Assembly: GCF_008107725.1 (NCBI RefSeq)
Contig: NZ_VIRN01000064.1
Coordinates: 992,001-1,056,000 of the forward strand
Length of the DNA: 64,000 bases
From: Marinobacter sp. BW6
GTDB lineage: Bacteria > Pseudomonadota > Gammaproteobacteria > Pseudomonadales > Oleiphilaceae
Direction of reading: 5' to 3'
Of the stretch, positions 1 to 64,000 are shown piece after piece (position 1 is the first letter of the stretch; each line of letters opens with the position of its first letter). The notes beneath the pieces are model-generated. The model had not been told where the DNA came from, did not search any database, and saw only the letters and a program-made list of their open reading frames with translations. The position numbers and the translations under genes were made by a program.

Positions 1-1406
1 CGGCTGACGCTCTGTTTTCTGAAGTCGCCTACCGCCTTGCGAGCCACGCGGGCTGCCTGCTCGTGGTCACAGACAGGTGCGATATAGGTGTTGCCACCGT
101 ATCGTTCCTTCTGCGCCGGCGTCATTAACCAGGGCGTGTGTATCATTTCGCTGGGCACGCCGGCCAGCTCGGGAATCCAGCGCCGAATGAACTCGCCATC
201 CGGGTCCAGTTTCTGGCTCTGCAACACCGGGTTGTAGATTCGCAGGGCGTTGATCCCGGTCAGGCCGGATTGCATCTGGGTCTGGGAGTAGTGAATGCCC
301 GGTTCGAAATCGGTAAACATCCGGGCAAGATGAAGGGCGGGATCGCGCCAGTGTAGCCATAGTTGATAGCTGGCAATTGCCATCAGCATGGCCCGCATCC
401 GGAAGTTGATCCAGCCCGAATGATTAAGCGCACGCATGCTGGCGTCCACCAGGGGCCAGCCGGTCTGACCTTCCTGCCAGCGTTGTAGCCTCTCGGAATC
501 ATTTGGGCCGGTTTTCAGCGCCTCCATTTCCCGGTGCATGGCCCGGAACTCCAGCTCCGGCTCGTCCTCCAGTTTCTGAATGAAGTGGCAGTGCCAGTGC
601 AACCGGGAACGGAAACTGGTCAGGCTTTTCTTTTTCCGGGGCAGGGTGTTGCGGTGATTGCCGGTCGTTTTCGCTTGCTGGTAGATCTCCCGGAGGCTGA
701 CGGTGCCGTAGGCAATATGCGGACTCAGGCGCGAGCAGGCCCTGACCGCGGTGTTCGGGCTGGAAATGTTGTACTGGTAGCCGACGCAGCGGCGATCCAG
801 GAAAGACGTGAGCAGCTTTTCGCCTCTCGCGCTGCCGCCGATCTGGCGGTCCGGGCACTCGTCAGATGCTCCGAAACCCTGACCTTTGTCGCCAGTGGAA
901 ACGGCCCGAAGCGTGTCCGATTTCGGGATTGCAGTCGGAGCCTCCAGCACTGGTTGCCGCATCAACTCTGTCCAGGCCCTGTCCCAGACATCCCGGTCGC
1001 TCAGGCGACGAACCACACCGAACTGGTTCCATTCCCGGAATTCCACCTGGTTCTCCGAGCACCAGCCAATCACCGCCTTGTCACGCTCGAAGGTCCAGTG
1101 TCCGCCGGTTTCCTGATGGCAGAATATTCGGCTGATACCCTGGTGGGATAGAAGCTGCTTAAGCGCATCAATCACCGACCCTCGCATTACCAGAAGCTGG
1201 CTACCGGCTTTCCGTAACTGTTGGTCCAGATCTTCCATAGAATCCCGGATAAACGCCCATTGTCGACCGCTGGTGTCTGGCAGCTGCCAGTACTCGTCTT
1301 CGATGACATACAACGGTATGACGGGCTCTCCCAGATTGGCTGCCGCCACCAGGGGAGCGTGATCCCGGATGCGCAGATCGCGCTTGAACCAGACCACGGT
1401 TGTCAT
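1..1406 (-). CDS. FAD-binding DNA photolyase (3' end cut by window edge)
   Basis: This is a cryptochrome/photolyase-family protein that repairs UV pyrimidine dimers with blue light and FAD. Translating the minus strand from the ATG at 1406 gives an uninterrupted frame of 468 codons that runs off the left edge. The N-terminus ([16 protein letters not shown]) is the classic photolyase antenna-domain start. Further on are [35 protein letters not shown] and [11 protein letters not shown], which belong to the FAD-binding catalytic domain. The family is usually about 470-510 residues, so only a short C-terminus is missing. Its ATG overlaps the stop of the DUF2256 gene upstream (ATGA), implying translational coupling. 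A second photolyase of a different class lies at 6257-7789. Substrate specificity (CPD or 6-4) cannot be read from this sequence. Confidence 0.9.
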
Positions 1407-1549
1407 ACCGGTGCGGTCCTCTCGCGCCGGCAACGTTCGCTGCAGTAGCGGACATTTTCCCAGTCTTTCGCCCATTTTTTGCGCCAGGCGAACGGCCGCT
1501 GGCAGATCGGGCAGGTTTTCTCCGGGAGATTGAGTTTTTTATGGGGCAC
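1403..1549 (-). CDS. DUF2256 small zinc-ribbon-like protein, 48 aa
   Basis: A 48-residue protein starting at GTG 1549, reading [16 protein letters not shown] and then [11 protein letters not shown] and [11 protein letters not shown]. Two Cys pairs (CPIC and the later C-x3-C) suggest a small zinc-binding fold, and the FAWRKKW block identifies the DUF2256 family. The stop overlaps the start of the photolyase by four bases. DUF2256 genes commonly sit beside photolyase/cryptochrome genes, but I know of no biochemical function. The gene is easily missed because it is short and uses GTG. An accessory role in photolyase maturation or DNA repair is inference from gene neighbourhood only. Confidence 0.85.
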
Positions 1550-1634
1550 CAGGGTCTTCCAGTCGAACTTTAGGGCATTCTACGTCAGCGTTGCAGGGCA
1601 GGATCAACCCTGGGGTTGGCGTCAGGAAAGGGCG

Positions 1635-2231
1635 TCATGGGCTGGATTCCTGCGCCAATTGAGCCAGATCTTCACTGATCTGCTCGGGCGACAGGCCTGG
1701 GCGCAGAAGCAGTCGGGCGTTGCCATCGCGATCGAACACATAAACGGCGCTGCTGTGGGAGACGTTATAGTTGCCGCTGGCATCGGGCTCGTCGTAACCG
1801 AAGGTGGTGCGATAGCGTTTGGTGAGTTGTCGAAGCGTGGGTTCTTCTGCGGTCAGGCCAACGATGCGCTCGCCAAAGAAATTCACGTAACTGGCCAGGC
1901 GTTCCGGGGTATCCCTGCGCGGGTCAACGCTGACAAAGAGGGTTGTCACATCGTCCTGGTACTCTTCGGGCAGTTGGTGAATCGACCGGCTAAGATCAGT
2001 CAGCGTGGTTGGACAAACATCCGGGCAGGAGGTGAAGCCGAAATACAGCAAGCGAATGGTGCCTTCTGAGTCAGCGGGTGTAACGGTATTCCCATTGGTG
2101 CCCTTGAGCTGGAACTCAAGCTCGGGCATCAGGCCTGAGATGTCCTTGCCGTGCCAGCTTTCATCATTCCCGGCACAGCCGGCGAGCATCAGGGCAACGA
2201 AAACAGAGCACAGTGGCAGCAATCTGGTCAT
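1635..2231 (-). CDS. SCO1/SenC-family copper chaperone lipoprotein
   Basis: A 198-residue lipoprotein with a lipobox (LAGC, Cys19) and a thioredoxin-like SCO domain. The copper/redox motif C-P-D-V-C (Cys69, Cys73) and the conserved distal His159 (NVSHSSAVYVF) are all present. SCO proteins deliver copper to, or reduce the Cys ligands of, the CuA centre of cytochrome c oxidase. The ATG overlaps the stop of the CtaG-like gene upstream by four bases, so the two are co-translated, which fits a joint role in terminal oxidase assembly. Given the nearby nos genes, help with CuA of N2O reductase is conceivable, but the CtaG neighbour points to oxidase assembly. Confidence 0.93.
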   Translation of the reverse strand: MTRLLPLCSVFVALMLAGCAGNDESWHGKDISGLMPELEFQLKGTNGNTVTPADSEGTIRLLYFGFTSCPDVCPTTLTDLSRSIHQLPEEYQDDVTTLFVSVDPRRDTPERLASYVNFFGERIVGLTAEEPTLRQLTKRYRTTFGYDEPDASGNYNVSHSSAVYVFDRDGNARLLLRPGLSPEQISEDLAQLAQESSP

Positions 2232-3067
2232 GCGCTTCCTCCCGCCAGAGAGCGACGTTTAGAAAATTTGCCATCTTCATGCATGGCCCGGCGGAGCACG
2301 ATCAATATGCCGATAATGCTCATCATGGCAGGCGGGATCCAGGTCAGTAGTCCGCCCAGCAACTGATCGGTTTCCGGAGGCATGGGCCAGGCCCGGCCAC
2401 ACACTTCGTAGACGTCATACACCATGCCCCGGGAAAACACGATCCAGGCACCGAGAATCATCTGGGGAATCGCTACCAGCGCCAGCAGGAGTATGCGCTT
2501 GCCATAACCCAGGGCATTGGTAAGTGCCGGAGAACGGGGGTCGAAGATCAACCACCAGAACAGGAGACCATCCAGCAACATGCTCCAGTTCATGATCCAG
2601 TAAAGCTGCCGGCTGAGCATGGCGTCGAAATGGATGGGCGGCCAGAGCCAGAAATAGATCAGCCCCACGAACAGAACCGAAGCGATAACCGGCTGCTGCA
2701 GCAGCCGGTAAATCCAGCCCAGCGGCTGCAGCCAGTAGCGTACCGACGGTGAGATCTTCTGGTGCCAGAACCGCATCACGGGCAGAGGATTAGACAGCGC
2801 GATCAGAATCGGCCCCAGGTGGTGAAGAATCAGGTGTTGTCCCCGATGGACGAAGAACATGTACTGGGAGTAATAGTCGAATCGGGTCTGCATCACCGCA
2901 TAGCAGAGCATGACGCCGAGCGTGAACGTGACGATCCGGCCCGACCCCGGCCGGTCCTGCTCCGGCATCTTCAGTAGCGCGACACCGTAAAACCCGAGCA
3001 CCAGCACAAAACTGAGGATGGTCAGCGGTGAAAAATCATAGGGCAGCAGGTAGCTTGAAACTGGCAT
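2228..3067 (-). CDS. CtaG-type (caa3) cytochrome c oxidase assembly membrane protein
   Basis: A 279-residue polytopic membrane protein of the caa3_CtaG family, with about seven hydrophobic segments. Family hallmarks are HRGQHLILHHLGPIL near residue 75-90, FWLWPPIHFDAML, and WWLIFDPRSP. It is not the periplasmic Cox11-type CtaG. Members are needed for assembly of copper-containing oxidases in Bacillus and relatives. It is followed directly by a SCO copper chaperone with a 4-base overlap. The start at 3067 leaves a short periplasmic or cytoplasmic lead before the first membrane segment. Confidence 0.88.
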   Translation of the reverse strand: MPVSSYLLPYDFSPLTILSFVLVLGFYGVALLKMPEQDRPGSGRIVTFTLGVMLCYAVMQTRFDYYSQYMFFVHRGQHLILHHLGPILIALSNPLPVMRFWHQKISPSVRYWLQPLGWIYRLLQQPVIASVLFVGLIYFWLWPPIHFDAMLSRQLYWIMNWSMLLDGLLFWWLIFDPRSPALTNALGYGKRILLLALVAIPQMILGAWIVFSRGMVYDVYEVCGRAWPMPPETDQLLGGLLTWIPPAMMSIIGILIVLRRAMHEDGKFSKRRSLAGGSA

Positions 3068-3192
3068 GGATCAGACTCGATGCGTGCACGCATTGGAAAC
3101 CGGGTTTATCTTTCTTATCAGTACCGCCGAGTTTTGCCGGCCCGGCGATGGATTTCAAGGCCGGCTTCAGAAACTTCTGATGGAGACGGGGC

Positions 3193-4881
3193 ATGGCCCG
3201 ATTCTGTGATTCCATTTCAGCGCCGTCAGTGCTGATCTTTGACTGGCACGGCACCCTGGTAGACACCCACGATGCCATGTTCAGTGCCATGGAGGACATG
3301 CTACCGCAGTTGGAGGACCTGGGGCTGGTGGACCGGCTGCTGCCGGAGGATAAATGCCGCACGGCGGACGACGCACGCCTGGTGCGCTACATTCGCATTT
3401 TTCGGCGCCTGCATCCGCGGATTCTTGCGGAGCGCCGGGTGTCGAGGACCGACATTTTCAATGCCATCTTCGGCGATGACAAAGAGGCCAAACTGATCGC
3501 CCACAAGGCCTATAACGAGGCCTATCGACGATACTTCGGGAAGGTAAAGCCGTTCCAGCCCGGCGCCTACGAATACCTCTCAGCGCTTAAAGCCATGGGG
3601 ATCCGGCTGGCGGTATCCACCAACCGGAACCGGGAGTTTCTGGACCGGGAACTACAAACGGTGGATGAGGGCCGATGGCGGAACCTGTTTGATGCCACGG
3701 TGTGTGCCGATGACGTAACCGAGTACAAACCGGACCCGGAGGTGATCCTCAAGGCGCTTGAGAAGCTTGATCTGCCAGCGGATGAAAGAGCCTGGTACGT
3801 AGGTGACAGCTACGTAGACATGCTCACCGCCAACAAGGCCGGCGTGTCTGGCGTGTTCTACAACGGGGCCTGTTGGGAATCCGGCCGAATAGACAGCTGG
3901 TTCTCTCATCGGGACGCGCCTGCGGCCATTCTGGACAGCTTTGAAGACCTGTTGGATCTGCTGGCCCTGCTTGAGCGGAACCAGCCGGAAGCCTTTGAGC
4001 AGGCGCCTGCGGAAGTGCGTCCGCGGCCCTTCCCGCCGCCCCAGCGCCCTGAACCACGCATTGAGCCGGACTGGCACCCGGCGGTGGTCAAGCTCATCCG
4101 CCCGGCAGTCATCCTGTTCGACTGGCACGCCACCCTGGTAGATACCCTCGACGCCATGTACCACGCGGTGGATGACATGCTACCGGATTTCCACAAGCTG
4201 AATTTGATGGATCGCATGGTGGCACCGGAAGACAGCAAGACACCGGAAGATGTGAAGCTGGTTGCCTATGTCCGGGAATTTGCAAAGCTGCATCCAAAGG
4301 TGAAGGCAGACCGGAAGATCTCCCGAACCGACATTTTCGAGGTGCTGTTCGGCGAAGACCAGGAGGCCAAACAGATCGCCCACCAGGCGTTCAATCACCA
4401 TTATCGAAAACACTACGGTACCGTGAAGGCCTTTGAGCCGAAGGTCCGGGAGGTTTTGGAAGGGGTAAGGCGCCTGGGCATTCAGGTGGGTGTGATTACC
4501 AACAGGGACCGTGAGTTTTTCGAGCATGAATTGGCGGCGGTCGAAGACACCGGCTGGACCCATCTTTTCGATGTCGACGTTTGCGGCGACGACACGCCCC
4601 TTCGCAAACCTCATCCGGATCAGTTGCTGCTGGCGGTTCAGAAGCTGGATTATCCGCCGGACCCGAGTGTCTGGTACGTGGGCGACAGCACGACAGACGT
4701 GATTGCGGCCAAACGAGCGGGCCTGACCTCGGTATTTTTCAACGGGGCCCAGTGGGACCTGCCCTGGCTGAACAAGATTTTCCCCGGCACCCACAAGCAC
4801 CCGGACAAGCCGGATGTGGTGGTTAATGATTTCTCGGAATTCTGGGCCCTTGTGTTGGCCTGTGAAGTCGGGCCGCCATAA
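3193..4881 (+). CDS. Tandem-duplicated HAD-superfamily protein with His at motif I +2
   Basis: A 562-residue protein made of two homologous HAD halves (about residues 1-275 and 298-562) joined by a Pro/Arg/Glu-rich linker (RPRPFPPPQRPEPRIEP). Each half has motif I (FDWHGTLVDT, Asp17; FDWHATLVDT, Asp310), a motif II Ser/Thr (VSTNRN, VITNRD), the motif III Lys (KPDP, KPHP) and motif IV acids (YVGDS..D). Unusually, both halves carry His (19 and 312) at the position two after the nucleophilic Asp, where HAD phosphatases need Asp as general acid. Phosphonatases have DWAGT there, so the chemistry may not be simple phosphate hydrolysis. The substrate is unknown. The gene is convergent with the sensor-like gene at 4884 and divergent from ctaG. 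Confidence 0.82.
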   Translation: MARFCDSISAPSVLIFDWHGTLVDTHDAMFSAMEDMLPQLEDLGLVDRLLPEDKCRTADDARLVRYIRIFRRLHPRILAERRVSRTDIFNAIFGDDKEAKLIAHKAYNEAYRRYFGKVKPFQPGAYEYLSALKAMGIRLAVSTNRNREFLDRELQTVDEGRWRNLFDATVCADDVTEYKPDPEVILKALEKLDLPADERAWYVGDSYVDMLTANKAGVSGVFYNGACWESGRIDSWFSHRDAPAAILDSFEDLLDLLALLERNQPEAFEQAPAEVRPRPFPPPQRPEPRIEPDWHPAVVKLIRPAVILFDWHATLVDTLDAMYHAVDDMLPDFHKLNLMDRMVAPEDSKTPEDVKLVAYVREFAKLHPKVKADRKISRTDIFEVLFGEDQEAKQIAHQAFNHHYRKHYGTVKAFEPKVREVLEGVRRLGIQVGVITNRDREFFEHELAAVEDTGWTHLFDVDVCGDDTPLRKPHPDQLLLAVQKLDYPPDPSVWYVGDSTTDVIAAKRAGLTSVFFNGAQWDLPWLNKIFPGTHKHPDKPDVVVNDFSEFWALVLACEVGPP

Positions 4882-4883
4882 GG

Positions 4884-6128
4884 TCAGGGGTGTTCGAGGG
4901 CGCGTAATGCGTCTTCGGCATCCAGCCCCAACGTGAGGACGCCGAGAGGAGCGCCATCGGAAATCGGGCTGACCGGAGCGCTTACGGTGACCTGAAATCG
5001 GGATGTGGAGGCGTCGTAGCGGATTGGTGAAATATACAGCGCCTCCATTCCCTCGAGACCTTGGCGGGTGGCGTCCAGAACTTTCTGAAACTTGGCTTCA
5101 TCTCCTTGCCAGTAATCGGTTGTAAGTTGGCTCATCGCCGCCAGGGTACCCATGCTATTCATGATCATGGCCTCCGTAACGAGACCGCCTTGCGCCACTT
5201 TCCAGCCATGCAAGGTTCGCGAACCCGGCAGATCAAGAATCCGGTCGGCCAGTTGCGTGGAGGCAAGCGGTGCCATAGCCTGCCACATGCTGTCCTGAGT
5301 CATCACGTCTGTGAAGCTTTCCTGTCTGGGACCCGAAGCGATAATCTGTGGGATGTCCAGAGCGCTGCTGACCTCGCTGATCAGGCTTTCCGAGAGAGTC
5401 CGGATACGACGTTCTTCCTCGTCCGACAGGGCGAGGTGACCGGCCATGCAACTGTTCAGCCTGCGATTGAAGGTGTCAAGAAACTCCGGATAGCTGGAAG
5501 CAAAGGATTCGCTCAGATAAAGGTAAAGCGGCGCGTAGCGAACGAAATGTCGCTCCATAACCATGCCAGGCTTTCCGTTATCCTGGCGCAGGCCGTTCAT
5601 GACACGTTCATCCATTAGAGCCGCATCAATACGCTCACGCTTCAGAAGGGCGAGAAGTTGCGAGGCCGAGGTAACGCTGAGAAAAATCGAATAGTTATTG
5701 GCTTCCAGCCAGGCTTCTTCATTGCTGCCATCAACAACCCCGATCCTCAGGTTATCGGTGACGAGTTGGTCGCCTCTGGTAAAAAAGTACCACTTCTCCA
5801 GTGCCACCGGGTCACTGCGTTTTGCTATGTTGTCCAGCTCTGCAGAGGGATCAATGGCAAAATAGCCATCGATCATGTTGCGTTTCAGCGAGTGCATGGC
5901 GCGATTCTGGGGCGTAATCCGGATGCGTGTTGCCCAGCCAGCGCGGTTCGCGGCACAAACTACCGTGTCTGCGGTTTCGCCGGAAATTTGATTGACTCCA
6001 CCCTTACCCTGGCTTGCCACCTGATAGGGTGGGCTTTCGAAGGTGTATAGGTTCAGTGTCGGAGGCTGGGCCTGACACACGGTTGAAGCCAGTATCAGTG
6101 TCAGACTCAGAGCGAGTCGAAGGTTCAT
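4884..6128 (-). CDS. Periplasmic solute-binding-like protein with C-terminal Cache/PDC-like region
   Basis: A 414-residue secreted protein. A Sec signal peptide ends near residue 20 (ASTVCQAQPPT). Residues 25-240 resemble a type 3 solute-binding fold (LNLYTFESPPYQ, GGVNQISGETADTVVCAANRAG, IDGYFAIDPSAE, LRIGVVDGSNEEAWL). Residues 265-414 resemble a PDC/Cache sensor fold (ILDLPGSRTLHGWKVAQGGLVTEAMIMNSMG, ending PLGVLTLGLDAEDALR). There is no membrane anchor and no kinase, GGDEF or methyl-accepting domain, so the sensory part appears to be a free periplasmic protein. No transporter genes flank it. A role in presenting a small ligand to a membrane sensor is inference. Confidence 0.6.
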   Translation of the reverse strand: MNLRLALSLTLILASTVCQAQPPTLNLYTFESPPYQVASQGKGGVNQISGETADTVVCAANRAGWATRIRITPQNRAMHSLKRNMIDGYFAIDPSAELDNIAKRSDPVALEKWYFFTRGDQLVTDNLRIGVVDGSNEEAWLEANNYSIFLSVTSASQLLALLKRERIDAALMDERVMNGLRQDNGKPGMVMERHFVRYAPLYLYLSESFASSYPEFLDTFNRRLNSCMAGHLALSDEEERRIRTLSESLISEVSSALDIPQIIASGPRQESFTDVMTQDSMWQAMAPLASTQLADRILDLPGSRTLHGWKVAQGGLVTEAMIMNSMGTLAAMSQLTTDYWQGDEAKFQKVLDATRQGLEGMEALYISPIRYDASTSRFQVTVSAPVSPISDGAPLGVLTLGLDAEDALRALEHP

Positions 6129-6256
6129 GGCAAGGGCCGGGTCCGTGGTGTTAACAATCCTTAGGTCAGGCTAGCACCAATGTGGGTCTTTTGCTGCACA
6201 ACGTTAGTGCCCATGCCTTTGATTACTCTTTCCAGAGCCCTTCTGTGGAGATTCGT

Positions 6257-7789
6257 CTAGAGCTGCTCCAGGTTCGCCAGCAGATGCTCGGCGCGCCGGA
6301 GCAGCGCTTCCCGCCGCTCCGGCTTCTGCTTGTCCCAGTTCCGGTACATCATGCCCATACGCGGGTTTTTGGCAAAGTCGTCCCGATGGCGATCGATGAA
6401 ATGCCAGTACAGGGCGTTGAACGGGCAGGCGTCCTCTTCGGTGGCCTTGTTCACCTTGTAATGGCAGTTGGCGCAGTGGTCCGACATGCGCTGGATGTAC
6501 TTGCCGCTGGCGGCGTAGGGCTTTGAGCCCAGGTAGCCGCCATCGGCGTGCATCACCATGCCCAGAACGTTGGGCAGTTCCACCCAGTCATAGGCATCTG
6601 CGTACACCGCCAGGTACCAGTCGCAGATTTCCTCAGGCTTGATGCCGGCCAGCAGCGCGAAGTTGCCAGTAACCATCAAACGCTGGATGTGGTGGGCGTA
6701 GGCATTGCGGTGGGTGGCATCAATGGCCTTGTGCATGCAGCGCATTTTGGTGTCGCCGGTCCAGTAGAACCAGGGCAGGGCGCGGGTGTTGCCCAGACGG
6801 TTTTCTTTGGCATATCCCGGCATGTTCATCCAGTAAATGCCCCGCACGAATTCGCGCCAGCCCAGAATCTGCCGGATGAATCCCTCTACTGCGTTGATTG
6901 GTGCCCGGCCCGAATACCACGCTTGGGCCGCCGCCTCGCAAACCGCCACCGGATCCAGAAGCCCGGAATTGATATAGGGCGACAGGATGGAATGAAACAG
7001 CCAGTCCTCGGTGTCGGAAATCGCGTCCTGATAATCGCCGAAGCAGGGCAGGGCATAATCGATGAAGTGCTCGAGCGCTCCCTGCGCGTCCTCGGCGGTA
7101 ACGGCAAAATGAAAGTCGTCGGTGGTGCCGAAGTGATCGCTGAAATGCTCATCCACCAGGGCGATCACATCCCGGGTAATACCATCCGGCTCTATCCGGA
7201 ATGGCGCAGGTGCCGGCGGCTTGCCGGTCCACTTCTTCCGGTTGTCTGCGTCAAAGTTCCACTGCCCGCCCTCCGGTTCGCCCTCGACGGTCATCAGCAA
7301 ACCGGTCTTGCGCCGCATCTCACGGTAGAAAAACTCCATCCGCAACTGTTTGCGGCCCTTAGCCCAGTCTGCAAATTCCTGTTTGGTGGCAATGAACCGT
7401 GAATCCGGCCGGATTTCCACCGGCACCCCAAGGCGTTCATGCCAGCCACAGATCTGCTCATGCAGCCGCCATTCGCCGCACTCTGTGGTGATCACTCTCT
7501 CGGCATTGATCCGCTTAACCTGCTCTCCAACCACTGCCTCGAGGCTCTGATGCTCGTTGTCCGGGTGATAGGCCTGGTAATGAACCTGCCAACCATCGCT
7601 CTCCAGTTGCCGGGCAAAGTGACGCATGGCGCTGAACAGCAGCACGATCTTCTTCTTGTGGTGATTGGTGTAGCTGGCTTCCTCATGGACTTCGGCCATC
7701 ACCACCAGATCCCGGTTGCGGTCGGCGTCTTCGAGGGCGCTGATGTCTCTCGTTAGTTGATCGCCGAGGATCAGAATCAGGTTAGCCAT
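6257..7789 (-). CDS. Fe-S bacterial cryptochrome/(6-4) photolyase family protein
   Basis: A 510-residue protein of the photolyase-related family (COG3046, FeS-BCP). The start ANLILILGDQLTRDIS and the blocks WREFVRGIYWMNMP, GNFALLAGIKPEEICDWYLAVY and WVELPNVLGMVMHADGG are typical. Near the C-terminus CANCHYKVNK and DACPFNALYWHF, with the earlier EICDWY cysteine, supply the four Cys of a [4Fe-4S] cluster. The studied members (PhrB of Agrobacterium, CryB of Rhodobacter) bind FAD and a ribolumazine, and PhrB repairs (6-4) photoproducts. Its presence with the photolyase at the left edge would give the cell two distinct light-driven repair activities. It appears monocistronic. Confidence 0.92.
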   Translation of the reverse strand: MANLILILGDQLTRDISALEDADRNRDLVVMAEVHEEASYTNHHKKKIVLLFSAMRHFARQLESDGWQVHYQAYHPDNEHQSLEAVVGEQVKRINAERVITTECGEWRLHEQICGWHERLGVPVEIRPDSRFIATKQEFADWAKGRKQLRMEFFYREMRRKTGLLMTVEGEPEGGQWNFDADNRKKWTGKPPAPAPFRIEPDGITRDVIALVDEHFSDHFGTTDDFHFAVTAEDAQGALEHFIDYALPCFGDYQDAISDTEDWLFHSILSPYINSGLLDPVAVCEAAAQAWYSGRAPINAVEGFIRQILGWREFVRGIYWMNMPGYAKENRLGNTRALPWFYWTGDTKMRCMHKAIDATHRNAYAHHIQRLMVTGNFALLAGIKPEEICDWYLAVYADAYDWVELPNVLGMVMHADGGYLGSKPYAASGKYIQRMSDHCANCHYKVNKATEEDACPFNALYWHFIDRHRDDFAKNPRMGMMYRNWDKQKPERREALLRRAEHLLANLEQL

Positions 7790-7923
7790 GGTGAAGATTT
7801 CTCCAGTCGATCAGGTTGCAGGAGCAATGACATCAGCCAATGCCCACAAAGGGGTAAACCAAGTACGCCAAGAGCCCAAGGGTGGTTCAGTAACCGGACT
7901 GGTAAACTGAAACCATCAGTCAC

Positions 7924-7937
7924 CTGACCCGAATCAA
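7924..7937. promoter_or_regulatory. Candidate FNR/ANR box upstream of hemN
   Basis: CTGAC-CCGA-ATCAA has the 5-4-5 architecture of FNR-family sites (TTGAY-N4-RTCAA) and matches nine of the ten conserved positions. It lies about 80 bases before the hemN start. hemN is under ANR/FNR control in pseudomonads, which supports the reading. No transcript start is known here. Confidence 0.5.
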
Positions 7938-8009
7938 AAAGCCAGCCAAGGGATTGCCCTAAAATGCCGGCAAATCCTGGATGCCCCGTTTTATCCCAGA
8001 GCGCTTATT

Positions 8010-9428
8010 ATGACTTCCAACCCCGCACTCAAAGCCCAAGACTCAACACTGCCAGAGTTCATCTGGGATGACGCCCTGATCCGCCGCTACGACCTTAGCG
8101 GCCCGCGGTACACGTCCTATCCCACGGCTGTCGAGTTCAACCAGAACTACCCGATTGAAGACATGGTCAAAGCGGCGGCCCGCAGCAAGGCCAGTGGCCG
8201 GCCGCTGTCGCTGTACACCCACCTGCCGTTCTGCGCGCACCTTTGCTACTACTGCGCCTGCAACAAGGTGATCACCAAAAAGCGTGACAAGGCCATGCCT
8301 TACGTAGAGCGGGTGCTGAAAGAGGCGGCCATCCAGTCAAAACTGTTCGGGGCCGACCGACCGGTGACCCAGCTGCATTGGGGTGGCGGTACCCCCACGT
8401 TTTTACCAAAAGATGTGATGGAACACCTGATGGCGGGTTACGGGGAGCTGTTCAACCTGCAAACCGGTGAGGAGCGGGATTACAGTGTGGAGATTGACCC
8501 GCGGGAAGTGGATCAGGATACCCTGCCAACCCTTTGGAACCTCGGGTTTAACCGGATCAGTCTGGGGGTGCAGGATGTAAACCCGGAGGTGCAGAAAGCA
8601 GTCAACCGCATCCAGCCCCGGGCCATGACCGAAGCCGTGCTCAACGAGGCGCGGCGCATCGGCTTCCGGTCCATCAACCTGGACCTGATCTACGGCCTGC
8701 CGTACCAGACCCCGGAAAGCTTTGCTGAAACACTGGAAGCGGTGATCGATATGTCGCCGGACCGGCTCTCTGTGTTCAGCTATGCCCACCTGCCGGACCG
8801 TTTCTATCCGCAGACCCGGATTCAGGGCGACACCCTGCCCAGCCCGCAGCAAAAGCTGACCATCCTGCACAACACCATCAACCGCCTGCTTGACGCCGGT
8901 TACGAATACATTGGTATGGACCACTTCGCCAAGCCGGACGACAGCCTGGCGGTGGCGCAACGGGAAGGTCGTCTGCACCGGAATTTCCAGGGCTACACTA
9001 CCCACTCTGAGTGCGATCTTGTTTCCCTCGGGGTATCTGCGATTGGCCAGACCGACGATGCCTATTTCCAGAACAATCATGATCTGCCGTCCTGGGAAGC
9101 GGCTATTGACGCGGGCCAACTGGCCATCACCAAAGGCGTGAACCTCACTCGCGACGACCGCATTCGTCGCTGGGTGATTGGCCAACTAATCTGCCAGTTC
9201 CGGCTGGATCGTCAGCAGTTCGCAGCAGTCTGGAACGAAGATCTGGACCGTTATTTTGCCGATGAGTTCAGCCGTCTGAAGTCCATGATTCAGGATGAGT
9301 TGATTGCTGACGATGGCAATACCCTTCAGGTTCAGCCCGCAGGACGGCTGCTTATCCGGGCCATCTGCCAGATCTTTGACCTGTATCGCAAAGAAGGCGC
9401 CAGCCAGCGGTTCTCCCGGATTATCTGA
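8010..9428 (+). CDS. hemN: Oxygen-independent coproporphyrinogen III oxidase
   Basis: A 472-residue radical-SAM enzyme that oxidatively decarboxylates coproporphyrinogen III to protoporphyrinogen IX without O2, allowing heme synthesis during anaerobic respiration. The SAM/[4Fe-4S] motif C75-x3-C79-x2-C82, with a fourth conserved Cys84, lies in HLPFCAHLCYYCACNK. GGGTPTFL and the late block YGMDHFAKPDD-like (IGMDHFAKPDD) fit true HemN rather than HemW. Length matches the family. The candidate FNR/ANR box at 7924-7937 fits anaerobic induction. It is followed by two hairpins at 9445-9522. Confidence 0.95.
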   Translation: MTSNPALKAQDSTLPEFIWDDALIRRYDLSGPRYTSYPTAVEFNQNYPIEDMVKAAARSKASGRPLSLYTHLPFCAHLCYYCACNKVITKKRDKAMPYVERVLKEAAIQSKLFGADRPVTQLHWGGGTPTFLPKDVMEHLMAGYGELFNLQTGEERDYSVEIDPREVDQDTLPTLWNLGFNRISLGVQDVNPEVQKAVNRIQPRAMTEAVLNEARRIGFRSINLDLIYGLPYQTPESFAETLEAVIDMSPDRLSVFSYAHLPDRFYPQTRIQGDTLPSPQQKLTILHNTINRLLDAGYEYIGMDHFAKPDDSLAVAQREGRLHRNFQGYTTHSECDLVSLGVSAIGQTDDAYFQNNHDLPSWEAAIDAGQLAITKGVNLTRDDRIRRWVIGQLICQFRLDRQQFAAVWNEDLDRYFADEFSRLKSMIQDELIADDGNTLQVQPAGRLLIRAICQIFDLYRKEGASQRFSRII

Positions 9429-9444
9429 CAGTAGTTGCGAAGTC

Positions 9445-9474
9445 GGGGTCAGAAGAAAGCCTTCTTACGACCCC
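9445..9474. repeat. Hairpin repeat of the GGGGTCAGA...GACCCC type, copy 1
   Basis: A 30-base imperfect palindrome just after hemN: GGGGTC and GACCCC arms, inner AGAAG/CTTCT pairing and a GAAAGCC apex. The same element with a changed base pair occurs at 43888-43921. Pair 10/21 is A-T here and T-A there, so the stem rather than the bases is conserved. Confidence 0.7.
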
Positions 9475-9488
9475 ATTTCCAGAGCCAA

Positions 9489-9522
9489 AAAAGGGGCTGC
9501 CCGTTACCGGACAGCCCCTTTT
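9489..9522. terminator. Bidirectional rho-independent terminator, hemN / chemoreceptor
   Basis: The arms AAAAGGGGCTG (9489-9499) and CAGCCCCTTTT (9512-9522) form an 11-bp stem around a 12-base loop, with A and T tracts on either side. It lies between the converging hemN and chemoreceptor genes and can serve both strands. Confidence 0.85.
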
Positions 9523-9535
9523 ACGTCTGCTGGCA

Positions 9536-11563
9536 TCAGCCGTAGGCAGGAACCTTGAACTCGTTGGCGAGATCCTGCAGGACCCTTGCCAACCGCGCCT
9601 GCTCGCCGGTCACCTGGGTGATTTCCTGGGAGCCGGTCAGGGTCAGGATAGCGGCTTCACTGACCGATTCCATGCTGCCCGCCAGTTCCCGGGTGACCGC
9701 CACCTGTTCTTCAGAGGCGGTGGCAATCTGGCCGGCCATATCGGAGATGCTGTTCACATCGGTCAGGATGTCCGCGAAGGTCTGCTCCAGCTCTGAGGCC
9801 TGTTCGCTGGTGGCATTCGCCAGTTTGTGGCTTTCCACGATCGAGCGACTGGCACTGTCGGTAATGCTCTGAAACCCGTTGATAATGTCCTCGATCTGGG
9901 TAGTGGACTCGTGGGTCTGCTGGGCCAGGGTGCGCACCTCATCAGCAACTACTGCAAATCCGCGACCATGCTCGCCGGCGCGGGCGGCCTCGATGGCCGC
10001 GTTCAAGGCCAACAGATTCGTCTGGTCGGCAACTTTACGAATCACGTCCACAACGTCGCTGATGGTTGAGCTGCGGCTCTCCAGTTCCTCAATAACTTCA
10101 TTGACCTTCTGAACCGATTTGGCCAGGGAACGGATGCTTTTCACGCTGCCATGCAACACCTGCTCACCGCTTCGGCTTTTTTCCATGGCGCTACGGGCGG
10201 CATCTGCTACCTGTTGGGTATTGCGGGAAATCTCCTCGGAAGTGGCCGACATTTCTTCGGTCGCCGCCGCCACCTGCTCAATCTGTTGCTGCTGGTTTTT
10301 CACCTGACTGGCGTTCTGACCGGCCGTAGAGCTGGTCTCCTCTGTGGCGGTGGCCAGCTGGACGCTGGACTTGTCGATGTGCAGGAGCGCATTGCCAAAG
10401 CGTCCGAAGAGCTCGTTGATGGCCTTGCCAATGGTGCCCACTTCATCACGGCTCGAGATTTCGATCTCGCGGGTCAGGTCCTTGTTGTCCATGGCGAACT
10501 GCACACCGTCAAGCAGTCCCCTGACCTGCAGATTGATGGCCCGGACGATGACGATCATCAAAAGGAAGACCGCCAGAACTGCACCTGCCCCAATTGCCGA
10601 TGCCACGATCAGATCATTGCGTGCATCAGCAACTTCAGCGTTGGCAAGGGCGAGCGCCTCATTAAGCATGCCTTTTTGCATCTCATTGAGCGCGCTGATG
10701 CGTTCTGTGGCAATTGCGAACCAGTCAGCGGCATCCAAGGCGTACATTCCCGACGGACTGCTGAACAGGGTCTGACGCCTTTCATTCAGCGCCTGGTTCT
10801 CAGGGGAGCGGGGCTGGCCCTCCAGCGTCGCGCGGAGATCGTCATCGGCTGCAAGCATTGCCAATGCCTTGCCGAGGTAGGCAGCTTGCTGACCTTCAAG
10901 CCCGGCAATCCGGCGCAGGGTAGGCAGATCAAAGTCTCCGCTGCGAATCAGTGAGGCGCCGGCGGCGCGCTCACGACCCGCCCGTTCGGCCATTTCTGCC
11001 AGCGCATAATAAGCGCTTATGTCGCGGGTCAGCTCTGAATTATTCGAACGCAGAATGATCAGTCGGATTCTCTCGATCAGATGCATGATCGTTGCCGTAT
11101 ACCGTGCAGCGGAATCGCTTGCATCGATACCACGGGTATTCACGGAGCGTCGCAGAGAGGCAATATTGGCCAGGTCATCTCTCACCGACTTGAGGCTGGC
11201 TTCAACGGTGCTATCGAACGAGGCATCGGCCATGAGTGCGCTGATTTCCTGTTCGTAAGTTTCGATACGGGCGTCTGTTTGCCGTTTCTGGGCCGACAGA
11301 TTTTGCTCGGCTTGATTCTCCGCGTCGCTGCCGGTTTTGCTGGCCAGGAACACGGCGGACCGGCCTCGCTCCTTCTGCATAGCCTCGGTGAGAGGGGCAC
11401 TGATTTCCGCCAACCGCACTTTAGAGCGCAGTTGGCGCATGTCGCTCAGTTCACCGTAATTCACAGCAATGCTTTCGGCTGCAAAAAAGACAATCACGAG
11501 CAGGGCAGGAACCACGAGAGTGATCAGCTTGCCCCGCATTGATAAGTTATTGATCAAGTTCAT
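9536..11563 (-). CDS. Methyl-accepting chemotaxis protein with NIT (nitrate/nitrite-sensing) domain
   Basis: A 675-residue chemoreceptor. The ATG at 11563 is preferred because it gives [13 protein letters not shown] directly before the first membrane helix and has an AAGGCGA ribosome site. Periplasmic residues about 35-300 form a NIT domain ([25 protein letters not shown] and later [37 protein letters not shown]). A second membrane helix and a HAMP domain follow near 320-380, then the signalling domain with its hairpin tip ([28 protein letters not shown]). NIT domains bind nitrate or nitrite, so this receptor probably guides swimming toward nitrate, in keeping with the respiration genes nearby. 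No C-terminal CheR-binding pentapeptide is evident. Confidence 0.9.
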
Positions 11564-11781
11564 AGCTTCGCCTTGGCTAGCCTGGTTGGGAGGTGCCTTA
11601 TTATCCCGAGGCTCGAAGGTCGGCATCTATTCACGTGAAGGAGTAGTCGTAGAGGTAGTTTCTGGCAGGTAATTGCGTGTATCTGATTGTTAACTCAATG
11701 ATATAAAAAAAGAATTAAGAGGGTAGGTGTTTGTGCCTGGAGTACCACCAAAGAGATAGTCGGGGTTTCGCCAAGGAGCTG

Positions 11782-11795
11782 CTGACAAAGGTCAA
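11782..11795. promoter_or_regulatory. Candidate FNR/ANR box upstream of ubiUV
   Basis: CTGAC-AAAG-GTCAA matches nine of ten positions of the TTGAC-N4-GTCAA form of the FNR/ANR site and lies about 65 bases before ubiU. The rest of the 289-base gap upstream of ubiU shows nothing else I can support. Anaerobic induction of ubiUV is known in E. coli. Confidence 0.5.
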
Positions 11796-11852
11796 GGTAA
11801 CCCGCCTATGCCTTGGATATGTTTGCTCCACTAATTTCTGGCGGAGAAAACC

Positions 11853-12848
11853 ATGGAACTTGTGTGCCCAGCCGGTAGTCTTCCGGCTCTGAAAACCGCA
11901 GTCGATAACGGCGCCAACGCCGTATATTTCGGTTTCCGGGACAGCACCAACGCCCGCCAGTTTGCTGGCCTGAACTTCAACGAAAAGCGCGCCGCTGAAG
12001 GGATTGAATACGCCCACCTCCGCGGAGCGAGAGTGTTCTGTGCCATCAATACTTACCCGCAACCGGATGGCTGGGAGCAATGGAAAGGCGCCGTGGACCG
12101 CGCCGCAGGTCTCGGCGTGGACGCCATTATTCTGGCCGACATGGGCCTGCTGGATTATGCCGCCAACCGATATCCGCACATCCCCCGGCATCTGTCGGTT
12201 CAGGGGTCTGCTACCAGCCATGAAGCGCTCTCCTTCTACAAGGATAATTTCGATATCCGCCGGGCGGTGCTGCCCCGGGTTCTGTCGCTGGACCAGGTGC
12301 GTGGTGTGGCGAAGCATAGCCCGGTGGAGCTGGAGGTCTTCGCTTTCGGCAGCCTGTGCATTATGGCTGAAGGCCGCTGCTATCTGTCTTCATACCTGAC
12401 AGATGAATCTCCTAATACCTGGGGAGCCTGTTCCCCGGCCAAAGCTGTGCGTTGGCAGGAAACCCGGCAGGGGCTTGAATCCCGCCTGAATGAGGTATTG
12501 ATTGATCGCTATGGCCCGGGCGAATCGGCCGGCTATCCAACCTTGTGCAAGGGGCGTTTCGAGGTTGAGGGCAGCGTCTACCATGCCATTGAGGAGCCAG
12601 TAAGCCTCAATACACTGGATCTCTTGCCGGATTTGAAAGAGCTTGGCATCAGCGCCGTGAAGATTGAAGGCCGCCAGCGCAGCCCCGCCTATATCGCCGA
12701 GGTTGCCCGTACCTGGCGCCAGGCGCTGGACCGCGCCGAAGCACACCCGGACAGCTTTACCGTGGACAGTGCCTGGAACAGCACGCTCGCGGGTCTTTCC
12801 GAAGGTGGCCTGACCACCATCGGGGCCTACCATCGCAAGTGGAAATAA
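11853..12848 (+). CDS. ubiU: O2-independent ubiquinone hydroxylation factor UbiU (U32 peptidase family)
   Basis: A 331-residue U32-family protein ([28 protein letters not shown]), orthologous in pattern to E. coli YhbU/UbiU. Four cysteines in [23 protein letters not shown] and YPTLCKGRF are the expected [4Fe-4S] ligands. UbiU and UbiV form a complex that carries out the ring hydroxylations of ubiquinone synthesis without O2, using prephenate as oxygen donor. This gene is 13 bases upstream of ubiV. The third component, ubiT, lies 8 kb away beside narL. Together they would keep the quinone pool filled during nitrate respiration. Confidence 0.92.
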
Positions 12849-12861
12849 GGTTCTGCCGTTT

Positions 12862-13758
12862 ATGATGAAACTCTCTCTTGGCCCGATTTTATGGTTCTGG
12901 ACCAAGCAGTCCGTGTTCGATTTCTACGCCAAAGCGGCTGAATGGCCGGTCGATACCATCTATCTGGGCGAGGTTGTGTGTTCCCGCCGGCGGGAACTGA
13001 AACCGGATGACTGGCTTGATCTCGCTCGTGATCTGAAAGCCTGCGGGAAGAATGTGGTGCTCTCCACGCTCACGCTGATTGAGTCGGAGGCCGATTTGCG
13101 TCGCCTGCGTCGATTCTGTGAGCAGGATGAATTCCAGGTAGAGGCCAACGATCAGAGCGCCCTGCAGGTCGCCATCCGGAACAGGATTCCGTTTATCACC
13201 GGTCCTTCCATGAACATCTACAACACGGCCACCTTGAAAATCCTGGCTAAGCAGGGCCTGAAAGGGTGGAACCTGCCGGTGGAACTGGGCAAGGAAACCC
13301 TGGAGCAGCTAATCAAGGAGCTGCAGCAGGAAGAACTGGACCTTCCTGCCGAAGTGTTTTCCTGGGGTTTCCTGCCTCTGGCCTGGTCCTCCCGCTGCTT
13401 TACCGCCCGTCATTACAACTTGCCTAAAGACAACTGCGAGTTCCGCTGCCTGGAGCATCCGGATGGCATGGATTTGCGGTCTCGGGAAAGCCAGGAGCTG
13501 TTCCGTATCAACGGTATTTCCACGTTGTCTGGTTCTCGTTACGACCTGATGCGGGAGTTACCGGAGATGGAGCGTATGGGAGTAAGGACTGTACGCCTGA
13601 GTCCGGAGCATCTTGGCATGGAGGAGGTGGTTAGACGCTTTGACAAGGTGCGCAGAGGCGAACTGCCGGCCACCGACCCGCTGCAGCTGGTGGAGGCACC
13701 ACCGTGCAACGGGTACTGGTATGGCAGGCCGGGGATGGATCTGGTTGGTAATGGTTGA
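12862..13758 (+). CDS. ubiV: O2-independent ubiquinone hydroxylation factor UbiV
   Basis: A 298-residue U32-family partner of UbiU ([22 protein letters not shown], then [16 protein letters not shown]). Cysteines near residue 40 and in [21 protein letters not shown] correspond to the four [4Fe-4S] ligands described for E. coli UbiV. It is co-transcribed with ubiU and ends one base before the convergent cytochrome gene. The length is normal for the family. Confidence 0.92.
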
Positions 13759-14229
13759 TCAGTTTTTGGCGGTATTCACCCCGGGAAAACGATCAGAAGC
13801 ATACTTCCCATGGCAGGCAATACAGTTACGCGTCATCTCGTCGTAGAGCTGGCGCTGTTTTTTAGTATTCTGTTTCCTGCCCGCTTCCGCCAGCGAGGCG
13901 GCCAGCTTGTGAAACTCCTTGTCCAGTCTGATAAAGCCCTTCGGCACTGCGGACATCAGGTCTTTTCGATCCTGGTCGGTCAGCTTCTGTTGCAGGATAA
14001 AGCTGTCATGGATCTGCTGGGCGCTGGTGGCAACGGTGTCATGTTCGCCGGTGACCATGGCGGTGTGAATGGTGGCCATGGCTGACTGAACCGAGCGCAT
14101 CTCTTCCTGCAGGAGCCTGCTCAATTTGTCTGTAAGCTTCGGGGTAACCGGTTCTTCTGCGAGTGGGCTGCCTGATACAGCGAGGCCCAGTAAAAAAGCA
14201 GCTATAAATTTTCCTGCTCTGGTTGTCAT
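13759..14229 (-). CDS. Periplasmic monoheme c-type cytochrome (cytochrome c'-like)
   Basis: A 156-residue protein with a Sec signal peptide (about residues 1-24, GSPLAEEP) and one heme c motif, CIACH, near the C-terminus at about residue 135. The remainder is helical, and a C-terminal heme site after a helical bundle recalls cytochrome c'. The proteins best known for that fold bind NO, which would suit a denitrifier, but the identification is tentative. It abuts ubiV tail to tail with no intergenic space. Confidence 0.75.
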   Translation of the reverse strand: MTTRAGKFIAAFLLGLAVSGSPLAEEPVTPKLTDKLSRLLQEEMRSVQSAMATIHTAMVTGEHDTVATSAQQIHDSFILQQKLTDQDRKDLMSAVPKGFIRLDKEFHKLAASLAEAGRKQNTKKQRQLYDEMTRNCIACHGKYASDRFPGVNTAKN

Positions 14230-14277
14230 AGTATTGATTCCTTTTGTTTGCAGGTTTTGTACAACATAGCAGCGAAG

Positions 14278-17200
14278 CTAAGGGCTGTCAGGGTTAGGTG
14301 TTTTTGCCCAGCCCAAATCCTCAAGAATGGCGTAAAGCGCAGGTAACGCCACCAGAATCAGAACAGTGGAAATCAGCAGACCGAACACCACTGATATCAC
14401 CAGCGGAATTACCGCCATGGCCTGTGTGCTGGTTTCTGCCAGCAGGGGTAACAGGCCCGCAACGGTGGTGCTGGTTGTAATCAGGATGGCCCGGAAACGG
14501 GCGCGGCTGGCGGCACCGGCAGCTTCTCCTGCGCTCATACCCTGTTCCCGGTAGCTTTTGATGAACTGCACCAAAAGAATGGCGTTGTTCACCACAATCC
14601 CTGCCAGTGAGGCCGCGCCTATCAGTGAGGGCATGGACAGGTTGTAGCCCATGATGAGGTGGCCCCAGACGGCGCCCATAAAGGCTACCGGGATGGCCAG
14701 CATGACAATGATCGGCTCCAGGTAACTTCGGAACTGGAACGATAGAATTAGGAAAATCCCCAGCAGACCAATCAACAACCCTCGGGCAATGGACTGGCCG
14801 GTTTCCTGCGAGCGGGCGGTCTGGCCCTCCACCTGCAGGCTGATTTCCGGCCACTGCTCGCGCAGTTTCGGGAACACCTGGTTCTGTAGGTCAGCCACGA
14901 TGGCACCGGCGTTGGTTTTCCGTCCGTTAACATCGGCCGATACAGTGACGGTGCGCTGGCCGTCAATACGGGTGACCTGTGACCATTGCCTTTCCTCGGT
15001 GATGGAGGCCACCTCCCTCAACGGAACCATCTGGCCCTCGCCGGTGGTAATTACGGTATCTTCGAGGAACTGGCGTGTGTTGCGTTCGGCACCGGTCTGG
15101 CGCACCAGAATTTCAATGTGCTGGTCACCGATCTGTACCGTATCCACGATATCTCCCAGCAGTCCGGTGCGAATCTGGCTGGCGACTTCTGCGGCATTCA
15201 GGCCAAGGGACAGGGAGCTGTCTTTTAGTGTCAGGATCCGTTGGGGTTTGCCGGGGCGGAGATTATCCAGCACGTTGAACGTGCCGTTATAGCGGGCGAT
15301 GTTCTCCCCCAGAAAACGGGCCGCGGCTTTAAGTTCGTCCAGATCGGTGCCCTGCAGGCGGACTTCGATGGGAACGCCCGCCGGTCCGAAACCGGGTTCC
15401 TGGATGTTCAGGGCGATCAGGCCGGGAATTTCGCCGATTTCCTGATACCAGCGGTCGGTCAGAGTGGCCAGATCCACGGTGCGAATTTCGGCGGTCAGCA
15501 AATCGGCCATGACAGTTGCCACATGGGCACCTTTCTCGCCGGCCCCGGCGTGCTCGTTGAAGCGGGTCTGAATGTTCTGTACCAGAGCCTGCTGGTCGGG
15601 CTGTTCCGGAGTGTATTGCTCATTGAGGCTGCGCATGGCCGAACTGATGCGGTCAGTAATGGCTCGCGTCTGGTGAAGGGGGGTGCCCTGGGGCATCAGT
15701 ACCCGCGCCTCCAGTACATCGCCCTCAATCTCCGGCATGGCTTCCATGCGCACCTGGCCGCCGGCCATTAGCCCCACTGAACCAAGTATTATCAGCAGCA
15801 TGGCCGCCAATACCAGGTATCGGAAACGGATAGCCCCGTCCGCCAGTTGCCCGACTTTTTCCCGGACCGTTTCAAAGCCGTCGTCGAACGCAGTGCGGAA
15901 GCGTGAAGGCGCGTGCTCGCGTTTTTTCCCCAGACCACTTTTGAGGTGGTGGGGGAGTATCCAGAATGCTTCGATCAACGAGGCCGCCAGGGCGGCAATC
16001 AGAACCACCGGAAGAACCTCCAGCACAGCCCCCAGTTCCCCGGAAAGAAACGCCAGCGGGATGAACACGGAAACCGTGGTCAGAAACGACGACAGCACCC
16101 CGGGCAGAATTTGATGCGTGCCTTTGACCGCTGCTTCCAGCGGGCTGAAGCCCTGGGTTGAGTTCTGGACGATGTTGTCGGTGATCACCACGGAGTCGTC
16201 CATGACGATGCCGATAGCCATTAGCAGGGCCACCAGAGTGATCATGTTCAGCGACAGACCGGTGAGGGCCATCATTATGAACGCCCCGGCAAAAGCGGAG
16301 GGCAGGCCGAACAGGGCCCAGAAGGCGAGGCGGGGGCGGAAGAACAGCGCCATCACCAGGCCCACCAGTAGCAGACCGGTGATGCCGTTACCCACCAGCA
16401 TCTGCAAGCGGTCCCGGACGATGGATGTCATGTTCTGGGTAATCTCCAGCTCCACGGTGCCACCACGGCGGGCCTTTTCCTCATCAACAAAGGCTTGCAG
16501 CGAATCCATTACCCGCAGGGCATCGTCGTGCCGGTTCTTGTGGATCTCCAGAATAATGGCCCGCTGGCCGTTGAATTCCACCCGTTCCTCTTCCCGTTCA
16601 TGGGCTTCGGTAATGGTGGCGAGATCGCCCAGGGTGAGCACTGCACCGGCTTCGCCGCCGATAATGGGGATCTCGGCCAGGGCTTGCAGTGAGCGCCGCT
16701 CGTCCACAAACCGCAACTGGATGTCCTGGCTGTTGGTTTCAATGTTGCCCAGCGGCATGTCCAGATTCTGCCTGTTGATGGCACGGGCGATGTCGGACAC
16801 GCCCAGGCCGTACTGACGCAGCAGATCCCGGGAGACCTCGATGTGCCATTGGCGCTGGGACAGGCCAACGGGGATGACATCGGCGACGCCATTCATGGCG
16901 AAAAGCCGGTCTTCCAGCTCGTTGGTGTAAGCCTCCAGGTGGGGAAAGCTCATGGGCCCGTAAACCGCGATAGCAGCTACCAGGCTGGTGCGGTAAAGCT
17001 CGCGGATAATCGGGTCTTCGGCTTCCTCCGGCAGATCGGTTAGGGCCTCGATTTCAGTGCGAATATCATCCAGGAATCGGCCCATATCGCCCTGGGGCGC
17101 CATGCTGGCAATAGTCTGGGCCTGGTTGTCCCGTGCAGTGCAGGAGATTTCCTCCATGTAGTCCACACGCTGCAATGCTTCGCCAAGGCGCTGGCAGATG

Positions 17201-17379
17201 GCTTCTTCCACATCTGCTGCGGTGGCACCCCGGTATTCCATGGTAATACTGACTTCCGGTGGCAGGTAGTCGGGGAATGTTTCCCGGGGCAGGTTGGGCG
17301 CGGCAAACAGACCCATCGCCAGAATCAGAATCAGCAGCAGGTTGCCCGCGGTAGGGTGGCCGGCAAACCAGCGGATCAT
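14278..17379 (-). CDS. RND-family efflux transporter permease
   Basis: A 1033-residue inner-membrane RND pump subunit of the AcrB/HAE type (long form). The start at ATG 17379 (MIRWFAGHPTAGNLLLILILAMG) overlaps the adaptor gene's stop, and upstream in-frame residues look like read-through of that gene. Typical signs are the first helix followed by LPRETFPDYLPPEVSI, the second-repeat core VALLMAIGIVMDDSVVITDNIV with acidic residues in the membrane, and the matching C-terminal half (SLIGAASLAGIVVNNAILLVQF). It would export hydrophobic compounds by proton antiport with the adaptor encoded immediately upstream. No outer-membrane TolC-type gene is adjacent. The substrate is unknown. Confidence 0.92.
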   Translation of the reverse strand: MIRWFAGHPTAGNLLLILILAMGLFAAPNLPRETFPDYLPPEVSITMEYRGATAADVEEAICQRLGEALQRVDYMEEISCTARDNQAQTIASMAPQGDMGRFLDDIRTEIEALTDLPEEAEDPIIRELYRTSLVAAIAVYGPMSFPHLEAYTNELEDRLFAMNGVADVIPVGLSQRQWHIEVSRDLLRQYGLGVSDIARAINRQNLDMPLGNIETNSQDIQLRFVDERRSLQALAEIPIIGGEAGAVLTLGDLATITEAHEREEERVEFNGQRAIILEIHKNRHDDALRVMDSLQAFVDEEKARRGGTVELEITQNMTSIVRDRLQMLVGNGITGLLLVGLVMALFFRPRLAFWALFGLPSAFAGAFIMMALTGLSLNMITLVALLMAIGIVMDDSVVITDNIVQNSTQGFSPLEAAVKGTHQILPGVLSSFLTTVSVFIPLAFLSGELGAVLEVLPVVLIAALAASLIEAFWILPHHLKSGLGKKREHAPSRFRTAFDDGFETVREKVGQLADGAIRFRYLVLAAMLLIILGSVGLMAGGQVRMEAMPEIEGDVLEARVLMPQGTPLHQTRAITDRISSAMRSLNEQYTPEQPDQQALVQNIQTRFNEHAGAGEKGAHVATVMADLLTAEIRTVDLATLTDRWYQEIGEIPGLIALNIQEPGFGPAGVPIEVRLQGTDLDELKAAARFLGENIARYNGTFNVLDNLRPGKPQRILTLKDSSLSLGLNAAEVASQIRTGLLGDIVDTVQIGDQHIEILVRQTGAERNTRQFLEDTVITTGEGQMVPLREVASITEERQWSQVTRIDGQRTVTVSADVNGRKTNAGAIVADLQNQVFPKLREQWPEISLQVEGQTARSQETGQSIARGLLIGLLGIFLILSFQFRSYLEPIIVMLAIPVAFMGAVWGHLIMGYNLSMPSLIGAASLAGIVVNNAILLVQFIKSYREQGMSAGEAAGAASRARFRAILITTSTTVAGLLPLLAETSTQAMAVIPLVISVVFGLLISTVLILVALPALYAILEDLGWAKTPNPDSP

Positions 17380-18749
17380 GGCTGGCCTCCTGCGGCCTGT
17401 TTCTCCAGCCACTGACGGGCCTGTTCATCAATCCCTGGGCTCAGTAGTGTGCCCTCAATGGCAGGAATCAGATCGTCCAGTATCAGCCGGTCTCCAGGTT
17501 CCAGCCCGCCGCTGATCACAGCAAGCTCACCTTGTTGCCAGGCCAGAGTGACCGGTTGTCGTTGCAGGCGGTTATCGTCGTCGGCCAGATAGACCACGCC
17601 CTGATGAATAGCGCTGGCTGGCACTACCAGCACGGGCTCGGGCGTCGGCACAGTGATCGTCGCCTGAACAAACATGTTTCTTACCAGCGGTGGCCGTGCC
17701 GGGGGGTTGGCATCACGGTATGGCTCTTCCACCGTGACTACGGCCTGAACGGTGCGGGTGGCCGGGTCAAGGCTGCCGGTAACGCGGGTCAGCTTGCCAG
17801 GCCAGTGACTGTCGGGTACACCGGTCGGCTGTACCGAGACAGTCAGTGACTCCAGTGGCAATTGCTGGTGGAAGTCGGTAAAGCCCGTAGCAGCCCGGTT
17901 GTGATCTGGCAGCTCAGGAACGCCTGGTAGCTGGAACAGCACGTTACGAAGCTCTGCTATCTCCAGCTGTACGGTGGCTTCGGCTGCGGTGATATCGTCT
18001 GCCACGAACAGGGTCTGGCCAGGATTTACCTGTTGGCCGGTTTCGATGTCGGACTGGTGAACCCGCATATCCCAGGGGGCTTCGAAACGGGTGTCTTCAA
18101 GGTCTTCTCGCGCATTGGCGAGGGCGGATTCACTGCGGGCCAGACGGGCGTCCAGGGTATCCTTGCGCACGGGAATCAGGTTGAGCTGGTTTTGCAGGGA
18201 CTGCACCGCCTGTTGTTGCTGCAGGGTGGCCCGCTGTTGTTCATCAAGCCGGGTTTCCGAAAGGGCACCACGCTCCACCAGCGTTTTTGCCCGTTCCAGT
18301 TCCCTCTGGGCAAGGTCCAGCCGACGGTTTTCGAGCTCCAGCAGCTTCCGGATGTTCCGCTGTTCCTGGACCAGTTGCCGTAGTTCCGCTTCAATGCCGG
18401 CGATATCCGCTTTGGCCGACGCCTCAGCCAGCCGGTAACGGGTAGGGTCGATCTGCAGCAGGCGTGTATCTGCGGGGATCAGGTTGCCGCTCTCCAGATC
18501 CGGATGCTTCCAGGTAATGCGACCGCCCACGTTGGCCACAGCCTTCCAGCTCCGGGCTGGTAGCACCTGGCCATAACCACGGACTTCGGTGTGGACGGTC
18601 AGGGGTGTGATTTCAAGAATTCTTGCCGGTGTTGTTGTTGCCTGTTCAGTTGTTCGCTCCGGTGGCTGCCTTAGCTTCACCATAATCACCACAAAGACAA
18701 TGCCGGCGATCAGCGCCAGGGCGAGTGTAAGTTTATTCTTTCGGGTCAT
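17376..18749 (-). CDS. RND efflux periplasmic adaptor (HlyD/MFP family)
   Basis: A 457-residue membrane fusion protein. The ATG at 18749 places an anchor helix (KLTLALALIAGIVFVVIMVKL) at the N-terminus; the longer reading to 19022 would run through the regulator gene and lacks coding character. A lipoyl-type half motif (RSWKAVANVGGRITW), a long coiled coil (residues about 120-210, ELRQLVQEQRNIRKLLELENRR) and beta-barrel segments follow. It would link the RND permease to an outer-membrane channel. It overlaps the regulator by 17 bases and the permease by four, making a tight three-gene unit. Confidence 0.9.
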   Translation of the reverse strand: MTRKNKLTLALALIAGIVFVVIMVKLRQPPERTTEQATTTPARILEITPLTVHTEVRGYGQVLPARSWKAVANVGGRITWKHPDLESGNLIPADTRLLQIDPTRYRLAEASAKADIAGIEAELRQLVQEQRNIRKLLELENRRLDLAQRELERAKTLVERGALSETRLDEQQRATLQQQQAVQSLQNQLNLIPVRKDTLDARLARSESALANAREDLEDTRFEAPWDMRVHQSDIETGQQVNPGQTLFVADDITAAEATVQLEIAELRNVLFQLPGVPELPDHNRAATGFTDFHQQLPLESLTVSVQPTGVPDSHWPGKLTRVTGSLDPATRTVQAVVTVEEPYRDANPPARPPLVRNMFVQATITVPTPEPVLVVPASAIHQGVVYLADDDNRLQRQPVTLAWQQGELAVISGGLEPGDRLILDDLIPAIEGTLLSPGIDEQARQWLEKQAAGGQP

Positions 18750-19371
18750 GGCTGGTCTCCCTGAAGCTGGCGCTGAACAGCTTGAAAATGCGAGGCGCCG
18801 ACTGCTCGATAGAGGCAATGTCTCCACCCACCATGGCCTGTACCACCAGCCCCTGGATGGCGCCAATATAAAGCACTGCGGCGGCTTCGGTGTCGATAGA
18901 GGGGGTGATGTGTTGTTGTTCAATGCCGCGATGTAGTAGTGAAACGATTTTCTGGCGGTAGAGGGCCAGAGTCTGGCGAATGATGCGCTTGGCGGGTTGG
19001 TTGCCCGGTTTCTGAAGCTCACCGAGCATCAGTCTCGGGATGCCTGGATGGCGAGCAATAAAACCGATATGTGCCAGAAACATGGCTTCCAGGGCTTTGT
19101 CTGCCTGTTCGTACTGGTCTGCAACACTGAATACCTGCGTTGTCAGCTGGCCCGCGACCCAACCAGCTACTGACTCCCACAGGCTGCTCTTGTTGGGAAA
19201 GTGCTTGAAAAGAGCTCCTTGAGACACTCCGACCTTTTGAGCAATGCGGGCCGTGGTCAGGCTGGATGGGTCCTGCTCCGCGCACAGATGCACCACGGCC
19301 TCAATGGTCTCGGACTGGCGTTGTTCGGTGCTCTGGTAGGCCCGTTTCCCGGGTTCCGGGGTGGTTCTCAT
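18733..19371 (-). CDS. TetR/AcrR-family regulator of the RND pump
   Basis: A 212-residue TetR-type protein. Its N-terminal helix-turn-helix (LTTARIAQKVGVSQGALFKHFPNKSSLWE) is standard, and a helical ligand domain follows (residues about 80-205). It is the first gene of the regulator-adaptor-permease operon and probably represses it. A perfect 18-bp palindrome 17 bases ahead of the start (19388-19405) is the likely operator. The inducing ligand is unknown. Confidence 0.9.
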   Translation of the reverse strand: MRTTPEPGKRAYQSTEQRQSETIEAVVHLCAEQDPSSLTTARIAQKVGVSQGALFKHFPNKSSLWESVAGWVAGQLTTQVFSVADQYEQADKALEAMFLAHIGFIARHPGIPRLMLGELQKPGNQPAKRIIRQTLALYRQKIVSLLHRGIEQQHITPSIDTEAAAVLYIGAIQGLVVQAMVGGDIASIEQSAPRIFKLFSASFRETSHDPKE

Positions 19372-19387
19372 CAGTGCCTCACAAAAG

Positions 19388-19405
19388 AAAGTAATTAATT
19401 ACTTT
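19388..19405. promoter_or_regulatory. 18-bp palindromic operator before the RND operon
   Basis: AAAGTAATTAATTACTTT is a perfect palindrome placed just before the TetR gene start at 19371. The position and symmetry suit autorepression by the TetR dimer. The region is AT-rich and could overlap the -10 element. Confidence 0.65.
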
Positions 19406-19580
19406 ATTCTGATGGCAAGAATGCGGGTTTGCAACCTGAGCGTATTAGTTTGTCAATCGGTGAAGTGCGAAGGGCCGCGAGTGATCCCTCAAAGTGGCAG
19501 GCTGACCCTTGACCCGCTTTTGCAAGCACAAAACTCAGGGAGTAGGGTCGGAGCTACTACGTCAGGATAGCGAGGGAACT

Positions 19581-19943
19581 ATGGATATCCTCCTAAAAAG
19601 AGCCTATGACAGCGCCGACAGCTCAGACGGCCCCCGCATACTGGTGGATCGCATCTGGCCCCGGGGTGTCGCCAAGGAAGATGTCGACATTGCCCACTGG
19701 CTCAAAGGACTTGCCCCGTCTACCGAACTGCGCAAATGGTTTGGTCATGATCCGGACAAATGGCCGGAGTTTTGTGAGCGCTATCTGAAAGAACTCAAAT
19801 CTGACCTGGCCGCTGAGGACCTGAATACGCTCCGGCGACTGCTTGATGAACACAAGCGAATAACGCTGGTATTTGCTGCGAAGGATACTGAGTACAACAA
19901 TGCCATGGCGCTTCGGAATTTTGTGCTAAACGAACAGCTTTGA
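19581..19943 (+). CDS. DUF488 domain protein
   Basis: A 120-residue protein of the DUF488 family, recognised by DGPRILVDRIWPRGV near residue 17, HWLKGLAPS, LRKWFGHDP and the terminal VLVFAAKD-like strand (TLVFAAKDTEYNNA). The ATG at 19581 is chosen because a GAGGGA ribosome site precedes it. The upstream reading from 19509 has no family similarity. Members are widespread small cytosolic proteins without an established function. It probably stands alone as a transcription unit. Confidence 0.85.
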   Translation: MDILLKRAYDSADSSDGPRILVDRIWPRGVAKEDVDIAHWLKGLAPSTELRKWFGHDPDKWPEFCERYLKELKSDLAAEDLNTLRRLLDEHKRITLVFAAKDTEYNNAMALRNFVLNEQL

Positions 19944-20118
19944 AACTGTCCGTTAACACGGCTGATTGCCAGAGTGTGCTGCTGACACCATGCCATCGGA
20001 AACCGGATGTCAGCTTGGCCAGTGTCATGGTTCATCTGCTTGAAAAATGATTTGTGTCATTGCCCAAAAAAGCGCAATGGGTGGATGGTATATCGTTATT
20101 CCCCCAAGGACGTGCGTT

Positions 20119-20322
20119 ATGACAATTAATGAAGGTCTTCGCCTGATGGCAGGCGTGTTCACCCTGATCTCCATTCTGCTCGCCCACTACGTAAGCCCCT
20201 ACTGGCTGCTGTTTACCGGCTTTATTGCCCTCAACCTTATCCAGTCTGCATTCACCAAATGGTGTCCGGCAATGATGCTCCTGAAAAAGATGGGGTTGAA
20301 AGAGGAAAAATCGGTTAACTGA
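20119..20322 (+). CDS. DUF2892 (YgaP-like) small membrane protein
   Basis: A 67-residue protein with two membrane helices (LRLMAGVFTLISILLAHYVS and YWLLFTGFIALNLIQSAF), followed by TKWCPAMMLLKKMGL. This is the DUF2892 domain also found after the rhodanese domain in YgaP. ATG 20119 follows an AAGGA ribosome site; a longer start at 20047 adds unrelated residues. DUF2892 proteins often accompany sulfur-transfer or metal-handling genes, but none is adjacent here. Function unknown. Confidence 0.8.
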   Translation: MTINEGLRLMAGVFTLISILLAHYVSPYWLLFTGFIALNLIQSAFTKWCPAMMLLKKMGLKEEKSVN

Positions 20323-20376
20323 GTGGTCTCATGGGAAACGCAGTCTGCTGTGTTCTGATCCTGCCAGATCGGGTTT

Positions 20377-20490
20377 TTGTTCCGTGAGCGTGCAAAGTAC
20401 TCGCAGGATGGTGAGGCACTTATTCATGCATTCGAAGTGATAGCTGTCCATTTCCAGACCGTGGCCGCAGCCAACGACTACTGGAAATGA
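20377..20490 (+). other. Possible 37-codon ORF or gene remnant
   Basis: From a TTG at 20377 the plus strand reads FRERAKYSQDGEALIHAF and ends VAAANDYWK at a TGA (20488-20490). It has protein-like composition but no convincing ribosome site, and an in-frame stop lies shortly upstream. A terminator follows at 20501. I do not recognise it; it could be the tail of a lost gene. The rest of the 20323-20540 gap shows nothing else I can support. Confidence 0.25.
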
Positions 20491-20500
20491 TATTGACTAT

Positions 20501-20526
20501 GGCGGCCAGCAGGGCCGCCGCTTTTT
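20501..20526 (+). terminator. Rho-independent terminator
   Basis: GGCGGCC (20501-20507) pairs with GGCCGCC (20513-20519) around a 5-base loop, followed by GC and five T. It ends plus-strand transcripts from the DUF2892 gene or the small ORF after it. Confidence 0.75.
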
Positions 20527-20540
20527 GACCGGAGCTGTAC

Positions 20541-20759
20541 TTATCGTTTGCTAATGGTTACCGGCAGGTAGCTGAAGCCGACAGTCGGGAAAACCGACCG
20601 TTCGGGCTGATCTTCGGGCGCCGCTTCCAGGTTGACGATAGTGATCTTCTCGCCCGCTGGAATTGTCCTTCCGCCAATTTCCAAATCCCCAGTGGTAACT
20701 CGGCGGTTAGACATCAGCGGCGCGTTCATACGCAGTATTTCATCGATAGCGTCTGGCAT
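20541..20759 (-). pseudogene. Cytochrome P450 remnant with internal deletion
   Basis: The minus strand encodes DAIDEILRMNAPLMSNRRV, then GDLEIGGRTIPAGEKITIVN. This is the P450 K-helix (ExxR as EILR) and the following strand. After that it jumps to PERSVFPTVGFSYLPVTI, which resembles the extreme C-terminus of bacterial P450s. The heme-binding loop with its Cys (FGxGxHxCxG) is absent, so the product could not be an active P450. The sequence upstream has no P450 similarity. This looks like a decayed fragment with both a 5' loss and an internal deletion. Confidence 0.65.
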
Positions 20760-20784
20760 TTTATGTCGGGATAGAGAGGAAGTG

Positions 20785-20931
20785 ATGGCTGCAAACAAAC
20801 CTGAAAACATGAAAGACGATATCTGGCTCCAGCACTTGAGGTGGCTGGATCTTGTCAGTGATGAGTGCAAATCCAACCAGGCAAAGCGACAGCGTGAGAA
20901 ATCCAGAAAAAGGGGAGCCGGTAAACGTTAA
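20785..20931 (+). CDS. Hypothetical 48-aa basic protein
   Basis: A short ORF starting at ATG 20785 with a good AGAGGA ribosome site. It reads AANKPENMKDDIWLQHLRWL and ends in a run of Lys/Arg (KRQREKSRKRGAGKR). The tail could bind nucleic acid. I do not recognise a family. The start lies about 25 bases beyond the P450 remnant, on the opposite strand. The good ribosome site and composition make it plausible, but it remains unproven. The following 170 bases (20932-21104) hold no gene I can support. Confidence 0.4.
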   Translation: MAANKPENMKDDIWLQHLRWLDLVSDECKSNQAKRQREKSRKRGAGKR

Positions 20932-21104
20932 TGCTGAAGTGCCAATAGAAGCTCGCGACCGCCTGGCCTCTTTGCTTGCCAGGCAGGAAGTTCCGGGAAT
21001 GGCGGCGCGTGTTAGTGGGGAAGAGGCCGGCACCCAGCATGCCGAGACATGCCAGGTTGGATATCGTCTTTGATTCGCCCGCTCGCACGGGCCGCGAGTA
21101 ACCC

Positions 21105-21431
21105 TCAATCCTGACTGAGGGCTTCCTGAGCCCACTGCCAGGCGGCAACCGTCGCTGGAAAGCCTACTGAATTCATCCCCAGCACCAGCGCGTGCTCAAT
21201 TTCCTTGCGTGTGATGCCCAGTTCCAGACTGCGACGAATGTGGGACTTCAACGCGGATTCGCGACCCGCACCAACGCAAACGCCGAGCTTTACCAAAGCG
21301 CGCATTTTTTCATCCAGAGGTCCGGCATCGGCAAGGGCTTCACCGAGCTGCTGGTGTGCCTCTTGAAGCTCTGGAAATCTTTCGCTGAAGGCAACGAAGG
21401 TTTTAGGGAGTTTGCTGTCGTGTTTATCCAT
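21105..21431 (-). CDS. Carboxymuconolactone decarboxylase (AhpD-like) family protein
   Basis: A 108-residue CMD-family protein (DEKMRALVKLGVCVGAGRES followed by HIRRSLELGITRKEIEHAL). One Cys is seen in GVCVGAG and a His eight residues on, but the CxxC of true AhpD peroxidases is missing, so peroxidase activity is doubtful. It follows ubiT by nine bases on the same strand and is probably co-transcribed with it. Its role there is unknown. Confidence 0.8.
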   Translation of the reverse strand: MDKHDSKLPKTFVAFSERFPELQEAHQQLGEALADAGPLDEKMRALVKLGVCVGAGRESALKSHIRRSLELGITRKEIEHALVLGMNSVGFPATVAAWQWAQEALSQD

Positions 21432-21440
21432 TGGATTTTC

Positions 21441-21971
21441 TCAAATTTGGGGTTTGCTTTGCCGCCACGGGCGGCTCTTGAATCTTGCGTAAAGATAGTC
21501 AATCTTCACCTTCCACTCCACGCTATCGAGCAGGTTTTTCAGGTGCAGTCCCAGCTCGGTGTCGCCTTCAATAACCAGCCGACGCTGGAAAAACAACTGG
21601 TCGGGGTCCTGTCGACGTTCCGCCAGGGTTCTGAAGGCGGTCAGCGAGCCCCGGATGGTTGCCTCCCCGGGGCCGTCGATCACCCGTAGTCGGCCGGCCC
21701 AGAAGCCAATGGTGATGCCGGGTTGTCCTCCATTCACCTCCAGGCGAATACGTCGGCCTTCAAAGTCATCGAATTCTCCGTCGTCAATGGCCTGGGCAAA
21801 AATGCGGTTGAGCGGTGCTTCTGCAGCCAGCTGCTTGAGCGGCACCGGGATTCTGCGATCAATAGCGCCCAGCATGGGCACGGGGGAGGGCAGGTACTCT
21901 CGAAGGACGAAAAGCGTTTGCCCAATCAGGGGAGAGTTCAGGGAGGCAATGGAAGGTAGTGAAAAAGCCAT
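21441..21971 (-). CDS. ubiT: Anaerobic ubiquinone biosynthesis SCP2-domain protein UbiT
   Basis: A 176-residue protein with an SCP2 sterol-carrier fold (residues about 35-150: PVPLKQLAAEAPLNRIFAQAI, GRRIRLEVNGGQPGITIGF, DQLFFQRRLVIEGDTELGLH, LKNLLDSVEW). This pattern is that of E. coli UbiT/YhbT, the lipid-binding factor for O2-independent ubiquinone synthesis together with UbiU and UbiV (11853-13758). The gene lies between narL and a CMD-family gene on the same strand. A hairpin immediately before its ATG buries the ribosome site (21972-22011), suggesting translational control or coupling to narL. Confidence 0.88.
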   Translation of the reverse strand: MAFSLPSIASLNSPLIGQTLFVLREYLPSPVPMLGAIDRRIPVPLKQLAAEAPLNRIFAQAIDDGEFDDFEGRRIRLEVNGGQPGITIGFWAGRLRVIDGPGEATIRGSLTAFRTLAERRQDPDQLFFQRRLVIEGDTELGLHLKNLLDSVEWKVKIDYLYARFKSRPWRQSKPQI

Positions 21972-22011
21972 GCTTTACTCCGGGCGGTCAGTGACCGGCA
22001 CAGAGTAAAGC
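21972..22011 (-). promoter_or_regulatory. Hairpin sequestering the ubiT ribosome binding site
   Basis: Read on the minus strand, GCTTTACTC and GAGTAAAGC form a perfect 9-bp outer stem, with CGGTCA/TGACCG able to pair inside. The right arm contains the GGAG ribosome site and ends directly at the ubiT ATG (21971). Ribosome entry would need the stem to open, for example by ribosomes finishing narL 28 bases upstream. It lacks a T tract, so it is not a simple terminator. Confidence 0.55.
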
Positions 22012-22039
22012 AAAGTGCTCTGGAACGATTTGATATAAC

Positions 22040-22699
22040 TCAGCCCTTGTGCAGGCCCTCTTCCACCGCCCAAACGGCCACTTCCACCCGGGAGCGCAGG
22101 TTCAGCTTCTTCAGCAGATGCTTCACATGGACCTTGACGGTGCCGTCACTGATGTCTAGCTTGCGGCCAATCATCTTGTTGGACAGGCCTTCGGCGATCA
22201 GGCGCAGGATGTCCTTTTCCCTTGGGGTCAGGCTGTCGAAATCCGGGCGTGACGCCTGCTGGGGTTTGTTGGAGCGCAATGCCTGGGCCAGCAGCGTGGT
22301 CAGGCGGTCGCTGATCACCATTTTGCCGACCGCTGCCTGATGGAGCTGGGCGATCATGTCTTCAGGCTCCATGTCCTTCAGCAGGTAGCCGTCTGCACCG
22401 GCCCGGAGTGCCGCTACAACATCGTCTTCCTGATCCGACACGGTAAACATCACAATGCGGGAGCTGATGTTCTGTTCCCGCAGTTTCTTCAGGGCCTCAA
22501 TGCCATCCATCTCGGGCATGTTCAAGTCCATGAGGATCAGGTCGGGCTCCAACTCGGTGGCCAGCCGAATGCCGTCGGCAGCGTTGCTGGCTTCTCCGGC
22601 CACGACCATATCGTCTTCCATGTCGATGAGCTGTTTGATGCCCTGACGGAGAAGCGGGTGATCGTCGATCAGCAGAATACTAGCGGGTGACTCAGACAT
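22040..22699 (-). CDS. narL: Nitrate/nitrite response regulator NarL
   Basis: A 219-residue response regulator. The receiver domain (residues 7-125) has the acidic pair DD12-13, phosphoacceptor Asp58 ([13 protein letters not shown]) and Lys at [10 protein letters not shown]. The C-terminal LuxR-type helix-turn-helix ([27 protein letters not shown]) recognises DNA. It is paired with narX upstream. NarL would activate the narGHJI, dnr and moaA promoters, where 7-2-7 heptamer-like sites occur. ubiT follows on the same strand 69 bases downstream. Confidence 0.95.
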
Positions 22700-22716
22700 C
22701 GATATCTCTCTTGTTT

Positions 22717-24576
22717 TCAGGCATTGGATGTTTCTGTGGGAATGAGATTGCGGCTTTTCGGAACAAACGACAGCGTCACTTCCACACCCCCTTCATCCCG
22801 GTTCCTCACCTCGACCTTGCCGCCCAGGGTTCGGGCGCGGTCCTGCATGATGATCAGTCCGTAGTGGTTAACGGGCTGGTCACTGCCGGGCAGCCCCTTG
22901 CCATTGTCCATGATTCTGACCCGCACTTGCGGTGACTCGAACAGGACATCCACGGTGATGTCCGTAGCATCCGCGTGCTTGACCGCGTTGGCCAGCCCTT
23001 CCCGCACAATCTGCAGGGTATGGATCTCTTCATTCGGCGACAGTGTGTGGGGCGGCAGATTGTACTGCAGCTCAACCGGCTTACCCAACCGCTCGGAAAA
23101 CTCTTCAATGGTCTTTTGCAGGGCGGAGGACAGATCCGGCGTGTCCAGCTTCAGGCGGAAGGTGGCGAGCAACTCCCTGAGCTGACGATAGGCGCTGTTG
23201 AGACCGGTGCTGAGCTCGTCGAGAATCGCCTCGTGAATCTGCTGCTGGTCGCCGTCAATGTTGAGGCGGCGCAGTCGGGCAACCTGCATTTTCAGATAGG
23301 ACAGCGACTGGGCCAGGGAATCGTGAAGTTCCCGTGCAATCACCGTGCGCTCTTCGGCGAGCGTCTGCTGCTGTTCCTCGGTGATTTGCCGCTCGAGGAA
23401 AATGGCGGTAGCCAATTGGTCGCTGAGGGTTTCCAGAAGCCGGCGTGACGTTTTGGAGAGACCTTCTTCGGCCGGGTACCAGACTTCCAGGGTGCCCAGC
23501 AGTTGCCCGGGTGTTCGGATCGGAAGCAGGAGCCGACGACCATCGTTGGATTCCACGGGAAGCTCGTCATAGGCCTCCGGCGTAACCAGGCAGGCATTAC
23601 AGTGGTGATCACGACAGTAAAAGGGCCGCTCCCGGGAGGCCGTGGTGATAGCTTCCACCGGCTCTGCGGACGTTTTGTCATGAAGATAGAGTCGGATTGG
23701 GCCGATGCCCAGTAGCTGTTCAAGTTCCTGGAGCATAGGAATTGCGCCATGGCACAGATCGTGTTTGGCAAACAGGTCCCGGCTTGCGGAATGCAGGAGC
23801 TGAAGGGCCGTGTGGCTCTTTTCCAGTTCTTCCGTTTTCAGGCGGGCCCTTTCTTCCAGCTCGTAGTAGGTCAGCGCCAGCTCGCTGGTCATCTGGTCAA
23901 AAGCCTGGCCCAGCTGGGCCAGCTCATCGGACCCGGCCAGGTTGGCTTTTTGGGAGAAATCCTGTTCGCCAACGGCGTTGGCAATACCTACGAGTTTGCG
24001 CAATGGCCGCAAAATACGGTTCTTCAGATCGATGAACAGCGCCGCGATGATCAGGATGGAAAACGCCAGGCTGATAATCTGGATCAGGTGCAGCAGGTCA
24101 ATGCGGGCTTCGGTTCGCTGTTCCAGCATATTCACCAGCTGGTCGACGTTATTAACATAGCTCTGGGTTGAGCTGAGCATGGCCTTGGTTACCGGCGTGC
24201 TCGGGTCGTGTTCCAGCAGGGCAGGCCGCAGCATGGTTGTCCAGGACTCCAGAATGGCCTGGTACTGGGTGGCGAGCGGGTGTTCGGGACTCTCCGGGAT
24301 GGCTTTGGTGATACTGGAGTCAGACAACTTTGTCTCGTATTGGTCCAGCATCTGACCGATAGACTCATCCCTGGACTCTGACGTGACAGGACCCGCGCTC
24401 CGGGCGAGCAACTGGAAGGCTCCCATACGCAGCGCACCCGCCAGATTAATCGCGGTGGCGTTGCCTTCGATACTTTTCGACACCGCAAGCGTGGTCGCCA
24501 TGCTGACAAGAGCTGTCACCACCACAGCGCCAACAACGAGGGCGATTCGGTTTACAAGCTGGCTTCTGGATTTCAT
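22717..24576 (-). CDS. narX: Nitrate/nitrite sensor histidine kinase NarX
   Basis: A 619-residue membrane kinase. The first helix is followed by the nitrate-binding P-box (residues about 33-58, [24 protein letters not shown]). A helical periplasmic bundle and second helix (about 165-185), a HAMP domain, a GAF-like central module with Cys ([10 protein letters not shown]), and a HisKA_3 domain ([24 protein letters not shown]) precede an ATPase domain (DNGKGLPG). It senses periplasmic nitrate and phosphorylates NarL, encoded 17 bases downstream. It diverges from narK across a region carrying an FNR-like box. Confidence 0.95.
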
Positions 24577-24651
24577 TCAATCTCTTGCGCATCAATGCGT
24601 GTGACGGAGCGGGCACAATTATGCCTCGCACCAGGATTCCGTGATACCTCC

Positions 24652-24665
24652 TTGAGGATAGTCAA
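24652..24665. promoter_or_regulatory. FNR/ANR box between narXL and narK
   Basis: TTGAG-GATA-GTCAA matches nine of ten positions of TTGAC-N4-GTCAA. It lies about midway in the 181-base divergent region, so it could serve both narK (start 24758) and narX (start 24576). A NarL-like heptamer TACCTCC lies just to its left, and TACCCCA to its right. Confidence 0.65.
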
Positions 24666-24757
24666 TTACCCCAATGGTTGGTAACCCATCATAATCTTTG
24701 ACCCTTTTATGATCAAAAGATGAAACTAAAAAGCAGGTTTCCAGAAGAGCGACAGTA

Positions 24758-26026
24758 ATGAAGTCCGAAACGGATCGTGCAGATGACCGGCTGGCGTCAT
24801 TGGCAGTGGTACTGCCGTTAGCAGTTGCTGGCTTTGTAGTCGCTGCCGGCTGCTGGACTCTGTTTGCGGTGGCCGGGGTCCATCTCCGCGCGGAACTGGA
24901 TCTCAGCAACTTTCAGTTTGGATTCCTGCTGGCAATGCCGATGGCGGTCGGAGCGGCGCTGGCGGTTCCAGCTGGTCTTGCGGCACAGAAATTCGGCGCC
25001 CGCCGGATCATGCTGATCTGTCTTGCCGGGCTCGCGGCCTGCATGGTGATACTTCTGACCACCGATACCTTCCCCGGCTACCTCATTGCCGCGGGCGGCC
25101 TCGGGCTCGCTGGCGGATTTTACAGTGCCGGGCTGCAGTTCGTGACGGGGCACTGTGAATCCCCACGCCTGGGTCTTGTGCTGGGGGTGTTTGGCGCCGG
25201 CGTGACTGGCGCAGGATTCAATTACTATCTGGTGCCACTGTTCCATGAGGCCTTTTCATGGCACGGGGTGCCACTGGCCTATCTGATCGTACTGGTTCTG
25301 GTACTTGCATTGCTGGTCATGCTCACCGATCCGGAAGACGCCGAGGCGGACCCGACCGCCGAAACGTCAGTCCGGGTGCTGCTACACCGCATGCAGACGA
25401 AGCGGGCCGGTCAGCTTTGTGGCTATTTTGGCGTTGTCGCCGGCAGCTTCTTTGCATTGGCCTTGTGGCTGCCGGATTATCTGTCTTCACAGTTCGATCT
25501 GTCAGTGGATTCCGGCGCCCGTCTGGCTCAATGGTTTGTTATTCCCGGAGCCTTGGCCCAGATCGTGGGAGGTGGGTTCTCCGATCGATTCGGCAGTGCA
25601 AGGGTAGTCAGCCGGGCGCTGGTGGTCTGTCTGATCGCGTTGTTTGTTTTGTCCTACCCGCCCATGACGCTGTTTATCCAGGGCGTTGACGCCACGATCC
25701 GCGTTGAATTTGCTCTGCCCATGCAAGTAGAGGGTTTATTTGTCGTCACCCTCGGGCTGGCCATGGGCTGCACTATGGGTGGCCTCCAGCGGCTGGTTAT
25801 TGTTGAAAACCGTTCGGTGGCGGCCTTTGTCGCCGGACTGCTTCTGGTGAGCGCGTGTTCCGTCGCTTTTGTGCTGCCAGTGATCTTCAGCAGCGTTAAC
25901 CACTGGCTGGGCATCCGCAGCGCGGTCTTCATGATCCTCTTTCTACTGCTGCTTGTCTGTCTTTTCCTGTTTGCCCGGGAAAGTCGCCGGCATGAGCGTG
26001 AACACCTTCTCCATCCGGGGATATAA
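24758..26026 (+). CDS. narK: NarK-type nitrate transporter (MFS)
   Basis: A 422-residue 12-helix major facilitator. The first half has PLAVAGFVVAAGCWTLFAVAGVHL and GLAAQKFGARRIML, the MFS loop. The segment LGVFGAGVTGAGFN resembles the nitrate signature of NarK type 1 proteins, thought to be nitrate/H+ symporters. Only one narK gene is present here, whereas Pseudomonas often has narK1K2. It lies 122 bases upstream of narG on the same strand and is divergent from narXL, so it would import nitrate for NarGHI. Sequence alone does not settle nitrate versus nitrite specificity. Confidence 0.82.
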   Translation: MKSETDRADDRLASLAVVLPLAVAGFVVAAGCWTLFAVAGVHLRAELDLSNFQFGFLLAMPMAVGAALAVPAGLAAQKFGARRIMLICLAGLAACMVILLTTDTFPGYLIAAGGLGLAGGFYSAGLQFVTGHCESPRLGLVLGVFGAGVTGAGFNYYLVPLFHEAFSWHGVPLAYLIVLVLVLALLVMLTDPEDAEADPTAETSVRVLLHRMQTKRAGQLCGYFGVVAGSFFALALWLPDYLSSQFDLSVDSGARLAQWFVIPGALAQIVGGGFSDRFGSARVVSRALVVCLIALFVLSYPPMTLFIQGVDATIRVEFALPMQVEGLFVVTLGLAMGCTMGGLQRLVIVENRSVAAFVAGLLLVSACSVAFVLPVIFSSVNHWLGIRSAVFMILFLLLLVCLFLFARESRRHEREHLLHPGI

Positions 26027-26032
26027 GCCGCC

Positions 26033-26048
26033 TACCCCCGGGGAGGTA
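26033..26048. promoter_or_regulatory. NarL-like 7-2-7 site before narG
   Basis: TACCCCC-GG-GGAGGTA is an inverted pair of NarL-type heptamers (TACYYMT) separated by two bases, six of seven matching in each half. It starts just after the narK stop and ends 100 bases before narG. It suggests narGHJI has its own nitrate-responsive promoter in addition to read-through from narK. Confidence 0.55.
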
Positions 26049-26148
26049 GGAGCGGGTTATGAGGTAGTAACCACGCAGATTTCGCGGCTTTTCTCACACA
26101 CAATGGTCTCAAATCGGAGCAACGATCCGGCAGACGGAGAGAGAGACC

Positions 26149-29100
26149 ATGAGTCATTTGATCGATAAACTGAACTACTTCAGGAAGAAGCGCGAGCCGT
26201 TCGCCAACGGCCATGGCGAAACCCACGAAGTCAGTCGCGAGTGGGAAGACAGCTACCGCCAGCGCTGGCAGCACGACAAGATCGTGCGTTCCACCCACGG
26301 CGTAAACTGCACCGGCTCCTGCAGCTGGAAAATTTACGTCAAGAACGGCCTGGTTACCTGGGAAACCCAGCAAACCGATTACCCCCGTACCCGTCCGGAT
26401 CTGCCCAACCATGAGCCCCGTGGTTGCCCCCGTGGTGCCAGCTACTCCTGGTACATGTACAGCGCAAACCGCCTGAAGTATCCGCTGATGCGCAAGCACC
26501 TGATGAAGCTTTGGCGTGCCGCGCGGATGCAGTTCAATGACCCGGTGGAAGCCTGGGCTTCTATCGTGGAAGACCCCAAGAAAACCGCTGAGTACAAGCC
26601 TCGCCGTGGTATGGGCGGATTCGTGCGCTCCAGCTGGGACGAAGTCAACGAGCTGATTGGCGCCTCCAACGTCTACACCGCCAAAAAGCATGGCCCGGAC
26701 CGCATCATTGGCTTCTCGCCGATTCCCGCCATGTCCATGGTGTCCTACGCGGCCGGCAGCCGTTACCTGTCCATGATCGGCGGCGTCTGCATGAGCTTCT
26801 ATGACTGGTACTGCGACCTGCCGCCGGCCTCCCCGCAAACCTGGGGTGAGCAGACCGACGTGCCGGAATCCGCCGACTGGTACAACTCCGGCTACATCAT
26901 TGCCTGGGGCTCCAACGTACCCCAGACCCGTACCCCGGACGCTCACTTCTTCACGGAAGTTCGCTACAAGGGCACCAAAACCGTCGCCATTACTCCGGAT
27001 TACGCCGAAGTCTCCAAGCTGTCCGACGAGTGGATGAACCCCAAACAGGGTACCGATGCCGCTCTGGGCATGGCCATGGGTCACGTGATCCTGAAAGAGT
27101 TCCATGTCGACAAGCCGAGCGAGTACTTCACCGACTACGTACGTCGCTACACCGACATGCCTTATCTGGTCATGCTGGAAGAGAAGGATGACGGCAGCTT
27201 CGTGCCGGGCCGCTTCCTGCGCGCCAGTGACCTGGTGGATGGACTGGGTGAAGAAAACAACCCCGAGTGGAAAACCATCGCCATTGATGAAGCCTCCGGT
27301 GAGCTGACTGCGCCTAACGGCTCTATTGGCTATCGTTGGGGTGAGAAGGGCAAGTGGAACCTGAAGCAGGCCGCCAAGGGCTCCGATGTAAACCTGCAGC
27401 TGTCCATGGTCGAAAAGCACGATGATGTTGTCGATGTCGCCTTCCCGTACTTCGGTGGCATCGAGCACGACCACTTCCAGCACGTGGAAATCAAGGACAT
27501 CCTCAAGCACAAACTGGGTACCCGCAAGGTGCAACTGGCGGATGGCTCTGAAGGTCGCGTGGTTACCGTCTATGACCTGATGGTTGCCAACTACGGCATC
27601 AGCCGAGGTCTGGGCGAGGATGACGGCGCTACGTCATACGATGAAGTGAAGCCGTACACACCGGCGTGGCAGGAAAAGATCACTGGTGTTCCTGCAGACA
27701 AAGTAATCCGCATTGCCCGCGAGTTCGCGGACAACGCTGACAAGACCAAAGGCCGTTCCATGGTCATCGTCGGTGCCGGTATGAACCACTGGTACCACAT
27801 GGACATGAACTACCGCGGTCTGATCAACATGCTGATCATGTGTGGCTGTATCGGCCAGAGCGGTGGCGGCTGGGCCCACTATGTTGGCCAGGAAAAGCTG
27901 CGTCCGCAGACCGGCTGGCAGCCCCTGGCCTTTGGTCTGGACTGGCAGCGTCCGCCCCGGCACATGAACTCCACCTCCTTCTTTTATGCCCACTCCGGCC
28001 AGTGGCGCTATGAGAAGTTGGGTGTTGACGAGATCCTGTCGCCATTGGCGGACAAGTCCAAATTCAGTGGCAGCCTGATCGATTACAACGTTCGTGCAGA
28101 GCGCATGGGCTGGTTGCCGTCTGCCCCCCAGCTGAACCGCAACCCTCTGGGTATTGCCGCAGAAGCTGAAAAAGCGGGCATGGAAGTGTCGGACTACGTG
28201 GCGCAGTCCATGAAAGACGGCTCCCTGGCCTTCGCCGCCGAGGATCCTGAAGCGCCCCAGAACCATCCGCGCAATATGTTTATCTGGCGCTCCAACCTTC
28301 TGGGTTCCTCCGGCAAGGGCCACGAGTACATGCTCAAGTACCTGCTGGGCACCAAGAGTGGCCTGCAGGGCAAGGATCTCGGCCACGAGGGTGGTGCAAA
28401 ACCGAAAGAGGTCAAATGGCATGACGAAGCGCCGGAAGGCAAGCTCGACCTGCTGGTGACCCTGGACTTCCGCATGTCCACCACCTGTCTGTATTCCGAC
28501 ATCGTTCTGCCGACGGCCACCTGGTACGAGAAGAACGACCTGAACACATCGGACATGCACCCGTTCATCCACCCACTGACCGCAGCCACCGATCCGGCCT
28601 GGGAAGCGCGCAGTGACTGGGAAATCTACAAGGGCATTGCCAAGGCGTTCTCCAAGGCTACCGAGGGTCACCTGGGCGTCGAAAAAGATGTGGTGACTCT
28701 GCCGCTGCTGCACGACGCGCCGGCCGAGCTGGGCCAGCCGTTCGATGTGAAGGACTGGAAGCGCGGTGAGTGCGACCTGATCCCGGGCAAGACCGCGCCC
28801 AACTTCATCACCGTTGAGCGGGACTATCCGAACACCTACGCACGTTTCACCTCGCTCGGGCCGCTGCTCGACAAGCTGGGTAATGGTGGCAAGGGCATCA
28901 ACTGGAATACCGAGAAAGAAGTGAAGTTCCTGGGTGAGCTGAACTACAAGCACATTGACGGAGCCAATGCAGGCCGTCCGAAGATTGAGAGTGCTATTGA
29001 TGCCGCGGAAGTGATTCTGACCCTGGCGCCGGAAACCAATGGCCAGGTGGCGGTAAAAGCCTGGGCGGCATTGTCCGAGTTTACCGGCCTGGATCACACC

Positions 29101-29892
29101 CATCTGGCAAAGAACAAGGAAGAGGAAAAAATCCGCTTCCGGGACGTTGTGGCGCAGCCGCGCAAGATCATCTCCAGCCCGACCTGGTCTGGCCTGGAAG
29201 ACGAACACGTGTCCTACAACGCCGGCTACACCAACGTTCACGAGCTGATCCCCTGGCGCACCCTCACCGGGCGGCAGCAGTTCTACCAGGATCACGAGTG
29301 GATGCGCGCCTTCGGTGAAAGCCTGCTGGTCTACCGTCCGCCCATCAACACCAAGACGGTCAGCAGCATGCTGAACCAGCGCAGCAACGGTAACGCCGAG
29401 AAAGCGTTGAACTGGATTACGCCGCACCAGAAGTGGGGTATTCACAGCACCTACAGCGACAACCTGCTGATGCTGACCCTGTCCCGCGGTGGGCCAATCG
29501 TGTGGCTGAGTGAAGACGACGCCAAAGAACTGGCCATCGAGGACAACGACTGGATTGAGCTGTTCAACGCCAATGGCGCCATTGCGGCCCGGGCGGTTGT
29601 GAGTCAGCGCGTGATGCCCGGCATGGTGATGATGTACCACGCCCAGGAGCGGATCGTGAACATTCCCGGTTCGGAAATCACCGGGACTCGAGGCGGAATC
29701 CACAACTCGGTCACCCGGGTGTGCCCGAAGCCGACCCACATGATCGGCGGTTACGCCCAGTATTCCTACGGCTTCAACTACTACGGCACCGTAGGTTCCA
29801 ACCGCGACGAATTCGTGGTGGTTCGCAAGATGCACAACGTCGACTGGCTCGACGGTGAAGGCAATGACACTGTTCAGGAGGCTGTAAAATGA
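26149..29892 (+). CDS. narG: Membrane-bound nitrate reductase catalytic subunit NarG
   Basis: A 1247-residue molybdoenzyme that reduces nitrate to nitrite at the cytoplasmic face of the inner membrane. The N-terminal FS0 cluster motif is HGVNCTGSC (His50, Cys54, Cys58), and Asp223 in DWYCDLPPASPQTWGEQ is the molybdenum ligand position. It carries bis-MGD cofactor, partners NarH and NarI, and overlaps narH by four bases. The length is typical. There is no twin-arginine export signal, as expected for NarG. Confidence 0.98.
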   Translation: MSHLIDKLNYFRKKREPFANGHGETHEVSREWEDSYRQRWQHDKIVRSTHGVNCTGSCSWKIYVKNGLVTWETQQTDYPRTRPDLPNHEPRGCPRGASYSWYMYSANRLKYPLMRKHLMKLWRAARMQFNDPVEAWASIVEDPKKTAEYKPRRGMGGFVRSSWDEVNELIGASNVYTAKKHGPDRIIGFSPIPAMSMVSYAAGSRYLSMIGGVCMSFYDWYCDLPPASPQTWGEQTDVPESADWYNSGYIIAWGSNVPQTRTPDAHFFTEVRYKGTKTVAITPDYAEVSKLSDEWMNPKQGTDAALGMAMGHVILKEFHVDKPSEYFTDYVRRYTDMPYLVMLEEKDDGSFVPGRFLRASDLVDGLGEENNPEWKTIAIDEASGELTAPNGSIGYRWGEKGKWNLKQAAKGSDVNLQLSMVEKHDDVVDVAFPYFGGIEHDHFQHVEIKDILKHKLGTRKVQLADGSEGRVVTVYDLMVANYGISRGLGEDDGATSYDEVKPYTPAWQEKITGVPADKVIRIAREFADNADKTKGRSMVIVGAGMNHWYHMDMNYRGLINMLIMCGCIGQSGGGWAHYVGQEKLRPQTGWQPLAFGLDWQRPPRHMNSTSFFYAHSGQWRYEKLGVDEILSPLADKSKFSGSLIDYNVRAERMGWLPSAPQLNRNPLGIAAEAEKAGMEVSDYVAQSMKDGSLAFAAEDPEAPQNHPRNMFIWRSNLLGSSGKGHEYMLKYLLGTKSGLQGKDLGHEGGAKPKEVKWHDEAPEGKLDLLVTLDFRMSTTCLYSDIVLPTATWYEKNDLNTSDMHPFIHPLTAATDPAWEARSDWEIYKGIAKAFSKATEGHLGVEKDVVTLPLLHDAPAELGQPFDVKDWKRGECDLIPGKTAPNFITVERDYPNTYARFTSLGPLLDKLGNGGKGINWNTEKEVKFLGELNYKHIDGANAGRPKIESAIDAAEVILTLAPETNGQVAVKAWAALSEFTGLDHTHLAKNKEEEKIRFRDVVAQPRKIISSPTWSGLEDEHVSYNAGYTNVHELIPWRTLTGRQQFYQDHEWMRAFGESLLVYRPPINTKTVSSMLNQRSNGNAEKALNWITPHQKWGIHSTYSDNLLMLTLSRGGPIVWLSEDDAKELAIEDNDWIELFNANGAIAARAVVSQRVMPGMVMMYHAQERIVNIPGSEITGTRGGIHNSVTRVCPKPTHMIGGYAQYSYGFNYYGTVGSNRDEFVVVRKMHNVDWLDGEGNDTVQEAVK

Positions 29893-31463
29893 AAATCCGT
29901 TCCCAAGTCGGCATGGTGCTGAACCTGGACAAGTGCATCGGTTGCCACACCTGTTCAGTAACCTGCAAAAACGTATGGACCAGCCGTGAAGGCATGGAAT
30001 ACGCCTGGTTTAACAACGTCGAGACCAAGCCTGGTATCGGCTACCCGAAAGAGTGGGAGAACCAGGACAAGTGGAAGGGCGGCTGGATGCGTGACAGCTC
30101 CGGCAAGATCCGTCCGAAGATCGGTGGCCGTTTCCGGGTACTGGCGAACATCTTCGCCAACCCCGATCTGCCCCAGATCGACGACTACTATGAGCCGTTT
30201 GATTTCGATTACCAGCACCTGCACACCGCCGGCGATACCAAGCACCAGCCGGTTGCACGGCCGCGCTCGCTGATCTCCGGCCAGCGCATGCAGAAAATCG
30301 AATGGGGCCCGAACTGGGAAGAGATTCTCGGTACCGAGTTCGCCAAGCGTCGCAAGGACAAGAACTTTGACCAGGTGCAGGCGGATATCTACGGCCAGTT
30401 CGAAAACACCTTCATGATGTACCTGCCGCGCCTGTGCGAGCACTGCCTGAACCCGGCGTGTGTTGCCAGCTGCCCGAGTGGTGCCATCTACAAGCGTGAG
30501 GAAGACGGCATCGTCCTGATCGACCAGGACAAGTGCCGTGGCTGGCGGATGTGTGTCTCCGGCTGCCCGTACAAGAAGATCTACTTCAACTGGAAAACCG
30601 GCAAGTCCGAGAAGTGCATTTTCTGCTACCCGCGTATCGAAGCGGGCATGCCGACCGTGTGCTCCGAGACCTGTGTCGGCCGGATTCGCTATCTGGGTGT
30701 GCTGCTGTATGACGCAGACCGCATCGAGGAAGTGGCCAGCGCCCCGGGCGAGCACGAGCTGTACGAGAAGCAGCTGGAAATCTTCCTGGACCCGTTCGAT
30801 CCGAAAGTGATCGAGCAGGCGAAGAAAGATGGCATTCCGATGAATGTGATTGAAGCCGCCCAGCAGAGCCCGGTGTACAAGATGGCGGTGGACTGGAAAC
30901 TGGCCCTGCCTCTGCATCCGGAATACCGCACCCTGCCCATGGTCTGGTACGTGCCGCCCCTGAGCCCGATCCAGTCCGCGGCGGAAGCCGGTAAGGTCGA
31001 ATTCGACGGCATACTGCCGAAGATCGAAAGCCTGCGGATCCCGGTGAAGTACCTGGCCAACCTGCTCACCGCAGGTGACGAGAAGCCTATTGTCCGGGCC
31101 CTTAAGCGGATTATGGCCATGCGCCTTTACAAGCGTGCCGAGACCGTTGAAGGCAAGGAAGACCTGCGCGCCCTTGAGGAAGCCGGTTTGACCAAGGCCC
31201 AGGCGGACGAAATGTATCGCTACCTGGCTATCGCCAACTACGAGGATCGCTTCGTGATCCCCACCAGCCACCGCGAGCTGGCGAAAGAAGCCTTCCCTGA
31301 TGCCACCGCCCATGGCGAGCGCAACGGCTGCGGCTTCAGCTTTGGTGAAGGCTGCAACGGCGACAGCAAATTCAACATGTTCGGTGGCCGCAAACAGACC
31401 ACCAGCATGGTCCAGAAGCTGTCGACCGTGAAGCAGGTTGACCCCAAACAGCTGCAGGAATAA
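29889..31463 (+). CDS. narH: Nitrate reductase iron-sulfur subunit NarH
   Basis: A 524-residue electron-transfer subunit. Four ferredoxin-type Cys groups are visible: CIGCHTCSVTC, CEHCLNPACVASC, CRGWRMCVSGC and CIFCYPRIEAGMPTVCSETC. The Trp in the third group (CRGWRMC) is the hallmark of the [3Fe-4S] cluster in NarH. It passes electrons from the NarI hemes to NarG. It overlaps narG, and narJ follows after 10 bases with an AAGGAGG site. Confidence 0.98.
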   Translation: MKIRSQVGMVLNLDKCIGCHTCSVTCKNVWTSREGMEYAWFNNVETKPGIGYPKEWENQDKWKGGWMRDSSGKIRPKIGGRFRVLANIFANPDLPQIDDYYEPFDFDYQHLHTAGDTKHQPVARPRSLISGQRMQKIEWGPNWEEILGTEFAKRRKDKNFDQVQADIYGQFENTFMMYLPRLCEHCLNPACVASCPSGAIYKREEDGIVLIDQDKCRGWRMCVSGCPYKKIYFNWKTGKSEKCIFCYPRIEAGMPTVCSETCVGRIRYLGVLLYDADRIEEVASAPGEHELYEKQLEIFLDPFDPKVIEQAKKDGIPMNVIEAAQQSPVYKMAVDWKLALPLHPEYRTLPMVWYVPPLSPIQSAAEAGKVEFDGILPKIESLRIPVKYLANLLTAGDEKPIVRALKRIMAMRLYKRAETVEGKEDLRALEEAGLTKAQADEMYRYLAIANYEDRFVIPTSHRELAKEAFPDATAHGERNGCGFSFGEGCNGDSKFNMFGGRKQTTSMVQKLSTVKQVDPKQLQE

Positions 31464-31473
31464 GGAGGCGGAG

Positions 31474-32214
31474 ATGCAACTTTTAAAAGTACTGGCACGG
31501 GTGCTTGAGTACCCGACCGAAGAACTCCAGGACTCCAAAGACGCCCTGATTGCCGCTGTCCTTGAGGACAGTCGGCTGCCGAGGCAGAACAAGGAGCAAC
31601 TGCTGCGCTGTGTGGAGATGTTGTGCGATGGCGACCTCCTGGACATGCAGGAAAACTACGTCGGCATGTTCGACAAAGGCCGGGCCACGTCCCTGCTGCT
31701 GTTCGAGCACGTGCACGGCGAGTCCCGGGATCGTGGCCAGGCCATGGTGGACCTGATGGAGGAATATCGCACCAACGGTCTGGAAATCGACGCCAGGGAA
31801 CTGCCGGATTACCTGCCGCTGTTCCTGGAGTACCTCTCCACCCGCCCTTGGGACGAGATCCAGAACTGGCTGGAGGATATCCACCATATCCTGGGCTTGC
31901 TGGGTGAACGCTTGTACCAGCGGGAAAGCTTCTATCACGTGGTGATGGATTCGCTGCTGACCCTCTCCGGGCGCGCAGCAAACCGCCAGGAGCTGGCCCA
32001 GATCGTCGCCTCGGAAGAGCGGGACGACACCCCGGAGGCACTGGATAAGGTCTGGGAAGAGGAAATGGTGAAGTTCGTTGATGATCAGGGCAGCTCCTGC
32101 AGTACCGGAAGCGTTGTAGGCCAGCGCCGCCGCGAACTGGAACAGACCCAGACCATTCACCTGAGTGATCAGCTGATGACGGACGCAACACCCCGTCAGG
32201 CAGGGCGCGCCTGA
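31474..32214 (+). CDS. narJ: Nitrate reductase molybdenum cofactor assembly chaperone NarJ
   Basis: A 246-residue system-specific chaperone (MQLLKVLARVLEYPTEELQ; ENYVGMFDKGRATSLLLFEHVHGESRDRGQAM; LPDYLPLFLEYLS). It binds apo-NarG, holds it off the membrane and promotes cofactor insertion. ATG 31474 is chosen because it follows a strong AAGGAGG and matches the family start. It lies between narH and narI in the usual order. Confidence 0.95.
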   Translation: MQLLKVLARVLEYPTEELQDSKDALIAAVLEDSRLPRQNKEQLLRCVEMLCDGDLLDMQENYVGMFDKGRATSLLLFEHVHGESRDRGQAMVDLMEEYRTNGLEIDARELPDYLPLFLEYLSTRPWDEIQNWLEDIHHILGLLGERLYQRESFYHVVMDSLLTLSGRAANRQELAQIVASEERDDTPEALDKVWEEEMVKFVDDQGSSCSTGSVVGQRRRELEQTQTIHLSDQLMTDATPRQAGRA

Positions 32215-32234
32215 GGGCGCAGGAGGAAACGGAA

Positions 32235-32915
32235 ATGATGTCCTATCTGAATACACTGATTTTCGGGGTTTATCCCTACATAGCTATCGCGATCATGGTG
32301 ATTGGCACCTGGGCCCGTTACGACCAGGGCCAGTTCACCTGGAAAGCCCATTCCAGCCAGATGCTGCGCAAGAAAAACATGGTGATGGCCAGTGTGCTGT
32401 TTCATGTCGGCGTACTGGTGATCTTTTTCGGCCACCTGGTGGGCCTGCTGACTCCCCACGCGCTCTACGAGCCATTCATGACCCCTGGCACCAAGCAGGT
32501 GATGGCAATCGTGGTTGGCGGAATCGCCGGCGTGATGGCGATTGTCGGTGGCGGTATGCTCGCATGGCGCCGGCTGACCGACCCGCGCGTTCAGGCCAGC
32601 AGCACCTTTGCGGACAACATGATCATCGTCATCCTGGTCATCCAGCTGGCACTCGGCCTGCTGACTATCCTGCCCACCATGGGCCACCTGGATGGCAGCA
32701 CCATGCTCAAGTTCTCCGCCTGGGCCCAGGGTATTGTTACCCTCCAGGGCGGCGTGGCCGGCTACATTGCCGACGTGCACTGGATCTACAAGACCCACAT
32801 CTTCCTGGGCCTGACCATCTTCGTACTCTTCCCGTTCACCCGCCTGGTGCACATGCTCAGCGTGCCGGTGGAGTATTTCGGTCGGAAGTACCAGGTGGTT
32901 CGCAAGCGGGCGTAA
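32235..32915 (+). CDS. narI: Nitrate reductase cytochrome b subunit NarI
   Basis: A 226-residue membrane protein with five helices. It holds two b hemes and oxidises quinol. Conserved His occur in FHVGVLVIFFGHLVGLLTP and in WIYKTHIFLGLTIF ... FTRLVHMLS. It anchors NarGH to the inner membrane. An AGGAGG site precedes the start; ATG 32235 or 32238 are equally possible. Three REP-like palindromes follow before the parvulin gene. Confidence 0.96.
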   Translation: MMSYLNTLIFGVYPYIAIAIMVIGTWARYDQGQFTWKAHSSQMLRKKNMVMASVLFHVGVLVIFFGHLVGLLTPHALYEPFMTPGTKQVMAIVVGGIAGVMAIVGGGMLAWRRLTDPRVQASSTFADNMIIVILVIQLALGLLTILPTMGHLDGSTMLKFSAWAQGIVTLQGGVAGYIADVHWIYKTHIFLGLTIFVLFPFTRLVHMLSVPVEYFGRKYQVVRKRA

Positions 32916-32942
32916 TGGTGTGAATTGAGGTGACGGTGAAGG

Positions 32943-33073
32943 TGTCGGATTACGCGTGGCGGGGCCACGCTAATCCGACCTACCGTAGGTCGGATTAGAC
33001 GAAGTCGTAATCCGACAAATTCCCGAGCCCGAAAGACGAAACGTAGGTCGGATTAGCGAAGCCGTAATCCGAC
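32943..33073. repeat. Cluster of three REP-like palindromes
   Basis: Three related units of GTAGGTCGGATTA...TAATCCGAC type lie between narI and the parvulin gene: 32943-32983 (reverse orientation), 32985-33016 and 33043-33073. Each can fold on itself, and the first two face each other head to head like a BIME. Such elements commonly stabilise upstream mRNA or terminate transcription; no T tract is present. Confidence 0.8.
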
Positions 33074-33096
33074 AACCAGATCAAAAGGTAACCATC

Positions 33097-33903
33097 ATGC
33101 AACTGATCCCCGTTGGCGACGCCGAAAAACCCAGAAACCAGTTCCCGCCAGTCACCGTGGGTGAAACACTCATCGGCGAAGACGACATCGCCCGGGAAAT
33201 GCAGCACCACCCGGCCGAAGAAGTCGCCGAAGCCTGGCACGAAGCCGCCACAAGCCTCGTTATCCGCGAGTTGCTTCTGCAACAGGCCAGTCGCCTGAAA
33301 CTCGATGACATCGCTGATGAAGAAGACCGCATCGCGCGGGTACTGGAACTCGAGCTCAACGTCCCGGATCCCACAGAGGAAGACTGCGAACGCTTTTATA
33401 ACGCCAACCCGGCCCGCTTCCGCAGCCCAACGCTGATGGCCGTCAGCCACATCCTCCTCGCCGCCGCCCCGGACGACGTCCAGGAACGCATCCGCCAGGA
33501 AGAAGCCGGCCACCAGCTGCTGTCATCTCTGATCGACGGACGCTCCCAGTTCGCGCAACTGGCCAAACAATACTCCGCCTGCGAATCCCGCCACCAGGGC
33601 GGCAGCCTCGGCCAGATCAGTAAGGGCCAGACAGTGGAAGAATTCGAGCGCCCCGTTCTGTCCCTGGAAGAAGGCCTGAACCCGGAACTGATCGAAACCC
33701 GCTACGGCTGGCACATCGTCCGCGTTGACCAGCGAATCGACGGCCAGCAGCTCCCGTATGAACACGTCAAACCCCAGATCCGACAGTACCTGAGCGAGAG
33801 CGTAACCCGCCGGGCATTCCGTCAGTACCTGCAGGTTCTGGCAGCGGAAACCGGGGTGGAAGGAGTCGATCTGGAGCTGCCGGACTCGCCACTAATGCAG
33901 TGA
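33097..33903 (+). CDS. Parvulin-type peptidyl-prolyl isomerase (NifM/PpiC-like)
   Basis: A 268-residue protein whose C-terminal half (about 135-235) is a parvulin domain: LMAVSHILLAA, FAQLAKQYSACESRHQGGSLGQISKGQTVEEFERPVL and TRYGWHIVRVD. The N-terminal half is helical, as in NifM/SurA-type chaperones, but no signal peptide is seen, so it is probably cytoplasmic. A PpiC gene also follows narI in the Pseudomonas nar cluster. It probably helps fold nitrate reductase subunits; the client is inferred from location. Confidence 0.9.
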   Translation: MQLIPVGDAEKPRNQFPPVTVGETLIGEDDIAREMQHHPAEEVAEAWHEAATSLVIRELLLQQASRLKLDDIADEEDRIARVLELELNVPDPTEEDCERFYNANPARFRSPTLMAVSHILLAAAPDDVQERIRQEEAGHQLLSSLIDGRSQFAQLAKQYSACESRHQGGSLGQISKGQTVEEFERPVLSLEEGLNPELIETRYGWHIVRVDQRIDGQQLPYEHVKPQIRQYLSESVTRRAFRQYLQVLAAETGVEGVDLELPDSPLMQ

Positions 33904-33941
33904 GCAGGATGATCTAAAGGTTAACTCCTTGGTTTGGAGGG

Positions 33942-34051
33942 TGGTGGGCCGGTTAGCTTTCCAAAACTGTGCGGAGCCATGGATGGCGGAGCCCAAGCGC
34001 CACACGGATGTGCCGCAAGGAGCGTGTTTTGGAAAGCTAACCGGCCCACCA
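33942..34051 (-). repeat. Variable-arm cruciform element, copy 1
   Basis: Perfect 26-base inverted arms (33942-33967 and 34026-34051) enclose a 58-base centre. On the minus strand the centre differs at only 3 of 58 bases from that of copy 2 (40163-40220). The inner 11 bases of the arms (CTTTCCAAAAC) are shared with copy 2, but the outer 15 (TGGTGGGCCGGTTAG) are unrelated to copy 2 while still self-complementary. The centre contains CAC-N6-GTG and GCCATCCATGGC. It sits between the parvulin gene and the dnr promoter. Confidence 0.85.
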
Positions 34052-34106
34052 TCCTGTGCTCCAAAGTTAAAACTTCTGGTCCGCAAATAGTTAGTAACAA
34101 AACACT

Positions 34107-34120
34107 TTGAGTTAGATCAA
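34107..34120. promoter_or_regulatory. FNR/ANR/DNR box before the dnr gene
   Basis: TTGAG-TTAG-ATCAA matches nine of ten positions of TTGAT-N4-ATCAA. It lies 115 bases before the ATG of the Crp/Fnr gene, fitting anaerobic activation of a denitrification regulator by ANR. Confidence 0.65.
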
Positions 34121-34143
34121 TTACTCCCGAATAACCCCCCAAC

Positions 34144-34159
34144 TACCCCCATGGGGGGA
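34144..34159. promoter_or_regulatory. NarL-like 7-2-7 site before the dnr gene
   Basis: TACCCCC-AT-GGGGGGA is an inverted heptamer pair close to the NarL consensus, lying 37 bases downstream of the FNR-type box. NarL together with ANR activates dnr in Pseudomonas aeruginosa, which this layout mirrors. The G/C runs also make a simple palindrome, so the match could be fortuitous. Confidence 0.5.
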
Positions 34160-34234
34160 GCGATTTTTAACCGGTATCCTTCTACTATTTAAAACATGAT
34201 TTCGAATGCATGAATATGCAGAGAGGATACTCCA

Positions 34235-34984
34235 ATGGCACTGACCCAAACGGCCGAAACCCGCTACACCAAGCCCGTTCTCGTCGCTGTAAATAAACCC
34301 TTTGACGACGAAGACGGTCTCCAGGCCCTGCGCAGCCATCCACTGTTCTCGGAACTCAATGGCAAAGACCTGCAGCACCTGATCCAGCAATCCCGAAGAA
34401 TCCGACTTGGCCATCACCAGCTGCTCTATCGCCAGGACATGCCAGCGCACCATTTCTTCTTCGTGATCTCCGGCCGCCTGCGTCTTTACCGCCTGGACTC
34501 CTCCGGCATTGACCGGACCCTCGACAGCATCGCCCCTGGTGACTGTTTCGCCGAAGTCATGATCTACGCCGATCCGCCCCGGTATGCCTGCTATGCAGAA
34601 GCCCTGAAGTCCAGCGAGGTGCTGATGATCCCGGTCAAAGCCTACCAGGACATGCTGGAAAGCAATCCCGGATACGCCCAGGCAGCCCTGCGGCATTACG
34701 CCAAGCGCGCGGTTTCCAGATTCCATGACCTGGAAATCATGACCGTCCAGAGCGCCCGTGACCGCCTGATCCGCTACCTGATCGACCTGCTGCCCAACGG
34801 TGCAGAGGAGGGTGGAGAAGTAGAGTTGCCGCTACCCAAGTGTCTGGTGGCCTCCAGGCTGGCCATGCAGCCGGAAACCTTCTCCCGAATTCTGGCGGAT
34901 CTGAAGGCCAACGGCCTGGTGCGGGTCAACCGCAGCCGGCTGTTCATTTCGGATCCCCGTCGGTTGATCGAAATCAGCCAGTAA
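34235..34984 (+). CDS. dnr: Crp/Fnr-family regulator of denitrification, DNR-type
   Basis: A 249-residue cyclic-nucleotide-fold regulator (residues 30-150, with PAHHFFFVISGRLRLYRLDSSG and LDSIAPGDCFAEVMIY) and a C-terminal helix-turn-helix (CLVASRLAMQPETFSRILADLKANGLV). The Cys cluster that holds the FNR iron-sulfur centre is absent, which fits the DNR class that senses NO through heme. Its position between nar and nos genes supports a role in activating nos and other denitrification promoters. The FNR and NarL sites upstream suggest control by ANR and nitrate. The exact ligand is inferred. Confidence 0.82.
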   Translation: MALTQTAETRYTKPVLVAVNKPFDDEDGLQALRSHPLFSELNGKDLQHLIQQSRRIRLGHHQLLYRQDMPAHHFFFVISGRLRLYRLDSSGIDRTLDSIAPGDCFAEVMIYADPPRYACYAEALKSSEVLMIPVKAYQDMLESNPGYAQAALRHYAKRAVSRFHDLEIMTVQSARDRLIRYLIDLLPNGAEEGGEVELPLPKCLVASRLAMQPETFSRILADLKANGLVRVNRSRLFISDPRRLIEISQ

Positions 34985-35027
34985 TAGCCCACACTCAGGC
35001 CTCCAGGCTCCCGGACAAGGAGGAAGC

Positions 35028-35414
35028 GTGACAGCAAGAAAGCAACGACCGCTGATCTATTCATGTTCCGGCTGTTCCGATGTGGCGCAGCTGGCCAACA
35101 ATGTAGCCGTGCGGCTGGATCACGCCGGTGAATTCGAAATGTCCTGCATCTCCGGTGTTGGCGGCAAGGTGCCGTCACTGGTGAAAACCGCCAGATCCGG
35201 TCGCCCGATCACCGTGATTGATGGCTGCCCCCTGCATTGTGCTCGGGCCTGCCTGAAGAATATCGGTGTCGAGCCCGATGAGCATGTCCGGCTTTACGAC
35301 TTCGGCTTCAAGAAACACTATGGACAGAGCTACGGCGAAGACGCCGTGGAAGACGTTTGCGACGAAGTTCGCAGGCTCACCTCGTCCGACCAGCTCATTG
35401 CCCGCCAGGCGTAA
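35028..35414 (+). CDS. DGC-domain putative zinc-binding protein
   Basis: A 128-residue protein with CSGCSD near residue 14, GVGGKVPSLVKTARSG and DGCPLHCARACL near 66-77. This is the DGC domain, named for its Asp-Gly-Cys motif, predicted to bind zinc through its Cys pairs. It lies 43 bases after the dnr gene and 36 before the next small gene, with nosR following, so it may be part of a dnr accessory unit. It has no known function. Confidence 0.82.
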   Translation: MTARKQRPLIYSCSGCSDVAQLANNVAVRLDHAGEFEMSCISGVGGKVPSLVKTARSGRPITVIDGCPLHCARACLKNIGVEPDEHVRLYDFGFKKHYGQSYGEDAVEDVCDEVRRLTSSDQLIARQA

Positions 35415-35450
35415 ATCGCAGCGGCCCCGTATCAGTAAGGATTTATCAAA

Positions 35451-35852
35451 ATGATCAGCAGTTACAGTGACCTGATTCAGGCCTCCCGCAGTCAGCAGGA
35501 AGCCCAGCGGCTGTTATTCGTATTTTGCCGGGCGGAATTGCCCGATGATGCTTCAGCCGAAGAAAGAGCGGCCTTTGAACGGGGTGAGGGCGGCGCGTTG
35601 ACACCAGTGATCTGTGTGGACAAGACGCCCGATGAAGCGCCGGATTTTGAGGCGCTTGCTGAAGAATCCCGGGCCACGGGCCAACCCTGGGACGTTGTTT
35701 TCGTTGCCGCCATGTCCGGCCGCGGCGGCACGCCCCCATCCACCGATGAGGCGCAGCAGCCGCTGACCATGATGGTGGAGTCCATCCGCCTCGGCCATAT
35801 CAGTAATTACCTCCCGCTCGATTCACAAGGAAACGCTGTCAGCCTGGGCTGA
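35451..35852 (+). CDS. Conserved small protein, often mislabelled ribonucleotide reductase subunit alpha
   Basis: A 133-residue protein (MISSYSDLIQASRSQQEAQR, LLFVFCRAELPDD, GALTPVICVDKTPDEAPDF, FVAAMSGRGGTPPSTDEA, MVESIRLGHISNYLPLD). It resembles a small family in pseudomonads whose database name, ribonucleotide reductase subunit alpha, does not fit its size or motifs; real alpha subunits are around 700-1000 residues. No catalytic motif is recognised. It is the last gene before nosR. Function unknown. Confidence 0.75.
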   Translation: MISSYSDLIQASRSQQEAQRLLFVFCRAELPDDASAEERAAFERGEGGALTPVICVDKTPDEAPDFEALAEESRATGQPWDVVFVAAMSGRGGTPPSTDEAQQPLTMMVESIRLGHISNYLPLDSQGNAVSLG

Positions 35853-35902
35853 CAGCGAGAATCCGATCAGTTCCTCCGCCAGGTGTATTCAATAAGAGGT
35901 AT

Positions 35903-35916
35903 TTGATTTTCCTCTA
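35903..35916. promoter_or_regulatory. Weak FNR/DNR-like site before nosR
   Basis: TTGAT-TTTC-CTCTA has a perfect left half-site and a poor right half (three of five). It lies about 55 bases before the nosR GTG. The spacing suits DNR activation of nos genes, but the match is weak. Confidence 0.35.
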
Positions 35917-35963
35917 ATTTGCCTAGGCTAGAGCAATAAGGCGCTTTTCTCAGGGAGTCTTCT

Positions 35964-38108
35964 GTGTCCGTTTTTTCCCGCTTAACTTTTTTCTTTTTCG
36001 CATCGATCATGGCCCTGGCCCTGAATGCAGCGCCTCTGGCCAAGTATGAGCCTGTTGCCGGTCGTCAGGTCATCAAGCAGACGTTTCCGGATGTCACCAG
36101 GGTAAAGCATCGGAAAGGCAATCGAGCCATCCAGGAGCTCTATGCCCGTAAGGAACTGGTGGGCTACGCCTATCAGTCCCTGGATTTTGTCCAGACGCCC
36201 GCTTATTCGGGCAAACCCGTCAACGCCATGGTTGTGCTGGATACCGAAGGCACTATCAAGGCCGCCAAGGTGATCCATCACGATGAGCCCATTCTTCTGG
36301 TGGGTATTCCCGAAAGCAAGATGCACGCGTTTACCGATCAGTACACGGGCCTGAAAGCAGATCAGCGGGTAACCGTTGGCGGAACTTCCTCCGAACGCAA
36401 GGTTGCCGTTGATGGTTTGTCCGGAGCCACGGTTACCGTGATGGTGATCAACGAAGTGATTATGCGCACCGCCCATCGGGTGGCCGTGGAACTGGGGATG
36501 GTCGAGGGCGAGGACGGAACCCGTCCGCCGCTGGCCACGGTGAACAAACAGGCTTATGAACAGAAAACCTGGCAGGAACTGACCGGTGACGGCTCCGTGC
36601 GACGGTTACTGCTCACCAAGGGCCAGGTAGATGATTCATTCAAAGGCACCGAAGCCGAGGGTGTTGATGCCGCAGGCCCGGAAGAGCGAAATGAGCCGCT
36701 GATTGAACTGTATGCCGCCTACCTGGATGCGCCCACCATTGGCCGGAATCTGCTGGGAGAGAGTCAGTACCAGTGGCTGACGTCCGAGCTGCAGGAGGGT
36801 GAGCATGCCATTGCTGTGATGGCCAACGGTGAATACTCCTTCAAGGGCTCGGGTTATGTTCGCGGTGGCATTTTCGATCGTATCCAGATCCGTCAGTTCG
36901 GAGACACCTTCAATTTCCGGGACCTGGATTTCTACCGGCTGAGCGACGTCTATGCCGAAGGCATGCCGGAATTCACTGAGATGGCGATTTTCATCATTCG
37001 CCAGCAGTACAACTTCGATCCCGGCACTCCCTGGACACTTGAGCTCACGGTCAAGCGCCAGACCGGCCCTCTGGACAGCGAATTCCAGGTGTTTCCGCTG
37101 GAGTATCAGTTGCCGGAGCAGTATTACACCCGTCCGGAGCTCGTCGTTTCCGAGGAAGAATGGCTGGAGAGCCAGCCCATGTGGGTACAGGTCTGGTACC
37201 AGCGTGAATTCCAGATCACGGTATTGGGCATTGGCATTGGTGTGCTGCTGTTCATTCTGTTTTTCCAGGACTGGCTGGTCAAAAAGCCGAAAATGATGCG
37301 CTGGATCCGCCACGCGTTTCTCACCTACACCCTGGTTTTCATTGGCTGGTATGCCATGGGTCAGTTGTCGATTGTCAACGTGCTGACGTTTGCCAACAGT
37401 CTTATCAGTGGCTTCAGCTGGAACACCTTCCTGATTGACCCGGTGATTTTCATTCTCTGGGCCGTGGTGGCCGGCATCGTTCTTCTGTGGGGAAGGGCGG
37501 TCTACTGTGGATGGCTGTGCCCATTCGGCGCCCTGCAGGAGCTGCTGAATGAAATTGCCCGCAAGCTGAAGGTGCCCCAATACACCGTTCCCTTTGCTGT
37601 GCATGAGCGGCTCTGGGCCATCAAATACATCGTTCTGCTGGTGCTGTTCGGGGTGTCGCTGGATTCCATGGCAACCGCTGAACGGCTTGCAGAGGTGGAG
37701 CCGTTCAAGACCGCGATTACGCTCAAGTTTGATCGCAGCTGGCCTTTCGTGACCTACGCCGTCCTGTTGCTAGTGGTCAACCTGTTCACCCGCAAGGTTT
37801 TCTGTCGCTACATGTGCCCGCTGGGCGCGGCACTGGCGTTGCCGACCAAATTACGAGTGTTCGACTGGCTCAAGCGGCGCAAAGAATGTGGCAATCCCTG
37901 TCGGTTGTGTGATCACGAGTGTGAAGTTCAGGCGATCCACCCGGACGGCCACATCAACTATATGGAGTGTCATTACTGTCTGGATTGCCAGATGACCTAT
38001 TTCGATGACCACAAGTGTCCGCCGCTGATTGTGAAACGACGCGGCAAGCGCCGTGGCCATAATGCACCCGGCCACCCGGAGGAAATACCCGTGGTTCAGG
38101 TGTCTTGA
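35964..38108 (+). CDS. nosR: N2O reductase regulatory/electron-transfer flavoprotein NosR
   Basis: A 714-residue membrane protein. A signal peptide (residues 1-22) leads into a periplasmic FMN-binding domain, where the flavin-linked Thr lies in DGLSGATVTVMVIN (about 150-165). After that come membrane helices from about 415, two CxxxCP membrane motifs (CGWLCPFG, CRYMCPLG), and a C-terminal ferredoxin domain (CRLCDHECEVQAIH, CHYCLDCQM). NosR supplies electrons to NosZ and is needed for nos expression in Pseudomonas stutzeri. It starts at GTG 35964 with a GGGAG site, 64 bases before nosZ. Confidence 0.95.
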   Translation: MSVFSRLTFFFFASIMALALNAAPLAKYEPVAGRQVIKQTFPDVTRVKHRKGNRAIQELYARKELVGYAYQSLDFVQTPAYSGKPVNAMVVLDTEGTIKAAKVIHHDEPILLVGIPESKMHAFTDQYTGLKADQRVTVGGTSSERKVAVDGLSGATVTVMVINEVIMRTAHRVAVELGMVEGEDGTRPPLATVNKQAYEQKTWQELTGDGSVRRLLLTKGQVDDSFKGTEAEGVDAAGPEERNEPLIELYAAYLDAPTIGRNLLGESQYQWLTSELQEGEHAIAVMANGEYSFKGSGYVRGGIFDRIQIRQFGDTFNFRDLDFYRLSDVYAEGMPEFTEMAIFIIRQQYNFDPGTPWTLELTVKRQTGPLDSEFQVFPLEYQLPEQYYTRPELVVSEEEWLESQPMWVQVWYQREFQITVLGIGIGVLLFILFFQDWLVKKPKMMRWIRHAFLTYTLVFIGWYAMGQLSIVNVLTFANSLISGFSWNTFLIDPVIFILWAVVAGIVLLWGRAVYCGWLCPFGALQELLNEIARKLKVPQYTVPFAVHERLWAIKYIVLLVLFGVSLDSMATAERLAEVEPFKTAITLKFDRSWPFVTYAVLLLVVNLFTRKVFCRYMCPLGAALALPTKLRVFDWLKRRKECGNPCRLCDHECEVQAIHPDGHINYMECHYCLDCQMTYFDDHKCPPLIVKRRGKRRGHNAPGHPEEIPVVQVS

Positions 38109-38172
38109 GTAGTCCCATAAAAAGAAAGCATGAGAAGTAAAACCGCCATTACCAATAACGGAGTTGGATGTT

Positions 38173-40068
38173 ATGAAAAAAAGAGATGATCTGACCAAAG
38201 ACCTGCAAGAGCTTCCGGAAAGCGGCCAGAGCCGCCGTCGGTTTATGGGGGCTGCAGCGCTGGCAGGTGTCGCCGGTGCAACCGGGCTTGGCACTGCAGT
38301 GATGTCGCGTGAGGCATTCGCGGCTGCCGCCGAGGAGGCCCGCAACAAATACGTGATCCATCCGGGAGAGCTCGACGAGTACTACGGTTTCTGGAGCGGT
38401 GGTCACTCCGGTGAAGTACGGGTTCTGGGTGTGCCTTCCATGCGGGAGCTTATGCGTATCCCTGTGTTCAACGTGGACTCTGCAACCGGGTGGGGCATCA
38501 GCAACGAGAGCAAAGACGTACTGGGTCATGATAATACCCATCTGAACGGCGACTCTCACCATCCTCATATTTCTATGACGGATGGTCGTTACGATGGCAA
38601 GTACCTGTTCATTAACGACAAGGCCAATACCCGGGTGGCACGGATCCGCCTGGACATCATGAAGTGTGACAAGATCACCACCATTCCGAATGTTCAGGCC
38701 ATTCACGGCCTGCGTCTTCAGAAGGTTCCCAAGACCAAGTACGTGTTCTGCAACGCCGAGTATGTCATTCCCCATCCGAACGATGGCAGCGACACCAGCC
38801 TTGAAAGCAGCTTCACCATGTTCAACGCGGTAGACGCGGAAACCATGGAGGTGGCCTTTCAGGTGATTGTTGACGGTAACCTGGACAACACCGATGCGGA
38901 CTACACCGGCAAGTACGCCTGCTCCACCTGCTACAACTCGGAGAAGGCGCTGGATCTGGCCGGCACCATGCGCAACGATCGCGACTGGGCGGTGGTATTC
39001 AACATCGAGCGCATTGAGCAGGCGGTCAAGAATGGCAACTACAAGACCCTGGGTGACTCCAAGGTGCCTGTGGTAGATGGTCGTGCCGGCTCGGAACTGA
39101 CCCGTTACATCCCGGTTCCGAAGAACCCGCATGGTCTGAATACCTCCCCGGACGGCAAGTACTTTATTGCCAACGGCAAGCTGTCACCAACGGCCACCAT
39201 TATTGCAATCGACAAGCTGGATGATCTGTTCGATGGCAAGATTGAGCCGCGCGATACGGTGGTAGGCGAACCGGAACTGGGCCTTGGGCCCCTGCACACA
39301 ACCTTCGATGGCCGTGGCAATGCCTATACCACTCTGTTTATCGACAGCCAGGTGGCGAAGTGGAACATCGCGGATGCCATCAAGCACTACAACGGCGAGG
39401 ATGTGAACTACATCCGTCAGAAGCTGGACGTGCATTATCAGCCTGGACACAACCACGCGTCCCTGACCGAATCGCGGGATGCTGATGGCAAATGGCTGGT
39501 GGTGCTGTCCAAGTTCTCCAAGGACCGGTTCCTGCCGGTTGGGCCGTTGCACGCAGAGAACGACCAGCTGATCGATATCTCCGGCGAGGAGATGAAGCTT
39601 GTTCACGATGGCCCGACCTTTGCCGAGCCTCACGACTGTATTCTGGTCCGCCGTGATCAGATCAAGACCAAGAAAATCTACGATCGCAACGATCCGTTCT
39701 TCGCATCTGCCCGTGAGCAGGCGGAAAAGGATGGTGTCACGCTTGAAGCTGACAACAAGGTGATCCGGGACGGCAACAAGGTCCGCGTCTATATGACGTC
39801 GATTGCGCCACAGTACGGGATGACCGAGTTCAAGGTGAAGCAGGGCGATGAGGTGACGGTTTACGTGACCAACCTCGACACCATTGAGGATGTGACCCAT
39901 GGTTTCTGTATGGTCAACCATGGTGTGAGCATGGAGGTAAGTCCACAGCAGACGTCTTCTGTGACCTTCAAGGCGGATCGTCCCGGGGTGCATTGGTACT
40001 ACTGCAACTGGTTCTGTCATGCGCTGCATATGGAGATGCGGGGTCGCATGATTGTAGAGAAGGCCTGA
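38173..40068 (+). CDS. nosZ: Nitrous-oxide reductase NosZ (clade I, Tat-exported)
   Basis: A 631-residue periplasmic multicopper enzyme reducing N2O to N2. The ATG at 38173 ([10 protein letters not shown]) gives a twin-arginine signal ([14 protein letters not shown], residues 20-33), as in clade I enzymes, and has a GGAG site. CuZ-ligand His are in [14 protein letters not shown]-like sequence ([16 protein letters not shown]) and HNHASL. The C-terminal cupredoxin domain has the CuA site [17 protein letters not shown] terminator and a cruciform element separate it from nosD, so nosDFYL may depend on read-through or another promoter. Confidence 0.97.
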
Positions 40069-40081
40069 TAGGTCGTTCTTT

Positions 40082-40117
40082 CACCGGGACCCGTGTGTGG
40101 GTCCCGGTGTTCCTTTT
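40082..40117 (+). terminator. Rho-independent terminator after nosZ
   Basis: CACCGGGACCC (40082-40092) and GGGTCCCGGTG (40099-40109) form a perfect 11-bp stem with a GTGTGT loop, followed by TTCCTTTT. It should stop much nosRZ transcription before nosD. Confidence 0.88.
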
Positions 40118-40132
40118 ACCGATTTCGGAGAA

Positions 40133-40250
40133 GCAAACCAAGAGGGAAGGCCTTTCCAAAACACGCTCCTTGCGGCACGTCCATGTGACGCTTGGGCTCC
40201 GCCATCCATGGCTCCGCACAGTTTTGGAAAGGCCTTCCCTCTTGGTTCGC
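40133..40250 (+). repeat. Variable-arm cruciform element, copy 2
   Basis: Inverted arms of 30 bases (40133-40162 and 40221-40250) with one mismatch surround a 58-base centre nearly identical to copy 1 (55 of 58). The inner 11 bases CTTTCCAAAAC / GTTTTGGAAAG are as in copy 1; the outer 19 (GCAAACCAAGAGGGAAGGC) are unrelated but self-complementary. The single mismatch is A.C on the plus-strand RNA and a G.U wobble on the minus-strand RNA. It lies between nosZ and nosD, 23 bases after the nosZ terminator. Confidence 0.85.
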
Positions 40251-40301
40251 CAGGCTTGAGTGCAGGCCCCTGCAACTTTATCGCTTTCTAGAGAGACATT
40301 G

Positions 40302-41570
40302 ATGTATTCACTTTTGCGTTATGGAGTGGCCCTGACCGTCGCTCTGTTATCGCTGACCGCGAACGCGGACCTGCAAGAACAGCTTGATGCCCTGGAACCG
40401 GGCGCGAGCTTTGAGCTTCCCCCTGAGCAGATTTCGTCTCTGGCTATCCGGGTGCCCGGGGTGTCTGTGTCTTGCCATGAAGAGACGGTGATTGACCCGG
40501 GCGGGCAGGGTAATGCAGTGGATATCGTTGCCGAGGGGGTGACGTTTTCCGGCTGTGGCATTCGCAACTGGGGCCGAGACCTGAACGAGCTGGATGCGGG
40601 GATTTTTGTGGCTAGGGAGGCCAGGGGCGCGGTTGTTGAGAACAACCGTTTGCAGGGGCCTGCGTTCGGGGTGTGGTTGGATGCAACGCCGGATGTGACG
40701 GTCCGAAATAATACAATTCGCGGTGATGACAGTCTGCGTCCGAATGACCGGGGCAATGGCATTCACCTGTTCAATACCACCGGCGCGCTGATTGAGGGCA
40801 ATGACATTCGTCAGACCCGGGATGCGATCTATATCGAGACGGCAAATAACAATACGATCCGGGGTAATGAGATGGCGGATCTGCGTTATGGCATCCATTA
40901 CATGTACTCGATGGATAATCTGCTGGAGAACAATGTCACCCGTAATACTCGGACCGGTTATGCGCTGATGCAGAGCAAGCGCCTGAAGGTGATTAACAAC
41001 CGGTCGGTGAATGATGAGAACTACGGGATTCTGATGAATTTCATTACCCAGTCGGAGCTGCGGGGTAATGTGGTGACCGGGGTGTCCCAGGGCCGCACCG
41101 GCGGGGTGACGATTGAGGGAGCCGAAGGGAAGGCGGTGTTTATCTATAACTCCCTGTACAACATTTTTGAAGGCAATCTGTTTGCGGATAGCAATATTGG
41201 TATTCACTTGACGGCCGGTTCTGAAGATAACGAGGTATTCGGGAACGCCTTCGTGAATAACCAGCGACAGGTGAAGTATGTGGCAACCCGCACGCAGGAG
41301 TGGTCCAGTGATGGTAACGGCAATTACTGGAGTGACTACCTTGGATGGGACCGGAATCAGGATGGTATCGGGGATGTGCCATACGAGCCCAATGACAATG
41401 TTGACCGACTGCTCTGGAAGTACCCGGAAGCCAAGGTGCTGATGTTCAGTCCGGCGGTGGATACCCTGCGTTGGGTCCAGGATGCCTTTCCGGTGGTCAA
41501 GGCCGCCGGTGTCACCGATTCCCATCCCCTGATGCGGATGCCCGCAGAGCTTGAACCGGAGAACCGATGA
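40302..41570 (+). CDS. nosD: Periplasmic copper-site maturation protein NosD
   Basis: A 422-residue secreted right-handed beta-helix protein with CASH repeats (NNRLQGPAFGVWLDATPDV, NTIRGDDSL, GNDIRQTRDAIYIETANNNTIRGNEMADLRYGIHYMYS). The ATG at 40302 gives a Sec signal peptide (YSLLRYGVALTVALLSLTANA). NosD works with the NosFY ABC transporter to deliver copper or sulfur for the CuZ centre of NosZ. Its stop overlaps nosF by four bases. Confidence 0.95.
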   Translation: MYSLLRYGVALTVALLSLTANADLQEQLDALEPGASFELPPEQISSLAIRVPGVSVSCHEETVIDPGGQGNAVDIVAEGVTFSGCGIRNWGRDLNELDAGIFVAREARGAVVENNRLQGPAFGVWLDATPDVTVRNNTIRGDDSLRPNDRGNGIHLFNTTGALIEGNDIRQTRDAIYIETANNNTIRGNEMADLRYGIHYMYSMDNLLENNVTRNTRTGYALMQSKRLKVINNRSVNDENYGILMNFITQSELRGNVVTGVSQGRTGGVTIEGAEGKAVFIYNSLYNIFEGNLFADSNIGIHLTAGSEDNEVFGNAFVNNQRQVKYVATRTQEWSSDGNGNYWSDYLGWDRNQDGIGDVPYEPNDNVDRLLWKYPEAKVLMFSPAVDTLRWVQDAFPVVKAAGVTDSHPLMRMPAELEPENR

Positions 41571-42499
41571 GCTGTTTTGACCTTGATAATGTGAGTTACC
41601 GGTACGACAAGAACCCGGTCCTTAGGGGGATCGATCTGACTCTAGAGCCGGGGGAAATTCTGGGGTTGTTCGGCCATAATGGGGCCGGTAAGACGACCTG
41701 TATCAAGCTGATCCTGGGGCTTATGACCCCCAATCAGGGATCGGTTTCCGTGCTCGGCGGTCACGCCGGCGATCCGCAGGTAACCCAGCACATCGGTTAC
41801 CTCCCGGAGAATGTGATGTTTTATCCGCAGCTGACCGGTCGGGAGATTCTGAACCATTTCGCACGGCTGAAAGGCGCCTCCCTGCAACAGGTGCCCAAGC
41901 TGCTCGAACAGGTTGGCCTTGGCGATGAGATGGATGCCCGTACCAAGACTTACTCCAAAGGTATGCGCCAGCGTCTTGGTCTGGCCCAGGCGCTGTTGGG
42001 CAAACCGAAGCTGTTGATGCTGGACGAGCCTACCGTGGGTCTGGATCCGGTAGCCACGGCAGATCTGTACCGGCTGCTCCGGAAATTGCGTGAGGGCGGC
42101 ACAGGCATTGTGCTGTGTTCCCATGTCCTGCCCGGTGTTGAACCCTACATTGATCGTGCAGCCATCCTCACCGATGGCGCACTAAAGGCCGCCGGCGATC
42201 TGGCCGCGTTAAGGCGGCAGGCCAATATGCCGGTAACCCTGTCTCTGGATCCCGCCAATAGTATCTCGGCGCTGGAAGATGTAATCGACAGGGCATCGAG
42301 TAGCAGTGGCCTGATCATCAAGTCCGATAGCGGGCGCCTGCGGGTGGATGTGCAGCCGAGGGATAAAATGGCCTTGCTGCATGCACTGATGGCGTCGGGC
42401 GAAGTGGCAGATGTCAGCATTCATCAGCCCAGTCTGGAAGACATCTACGTGCACTTTATCGGTTCGGGTGGCCTGGCCCATCGGGGAGGCAGTCAATGA
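41567..42499 (+). CDS. nosF: ABC transporter ATP-binding protein NosF
   Basis: A 310-residue ATPase with Walker A (GHNGAGKTT, about residues 39-47), the ABC signature (YSKGMRQRLGLAQ) and Walker B (LLMLDEPTVGLDP). The C-terminal extension is typical of NosF. It powers NosY for maturation of CuZ in NosZ. It overlaps nosD and nosY by four bases each, showing tight co-translation. Confidence 0.95.
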   Translation: MSCFDLDNVSYRYDKNPVLRGIDLTLEPGEILGLFGHNGAGKTTCIKLILGLMTPNQGSVSVLGGHAGDPQVTQHIGYLPENVMFYPQLTGREILNHFARLKGASLQQVPKLLEQVGLGDEMDARTKTYSKGMRQRLGLAQALLGKPKLLMLDEPTVGLDPVATADLYRLLRKLREGGTGIVLCSHVLPGVEPYIDRAAILTDGALKAAGDLAALRRQANMPVTLSLDPANSISALEDVIDRASSSSGLIIKSDSGRLRVDVQPRDKMALLHALMASGEVADVSIHQPSLEDIYVHFIGSGGLAHRGGSQ

Positions 42500-43326
42500 A
42501 CAGTATCTGGACCATTGCCCGCAAAGAACTCAGTGACAGCCTGCGCAACCGCTGGCTGATGGCCATTTCCCTCGTGTTTGCGACTCTGGCCCTGGGCATC
42601 GCCTGGTTTGGCGCCGCCGCTTCCGGGCAGGTGGGATATGCCTCGACGCCGGCCACCATTGCCAGTCTGGCGAGCCTTGGAATCTTCCTGATCCCGTTGA
42701 TTGCTCTGCTGCTGGCCTACGATGCCATCGTTGGGGAAGAAGAGGGAGGAACCCTGTTGTTACTGCTGACTTACCCTCTCAGCCGCAGCCAGTTGCTCCT
42801 CGGAAAGTTCCTGGGCCATGGCCTGACCCTCGCTCTCGCCACCGTGATTGGCTTCGGAGTCGCCGGCGTGGCCATTGCCGTGCTGGTGGAAAACGTTGCT
42901 ATCGCCAGTCTCGCGGCAGCCATGCTGCGGTTTATTGGCTCCACTGTTTTGTTGGGATGGGGCTTTATTGCCCTTGCCTACGTGATCAGTGTGCGGGTCA
43001 GCGAAAAGCCCATCGCCGCCGGCCTGGCCCTGGCGATCTGGTTCTTCTTCGTGCTGATCTTCGACCTGATGCTGCTGGGTACCCTCGTGGCGAGTGAAGG
43101 CCAGTTCAGCGCTGAACTGTTGCCCTGGCTGTTAATGCTCAATCCCACGGATATCTACCGCCTGCTCAATATCGTTGCCTTCGGCGATACCGCCCAGCTC
43201 AGTGGCGTCCTCAGTCTGGGAGCCGACCTACCCATCGGCGCCGCCGGCCTGTGGATTGGTCTGGTGCTATGGTTTGCCATCCCGCTGGCGGGTGCCCTGC
43301 TACTTTTCCGAAACCGTCGTATCTGA
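42496..43326 (+). CDS. nosY: ABC transporter permease NosY
   Basis: A 276-residue membrane protein with about six helices (NSIWTIARKELSDSLRNRW start; GTLLLLLTYPLSRSQLLLGKFLGHGLTLALAT). It is the membrane half of the NosFY transporter and follows nosF directly. It belongs to the ABC-2 permease group. Confidence 0.94.
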   Translation: MNSIWTIARKELSDSLRNRWLMAISLVFATLALGIAWFGAAASGQVGYASTPATIASLASLGIFLIPLIALLLAYDAIVGEEEGGTLLLLLTYPLSRSQLLLGKFLGHGLTLALATVIGFGVAGVAIAVLVENVAIASLAAAMLRFIGSTVLLGWGFIALAYVISVRVSEKPIAAGLALAIWFFFVLIFDLMLLGTLVASEGQFSAELLPWLLMLNPTDIYRLLNIVAFGDTAQLSGVLSLGADLPIGAAGLWIGLVLWFAIPLAGALLLFRNRRI

Positions 43327-43341
43327 ACGGAGTTGTCATTG

Positions 43342-43878
43342 ATGAACCCAACCAAGCTGAACTGGCTCCTGGCCGCCCTGGCAGCCATAACCCTCACCGC
43401 CTGTTCGGGCAACGAGGAACAGACCATGGCCCAACCCGAACCGGTGCACTTCAAAAGCGGCGATGAATGCCACGTCTGCGGTATGATGATCGACAATTTC
43501 CCGGGTCCGAAGGGGGAAGCCATCACCGAAAAGAACCAGCACGTTCGCAAGTTTTGCTCCACCCGAGACATGTTCGCGTGGGCGCTCCAGCCAGAGAACG
43601 TCAACCGCAATCACACCCTGTACGTCCACGACATGGCCGAGACTGAGTGGGCAAGCCCGGACGACACCTCTTTAATCGATGCCCGTGAAGCCTTCTACGT
43701 TGTCGGTTCCAGCCGAAAGGGCGCCATGGGCCCAACCCTGGCGTCATTCGGGAATCAGGCTGACGCCGGTGGTTTTGCCGCTGAACATGGCGGTGAGGTG
43801 TTGGCTTACAGCGAAATCACCATGGATCACCTGAATACCGGCATGGCGATGCATAGTATGGATGGAATGGACCACTAG
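43342..43878 (+). CDS. nosL: Copper-binding lipoprotein NosL
   Basis: A 178-residue outer-membrane lipoprotein (lipobox LTAC, Cys21). A Cys/Met-rich Cu(I) motif, CHVCGMMIDNFPGP, lies near residues 43-56, and the His/Met tail (HLNTGMAMHSMDGMDH) may also bind copper. NosL passes copper to the NosDFY/NosZ assembly route. ATG 43342 is chosen over the TTG at 43333 because it follows an ACGGAGTT site and fits the signal peptide. A shared terminator separates it from moaA. Confidence 0.94.
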   Translation: MNPTKLNWLLAALAAITLTACSGNEEQTMAQPEPVHFKSGDECHVCGMMIDNFPGPKGEAITEKNQHVRKFCSTRDMFAWALQPENVNRNHTLYVHDMAETEWASPDDTSLIDAREAFYVVGSSRKGAMGPTLASFGNQADAGGFAAEHGGEVLAYSEITMDHLNTGMAMHSMDGMDH

Positions 43879-43887
43879 AAATGAAAA

Positions 43888-43921
43888 AAGGGGTCAGATG
43901 AAAGCCTTCATCTGACCCCTT
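43888..43921. terminator. Bidirectional terminator; GGGGTCAGA hairpin repeat, copy 2
   Basis: The arms AAGGGGTCAGATGA (43888-43901) and TCATCTGACCCCTT (43908-43921) pair perfectly over 14 bases around a 6-base loop. It lies between convergent nosL and moaA, with A runs before it. It is the same repeat as at 9445-9474. Confidence 0.85.
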
Positions 43922-43936
43922 CGTTGTGCCAGCCGC

Positions 43937-44929
43937 TTAGCCGCCGGTCATATTCATAAACCGAAGAATCTGAACATCTCCGTTTGTGGAGAAGTGATGC
44001 CGCTCCGGCTTCAGATCCATGGCATTGATAATGGTTTCCCGCAGCTTGTCATCGGTCACCGGATTACCACGCAGAACCCGGCGCAGATCCACCGAGTGCT
44101 CGTTGCCCAGGCAAAGAAGCAGCCGACCCTCAACGGTCACCCGCACCCGATTGCAGGTAGAGCAGAAGTTGTGGGAATGGGGGGAGATGAAACCAACCCG
44201 GGTCTCGCTATCCTCCATCCGGTAGTATCGGGCGGGACCGCCGGAATCCTCGGTTGCGGGAACCAGTTCGTGGTGCTTGCGGATGATGTCCCGCACCTCT
44301 TCGCTGGTACACAGCGCCAGTCCCCGATCGTGTTCGGAAATCTCACCCAGGGGCATCTCTTCAATAAAGCTGATATCCACCTGCTTCTTCCGGGCGAACT
44401 CGATCAGCTCGGGAATCTCCTCATCGTTGCGGCCCTTCATTACGACCGTATTGATCTTGATGCCCCGGAAGCCGGCCTCGCGGGCGGCATCAATGCCGTC
44501 CAGTACCTGTGAGAGTTTGCCGGTGCGGGTTATGTTGCGGAATTTCTCGGCGTCCAGGGAATCCAGGCTGATATTCAGGCGATGCATACCCGCCTTGCGC
44601 AGGGGTTCGGCCATCGTCGTCAGCTGGCTGCCATTGGTGGTCATGGCAAAGTCGCGCAGCCCGTAGGTGCCGATCTCCTTTACCAGTTCCAGAATGTCCT
44701 TGCGTACCAGTGGTTCGCCCCCGGTCAGGCGAATTTTTTCGGTACCCAGATCAACAAAGTTGCGGGCAACCCGGGCGATTTCCTCGAGAGTCAGAACCTG
44801 CTGGCGGGGCAGGAAAGTCATGTCCTCGGCCATACAGTAAACGCAGCGGAAGTCGCACCGGTCAGTGACGGACAGACGCACGTAATTGACGGTGCGACCA
44901 AAACGGTCTGTCAGCTTGTTCTGGGGCAT
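43937..44929 (-). CDS. moaA: GTP 3',8-cyclase MoaA
   Basis: A 330-residue radical-SAM enzyme for the first step of molybdenum cofactor synthesis. The N-terminal cluster motif is CDFRCVYC (about residues 26-33), the C-terminal cluster Cys are in [23 protein letters not shown], and the end is the double-Gly tail TGG. It supplies cofactor for NarG. An extra moaA near nar genes is also found in Pseudomonas, and the NarL-like site at 45005-45020 suggests nitrate control. Confidence 0.96.
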
Positions 44930-45004
44930 CGGGTTGGTCCTGTTGCCGATTGTTTTTTAACCTGAGTATAGACCAAGTATTGCAGATTGGATCACCAATT
45001 CCGA

Positions 45005-45020
45005 TACCCCTCGGGAGGTA
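45005..45020. promoter_or_regulatory. NarL-like 7-2-7 site upstream of moaA
   Basis: TACCCCT-CG-GGAGGTA: the left heptamer matches TACYYMT fully and the right half misses one base. It lies 76 bases upstream of the moaA start and is the best NarL-type match of the window. Confidence 0.6.
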
Positions 45021-45026
45021 AGCCCA

Positions 45027-45364
45027 CTACCCTTGGGCCGTCAGGCCGTCTATCCGCGCAAACAGCACGGAGTTTTCCAGAGCGATGTGCTCCTTCAGGT
45101 CTTCGCGAAAAACGCCAACCTGGTCATAGAGCTTGCACCAGGTGTTGCAGGCGCCGTCTGGTAAGCTCAGTTTGTTAGTGAGAGCGTCAAGGCGGGCGAG
45201 GGCGGAATCATGCCCCTCATGCTCTGCCCGCATAACTGATATGGGGCCAAGGGCCATGCGGGATGACTGCCATGAACCCGTTCCACCCTCTGTGCCATCC
45301 GGATCAGCTCGGGGAGCTGATCACGGTGGGTATCGTGGTACCTGGTGAGGATGTGTTCGATTAT
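45027..45364 (-). pseudogene. Broken iron-sulfur cluster repair di-iron protein (RIC/YtfE/ScdA family)
   Basis: Two pieces in different frames of the minus strand align with YtfE-type proteins. The upstream piece reads [20 protein letters not shown] and [16 protein letters not shown]; the downstream piece (45027-45257) reads [17 protein letters not shown], then ACNTWCKLYDQVG and LKEHIALENSVLFARID. Between them the central helix with the HM..EE iron ligands is missing, and the N-terminal DUF542 Cys domain is absent. An intact protein would repair Fe-S clusters damaged by NO. It seems to have been lost by deletion plus a frameshift. The NsrR-like palindrome at 45429 lies just upstream. Confidence 0.75.
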
Positions 45365-45428
45365 TGGTCGGCGTCTTCTTCTATCTTGACAAGATATTCG
45401 GGTTGAAAGTCCTCCAAAAGAAGTCTAT

Positions 45429-45453
45429 AAAATACATATTAAAGATGTATTTT
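45429..45453. promoter_or_regulatory. 12-1-12 palindrome, candidate NsrR (Rrf2) operator
   Basis: AAAATACATATT, one central A, then AAGATGTATTTT: arms of 12 bases with one mismatch. The right arm equals the NsrR half-site AAGATGYATTT, but the halves face outward relative to the usual NsrR inverted repeat. It lies between the broken RIC gene (minus) and the small membrane gene (plus, start 45465), with nsrR 670 bases downstream. NsrR is the likely binder; another Rrf2-type protein is possible. Confidence 0.55.
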
Positions 45454-45464
45454 GGAGGTTTCAA

Positions 45465-45680
45465 ATGGAAAATCTGCTTTTCAGGGCAAACAGTGCGATG
45501 GTCTGGTCACTGCTGGGGCTGGTCGCAACAATCCTGGTTGCTTATCCTCTGGCGCAACACTTTTCGATGGCCTTTCAGATTCTGGCTCATGTGGGAACCT
45601 TGCTATTCGCCGTGGGTATCAAGGTGGCCTACGTGGCGCGTCTGGTATTTCTCAGCCGTTTGGGCAGACCTGTTCATTGA
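45465..45680 (+). CDS. Small two-helix membrane protein
   Basis: A 71-residue protein with two hydrophobic spans (AMVWSLLGLVATILVAYPLA and AFQILAHVGTLLFAVGIKVAYVARLVFL). The ATG follows a GGAGG ribosome site and lies 12 bases after the NsrR-like palindrome, so nitric oxide control is likely. I do not recognise a named family. It leads a possible unit with the DUF454 gene and nsrR. Confidence 0.7.
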   Translation: MENLLFRANSAMVWSLLGLVATILVAYPLAQHFSMAFQILAHVGTLLFAVGIKVAYVARLVFLSRLGRPVH

Positions 45681-45727
45681 ATCCCGGTAGAATAGATGCA
45701 GTTATGAACCTTGGTGAGAACCCCGTG

Positions 45728-46096
45728 ATGGGCGATCTTTTTGGGAAAACCGGATTTCGTATTCTTGCGTATATCTCAATTACGCTGGCTGCTGCAGGAG
45801 TGGTTTTGCCGTTGTTGCCCACAACGCCCTTTGTTCTGCTGGCCGCATTTTTTGCCAGCAAGGGGTCTCCGGCTTTTGCTCAGTGGCTTGAAGACCATCC
45901 CAGATTCGGCCCTGCCATTGATCAATGGCGTACACGGAGGGCAGTGCCGGCACGGGCGAAGGTTCTGGCGTGCAGCATGATGGCGCTGAGTTGGGGGATG
46001 CTGGTTGCGCTGGGAGCGTCGGGGATGGTTTTGGGCATTTCTGGCGTATTTTTGTGCGGCACCGCCTGTTACCTGGTTACACGACCTTCTTATTGA
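45728..46096 (+). CDS. DUF454 (YbaN-family) inner-membrane protein
   Basis: A 122-residue membrane protein with the family signature GVVLPLLPTTPFVLLAAFFASKGSPAF near residues 20-46 and two further hydrophobic segments (ALSWGMLVALGASGMVL, SGVFLCGTACYLV). ATG 45728 has a GGTGAGAA site; ATG 45704 is a weaker alternative. YbaN-type proteins have no defined function; one case is linked to heme or hydrogenase-like clusters. It lies between an NsrR-regulated gene and nsrR. Confidence 0.82.
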   Translation: MGDLFGKTGFRILAYISITLAAAGVVLPLLPTTPFVLLAAFFASKGSPAFAQWLEDHPRFGPAIDQWRTRRAVPARAKVLACSMMALSWGMLVALGASGMVLGISGVFLCGTACYLVTRPSY

Positions 46097-46124
46097 ACGA
46101 TTGTCATAACGACTGGAGTTTTGA

Positions 46125-46562
46125 ATGCACATCACCCGTTACACGGATTATTCACTTCGCGTACTGATATATCTGGCAGTGCAGGGTGATCGTCTGGCGA
46201 CCATTCAGGAAATCGCCGACAGCTATGATATCTCCAAAAACCACCTTATGAAGGTGGTGCATCAGCTGAACAAAAAAGGCTATATCGAAACCATCCGGGG
46301 CAAGAAAGGGGGGATGCGTCTGCATCGCGCACCCTCGGATATAAACGTTGGCATTCTGGTGCGGGAAACCGAACAGGATCTGAGTATCGTCGAGTGTTTT
46401 TCTTCCAAGAATGCCTGCAAGATAACGCCGGTGTGTGGCCTGAAATCGATGTTTGGTGAGGCGTTGAAAGCGTTCCTGGAGGTGCTCGACAAGTACACTC
46501 TGGCCGATGTTATCCAGGACCAGCACCGGCCACAGCTCTTGAGATTGCTTCAGATAGCCTGA
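46125..46562 (+). CDS. nsrR: Nitric oxide-sensing transcriptional repressor NsrR (Rrf2 family)
   Basis: A 145-residue Rrf2-type winged-helix protein (MHITRYTDYSLRVLIYLAVQ; IQEIADSYDISKNHLMKVVHQLNKKGYIETIRGKKGGMRL). Three cysteines in VECFSSKNACKITPVCGL (about residues 90-107) match the NsrR [4Fe-4S] ligands. NO disassembles the cluster and releases repression of NO-defence genes. It is last in a three-gene run and is followed by a strong hairpin (46566-46592). Confidence 0.93.
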   Translation: MHITRYTDYSLRVLIYLAVQGDRLATIQEIADSYDISKNHLMKVVHQLNKKGYIETIRGKKGGMRLHRAPSDINVGILVRETEQDLSIVECFSSKNACKITPVCGLKSMFGEALKAFLEVLDKYTLADVIQDQHRPQLLRLLQIA

Positions 46563-46565
46563 CGC

Positions 46566-46592
46566 GGCCAGGCGCCTTTTCGGCGCCTGGCC
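46566..46592. terminator. Hairpin between convergent nsrR and desaturase genes
   Basis: GGCCAGGCGCC (46566-46576) and GGCGCCTGGCC (46582-46592) form a perfect 11-bp GC-rich stem with a TTTTC loop. There is no clear T tract, but the position between converging genes suggests a terminator or mRNA end. Confidence 0.65.
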
Positions 46593-46604
46593 GGTCCTGC
46601 CCTG

Positions 46605-47678
46605 TCATGCCGCTCTGGCCATTCCCATCAACTTCTCCGGCAGCGAATACCGCAGGACCCGCTTAACCACCGTGCCGTACTGCTTCGCAAAACTCCCGGT
46701 GTTGTAGTGAATACCGTGCTTTCGACAGACCGCCTGCACCTTCCCGGAAATCTCCGGATACCGGTGGGCGGGCAGGTCCGGAAACACGTGATGCTCCACC
46801 TGATAGCTCAGATGGCCGCTCAGAATATGCAGCCAGCGGCCCCCGGTGAAGTTAGAGGACCCGGTGAGCTGTCGCAAATACCAGTGGCCCTTGCTCTCAC
46901 CCTCGCATTCCTCCTCCGTGAAGGTTTCCGCATCCTGGGTAAAGTGGCCACAGAAAATCACGGTGGATGACCAGAGGTTGCGGATCAGATTGGCGCCAAC
47001 ATTTCCGGCCAGAACAATGGGCGCCACCGGAAAGGTGACCAGCGGAAAGAAGACATAGTCCTTGAACGCTTGCCGGCCACCCTTGCGGGCGAACTCTTTA
47101 AGAAACGGAAGCTTTTCACGCCAACTGATTTCCCGGCTCCGCAGTTTCTCGGTTTCAAGTTCGTGCAGCCCCACGCCCCACTGGAAAAACACACTCAGCA
47201 GGATGTAATTGATGAATTGCAGCGCGTGCCAGGGCTTCCATGGCTCGTCATCGGTTAGTCGCAATACGGCGTAGCCATAGTCGCGGTCCTTTCCGATGAT
47301 GTTGGTGTAGGTGTGATGCTCATAGTTGTGAGTGCGACGCCAGGAATCTCCTGTGCATACCGTATCCCACTCGTAAGTCTGGGAATGCAGGCTCGGGTCA
47401 TTCATCCAGTCGTACTGGCCGTGCATGACATTATGGCCGATCTCCATGTTTTCCAGGATCTTGGCAATGCCCAGGGTTGCGGTGGCGGCAACGAATACCG
47501 GCGGTATGAAACCGAAGGGCATCATGATCCGGCCCCCGGCTTCCAGGCTTCGGTGTAGGCGAACCATGCGCCGGATGTATCGAGCATCCCGTTCGCCGAG
47601 ATCCGCAAGCACCTCATCCCGGATTGTGTTGAGATCTGTTTCCAGTTCCGCCAGTTGTGTTTCGGTCATCTTTTTCAT
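46605..47678 (-). CDS. Membrane fatty acid desaturase (DesA-like)
   Basis: A 357-residue membrane di-iron desaturase. Three His boxes are present: HNVMHGQYDW, HNYEHHTY and QVEHHVFPDLP. They belong to the acyl-lipid/acyl-CoA delta desaturase family. Hydrophobic spans around residues 55-75 and 205-245 fit a membrane location. It follows a ferredoxin reductase gene on the same strand that should supply electrons, with a TetR regulator divergent. It would introduce a double bond to maintain membrane fluidity; the exact position of the bond is not evident from sequence. Confidence 0.92.
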   Translation of the reverse strand: MKKMTETQLAELETDLNTIRDEVLADLGERDARYIRRMVRLHRSLEAGGRIMMPFGFIPPVFVAATATLGIAKILENMEIGHNVMHGQYDWMNDPSLHSQTYEWDTVCTGDSWRRTHNYEHHTYTNIIGKDRDYGYAVLRLTDDEPWKPWHALQFINYILLSVFFQWGVGLHELETEKLRSREISWREKLPFLKEFARKGGRQAFKDYVFFPLVTFPVAPIVLAGNVGANLIRNLWSSTVIFCGHFTQDAETFTEEECEGESKGHWYLRQLTGSSNFTGGRWLHILSGHLSYQVEHHVFPDLPAHRYPEISGKVQAVCRKHGIHYNTGSFAKQYGTVVKRVLRYSLPEKLMGMARAA

Positions 47679-47732
47679 GGTGATACTCCCTGCGGTGCAC
47701 TGAGGCTCCGCGATGAAATCGGGTGTTGATTC

Positions 47733-48836
47733 TTAGAGATCGAGTGAGACCGGGCCTCGAGGTACAGAGATACAGAGTTGAACGGTCTCCTCGCCAGGGC
47801 CGGAAGCCTGGCCGGTCAGGCGATTGATAACGGTCCCTGTAGTTTTCCGGCAACTGCATTGGTGGCAAATGCCCATTCGGCAGCCGTAGCGCGGAGTCAG
47901 GCCGGCGGCCTCGGCGATTTCCAGCAAGCTTGCATCGCCCTGGGATCCGACTTCCAGCTGGCTGCCTTCGAACTGAACCTCGCCACCGAGCGTTTCGTTT
48001 CCCAGGTCTGCCTTGCCCACTGAGAAGAACGTGCTGTGGACATCTTCTTCGGCAAAGCCTCGCTGGTAGAGGAGGTTCTGAGCCAGGTCCATGAGTCCCT
48101 TTGGGCCGCAGAGATACACCTGGCGAGCCTTGATGCCCGGTACCGCATCCAGGTCCCGGTCACGAAGGTAGCGAGGTTCTTTCGACTCGTTGGTGGCAAT
48201 GATATTAAGCGTCAGGGCGCTGTAGCGTGCTTCCAGGGCCAGCAGTTTTTCCCGGGCAATAACATCATCACGAGTTCGAACGAAATACAGTAAGGTTACC
48301 GGTGCCCGGTAATCCTGGGCCGCCATGGTTTCAAGCTGGCTCAGCACGGGCGTGATCCCGCTGCCACCGGCAATAAACAGGACCGGCTGAGCCGGTTCTG
48401 GTATCTGAAAGTCGCCAAAGGCCTCACCCAAGCCGATTACCGCACCGGTTTGCAGGTGATCGTGAATCCAGTTGGTCACCAGCCCGCCCGGAAGGCGTTT
48501 GATGGTCAGCGTGACCAGCCCCTCTTCTTGCCACAACAGGGGCGAGCTCGAGAGACTGAAGGTGCGGTTTCGGCGGATCCCATCAACTTCAATACAGATG
48601 TTCACATGTTGGCCCGCACCGAAACCGGACCAACGCCGGGCCGGTTTCAATACCAGGGTTTTGGTGTCCCGGGTTTCAGAAAGGACCTGCTCCACCCTGG
48701 CCGGTGTGTACTCTTGTACCCACATGGGGTTGATGCGTTCGAGCAGCGGGTCGAAAAATGCCTCTGGATCGTTCCGGTTGAACAGCTGCCTGCCAAGCCA
48801 GTGAAGAGCTTTGTGTTGGGTGTTTTTCGCTAGCAT
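47733..48836 (-). CDS. Ferredoxin reductase with C-terminal 2Fe-2S domain (desaturase electron donor)
   Basis: A 367-residue flavoprotein. An FAD domain (RNRTFSLSSSPL), an NAD(P) domain (VLFIAGGSGITPVLSQLE and VYLCGPKGLMD) and a plant-type 2Fe-2S domain (YGCRMGICHQCSCRK with a later Cys) are present in that order. It resembles the reductase partner of bacterial DesA-type desaturases. ATG 48836 is preferred because operators occupy the region upstream. It lies 54 bases upstream of the desaturase gene, and both probably form one operon. Confidence 0.88.
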   Translation of the reverse strand: MLAKNTQHKALHWLGRQLFNRNDPEAFFDPLLERINPMWVQEYTPARVEQVLSETRDTKTLVLKPARRWSGFGAGQHVNICIEVDGIRRNRTFSLSSSPLLWQEEGLVTLTIKRLPGGLVTNWIHDHLQTGAVIGLGEAFGDFQIPEPAQPVLFIAGGSGITPVLSQLETMAAQDYRAPVTLLYFVRTRDDVIAREKLLALEARYSALTLNIIATNESKEPRYLRDRDLDAVPGIKARQVYLCGPKGLMDLAQNLLYQRGFAEEDVHSTFFSVGKADLGNETLGGEVQFEGSQLEVGSQGDASLLEIAEAAGLTPRYGCRMGICHQCSCRKTTGTVINRLTGQASGPGEETVQLCISVPRGPVSLDL

Positions 48837-48870
48837 GCTGAGTGCCTCCCTGAGGCTTTCGGTTGTCCGT

Positions 48871-48886
48871 GTGTACAAGTGTTCAC
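48871..48886. promoter_or_regulatory. DesT/FabR-like operator 1
   Basis: GTGTACAAGTGTTCAC is an inverted repeat of GTGnACAnnTGTnCAC form, resembling FabR/DesT sites. It lies 35 bases before the reductase gene and within the divergent promoter region. Confidence 0.6.
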
Positions 48887-48890
48887 TAAT

Positions 48891-48906
48891 GTGTACGAAT
48901 GTACAC
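48891..48906. promoter_or_regulatory. DesT/FabR-like operator 2
   Basis: GTGTACGAATGTACAC is a GTGTAC-N4-GTACAC palindrome, 20 bases (about two helical turns) from operator 1, so two dimers could bind side by side on the same DNA face. Confidence 0.6.
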
Positions 48907-48984
48907 AAGGCGATTGACAGTGACAACGGCTCAGCTCGCAATGGCTCAAAATGACAAGCATTCTGTACTTTTATTTTTGCGGAT

Positions 48985-49000
48985 GTGTACACTTGTGAGC
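48985..49000. promoter_or_regulatory. DesT/FabR-like operator 3 near the regulator start
   Basis: GTGTACACTTGTGAGC is a partial copy of the same motif, 33 bases before the TetR ATG, suggesting autoregulation. Confidence 0.4.
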
Positions 49001-49032
49001 CATTGGCTAACGGCAGGCGGTACGGACACAAG

Positions 49033-49659
49033 ATGGCGGAAAAACAAAGAAGAAAGCCCGGTGAAACCCGCGAGAAACTGATGAGCGCGGCGTTAACGCT
49101 GGTTGGCAAAGGGCGGCATTTCGCCAGTCTTGGGATCCGGGAAGTGACACGTCAGGCGGGTGTTGTACCGACCTCGTTTTACCGGCATTTCCGCAATATG
49201 GACGATCTGGGACTGCAGCTTGTGGATGAGCTTGGGCTGGTGCTGCGAAGGATGATGAGGGAGGCCCGGGCAAACGTATTGCAGGCGGACAAATTGATTG
49301 AAGAATCGGTGGCAATCTTTATCAGCCACGCCCAGGCCAACCGGAGTTTTTTCCTGTTTATGGCCCAGGGGTTAGCGGGTGAGAGCCGGGCGGTGCAGGA
49401 AGGCATCCGCAGTGAAATGCGCTTCTTTGCCAGCGAGCTTGCCAACGATCTGCGTAGACTGAGACTGGTGGATCACCTGACCGACCAGGATCTCGACATG
49501 ACCTGCGACCTGGTGGTGCGAAGCGTCGCCTTCAGCCTGACCGATCTGCTCGGGGTATCAGCCGACGACGACTACCAGATTGACCAGATCCGGAAGCGGA
49601 CCACCCGCTTCCTTCAACTGATTTTTGTGGGCGCAGCCCACTGGCAAAGCGCGGGCTGA
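49033..49659 (+). CDS. TetR-family regulator of fatty acid desaturation (FabR/DesT-like)
   Basis: A 208-residue repressor beginning AEKQRRKPGETREKLMSAAL. The helix-turn-helix GIREVTRQAGVVPTSFYRHFRNMDDLGLQLVDELG matches the FabR/DesT subgroup, which reads the saturation state of acyl-CoA. It is divergent from the desaturase/reductase operon, and three GTGTAC-type sites lie between. ATG 49033 is chosen from the family start; a GTG at 48985 would overlap an operator. It converges with the wax ester synthase gene. Confidence 0.85.
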   Translation: MAEKQRRKPGETREKLMSAALTLVGKGRHFASLGIREVTRQAGVVPTSFYRHFRNMDDLGLQLVDELGLVLRRMMREARANVLQADKLIEESVAIFISHAQANRSFFLFMAQGLAGESRAVQEGIRSEMRFFASELANDLRRLRLVDHLTDQDLDMTCDLVVRSVAFSLTDLLGVSADDDYQIDQIRKRTTRFLQLIFVGAAHWQSAG

Positions 49660-49671
49660 GAGTCCGCGAGA

Positions 49672-51141
49672 TCAGTCGGCTTTACTTTTTCCTGTGGACC
49701 GCTTCCGTGGCGCCTTGGGTTTGGCCGGAGTTTTAGGCTTGGCCTTTGGCGGCAAGACCAGGCTTTCCAGTTCGTCCAACGCCTCACCGGTGTATACCGC
49801 CAGCCTTTGCATGCTTGGCAGGGTGTCCCTGCAGCCTGTGTAGCCGAAGTTCAGTGACCCGTCATAGCTCAGACAGGTGATGTTCAGTGCGCCCCCGTGA
49901 GTAATCAGCGAGACAGGGTACATGGCCTCCAGTTTCGCGCCCTCGTAGTAAAGCGTTCTCTGGGGCCCCGGCACATTGGAAATCGTGACATTGAACACCG
50001 GGCGCATCCTTCCGCCCAGGCCGGACATCAGCTGCAGTATGTAGGGCGACATCAAAAGCATGGTGTATTGGGTCAGAGCGCTTTTAGGCAACTTCTGGAG
50101 ATGCTCTTTCGCCCTGCGGGTGGATGACTTGATGTTTTGCAGGCGGGTCAGTGGATCCGCTTCGTCGGTTGCAAGCGAAGCGATCATGAAACTGATCTGG
50201 GTGCCTGTCCCTTCGTCATCGGACGGCCGGATGTTGACCGGGATGCCGGCGGTGAGGGGAACGTCCGGCAGCTCATCCTGTTCCAGCAGAAAGCGCCGGA
50301 GGGCGGTACCGCATAGATACAGGACGATATCATTCAAGGAGCCGCCGGAAACGTGAGCAAGCTGTTTGATCCGCTCCAGTTGATAATGCTGGGTGGCAAA
50401 CCGGCGCTGGCCGGTGACCCGGTGATTGATCTTGGAGACGGGGCCGGTGAACGGCGCCGTCAGGCCGTCCTCTGGGTGACGGACTGAATGTACCAGCCGA
50501 TTGCCCGCCTGCCACAGCCGTGGCGCCATATCTGCCTGCAGTTTCAGGGCATCCATGGCCTGTGAAACGGCGCCCGGCACGCTGGCCTCGGAGTCGGATT
50601 TGCTGCCGCGACGACGCTCCGGTCGAACCGACCAGGGTGGCGGCATATCCCTTTTATCGGGATCTGTCGTCAGCACCCGCTGCATCAGCCGAACACCGCT
50701 GATGCCATCGATCATGGAATGATGCATCTTGGTATAAAGCGCGAACCGATTGTTCTCAAGCCCTTCGATAACATGGCATTCCCACAGCGGGCGGGAAAAA
50801 TCGAGGGGGTTGGAGTGCAGGCGTGATACCAGAATACCCAGCTCCCGTTCACCGCCGGGGCGAGGCAGCGCGGAGTGGCGCACGTGGTAGTCCAGGTCGA
50901 TTTTCTTGTCGACTTTCCAGCCCGGCGCAATTACCCGGCCCAACAGTCCGGACCAGGCAAGCTTTAAACCCCAGGGGGGCGCTACGTCACCGGTTTCCTT
51001 CATGCGGGTCACCATGTCCCGAAGAAAGGTTTCAGGGGCGCCCTCCGGTAGAGAAAAGATCTGCAGGTTTCCCACGTGCATGGGGGTGTCTTCAGATTCT
51101 ACGGCCAGCCAAGAGGCATCCAGGGTTCCCAGGCGTTTCAT
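49672..51141 (-). CDS. Wax ester synthase / diacylglycerol acyltransferase (WS2-like)
   Basis: A 489-residue WS/DGAT that joins fatty alcohol or diacylglycerol to acyl-CoA, making storage wax esters. The catalytic HHxxxDG motif is His140-His141...Asp145-Gly146 (MHHSMIDGISG), and the second conserved region is NVTISNVPGP. The N-terminus KRLGTLDASWLAVESEDTPM closely resembles, from memory, the WS2 of M. hydrocarbonoclasticus. An unusual Lys/Pro-rich tail (AKPKTPAKPKAPRKRSTGKS) extends the C-terminus and may bind lipid droplets or acidic partners. The start at 51141 is set by that N-terminus. Confidence 0.95.
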   Translation of the reverse strand: MKRLGTLDASWLAVESEDTPMHVGNLQIFSLPEGAPETFLRDMVTRMKETGDVAPPWGLKLAWSGLLGRVIAPGWKVDKKIDLDYHVRHSALPRPGGERELGILVSRLHSNPLDFSRPLWECHVIEGLENNRFALYTKMHHSMIDGISGVRLMQRVLTTDPDKRDMPPPWSVRPERRRGSKSDSEASVPGAVSQAMDALKLQADMAPRLWQAGNRLVHSVRHPEDGLTAPFTGPVSKINHRVTGQRRFATQHYQLERIKQLAHVSGGSLNDIVLYLCGTALRRFLLEQDELPDVPLTAGIPVNIRPSDDEGTGTQISFMIASLATDEADPLTRLQNIKSSTRRAKEHLQKLPKSALTQYTMLLMSPYILQLMSGLGGRMRPVFNVTISNVPGPQRTLYYEGAKLEAMYPVSLITHGGALNITCLSYDGSLNFGYTGCRDTLPSMQRLAVYTGEALDELESLVLPPKAKPKTPAKPKAPRKRSTGKSKAD

Positions 51142-51357
51142 TCCTTGTGTGTCTCCACGAGTGTCCAGGTATTTTAATTGTCTGATGCAAGTATACTTGC
51201 AACCGATCCCGTACACGATGCTTCAGGTCATAAAGTTCCCCGGTTTTGTTGTGTTTTACCATCGCAAACGTTTGCCGTTTCAGGCTCCCGAAAGGCACCA
51301 GTCTGTGCTACTTTTCATCGGTTGGTTGCAGTAAAAACAAAAACATCCGGAGGCACT

Positions 51358-52242
51358 GTGGAATCCAGCCCGCTTATCTCGGCAGGACTGCCGATTGCTC
51401 TGTTCATTATCATGATCGGTATCGGCATGACCCTGACGATACGTGACTTCCGCCAGGTTGCTGTGTATCCCAAGGGGATGATTGTCGGCACCGTTGCCCA
51501 GATTCTTGTCATGCCTCTCATCGCTTTCATGCTGGCCACGTTGCTGGCGGTTCCGCCGGCCATAGCCGTCGGACTGGTGATCATTGCTGCGTGCCCGGGG
51601 GGCACCACATCGAATCTGTTTGTGCTGCTATCGCGGGGCAACATCGCGCTTTCCATTGTTCTTACCGTCAGTGCCAGCCTGATCACCATCCTGACCCTGC
51701 CATTGTTCACCAACATTGCGCTTCAGCACTACATGGGAACCGAGGAAAACATTGTGTTGCCGGTATGGAAAACCGTGGGCATGCTGATTGGCATTGTACT
51801 GTTCCCGGTTGCCATCGGCATGGTAGTTCGTACCCGCAACCCAGAAGTTGCCCGTAAGGCTGAAAGCATCGTCAGCATCTTCGGTGGTATCGTGCTGGCG
51901 GTACTGATTGTGGCACTGGTGTACGGAGTTCGTGACCAGATCTGGGAGCTTCTGAAACAGGCGGGGCCGGCAACCATCCTGTTAAATGTGGCTGGCATCA
52001 CCCTGGGTCTTGCGGTCGGCCGTATGGCGGGGCTGACTCAGCGGGAATCGCTCGCAGTAGCGGTCGAGCTGGGGGTAAAGAACGGTACCATAGCCCTGAT
52101 GGTCACCCTGACGCTGCTGGAGTCCAGCGCCATGTCCATCCCGGCCGCGGTATACGGGGTGCTGATGTTCCCGATAGGCTTTGTTCTAGCCATGTATGGC
52201 CGAAGCATTATTCCGATTTCGACCGTACAGAGCAAAAACTGA
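51358..52242 (+). CDS. Bile acid:sodium symporter (BASS) family transporter
   Basis: A 294-residue membrane protein of 9-10 helices. GTG 51358 follows a CCGGAGG site and starts just before LISAGLPIALFIIMIGIGMTL. Family motifs are ACPGGTTSNLFVLLSRGNIALSI and the second repeat VAVELGVKNGTIALM. BASS proteins import organic anions with sodium; the substrate is unknown. It lies 15 bases upstream of lrgA, which suggests co-transcription with lrgAB. Confidence 0.88.
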   Translation: MESSPLISAGLPIALFIIMIGIGMTLTIRDFRQVAVYPKGMIVGTVAQILVMPLIAFMLATLLAVPPAIAVGLVIIAACPGGTTSNLFVLLSRGNIALSIVLTVSASLITILTLPLFTNIALQHYMGTEENIVLPVWKTVGMLIGIVLFPVAIGMVVRTRNPEVARKAESIVSIFGGIVLAVLIVALVYGVRDQIWELLKQAGPATILLNVAGITLGLAVGRMAGLTQRESLAVAVELGVKNGTIALMVTLTLLESSAMSIPAAVYGVLMFPIGFVLAMYGRSIIPISTVQSKN

Positions 52243-52257
52243 CTGGAGTCCTGCGTC

Positions 52258-52638
52258 ATGCAGTTCCTGAACGGCATTACCCTGCTGCTGGTGTATCAGC
52301 TGGTGGGAGAGATTACGGTTCGATTGCTCGGAGTGCCCATCCCAGGGCCCGTGCTTGGTATGGTAATGCTGTTCGTAACCCTGATGATCCGGGGCAAGGC
52401 GCCGGAATCTGTCGATCAGGCGTCCACTGCGTTGCTCAGTCATCTCTCGCTTTTGTTCGTTCCGGCGGGTGTAGGCATGATGGCGCATTTTGGTCGCATC
52501 GCCGACGAGTGGGTTCCGATAACCCTGGCGCTGCTGTTAAGTACCATTATTACTATGGTCGCCACGGCCCTGATCATGCAGGTGACCACCCGCTGGTTTG
52601 CTAAGCCTGTTTCGGAAAAGGAGGGCGGCGATGAATGA
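52258..52638 (+). CDS. lrgA: LrgA/CidA-family holin-like membrane protein
   Basis: A 126-residue protein with four hydrophobic helices and the family core GVPIPGPVLGMVMLFVTLM followed by LLFVPAGVGMMAHFGRI. CidA/LrgA proteins pair with CidB/LrgB and influence murein hydrolase export, or pyruvate or glycolate movement across the membrane. Its stop overlaps lrgB by eight bases. Confidence 0.9.
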   Translation: MQFLNGITLLLVYQLVGEITVRLLGVPIPGPVLGMVMLFVTLMIRGKAPESVDQASTALLSHLSLLFVPAGVGMMAHFGRIADEWVPITLALLLSTIITMVATALIMQVTTRWFAKPVSEKEGGDE

Positions 52639-53368
52639 GCCGGGTCTGAAAGACATCTGGGTCTACCTTTCGACGTCTCCGCTCCTGGGCCTGACGATTA
52701 CCCTGGTGGCCTATGGTCTGGCCTACCGGCTGTATCTGAAAACCAATTCCAATCCACTGGCCAATCCCGTGGTCACGTCGGTCGCCATGCTCATCATCCT
52801 GTTGCTGGCGACAGGCACCTCCTACAGTGATTATTTTGAAGGTGGGCAGTTTGTTCACTTTCTCCTTGGGCCGGCGACAGTGGCTTTGGCTGTCCCCCTG
52901 TATCAGCAGTTTTCCAGACTTCGGCAGCTCTGGTTGCCAGTGACGATTTCGCTCTTCTGTGGTGTTGTCATCGCGGCCGGCAGCTCCATCGGTCTGGCCC
53001 GCCTTCTGGGTGGATCGCTCGAAATCCAGATGTCTCTGGCGCCGAAATCTGCAACGGCGCCGGTAGCCATGGGCATTTCCGAGAAAATCGGAGGCCTGCC
53101 CTCGCTGACGGCGGTGTTGGTGGTCATTACGGGCATCACGGGCGCGGTTCTGGGTACCAAACTGTTTGAGTTGATCCGGGTTCGGGACGACACCGCCAAG
53201 GGCATCGCCATGGGGGTTGCCGCCCATGGTATCGGGACTGCCCGGGCGTTTCAGGTAAGCTCGCAGATGGGCGCTTTTTCTGGTCTGGCGATGGCGCTTT
53301 CCGCCTTTGCTACGGCCCTGCTGGTTCCCTGGCTGGTCGATCTGCTCGAAGCCTGGATCCCCGCCTGA
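52631..53368 (+). CDS. lrgB: LrgB-family membrane protein
   Basis: A 245-residue membrane protein with typical LrgB motifs (GPATVALAVPLYQQF, SLAPKSATAPVAMGISEKIGG, GVAAHGIGTARAFQ). ATG 52631 overlaps the lrgA stop, whereas the upstream reading is lrgA sequence. It partners LrgA. Whether the pair acts in autolysis or in organic acid transport here is unknown. Confidence 0.9.
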   Translation: MNEPGLKDIWVYLSTSPLLGLTITLVAYGLAYRLYLKTNSNPLANPVVTSVAMLIILLLATGTSYSDYFEGGQFVHFLLGPATVALAVPLYQQFSRLRQLWLPVTISLFCGVVIAAGSSIGLARLLGGSLEIQMSLAPKSATAPVAMGISEKIGGLPSLTAVLVVITGITGAVLGTKLFELIRVRDDTAKGIAMGVAAHGIGTARAFQVSSQMGAFSGLAMALSAFATALLVPWLVDLLEAWIPA

Positions 53369-53392
53369 GCCTGCTAACCCTGAGGAGACCCT

Positions 53393-55468
53393 TTGAACAG
53401 CAATCGGTACCTTGCAGCGATGGCGATGGCGCCTATCTTGTTTTCCACGCCTTCCGCAGTGCTGGCTCAGTCATCAGGGGGCTCGGACGAGGAACTGGTA
53501 CTTGAGGTGACCTCTTCGAGGCTGGTTCGGGATCTTTATGAAACGCCTGCGGCGGTCTCTGTGGTAAACGCTCCAGACATCCGCGAGGGTCAGCAACGCC
53601 TGCAGTTGGATGAATCGCTGGATACGGTCCCCGGCCTGTTTTTCCAGAACCGCTATAACTTTGCTCAGAACCTTCGCCTGTCCACCCGTGGCTTTGGGGC
53701 CCGGTCGCCTTTCGGTATACGGGGTATTCGTATCCAGGTAGACGGAATTCCCTACACCCTGCCGGATGGGCAATCCCAGATTGATGCGGTTGACCTGGAT
53801 TCGGCTCAGCGCATCGAAGTGATTCGCGGGCCCTCGTCCGTTCAGTATGGCAATGCCTCGGGTGGCGTCATAGATATCACCACAGCCCGGGGAGACGACC
53901 AGCCGTCGGGTGCGCGGCTGCGCCAGGATGTGGGCAGTGACGATTATTACAAGACCACAGCGCAGGCCAACGGCACCCAGGGCAATACAAGTGGTATCGC
54001 CACCCTGTCATGGCTTAACTACAACGGTTACCGCGAACAGAGTGAGGTTGAGAAGGGGCTGTTCAATGGCCGCCTGTCCCATGAATGGGGCGAAGGGCAG
54101 AGGGTGACCGCCACTTTCAATGCCCTGCACACGCCAAGGGCGGAAGATCCCGCAGGCCTGACCGCTGAGCAGGTCGCGGAGGACCGGCGCCAGGCTACCG
54201 ACAATGCCAAGAGGCTGGACTCGCGTCAGGATGTTGATCAGCAGACGCTGGGGCTCTTGTATGAAACTCCTGCCGGTGGTGCCGGGGGGCTGACCGTAAG
54301 CACCTTCTTTACCCATCGCGATTTCAGGCAGCAATTACCATTTCCCGGCCCCAGCCTTATTGCCTACGATCGGCAGTTTTTCGGCATCAGCACGGACTAT
54401 CAGCAGGGCAGTGAGTTTGCCGGGCGGCCGCTGATTTGGGTAGTGGGTGCCGACCTGCATCGCCAGTCGGACGAGCGTCGCCGCTACTCGGTGTCTTTCA
54501 ATGGCGATGTGACCGCCCAGACCCAGGAGGAAACCCAGAATGCCACAACAGCGGCGGTATTCGCACAGGGTGATCTTGCCCTGACCGACCGTTTCAACGT
54601 CTCTATCGGCACTCGGTTTGACCGTCTGAGGCTGTCTGTGGATGACGAAAAACTGGATGACGGGGACGACTCAGGCAGTCGCACCTACGATGAATTTAGT
54701 GGCTTTGCTGGTGTCAGTTACCGTCTTGCCCCTCGCCAGCAGTTGTACGCAACGATAGGCACGGCGTTTGAGTCTCCCACCTTTACCGAATTTGCCAACC
54801 CCGATGGCAGCGGTGGGTTCAATCCTGATATCGAACCTCAGCAGGCCCTCAACCGGGAAGTCGGGGTGCGAGGCAGTTTTGGCCAGGGCGTGAGTTATGA
54901 CCTGGCGCTTTTTTCAATTCGGGTGGATGATGAAATCCTGCCTTATGAAATAGACAACCGCACATTTTATGAAAATGCCGGGCGCACCGAACGCAACGGA
55001 ATCGAACTCGGCCTGGGCTGGGATATTTCATACGCCTGGCGAATAACCAGCGCCCTGACGCTTGCAGACTACAAGCTCAGAAATTCCACCGACGAACAGG
55101 GTAACGAAGCCGATGGCAACCGACTACCCGGTCTGCCTCGTGAACACTGGGTTACGGAAGTGGAATGGCATGGTGACGGCCAGAGTTTCGCAGCGCTGCA
55201 ATGGCAGTACGTTGGCGATCTGTACGCTGAGAGCAGTAATCAGACAAACGTCAGTGACTATTGGTTGCTGGGAATTCGGGCCGGCGATACCGTGCGTATC
55301 GGACGTCAGAGCTTGAATTTCTACGGTGGCTTCCGAAACCTGCTGAACGCAAACTACTTCAGCAATATCCGTATCAATGCCAATGCGGACCGTCCCGTAG
55401 AAGAGCGCGGCTATTTCGAACCCGGTCCAGGAAGAACTTTTTATGCGGGCCTGGAATGGGTATTCTGA
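53393..55468 (+). CDS. TonB-dependent outer-membrane receptor
   Basis: A 691-residue receptor. A TTG at 53393 with a GAGGAG site gives a signal peptide (residues 1-25, SAVLAQSS). The plug domain has [24 protein letters not shown] and [18 protein letters not shown], and the barrel ends with the aromatic FYAGLEWVF typical of outer-membrane insertion. The ligand (siderophore, citrate or other) cannot be read. It lies 24 bases after lrgB and 38 before trpB2. Confidence 0.92.
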
Positions 55469-55506
55469 CGGGCGATAACAACACAAACAGTAGGGATTTT
55501 AAATTC

Positions 55507-56865
55507 ATGCAAACCAAGTTCCTTCTCGAAGAAAGCCAGATGCCGAAATACTGGTACAACCTGCAGGCGGATCTGCCTGAACCGTTGCCGGCTGTGCTGC
55601 ACCCGGGCACCCAGAAACCGGTGGAACCATCGGATCTTGAGCCGCTGTTTCCGATGGCGCTGATCGAACAGGAAGTAACCACCGAGCGGGAAATCGAGAT
55701 TCCGGAGCCGGTGCGTGACGTCTACAAGCTCTGGCGTCCGGCGCCCCTGTACCGGGCCCATCGTCTCGAAAAAGCGCTCGGCACACCGGCAAAAATCTTC
55801 TACAAATACGAAGGCGTCAGCCCGGCGGGCAGTCACAAGCCCAACACTGCGATTCCGCAGGCCTTTTATAACCGTGAGGCGGGCATTCGCACCCTCACCA
55901 CCGAAACCGGTGCGGGACAGTGGGGCACATCGCTGTCCTTTGCCGGCTCCCTGTTTGATATGGACGTTACCGTGTTTCAGGTGCGGGTTTCCTACAACCA
56001 GAAGCCCTATCGCCGGGCGGTCATGGAAACCTACGGCGCCAAGTGTGTCGCCTCGCCCTCAGAATTGACTGAGTTCGGTCGCAAAGTGCTGGCTGAGACG
56101 CCGGACCATAACGGTAGTCTGGGCATCGCCATCTCCGAAGCTGTGGAGCTGGCGGTCAAGGACCCGAACACGAAATATGCCCTGGGCTCGGTTCTCAACC
56201 ATGTGTTGCTCCACCAGAGCATTATTGGGCTTGAAGCCATGCAGCAGATGGAAATGGCGGACTGCTGGCCGGACGTCATCGTGGGGTGTACCGGCGGTGG
56301 TTCCAACTTTGCCGGAATTGCTTTCCCGTTTATGGGCCACGCCCTGAGGGGTGGTGAAAAATCCCGGATTGTTGCGGTCGAACCCTCGGCCTGTCCGACA
56401 CTCACCCGCGGCAAGTACGCCTACGATTACGGCGATACCGCCCACATGACGCCGCTCACCAAGATGCATACCCTGGGCTCCGGATTCACACCGCCCGGCT
56501 TCCACGCCGGCGGTCTTCGGTACCACGGTATGGCCCCCCTGGTGTCCCACGCCAAAGAGCTGGGGCTGTTTGAGGCGGTGTCCTACACCCAGCGGGAGTG
56601 CTTCGAGGCCGGTGTCTTGTTCGCCAAGAACGAGGGTATCGTTCCCGCTCCTGAGGCCAACCATGCGGTCAAGGGTGCGATCGACGAAGCCCTGCGCTGC
56701 AAGCGGGAAGGCAAGGAAGAGGTGATCCTGTTCAACCTCTGCGGTCATGGCCATTTCGATATGGCCGCCTACACCTCCTATTTCGCCGGTGAGCTGAGCG
56801 ACCACGAATACGACGAACAGGAGCTGGCCATGGCCCTGTCCGGGCTGCCCTCGGTCAACGCCTGA
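55507..56865 (+). CDS. TrpB2-type tryptophan synthase beta chain
   Basis: A 452-residue PLP enzyme that joins indole and serine to form tryptophan. PLP Lys111 lies in [11 protein letters not shown] and the phosphate loop is [11 protein letters not shown]. The N-terminus ([20 protein letters not shown]) and the length, longer than TrpB1 by about 50 residues, identify the TrpB2 class. That class is found outside trp operons, often without a trpA partner, and is proposed to salvage indole. No trpA is adjacent. The ATG at 55507 matches the family start. It ends one base before the convergent phosphatase gene. Confidence 0.92.
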
Positions 56866-58791
56866 TCAGTCGTCTTTAGCCCGCTGCTGAAAAACCGTGC
56901 CCCCGCCCCCGGCGTCCAGTTGCCGGATGGCGGTGGGTGCACCTTCATCATTCAGCCGCACGTCTCCGATGCCTGCGCCATTCCACAGTCGCTCACCGGC
57001 CTCCCGGCCTTCGGGTAGCCTGGGGGAAATCCACATCCGCCGCCTCTTGGTGAACCAGTTCAGGGGAGACCAGGGTGCGAACAGCCAGCGGTTAAGCCGG
57101 TCGAGCCATTCCAGCAGAGCGTTGGGAAATTCGTTCTTGATGCCGCTGCTGGTAATCTGCCAGACATGAGGGCCATTCTGTTTGTGGCGTAGCCGCACGT
57201 CGTAGGCAAACGAATAGTGGACATCCCCGGAAAGAATTACGAAATGTCTGGGCGTTCGGGGGTGGCCGAAGATATTGAGTAGCACGCTGGCGGCGCCCCG
57301 GTGTGCCATCCAGTTTTCGGCATCCACCAGCAGCGGCTTGCCGAAGAAGGTAAACACCCGCTGGATCATTTCGATCAGCTTCACCCCGAACATGGGGGCG
57401 GGCGATACCACCACCACAGCGTCCTCTCCCATGATCTCGTGCTGGAAATCGGTCAGTGATTCCCAGTCCATCAGTCCGGAAGGGTGGCTGCGGCGGATTT
57501 CACTGCGCCAGCGATGGGTGCGGGTGTCCAGCACCACTAGTCTGGGGGAGGTGGGCAGGCTGTAATGCCAGTGTCGAAAGTGAAACAGCTGGTCGATCAG
57601 GTCATCCTGAATGGCCTTGTCCAGCTCGTGCTGCCCGTTGCTGGATTCGAACAGTTTCTGGCAATGCTCGATCAGCTCCCGGAAATTGCCCGGCTGGTTG
57701 CCCCAGCCCTGGCATAAGAGATAGCCCAGCAGGGCATTGCCAATGATGCGCCGGGAAAAAGGGTGTTCGTAGGCGGTGGCTTCCCACAGGGCCGAGAGGT
57801 TCCAGTCGTCCGTAACATCATGATCATCAAAGATCATGTAGACGGGCACGTTGGCCATGGCACGCGCTGCCCCCGGAAGGCTCCTGCGGAACTCGTCGAT
57901 GGCGGCCTGTTCTTTCCGGTAGCGCGTCAGCTCGTCCGGGGTATCGACCGGCTCGGCGTCCGTCACGAATGCCCAGGGTTCCGGCGACCACACCAGCAGG
58001 TACATGGCCATGACTTCGGCAAAGGAAATCAGGTGATTGCCGGCATTGGCGGTGGTGAAAACGGGCTTTCGTACGCCGCCAAAAAAGCGCTCGGTCAGGT
58101 CCTCATTGAACTCGGATTCCGGTAGCAGTTCATCCCGGTGGTAATAGGCATTCGCCACCGAGGCAAGTTCTTTGCTGTGATTCAGCGAGGCACCTTCCAG
58201 TGTTTCCTGGTACAGGCCCAGCTGGTGAATAACGCACTGGATGGCATGCAACATGGGGCCGGCCACATCATCGGCGTAGACCTGATCGCCGGTCATCAGC
58301 AGCAGGGAAGGAACGTCCTCGAGCTGCTCTGCCTGCTGTAGCTCCTGGTCCACACGAACCAGTCCGTCGGCTGAAGGATGGTGGGGTCTTCGGCAGGAGC
58401 CGTGGAGTATTCGGTCCAGTCTGGATTTCAGGGTAAAGCCCGGGCGCTCCCGACCCTCGGGACACAGGTGGGGAGCCCAGTCCCGAATCCACTGGAGTGT
58501 GTCTGATCCGTCGCTGGCCAGGCCCAGGTCATAGTCCAGGCGGGTGTCCCGGGGCAGGGCTGACTCCGGCGTGATGGTCAGAAGGTTAAGCCAGGCGCGG
58601 GTTCCAATCCTGAGCTGTACAACCTCAGAATCTGCTACCGGGCGGTCCAGGAGTGCACTTTCGCCATGGAAGACCCGCACGGCGAGTGTGACTGGCTCAA
58701 GGGTTGCCAGCCATAAAACAATCGAGTCCGGCGCGGAATGACGTAGAACCGGGCCGGCCAGAACCGGTCCGAATTTGTCATCAGGCTCCAG
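56866..58791 (-). CDS. PhoD-like metallophosphatase, probable CTG start
   Basis: A PhoD/alkaline phosphatase D-family protein of about 641 residues. Metal-binding motifs are GDQVYADD, FDDHDVTDDWN and LSGDVHYSFAYDV. The GTG at 58680 would discard in-frame GPVLRHSAPDSIVLWLAT, which is the normal PhoD N-terminal strand, so translation must begin upstream. Between that block and an in-frame stop at 58806 there is no ATG, GTG or TTG. CTG 58791, with an AGGAGG site inside the end of the spoVR-like gene, is the best candidate. No signal peptide is present, so it is probably cytoplasmic. Substrate unknown. Confidence 0.78.
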   Translation of the reverse strand: MEPDDKFGPVLAGPVLRHSAPDSIVLWLATLEPVTLAVRVFHGESALLDRPVADSEVVQLRIGTRAWLNLLTITPESALPRDTRLDYDLGLASDGSDTLQWIRDWAPHLCPEGRERPGFTLKSRLDRILHGSCRRPHHPSADGLVRVDQELQQAEQLEDVPSLLLMTGDQVYADDVAGPMLHAIQCVIHQLGLYQETLEGASLNHSKELASVANAYYHRDELLPESEFNEDLTERFFGGVRKPVFTTANAGNHLISFAEVMAMYLLVWSPEPWAFVTDAEPVDTPDELTRYRKEQAAIDEFRRSLPGAARAMANVPVYMIFDDHDVTDDWNLSALWEATAYEHPFSRRIIGNALLGYLLCQGWGNQPGNFRELIEHCQKLFESSNGQHELDKAIQDDLIDQLFHFRHWHYSLPTSPRLVVLDTRTHRWRSEIRRSHPSGLMDWESLTDFQHEIMGEDAVVVVSPAPMFGVKLIEMIQRVFTFFGKPLLVDAENWMAHRGAASVLLNIFGHPRTPRHFVILSGDVHYSFAYDVRLRHKQNGPHVWQITSSGIKNEFPNALLEWLDRLNRWLFAPWSPLNWFTKRRRMWISPRLPEGREAGERLWNGAGIGDVRLNDEGAPTAIRQLDAGGGGTVFQQRAKDD

Positions 58792-58793
58792 AT

Positions 58794-60353
58794 TCAGTCC
58801 TCCTCAAGTTCCCTTGGCGGACAGTGATGGTCCTCCACAACAGTGCCATCGTCCACACTCTCCAGATGCACATCGAAGCCCCACAGGCGGTGAACGTGGC
58901 GCAGGACTTCGTCGGTTTCCTTGCCAAGTGGCACGCGGTCCACGGGTATGTGGCGCAGTGTCAGGGAACGGTCGCCGCGCACATCCACATTCCAGACCTG
59001 GATATTGGGTTCCCGGTAACTCAGGTTGTACTGGCGCGCCAGTTTCTCGCGCAAGTCGCGGTAGCCGGGGTCGTCGTGTATGGCGGTTACCCGGTAGACG
59101 TCTTCCTGATCATCGTTCTGGATCGCGAAGAGTTTCAGATCTCGCATCACCTTTGGGGAGAGAAACTGCTGGATAAAGCTCTCGTCCTTAAAGTTCTTCA
59201 TTGCAAAATGAAGAGTCTCCAGCCAGTCGCTGCCGGCGATGTCTGGGAACCACTCGCGGTCCTCGTCTGTCGGGTTCTCGCAGATCCTGCGCAGGTCGGT
59301 AAAGATCGAGAAGCCGAGGGTGTAGGGGTTGATGCCCGAATACCATGGGCTATTGAACGGTGGTTGATACACCACCGCCGAGTGGCTCTGGAGAAACTCG
59401 AGCATGAAACCGTCGGTCACCAAACCCTTGTCGTACATGCGATGCAGCAGGGTATAGTGCCAGAAGGTGGCCCAGCCTTCGTTCATGACCTGAGTCTGGC
59501 GCTGGGGGTAGAAATACTGGCCCAGCTTCCGCACGATGCGGATGATTTCGCGCTGCCAGGTTTCCAGCAATGGCGCATTTTTTTCAATGAAATAAAGGAT
59601 GTTCTCCTGGGGTTCTTCCGGATAACGCTTGCCGCGTCTTACCGGATCATCGTCGTCGTCCGGTTTTGGAATGGTGCGCCAGAGGTCGTTGATGCGCCGT
59701 TGCTGGTATTCTTCGCGCTCCTTCTGGCGGCGCAGTTCCTCTGACGCCGATATCGGTGCCGGTCGCTTGTACCGGTCGACACCATAGTTCATCAGGGCAT
59801 GGCAGGAATCCAGGATTTCCTCCACCGCATCCACGCCGTAGCGCTCCTCGCACTCAGCAACGTAATTGCGGGCAAACACCAGGTAATCAATGATCGCGCT
59901 GGCGTCGGTCCAGGTGCGGAACAGGTAGTTACCCTTGAAGAACGAGTTGTGACCGTAGGAGGCGTGGGCAATAACCAGGGCCTGCATCGGCAGGGTGTTT
60001 TCTTCCATCAGGTAGGCGATGCAGGGGTTGGAGTTGATCACGATTTCGTAGGCCAGGCCCATCTGCCCGCGCTGATAGCCTTTGGACGTGCTGAGAAACT
60101 GCTTGCCGAAGGACCAGTGATGGTAACCAACCGGCATGCCCACCGAGCTGTAGGCATCCATCATCTGTTCGGCGCTGATTACCTCGACCTGGTTGGGGTA
60201 GGTTTCCAGACCGAACTCAGCGGCGCATTTGGCAATCTCGTCATCGTATTTCTGGATCAACTCGAACGTCCATTCAGACCCGGTCGAAATAGGCTCAGAG
60301 GCCCTGGGCTGGTCACTTCCCGGCATATTGGGGCGGTCCATGAGGTTCGTCAT
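58794..60353 (-). CDS. SpoVR/YcgB-family protein
   Basis: A 519-residue SpoVR-like protein. Typical blocks are [51 protein letters not shown] and [17 protein letters not shown]. His and Glu residues in these blocks suggest a metal site, though its chemistry is unknown. ATG 60353 overlaps the stop of the yeaH-like gene by four bases. The PrkA-YeaH-SpoVR trio recurs across proteobacteria as a starvation/stress operon. The PhoD-like gene follows at once. Confidence 0.93.
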
Positions 60354-61645
60354 GCGGCTTTCCTCTCGAACAACTGGCGGAATACCGGATAGATTTCGCC
60401 GGGGTCCGCTATCTGCTGCAAGGCGAAGCTCTGGGGGAACTGCTCTTGAATTTTCTCGTATTCGTACCAGAGCATCTGGTGGTCCTGCGGTGTGATTTCC
60501 ACATAGGCGAAATACTGCACCAGCGGCAGGATGTTGTCGGCCAGGATCTTGCCGCACACCGGGGAGTCATCGTTCCAGTTGTCACCGTCTGATGCCTGGG
60601 CTGCATAGATGTTCCACTCCGCCGGGGAGTAGCGGGATTCAATGATCTTGTGCATCAGTTTCAGGGCGCTGGAAACGATGGTGCCGCCGGTTTCCCTGGA
60701 ATAGAAGAACTCTTCCTCGTCCACTTCCTTGGCACTGGTGTGATGCCTGATGAAGACTACTTCGATCTTCTTGTAGTTCTTCTTCAGGAACAGGTACAGC
60801 AGGATGAAAAAGCGCTTGGCGATGTCCTTGTGCATCTGGGTCATGGACCCGGACACGTCCATCAGGCAGAACATCACAGCACTGGTGGCCGGTTGCGGTT
60901 TTTTCAGGTGCTGGCGGTAGCGCAGGTCGATTTCATCAATAAACGGAATACGGCGAACGTTCGCTTTCAGCCGCGCGATTTCCTCCTCCAGAACCTGGAT
61001 CTGGTCTTCGTGGCTGAACGCAGGATCCAGATCTTCCGGAGCGGCCTTCAGCGCTTCCAGTTGTTTCTCCAGATCCCGGATCTTCTTCTTGCGTGCGCCG
61101 CCCAGGCCCAGCCGTCGAGCATGGGCGCCACGTAACGAGCGCACAACATCCAGTTTTGCGGGCACCCCATCGGTGCTGAAACCGGAGCGGACATATTTGA
61201 AGGCTTCAGTATCCTTCAGTTTCTTGCGAGCCAGGTTCGGCAGTTCGAGATCGTCGAACAGAAATTCCAGGAATTCTTCCTGGGTAATCTGGAAGGCGAA
61301 CTCGTCCATACCCTCGCCGTCCGGGCTGGCCTGTCCCTGTCCGGATCCCTGACCTCCGCCACCCTCGGGCTTGGGAATGGTGTCGCCGGCCACAAACTCC
61401 TGGTTGCCGGGGTGCACCATCTCCCGTTTGCCGCCCTGGCCGTGGTGGAAGATGGGTTCGTCAATGTCCCGGGACGGAATACTGACTTTTTCGCCCCGTT
61501 CTATGTCTGTAATCGAGCGCTTCTGAACCGCATCTGACACTGCACGTTTGATGTGGTGTCGGTAACGGCGCAGGAACCGTTCCCGGTTCACCGCGCTCTT
61601 GTTCTTACCGTTCAGTCGCCGGTCGACTATGTGGGTCATTCCCAT
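60350..61645 (-). CDS. YeaH/YhbH family (DUF444) protein
   Basis: A 431-residue protein beginning [25 protein letters not shown]-type sequence (start at 61645). The C-terminal half holds a von Willebrand A-like fold with the MIDAS-type [11 protein letters not shown]. It lies between the kinase PrkA (33 bases upstream) and SpoVR. Members are induced in stationary phase and linked with the PrkA kinase; the molecular role is unknown. Confidence 0.93.
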
Positions 61646-61678
61646 GGCGTTACTCCAGCTCAGTGAATGGTCACTGAC

Positions 61679-63601
61679 TTAGTGAGACTTGCGAACCCGC
61701 AGGTACCATTCGGCCAATAGCCGAACCTGCTTCTCCGTGTAGCCTCGATCGACCATACGCTCGACGAACTGCTTGTGCTTGTTCTGGTCTTCCTGACTCG
61801 CTTTCGGGTTGAAAGAAATGACCGGCAGCAGATCCTCGGTGTTCGAGAACATCTTCTTCTCGATCACGGCACGCAGTTTTTCATAGCTGAGCCAGGACGG
61901 GTTCTTGCCACCGTTGTTTGCCCGGGCCCGCAATACGAAGTTCACCACTTCGTTGCGGAAGTCCTTCGGATTGGAGATACCCGCTGGCTTCTCGATCTTT
62001 TCCAGCTCTTCGTTGATCGAGGAGCGGTCGAGAATTTCGCCGGTGTCCGGATCCCGGTATTCCTGATCCTGAATCCAGAAATCGGCATAGGTGACGTACC
62101 TGTCGAACAGGTTCTGGCCGTACTCGCTGTAGCTTTCCAGATACGCAGTCTGGATTTCCTTACCGATGAACTGCACATAGTGCGGTGCCAGGAATTCCTT
62201 GATGAACCTGAGATATTTCTCATGGGTTTCGGCAGGGAACTGTTCCTGCTCGATCTGTTTTTCAAGAACGTAGAGCAGGTGAACCGGGTTGGCAGCCACT
62301 TCGGTGGTGTCGAAATTGAAGACTTTGGACAGGATCTTGAAGGCAAAACGGGTGGAAAGCCCATCCATGCCCTCCATTACGCCAGCGGCGTCACGGTACT
62401 CCTGAATGGATTTGGCCTTCGGGTCGGTGTCCTTGATGTTCTGGCCGTCATAAACCCGCATCTTGGAGAAGATGCTGGAGTTTTCCGGATCCTTGATGCG
62501 TGACAGCACCGAGAACTGCGCGAGCATATCTAGGGTATCGGGCGCGCAAGGCGCGCCTTCCAGGGAGCTGTTGCTCAGCAGTTTTTTGTAGATCTCGATT
62601 TCTTCAGTTACCCGCACACAGTAGGGCACCTTGACGATATACACCCGGTCAAGGAACGCTTCGTTGTGCTTGTTGTTGCGGAAGGTCTGCCACTCGGATT
62701 CGTTGGAGTGGGCCAGGATCACACCGTCGAACGGGACAGAACCCATGCCTTCGGTGGTGTTGTAGTTGCCCTCCTGGGTGGCCGTCAGCAAAGGATGCAG
62801 CACCTTGATCGGTGCCTTGAACATCTCTACGAATTCCATCAGGCCCTGGTTGGCTTTGCACAAACCCCCGCTGAAGCTGTAAGCATCGGGATCATCCTGG
62901 GAGAAGTCCTCCAGCATGCGAATGTTTACCTTGCCGACGAGGGCAGAAATATCCTGGTTATTGTCGTCGCCGGGTTCGGTCTTGGAGACAGCAACCTGAT
63001 CGAGTACCGAGGGGTACATTTTCACAACCCGGAACTGGCTGATGTCGCCGCCGTATTCATGCAGGCGTTTGACGGCCCAGGGCGACATGATGTTTTTGAG
63101 GTAGCGGGCGGGGATGCCGTATTCCTCTTCCAGGATCTGGGCATCTTCAGCCGGGTCGAACAGTCCCAGCGGCGATTCGTTCACTGGTGAGCCCTTTATG
63201 GCGTAGAAGGGCACTTTCTGCATCAGTGATTTGAGTTTTTCTGCCAGGGAGGATTTACCGCCGCCGACGGGACCAAGGAGGTAAAGAATCTGTTTCTTTT
63301 CTTCCAGGCCCTGGGCGGCGTGTCGGAAGAAGGAGACGATATTTTCTACGGCGTCTTCCATGCCATAGAATTCGGAAAACTCGGGGTATCGCTTGATGAC
63401 TTTATTGGAAAATATGCGTGACAGCCTCGGATCTTTCGAGGTATCGACGAGCTCTGGTTCGCCAATGGCAATTAACATCCTCTCAGCGGCCGTGGCGTAG
63501 GCCGTTGGGTCCTTTTTGCAGATCTCCAGGTATTCCTCCAGGCTGTATTCTTCTTCCTGGGTACTCTCATACCGGTCTTTGAAATGCTGCAGTATGCTCA
63601 T
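61679..63601 (-). CDS. PrkA-family serine protein kinase (YeaG-like)
   Basis: A 640-residue protein with an AAA-type ATPase core: Walker A GPVGGGKSS at residues 110-118 and, further on, the PrkA blocks DGVILAHSNESEWQTF and RVYIVKVPYCVRV. A C-terminal kinase-like domain ends at SWLSYEKLRAVIEKKMFSNTEDL. E. coli YeaG functions in nutrient stress and nitrogen starvation. It is the first gene of the three- or four-gene operon. Confidence 0.94.
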   Translation of the reverse strand: MSILQHFKDRYESTQEEEYSLEEYLEICKKDPTAYATAAERMLIAIGEPELVDTSKDPRLSRIFSNKVIKRYPEFSEFYGMEDAVENIVSFFRHAAQGLEEKKQILYLLGPVGGGKSSLAEKLKSLMQKVPFYAIKGSPVNESPLGLFDPAEDAQILEEEYGIPARYLKNIMSPWAVKRLHEYGGDISQFRVVKMYPSVLDQVAVSKTEPGDDNNQDISALVGKVNIRMLEDFSQDDPDAYSFSGGLCKANQGLMEFVEMFKAPIKVLHPLLTATQEGNYNTTEGMGSVPFDGVILAHSNESEWQTFRNNKHNEAFLDRVYIVKVPYCVRVTEEIEIYKKLLSNSSLEGAPCAPDTLDMLAQFSVLSRIKDPENSSIFSKMRVYDGQNIKDTDPKAKSIQEYRDAAGVMEGMDGLSTRFAFKILSKVFNFDTTEVAANPVHLLYVLEKQIEQEQFPAETHEKYLRFIKEFLAPHYVQFIGKEIQTAYLESYSEYGQNLFDRYVTYADFWIQDQEYRDPDTGEILDRSSINEELEKIEKPAGISNPKDFRNEVVNFVLRARANNGGKNPSWLSYEKLRAVIEKKMFSNTEDLLPVISFNPKASQEDQNKHKQFVERMVDRGYTEKQVRLLAEWYLRVRKSH

Positions 63602-64000
63602 AGATCGCCCTCGCTCGCTGTTTCTTCAGCTTTCAGTTCACGCAATTTCCCCGTTTGCAGTCAGCTCCGCCCATCCGGGCGGTTTATTTAGTTATGGGTG
63701 GAAGGAATGGATACTTACAAGTCTGTGCACGATCTGGTCGTGGTCGGCTTGCTTACTTTGAGCTTAGTTCACGGTTGGGGAGTTGGACAGTGGGTGAGTG
63801 GTTAAGGTTCATTAAATTATGTTAGGCGGGTGTGTTGGTTTTGTAGCCTTATTAGGGGAGGGGGCTGGAGCGCACCGGGAGTCTTTCTGTGTACGAATTG
63901 GCAACTCGCTGCGCTCAGACATCAAATTCGTACACAGAAAAACTCCCGATACACTCCGATCAAGCCATCGGGATAATCGCTTTAAATCAGCCTAGAGTTT
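63602..64000. other. Intergenic region with no gene; long hairpin inside
   Basis: No ORF with a plausible start or family is seen here. The region contains the prkA upstream sequence and the inverted repeat at 63870-63954. The AT-rich sequence near 63760-63850 could hold a promoter, but I cannot place one with confidence. Confidence 0.7.
63870..63954 (-). repeat. Long inverted repeat with GC-rich apex (third cruciform)
   Basis: Inverted arms of about 25 bases (63876-63900 and 63923-63948) enclose GCAACTCGCTGCGCTCAGAC. Outside these, GGAGCGCAC pairs imperfectly with GATACACTCC. Almost every mismatch is C.A in plus-strand RNA but a G.U wobble in minus-strand RNA, so a minus-strand transcript would form a near-perfect hairpin. 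The design is like the cruciforms at 33942 and 40133 but with a different centre. Confidence 0.75.

Follow-up and report, generated by a model that had tools for sequence, protein, structure and literature searches.

The window analysed here is a stretch of 64,000 nucleotides from Marinobacter sp. BW6 (C12:992001-1056000 of the 4.21 Mb genome G000). Near its right end lies prkA (61679-63601, minus strand; PrkA AAA and C-terminal domains in Pfam), which is followed downstream by the DUF444 and SpoVR genes. Upstream and co-directional is a thiopurine S-methyltransferase gene (Pfam TPMT), whose 3' end occupies 63992-64000 on the minus strand and whose gene call (63992-64645) extends beyond the window. 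The two genes are separated by a long hairpin, which starts 34 nt after the stop codon of the methyltransferase gene and ends 265 nt before the start codon of prkA. The latter interval harbors a minus-strand block (63760-63819, AATTTAATGAACC...TGAACTAAGCTC) that is conserved among congeners irrespective of the presence of the hairpin; a pattern match to it was obtained in 41 of 60 upstream regions, 25 of which lack the hairpin apex, and the block presumably represents the prkA promoter region. A search with Rfam 15 yielded no window match at gathering scores. Six terminator-like sites (GC-rich stem followed by a T run) were detected in locus L193, none of them on the element, which judged by this pattern is not an intrinsic terminator.

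The two arms of the hairpin, 63867-63899 (3' arm on the minus strand) and 63925-63957 (5' arm on the minus strand), form 33 consecutive, gapless paired positions, 29 of which are Watson-Crick pairs. The other four are C.A on the plus strand (63883/63941, 63875/63949, 63873/63951 and 63871/63953) and all turn into G.U on the minus strand, exactly as the preliminary description had it. Immediately outside this stem, one G.T (63866/63958) and another C.A (63865/63959) are found, and due to the former the minus-strand G.U rule is imperfect even at this hairpin. Folded as single-stranded DNA, the minus strand reached -29.6 kcal/mol (z -9.30) and the plus strand -24.7 kcal/mol (z -6.89), and for either strand none of 200 dinucleotide shuffles matched the fold; the corresponding RNA values were -60.0 (minus) and -43.5 (plus). 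The long hairpin that had been proposed is a real structure. In its centre lies a constant apex, AACTCGCTGCGCTCAGACA (63903-63921, plus strand), and a tag, GTAGCCTT (63843-63850, plus strand), can be read 62 nt before the 17-mer apex. Without the tag, the element measures about 91 nt. The isolated apex showed no special stability as a DNA fold (z 0.5). On the minus strand it includes GCGCAGC or GCGAAGC, and heptamers of this kind form unusually stable DNA mini-hairpins.

An ungapped inverted-repeat scan of the window (match +1, mismatch -2, score at least 16, arms up to 100 nt from the centre) returned four hits, at 32968, 33938, 40136 and the prkA site. The 40136 hairpin has 27 pairs without mismatch, outside of which follow an A.C (40135/40248) and two further pairs to position 40133; this A.C is the single mismatch that had been reported for the copy at 40133, and it does become G.U on the strand reading TGTGCGGAGCC. 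The 33938 hairpin contains one plus-strand G.T (33941/34052), and its centre is opposite in orientation. Both (33938-34055 and 40136-40247, arms of 30 and 27 bp) are built around a long constant centre of their own (TGTGCGGAGCCATGGATGGCGGAGCCC...), oppositely oriented in the two. It differs from the centre of the prkA-site hairpin, the putative second subfamily of the preliminary description, and each of the two has one wobble that is G.U on the strand reading TGTGCGGAGCC.

Allowing up to 2 mismatches, 15 copies of the 17-mer apex were found in the genome, versus 1 for the reversed control. They have the apex AACTCGCTKCGCTCAGACA and a loose consensus in common while the arms differ between copies, in line with the variable-arm hairpin family suggested beforehand. 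With up to 1 mismatch, 33 of the 36 congeners searched carry copies (up to 37 each), and among 21 further genomes from the order, 3 contain the apex, with a single match each. Among the genus elements, GTAG shows an enrichment at 60-65 nt ahead of the apex: the interval 50-85 nt before it gave 48 hits, compared with 5 for the adjoining bin and 10 and 8 for the opposite side. The longer motif TAGCC is found in this interval (at about 60 nt) in only 52 of 148 distinct genus elements, and therefore the tag was lost or altered in most of them. Several copies are arranged as convergent pairs with inverted ends, tags pointing outwards and an unconserved spacer, and 30 such pairs from 11 genomes were gathered. 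When the orientation of whole pairs was compared in 23 cases, 2 were inverted, 17 had the same sense and 4 were ambiguous. At one locus of G007 (L295), a single hairpin appears by eye to fuse two elements. At L289 of G009, a short GTAG REP pair (GTAGGATTAGCGAAGCGTAATCCGAC...) is inserted in the spacer of a hairpin pair, and the orthologous pair of our own genome (L003) does not have it.

To place the hairpin beside prkA in its genus context, 59 upstream regions were parsed from the 60 of 61 genus genomes in which prkA is present. The element was found at the site in 17 of the 59 regions, and in the other 42 no copy was detected within 4 mismatches. In 16 of the 17 carriers a copy lies in the orientation of the window (in G059 alongside a plus copy), and the only copy of G015 is a plus one. 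Empty sites differ from filled ones by more than the hairpin, and in some of them the stop codon lies a few bases from the prkA block. In G028, G010 and G031, which lack the apex, a different hairpin occupies the site, and several species have no hairpin of any kind there. Among 16 orthologues at this site, the apex is near-constant, the stem base is similar, and the mid-arms are widely different yet paired. The consensus structure of these orthologues contains 26 pairs, 16 of which show two-sided changes; the compensatory arm changes that the preliminary description proposed to look for are present.

From the G.U bias, it had further been proposed that an RNA transcribed in the direction of prkA is under selection, which would make the hairpin part of a minus-strand RNA that regulates prkA. 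The four stem mismatches, all G.U on this strand, are consistent with this idea, as are the excess of G.U over A.C on the prkA-sense strand of the 16 orthologues (56 versus 31) and the maintenance of site and orientation in 16 species. Its best support comes from two positions of this one site, the basal column pairs 9-95 and 11-93, which on the prkA-sense strand are U.G or U-A in all 16 orthologues (U.G in 12 and 13 sequences, respectively, and U-A in the remainder). At the prkA site the strand bias thus stands; across the family, it is absent. Scored relative to the apex, the copies of our own genome contain 57 G.T versus 39 A.C on the plus strand and those of congeners 162 versus 86, which is opposite to a minus-strand rule, and 88 elements of other taxa show little bias (164 G.T, 187 A.C). 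When own and congener copies were grouped according to flanking-gene direction, the ratios were 60/24 for '++' and 38/33 for '--', and no consistent transcription-linked bias was seen. A general one-strand G.U rule was therefore rejected, and the wobbles do not show selection on RNA towards prkA. In addition, 42 of 59 congeners do without the element there, the hairpin lies on the far side of the conserved prkA block, and many other genes have such elements too. We thus regard a regulatory RNA of prkA as very improbable.

Gene context was assigned from codon-usage gene calls, which placed genes to the left and right of 48 of the 53 genus elements. These 48, which are not independent since paired elements occupy one gap, comprise 24 convergent and 24 co-directional contexts (12 '++' and 12 '--'), and none is divergent. 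For comparison, the window and three further stretches (115 kb, 4 kb of which were counted twice) contain 40 gaps that measure 60 nt or more, and 14 of these are divergent. In '++' and convergent contexts, the typical distance from the left gene's stop codon to the apex downstream of it is about 90 nt. A larger set of 143 elements from the species-genome collection, which includes named Marinobacter records, gave 41 '++', 29 '--', 28 convergent and 7 divergent contexts, 3 elements within a call and 35 with one side unassigned. This position, together with the replacement hairpins of G028, G010 and G031, suggests a role at the 3' ends of genes. One explanation would be a plain transcription end signal, in which the task of the hairpin is termination or protection of the upstream transcript and every stable hairpin would be adequate. 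The lack of divergent contexts among the 48, the typical distance of the apex from the stop codon and the substitution by other hairpins at the prkA site agree with it. However, the element carries no terminator-like pattern, several species have no hairpin at all at the prkA site, and a 19-nt apex kept across phyla as well as the element pairs would be left unexplained. An end signal as the whole explanation is thus unlikely.

Changes of the arms were characterized by comparing orthologous elements between closely related species, with flanks at least 88% identical on both sides. A larger arm set of five genome pairs and 42 comparisons, in which G000, G009 and G076 were each used twice, comprised 1495 pairs. 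Both partners had changed to another Watson-Crick pair in 40 of them and in some other way in 7, while a single change had produced G.T in 24 and broken the pairing in 49. Under independent arms 4.7 double changes were expected, at a flank divergence of 6%; the p value of 0.001 obtained from this set treats dependent rows as independent. A non-overlapping set (three genome pairs, 31 comparisons, 1120 pairs) contained 26 double Watson-Crick changes, 6 other double changes, 20 changes to G.T and 36 single breaking changes. Arm changes that break the pairing, which according to the preliminary description would speak against selection on an RNA, do occur (the 36 single ones among 1120 pairs), but the 32 two-sided changes are ten times the 3.2 expected if the arms were independent. 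A looser orthologue set with 102 double Watson-Crick changes was left out, as it contained wrong or inverted pair members. The 26 double Watson-Crick changes are concentrated in 9 of the 31 elements, with none in the other 22, and most of them lie within a few nucleotides of each other; 10 are flips (e.g. T-A to A-T) and 9 are transitions. The transition share of double changes is 0.34 (95% interval over elements 0.14-0.63) versus 442/770 = 0.57 in the flanks, a value within this interval. G018 and G073, which are 98-100% identical in the flanks, differ in the arms by four changes, each matched on the other side, and by a one-base insertion that is matched as well; no unpaired change was found among the Watson-Crick pairs. 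The change counts therefore indicate that the arms change about as fast as the flanks, but jointly and in bursts. In a separate search, an arm copied from elsewhere in the genome, or a guide, was considered and rejected: a 20-mer of the one arm tested matched (up to 3 mismatches) its own two arms only.

Replication template switching produces multibase matched changes in stems, according to PMC8794818, and the joint bursts seen here would fit such a process. Like stems that evolve by quasipalindrome or template-switch mutation, the elements undergo multibase matched changes that keep the pairing, and spacer inversion is a further likeness; template switching, though, is a mutation mechanism, whereas the hairpin is an element family. 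Counter to it, single breaking changes outnumber double ones, and the transition share is compatible with the flank value. A different source of matched arms would be a structured RNA module, a 3' UTR or small RNA with the apex as a protein-binding loop on a long double-stranded stem, whose pairs would be maintained by selection at the RNA level and whose mobility would be a by-product. The two-sided changes in 16 of 26 consensus pairs, the location past stop codons and the different hairpins that G028, G010 and G031 have beside prkA speak for it; burst-like matched changes in 9 of 31 elements speak against it. Moreover, the apex occurs in both orientations to transcription in the genus (12 '++', 12 '--'), a consistent G.U preference on the transcribed strand is lacking, the window has no Rfam match, and the copies are dispersed and absent from 42 of 59 prkA sites. 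Such a module is possible, but we consider it rather doubtful. The combination of a fixed tip, free matched arms and many orthologues offers a clean means of separating selection for pairing from homogenisation by template switching, a separation that concerns every covariation-based RNA discovery.

The family was then set beside known repeat systems. REPs are mostly located downstream of genes and in dimers (PMC3733652), and are given there and in PMC8266576 as 20-40 bp long with family-specific stems. The elements resemble the GTAG REPs, BIMEs and REPINs with their RAYT/TnpAREP enzymes in having a GTAG tag at one end (PMC3733652, PMC8266576), and also in being intergenic palindromes mostly downstream of genes, in forming inverted dimers and in their patchy occurrence among relatives. 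Tag, placement and dimers were thus found as in GTAG REPs, whereas length and shared stem were not. In contrast to the REPs of these texts, the stem has at least 33 pairs in about 91 nt without the tag, its sequence is free while the loop is conserved, and no cognate transposase could be tied to the element. Due to the mismatch in size and shared stem, and as no transposase is proven, the family was not filed as REP and is called REP-like only in its working. TIRtron TIRs (TIRYT; PMC3733652) are similar in their long and partly self-complementary inverted repeats, dimers and dispersed families, and some of them have the consensus GGGGWSAS. The likeness extends to a Y1 gene located between two copies in G017 and G007; unlike in a TIRtron, the immediate neighbors of this gene are short GTAG REPs, and the locus is a single one common by descent.

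Y1 transposase genes are present in 23 of 38 genomes. No Y1 match was obtained in our own genome, and the apex was found in 0 of 30 loci of the best Y1 matches. Copies beside a Y1 gene were seen at one orthologous locus, where two copies flank the gene in G017 and G007 and one copy is present in G010 and G003. At this locus of the four congeners (L432-L435), a RAYT-type Y1 gene and an alkyltransferase-like gene lie amid short GTAG REPs and adjoin hairpin copies, and the orientation of this locus varies between species. Since the short GTAG REPs directly surround the Y1 gene, the enzyme may serve those. An all-against-all comparison of 2950 open frames from the species-genome loci, in which the larger groups were inspected, revealed no recurring transposase-like neighbor; the groups obtained were common families, judged from their sequences to include an ABC transporter ATPase, a short-chain dehydrogenase and an AMP-dependent ligase, and frames running through the repeats themselves. 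Searches of the open-access literature by exact or shorter sequence returned no published description of the element, nor did the available part of RepRanger (PMC12306157) hold a match.

As a reading of these data, we favor a GTAG-tagged, giant, REP/BIME-like and non-autonomous dispersed hairpin element of about 130 nt at gene 3' ends, and consider it roughly an even call whether this is correct. In such an element, the tag would mark one end, and the long stem would carry the constant apex as a recognition head. A factor might read the apex, perhaps together with the tag, so that the arms would need only to be complementary to each other. Their matching could be maintained mainly by replication template switching, by which one arm is copied into the other, with additional selection for a hairpin at the gene 3' end. 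Spread may have occurred through recombination or a single-strand-acting HUH/Y1-type enzyme, which the present genome would lack. Beside prkA, the hairpin would mark where the upstream gene's transcript ends and separate it from the prkA promoter region.

The apex is not restricted to the genus. In the species-genome collection, the exact 19-mer was present in at least 118 stretches, where about 4 are expected by chance. Among the matches listed, 80 were titled and, sorted by name, comprised 12 Marinobacter, 17 other gamma- and 16 betaproteobacteria, 14 Bacteroidota, 13 Bacillota, 5 Nitrospirota, 2 of Desulfobacterota type and 1 unplaced; the exact 19-mer is thus found in six high-level taxa and spans at least five phyla. 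In an even draw of the class, it was detected in 13 of 274 genomes (our own included) and the reversed control in 0 of 274, and the viral collection contained 7 stretches with the exact 19-mer. For non-Marinobacter elements from titled loci among the matches listed, a recount that excludes named Marinobacter records and 41 elements of untitled loci, the arms of 68 of 88 paired better than all 20 shuffles and those of the other 20 did not. Arms of different taxa look unrelated, and small apex-adjacent features recur across groups, such as CTGCGG...GTCCTCG, which was noticed by eye beside the apex in Nitrospirota, some Lachnospiraceae and a Barnesiella record.

As causes of this wide distribution, the data fit common descent, horizontal spread and reuse of one recognition tip alike. 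A single ancient hairpin class across bacterial phyla, with a 19-nt apex, free complementary arms, one widespread reader and rewriting by template switching, is a tentative proposal that we consider less likely than not. A 19-nt tip in at least five phyla points to a putative, undescribed reader, and the family offers a natural test of hairpin evolution and spread.

In eight loci of other taxa, Rfam yielded four matches, all far below gathering. At L118 (6759-6942, minus strand), an RT-15 RNA match of 21.8 bits (gathering 82, E 0.53) overlaps the element on the opposite strand and is probably due to chance. Several other taxa show a short A/T-rich hairpin, then a mirror-like A-rich stretch (e.g. 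ACTTTTCTTTG...CAAAGAAAAGTAAGCAAAAGAAA) and then the apex hairpin. This arrangement was seen in Nitrospirota (L071, L079, L082, L106, L124, L133), betaproteobacteria (L066, L097, L101), Xanthomonadaceae (L048, L086, L118) and Bacteroidota (L105, L113), and the module before the apex hairpin could form an intrastrand triplex or a pseudoknot. Intrastrand triplex motifs (PMC4666352) are likewise intergenic repeated structures, which abound in many bacteria and lie in variable regions, sometimes in inverted pairs. They need three mirror-related strands, which are not evident in the genus element; outside the genus, several taxa have the mirror-like A-rich module before the apex hairpin. In the Xanthomonadaceae loci L048, L073, L086 and L118, hexanucleotide tandem repeats such as (CAACGG)n, (CAAAGC)n or (CAACAG)n are located downstream of the apex hairpin.
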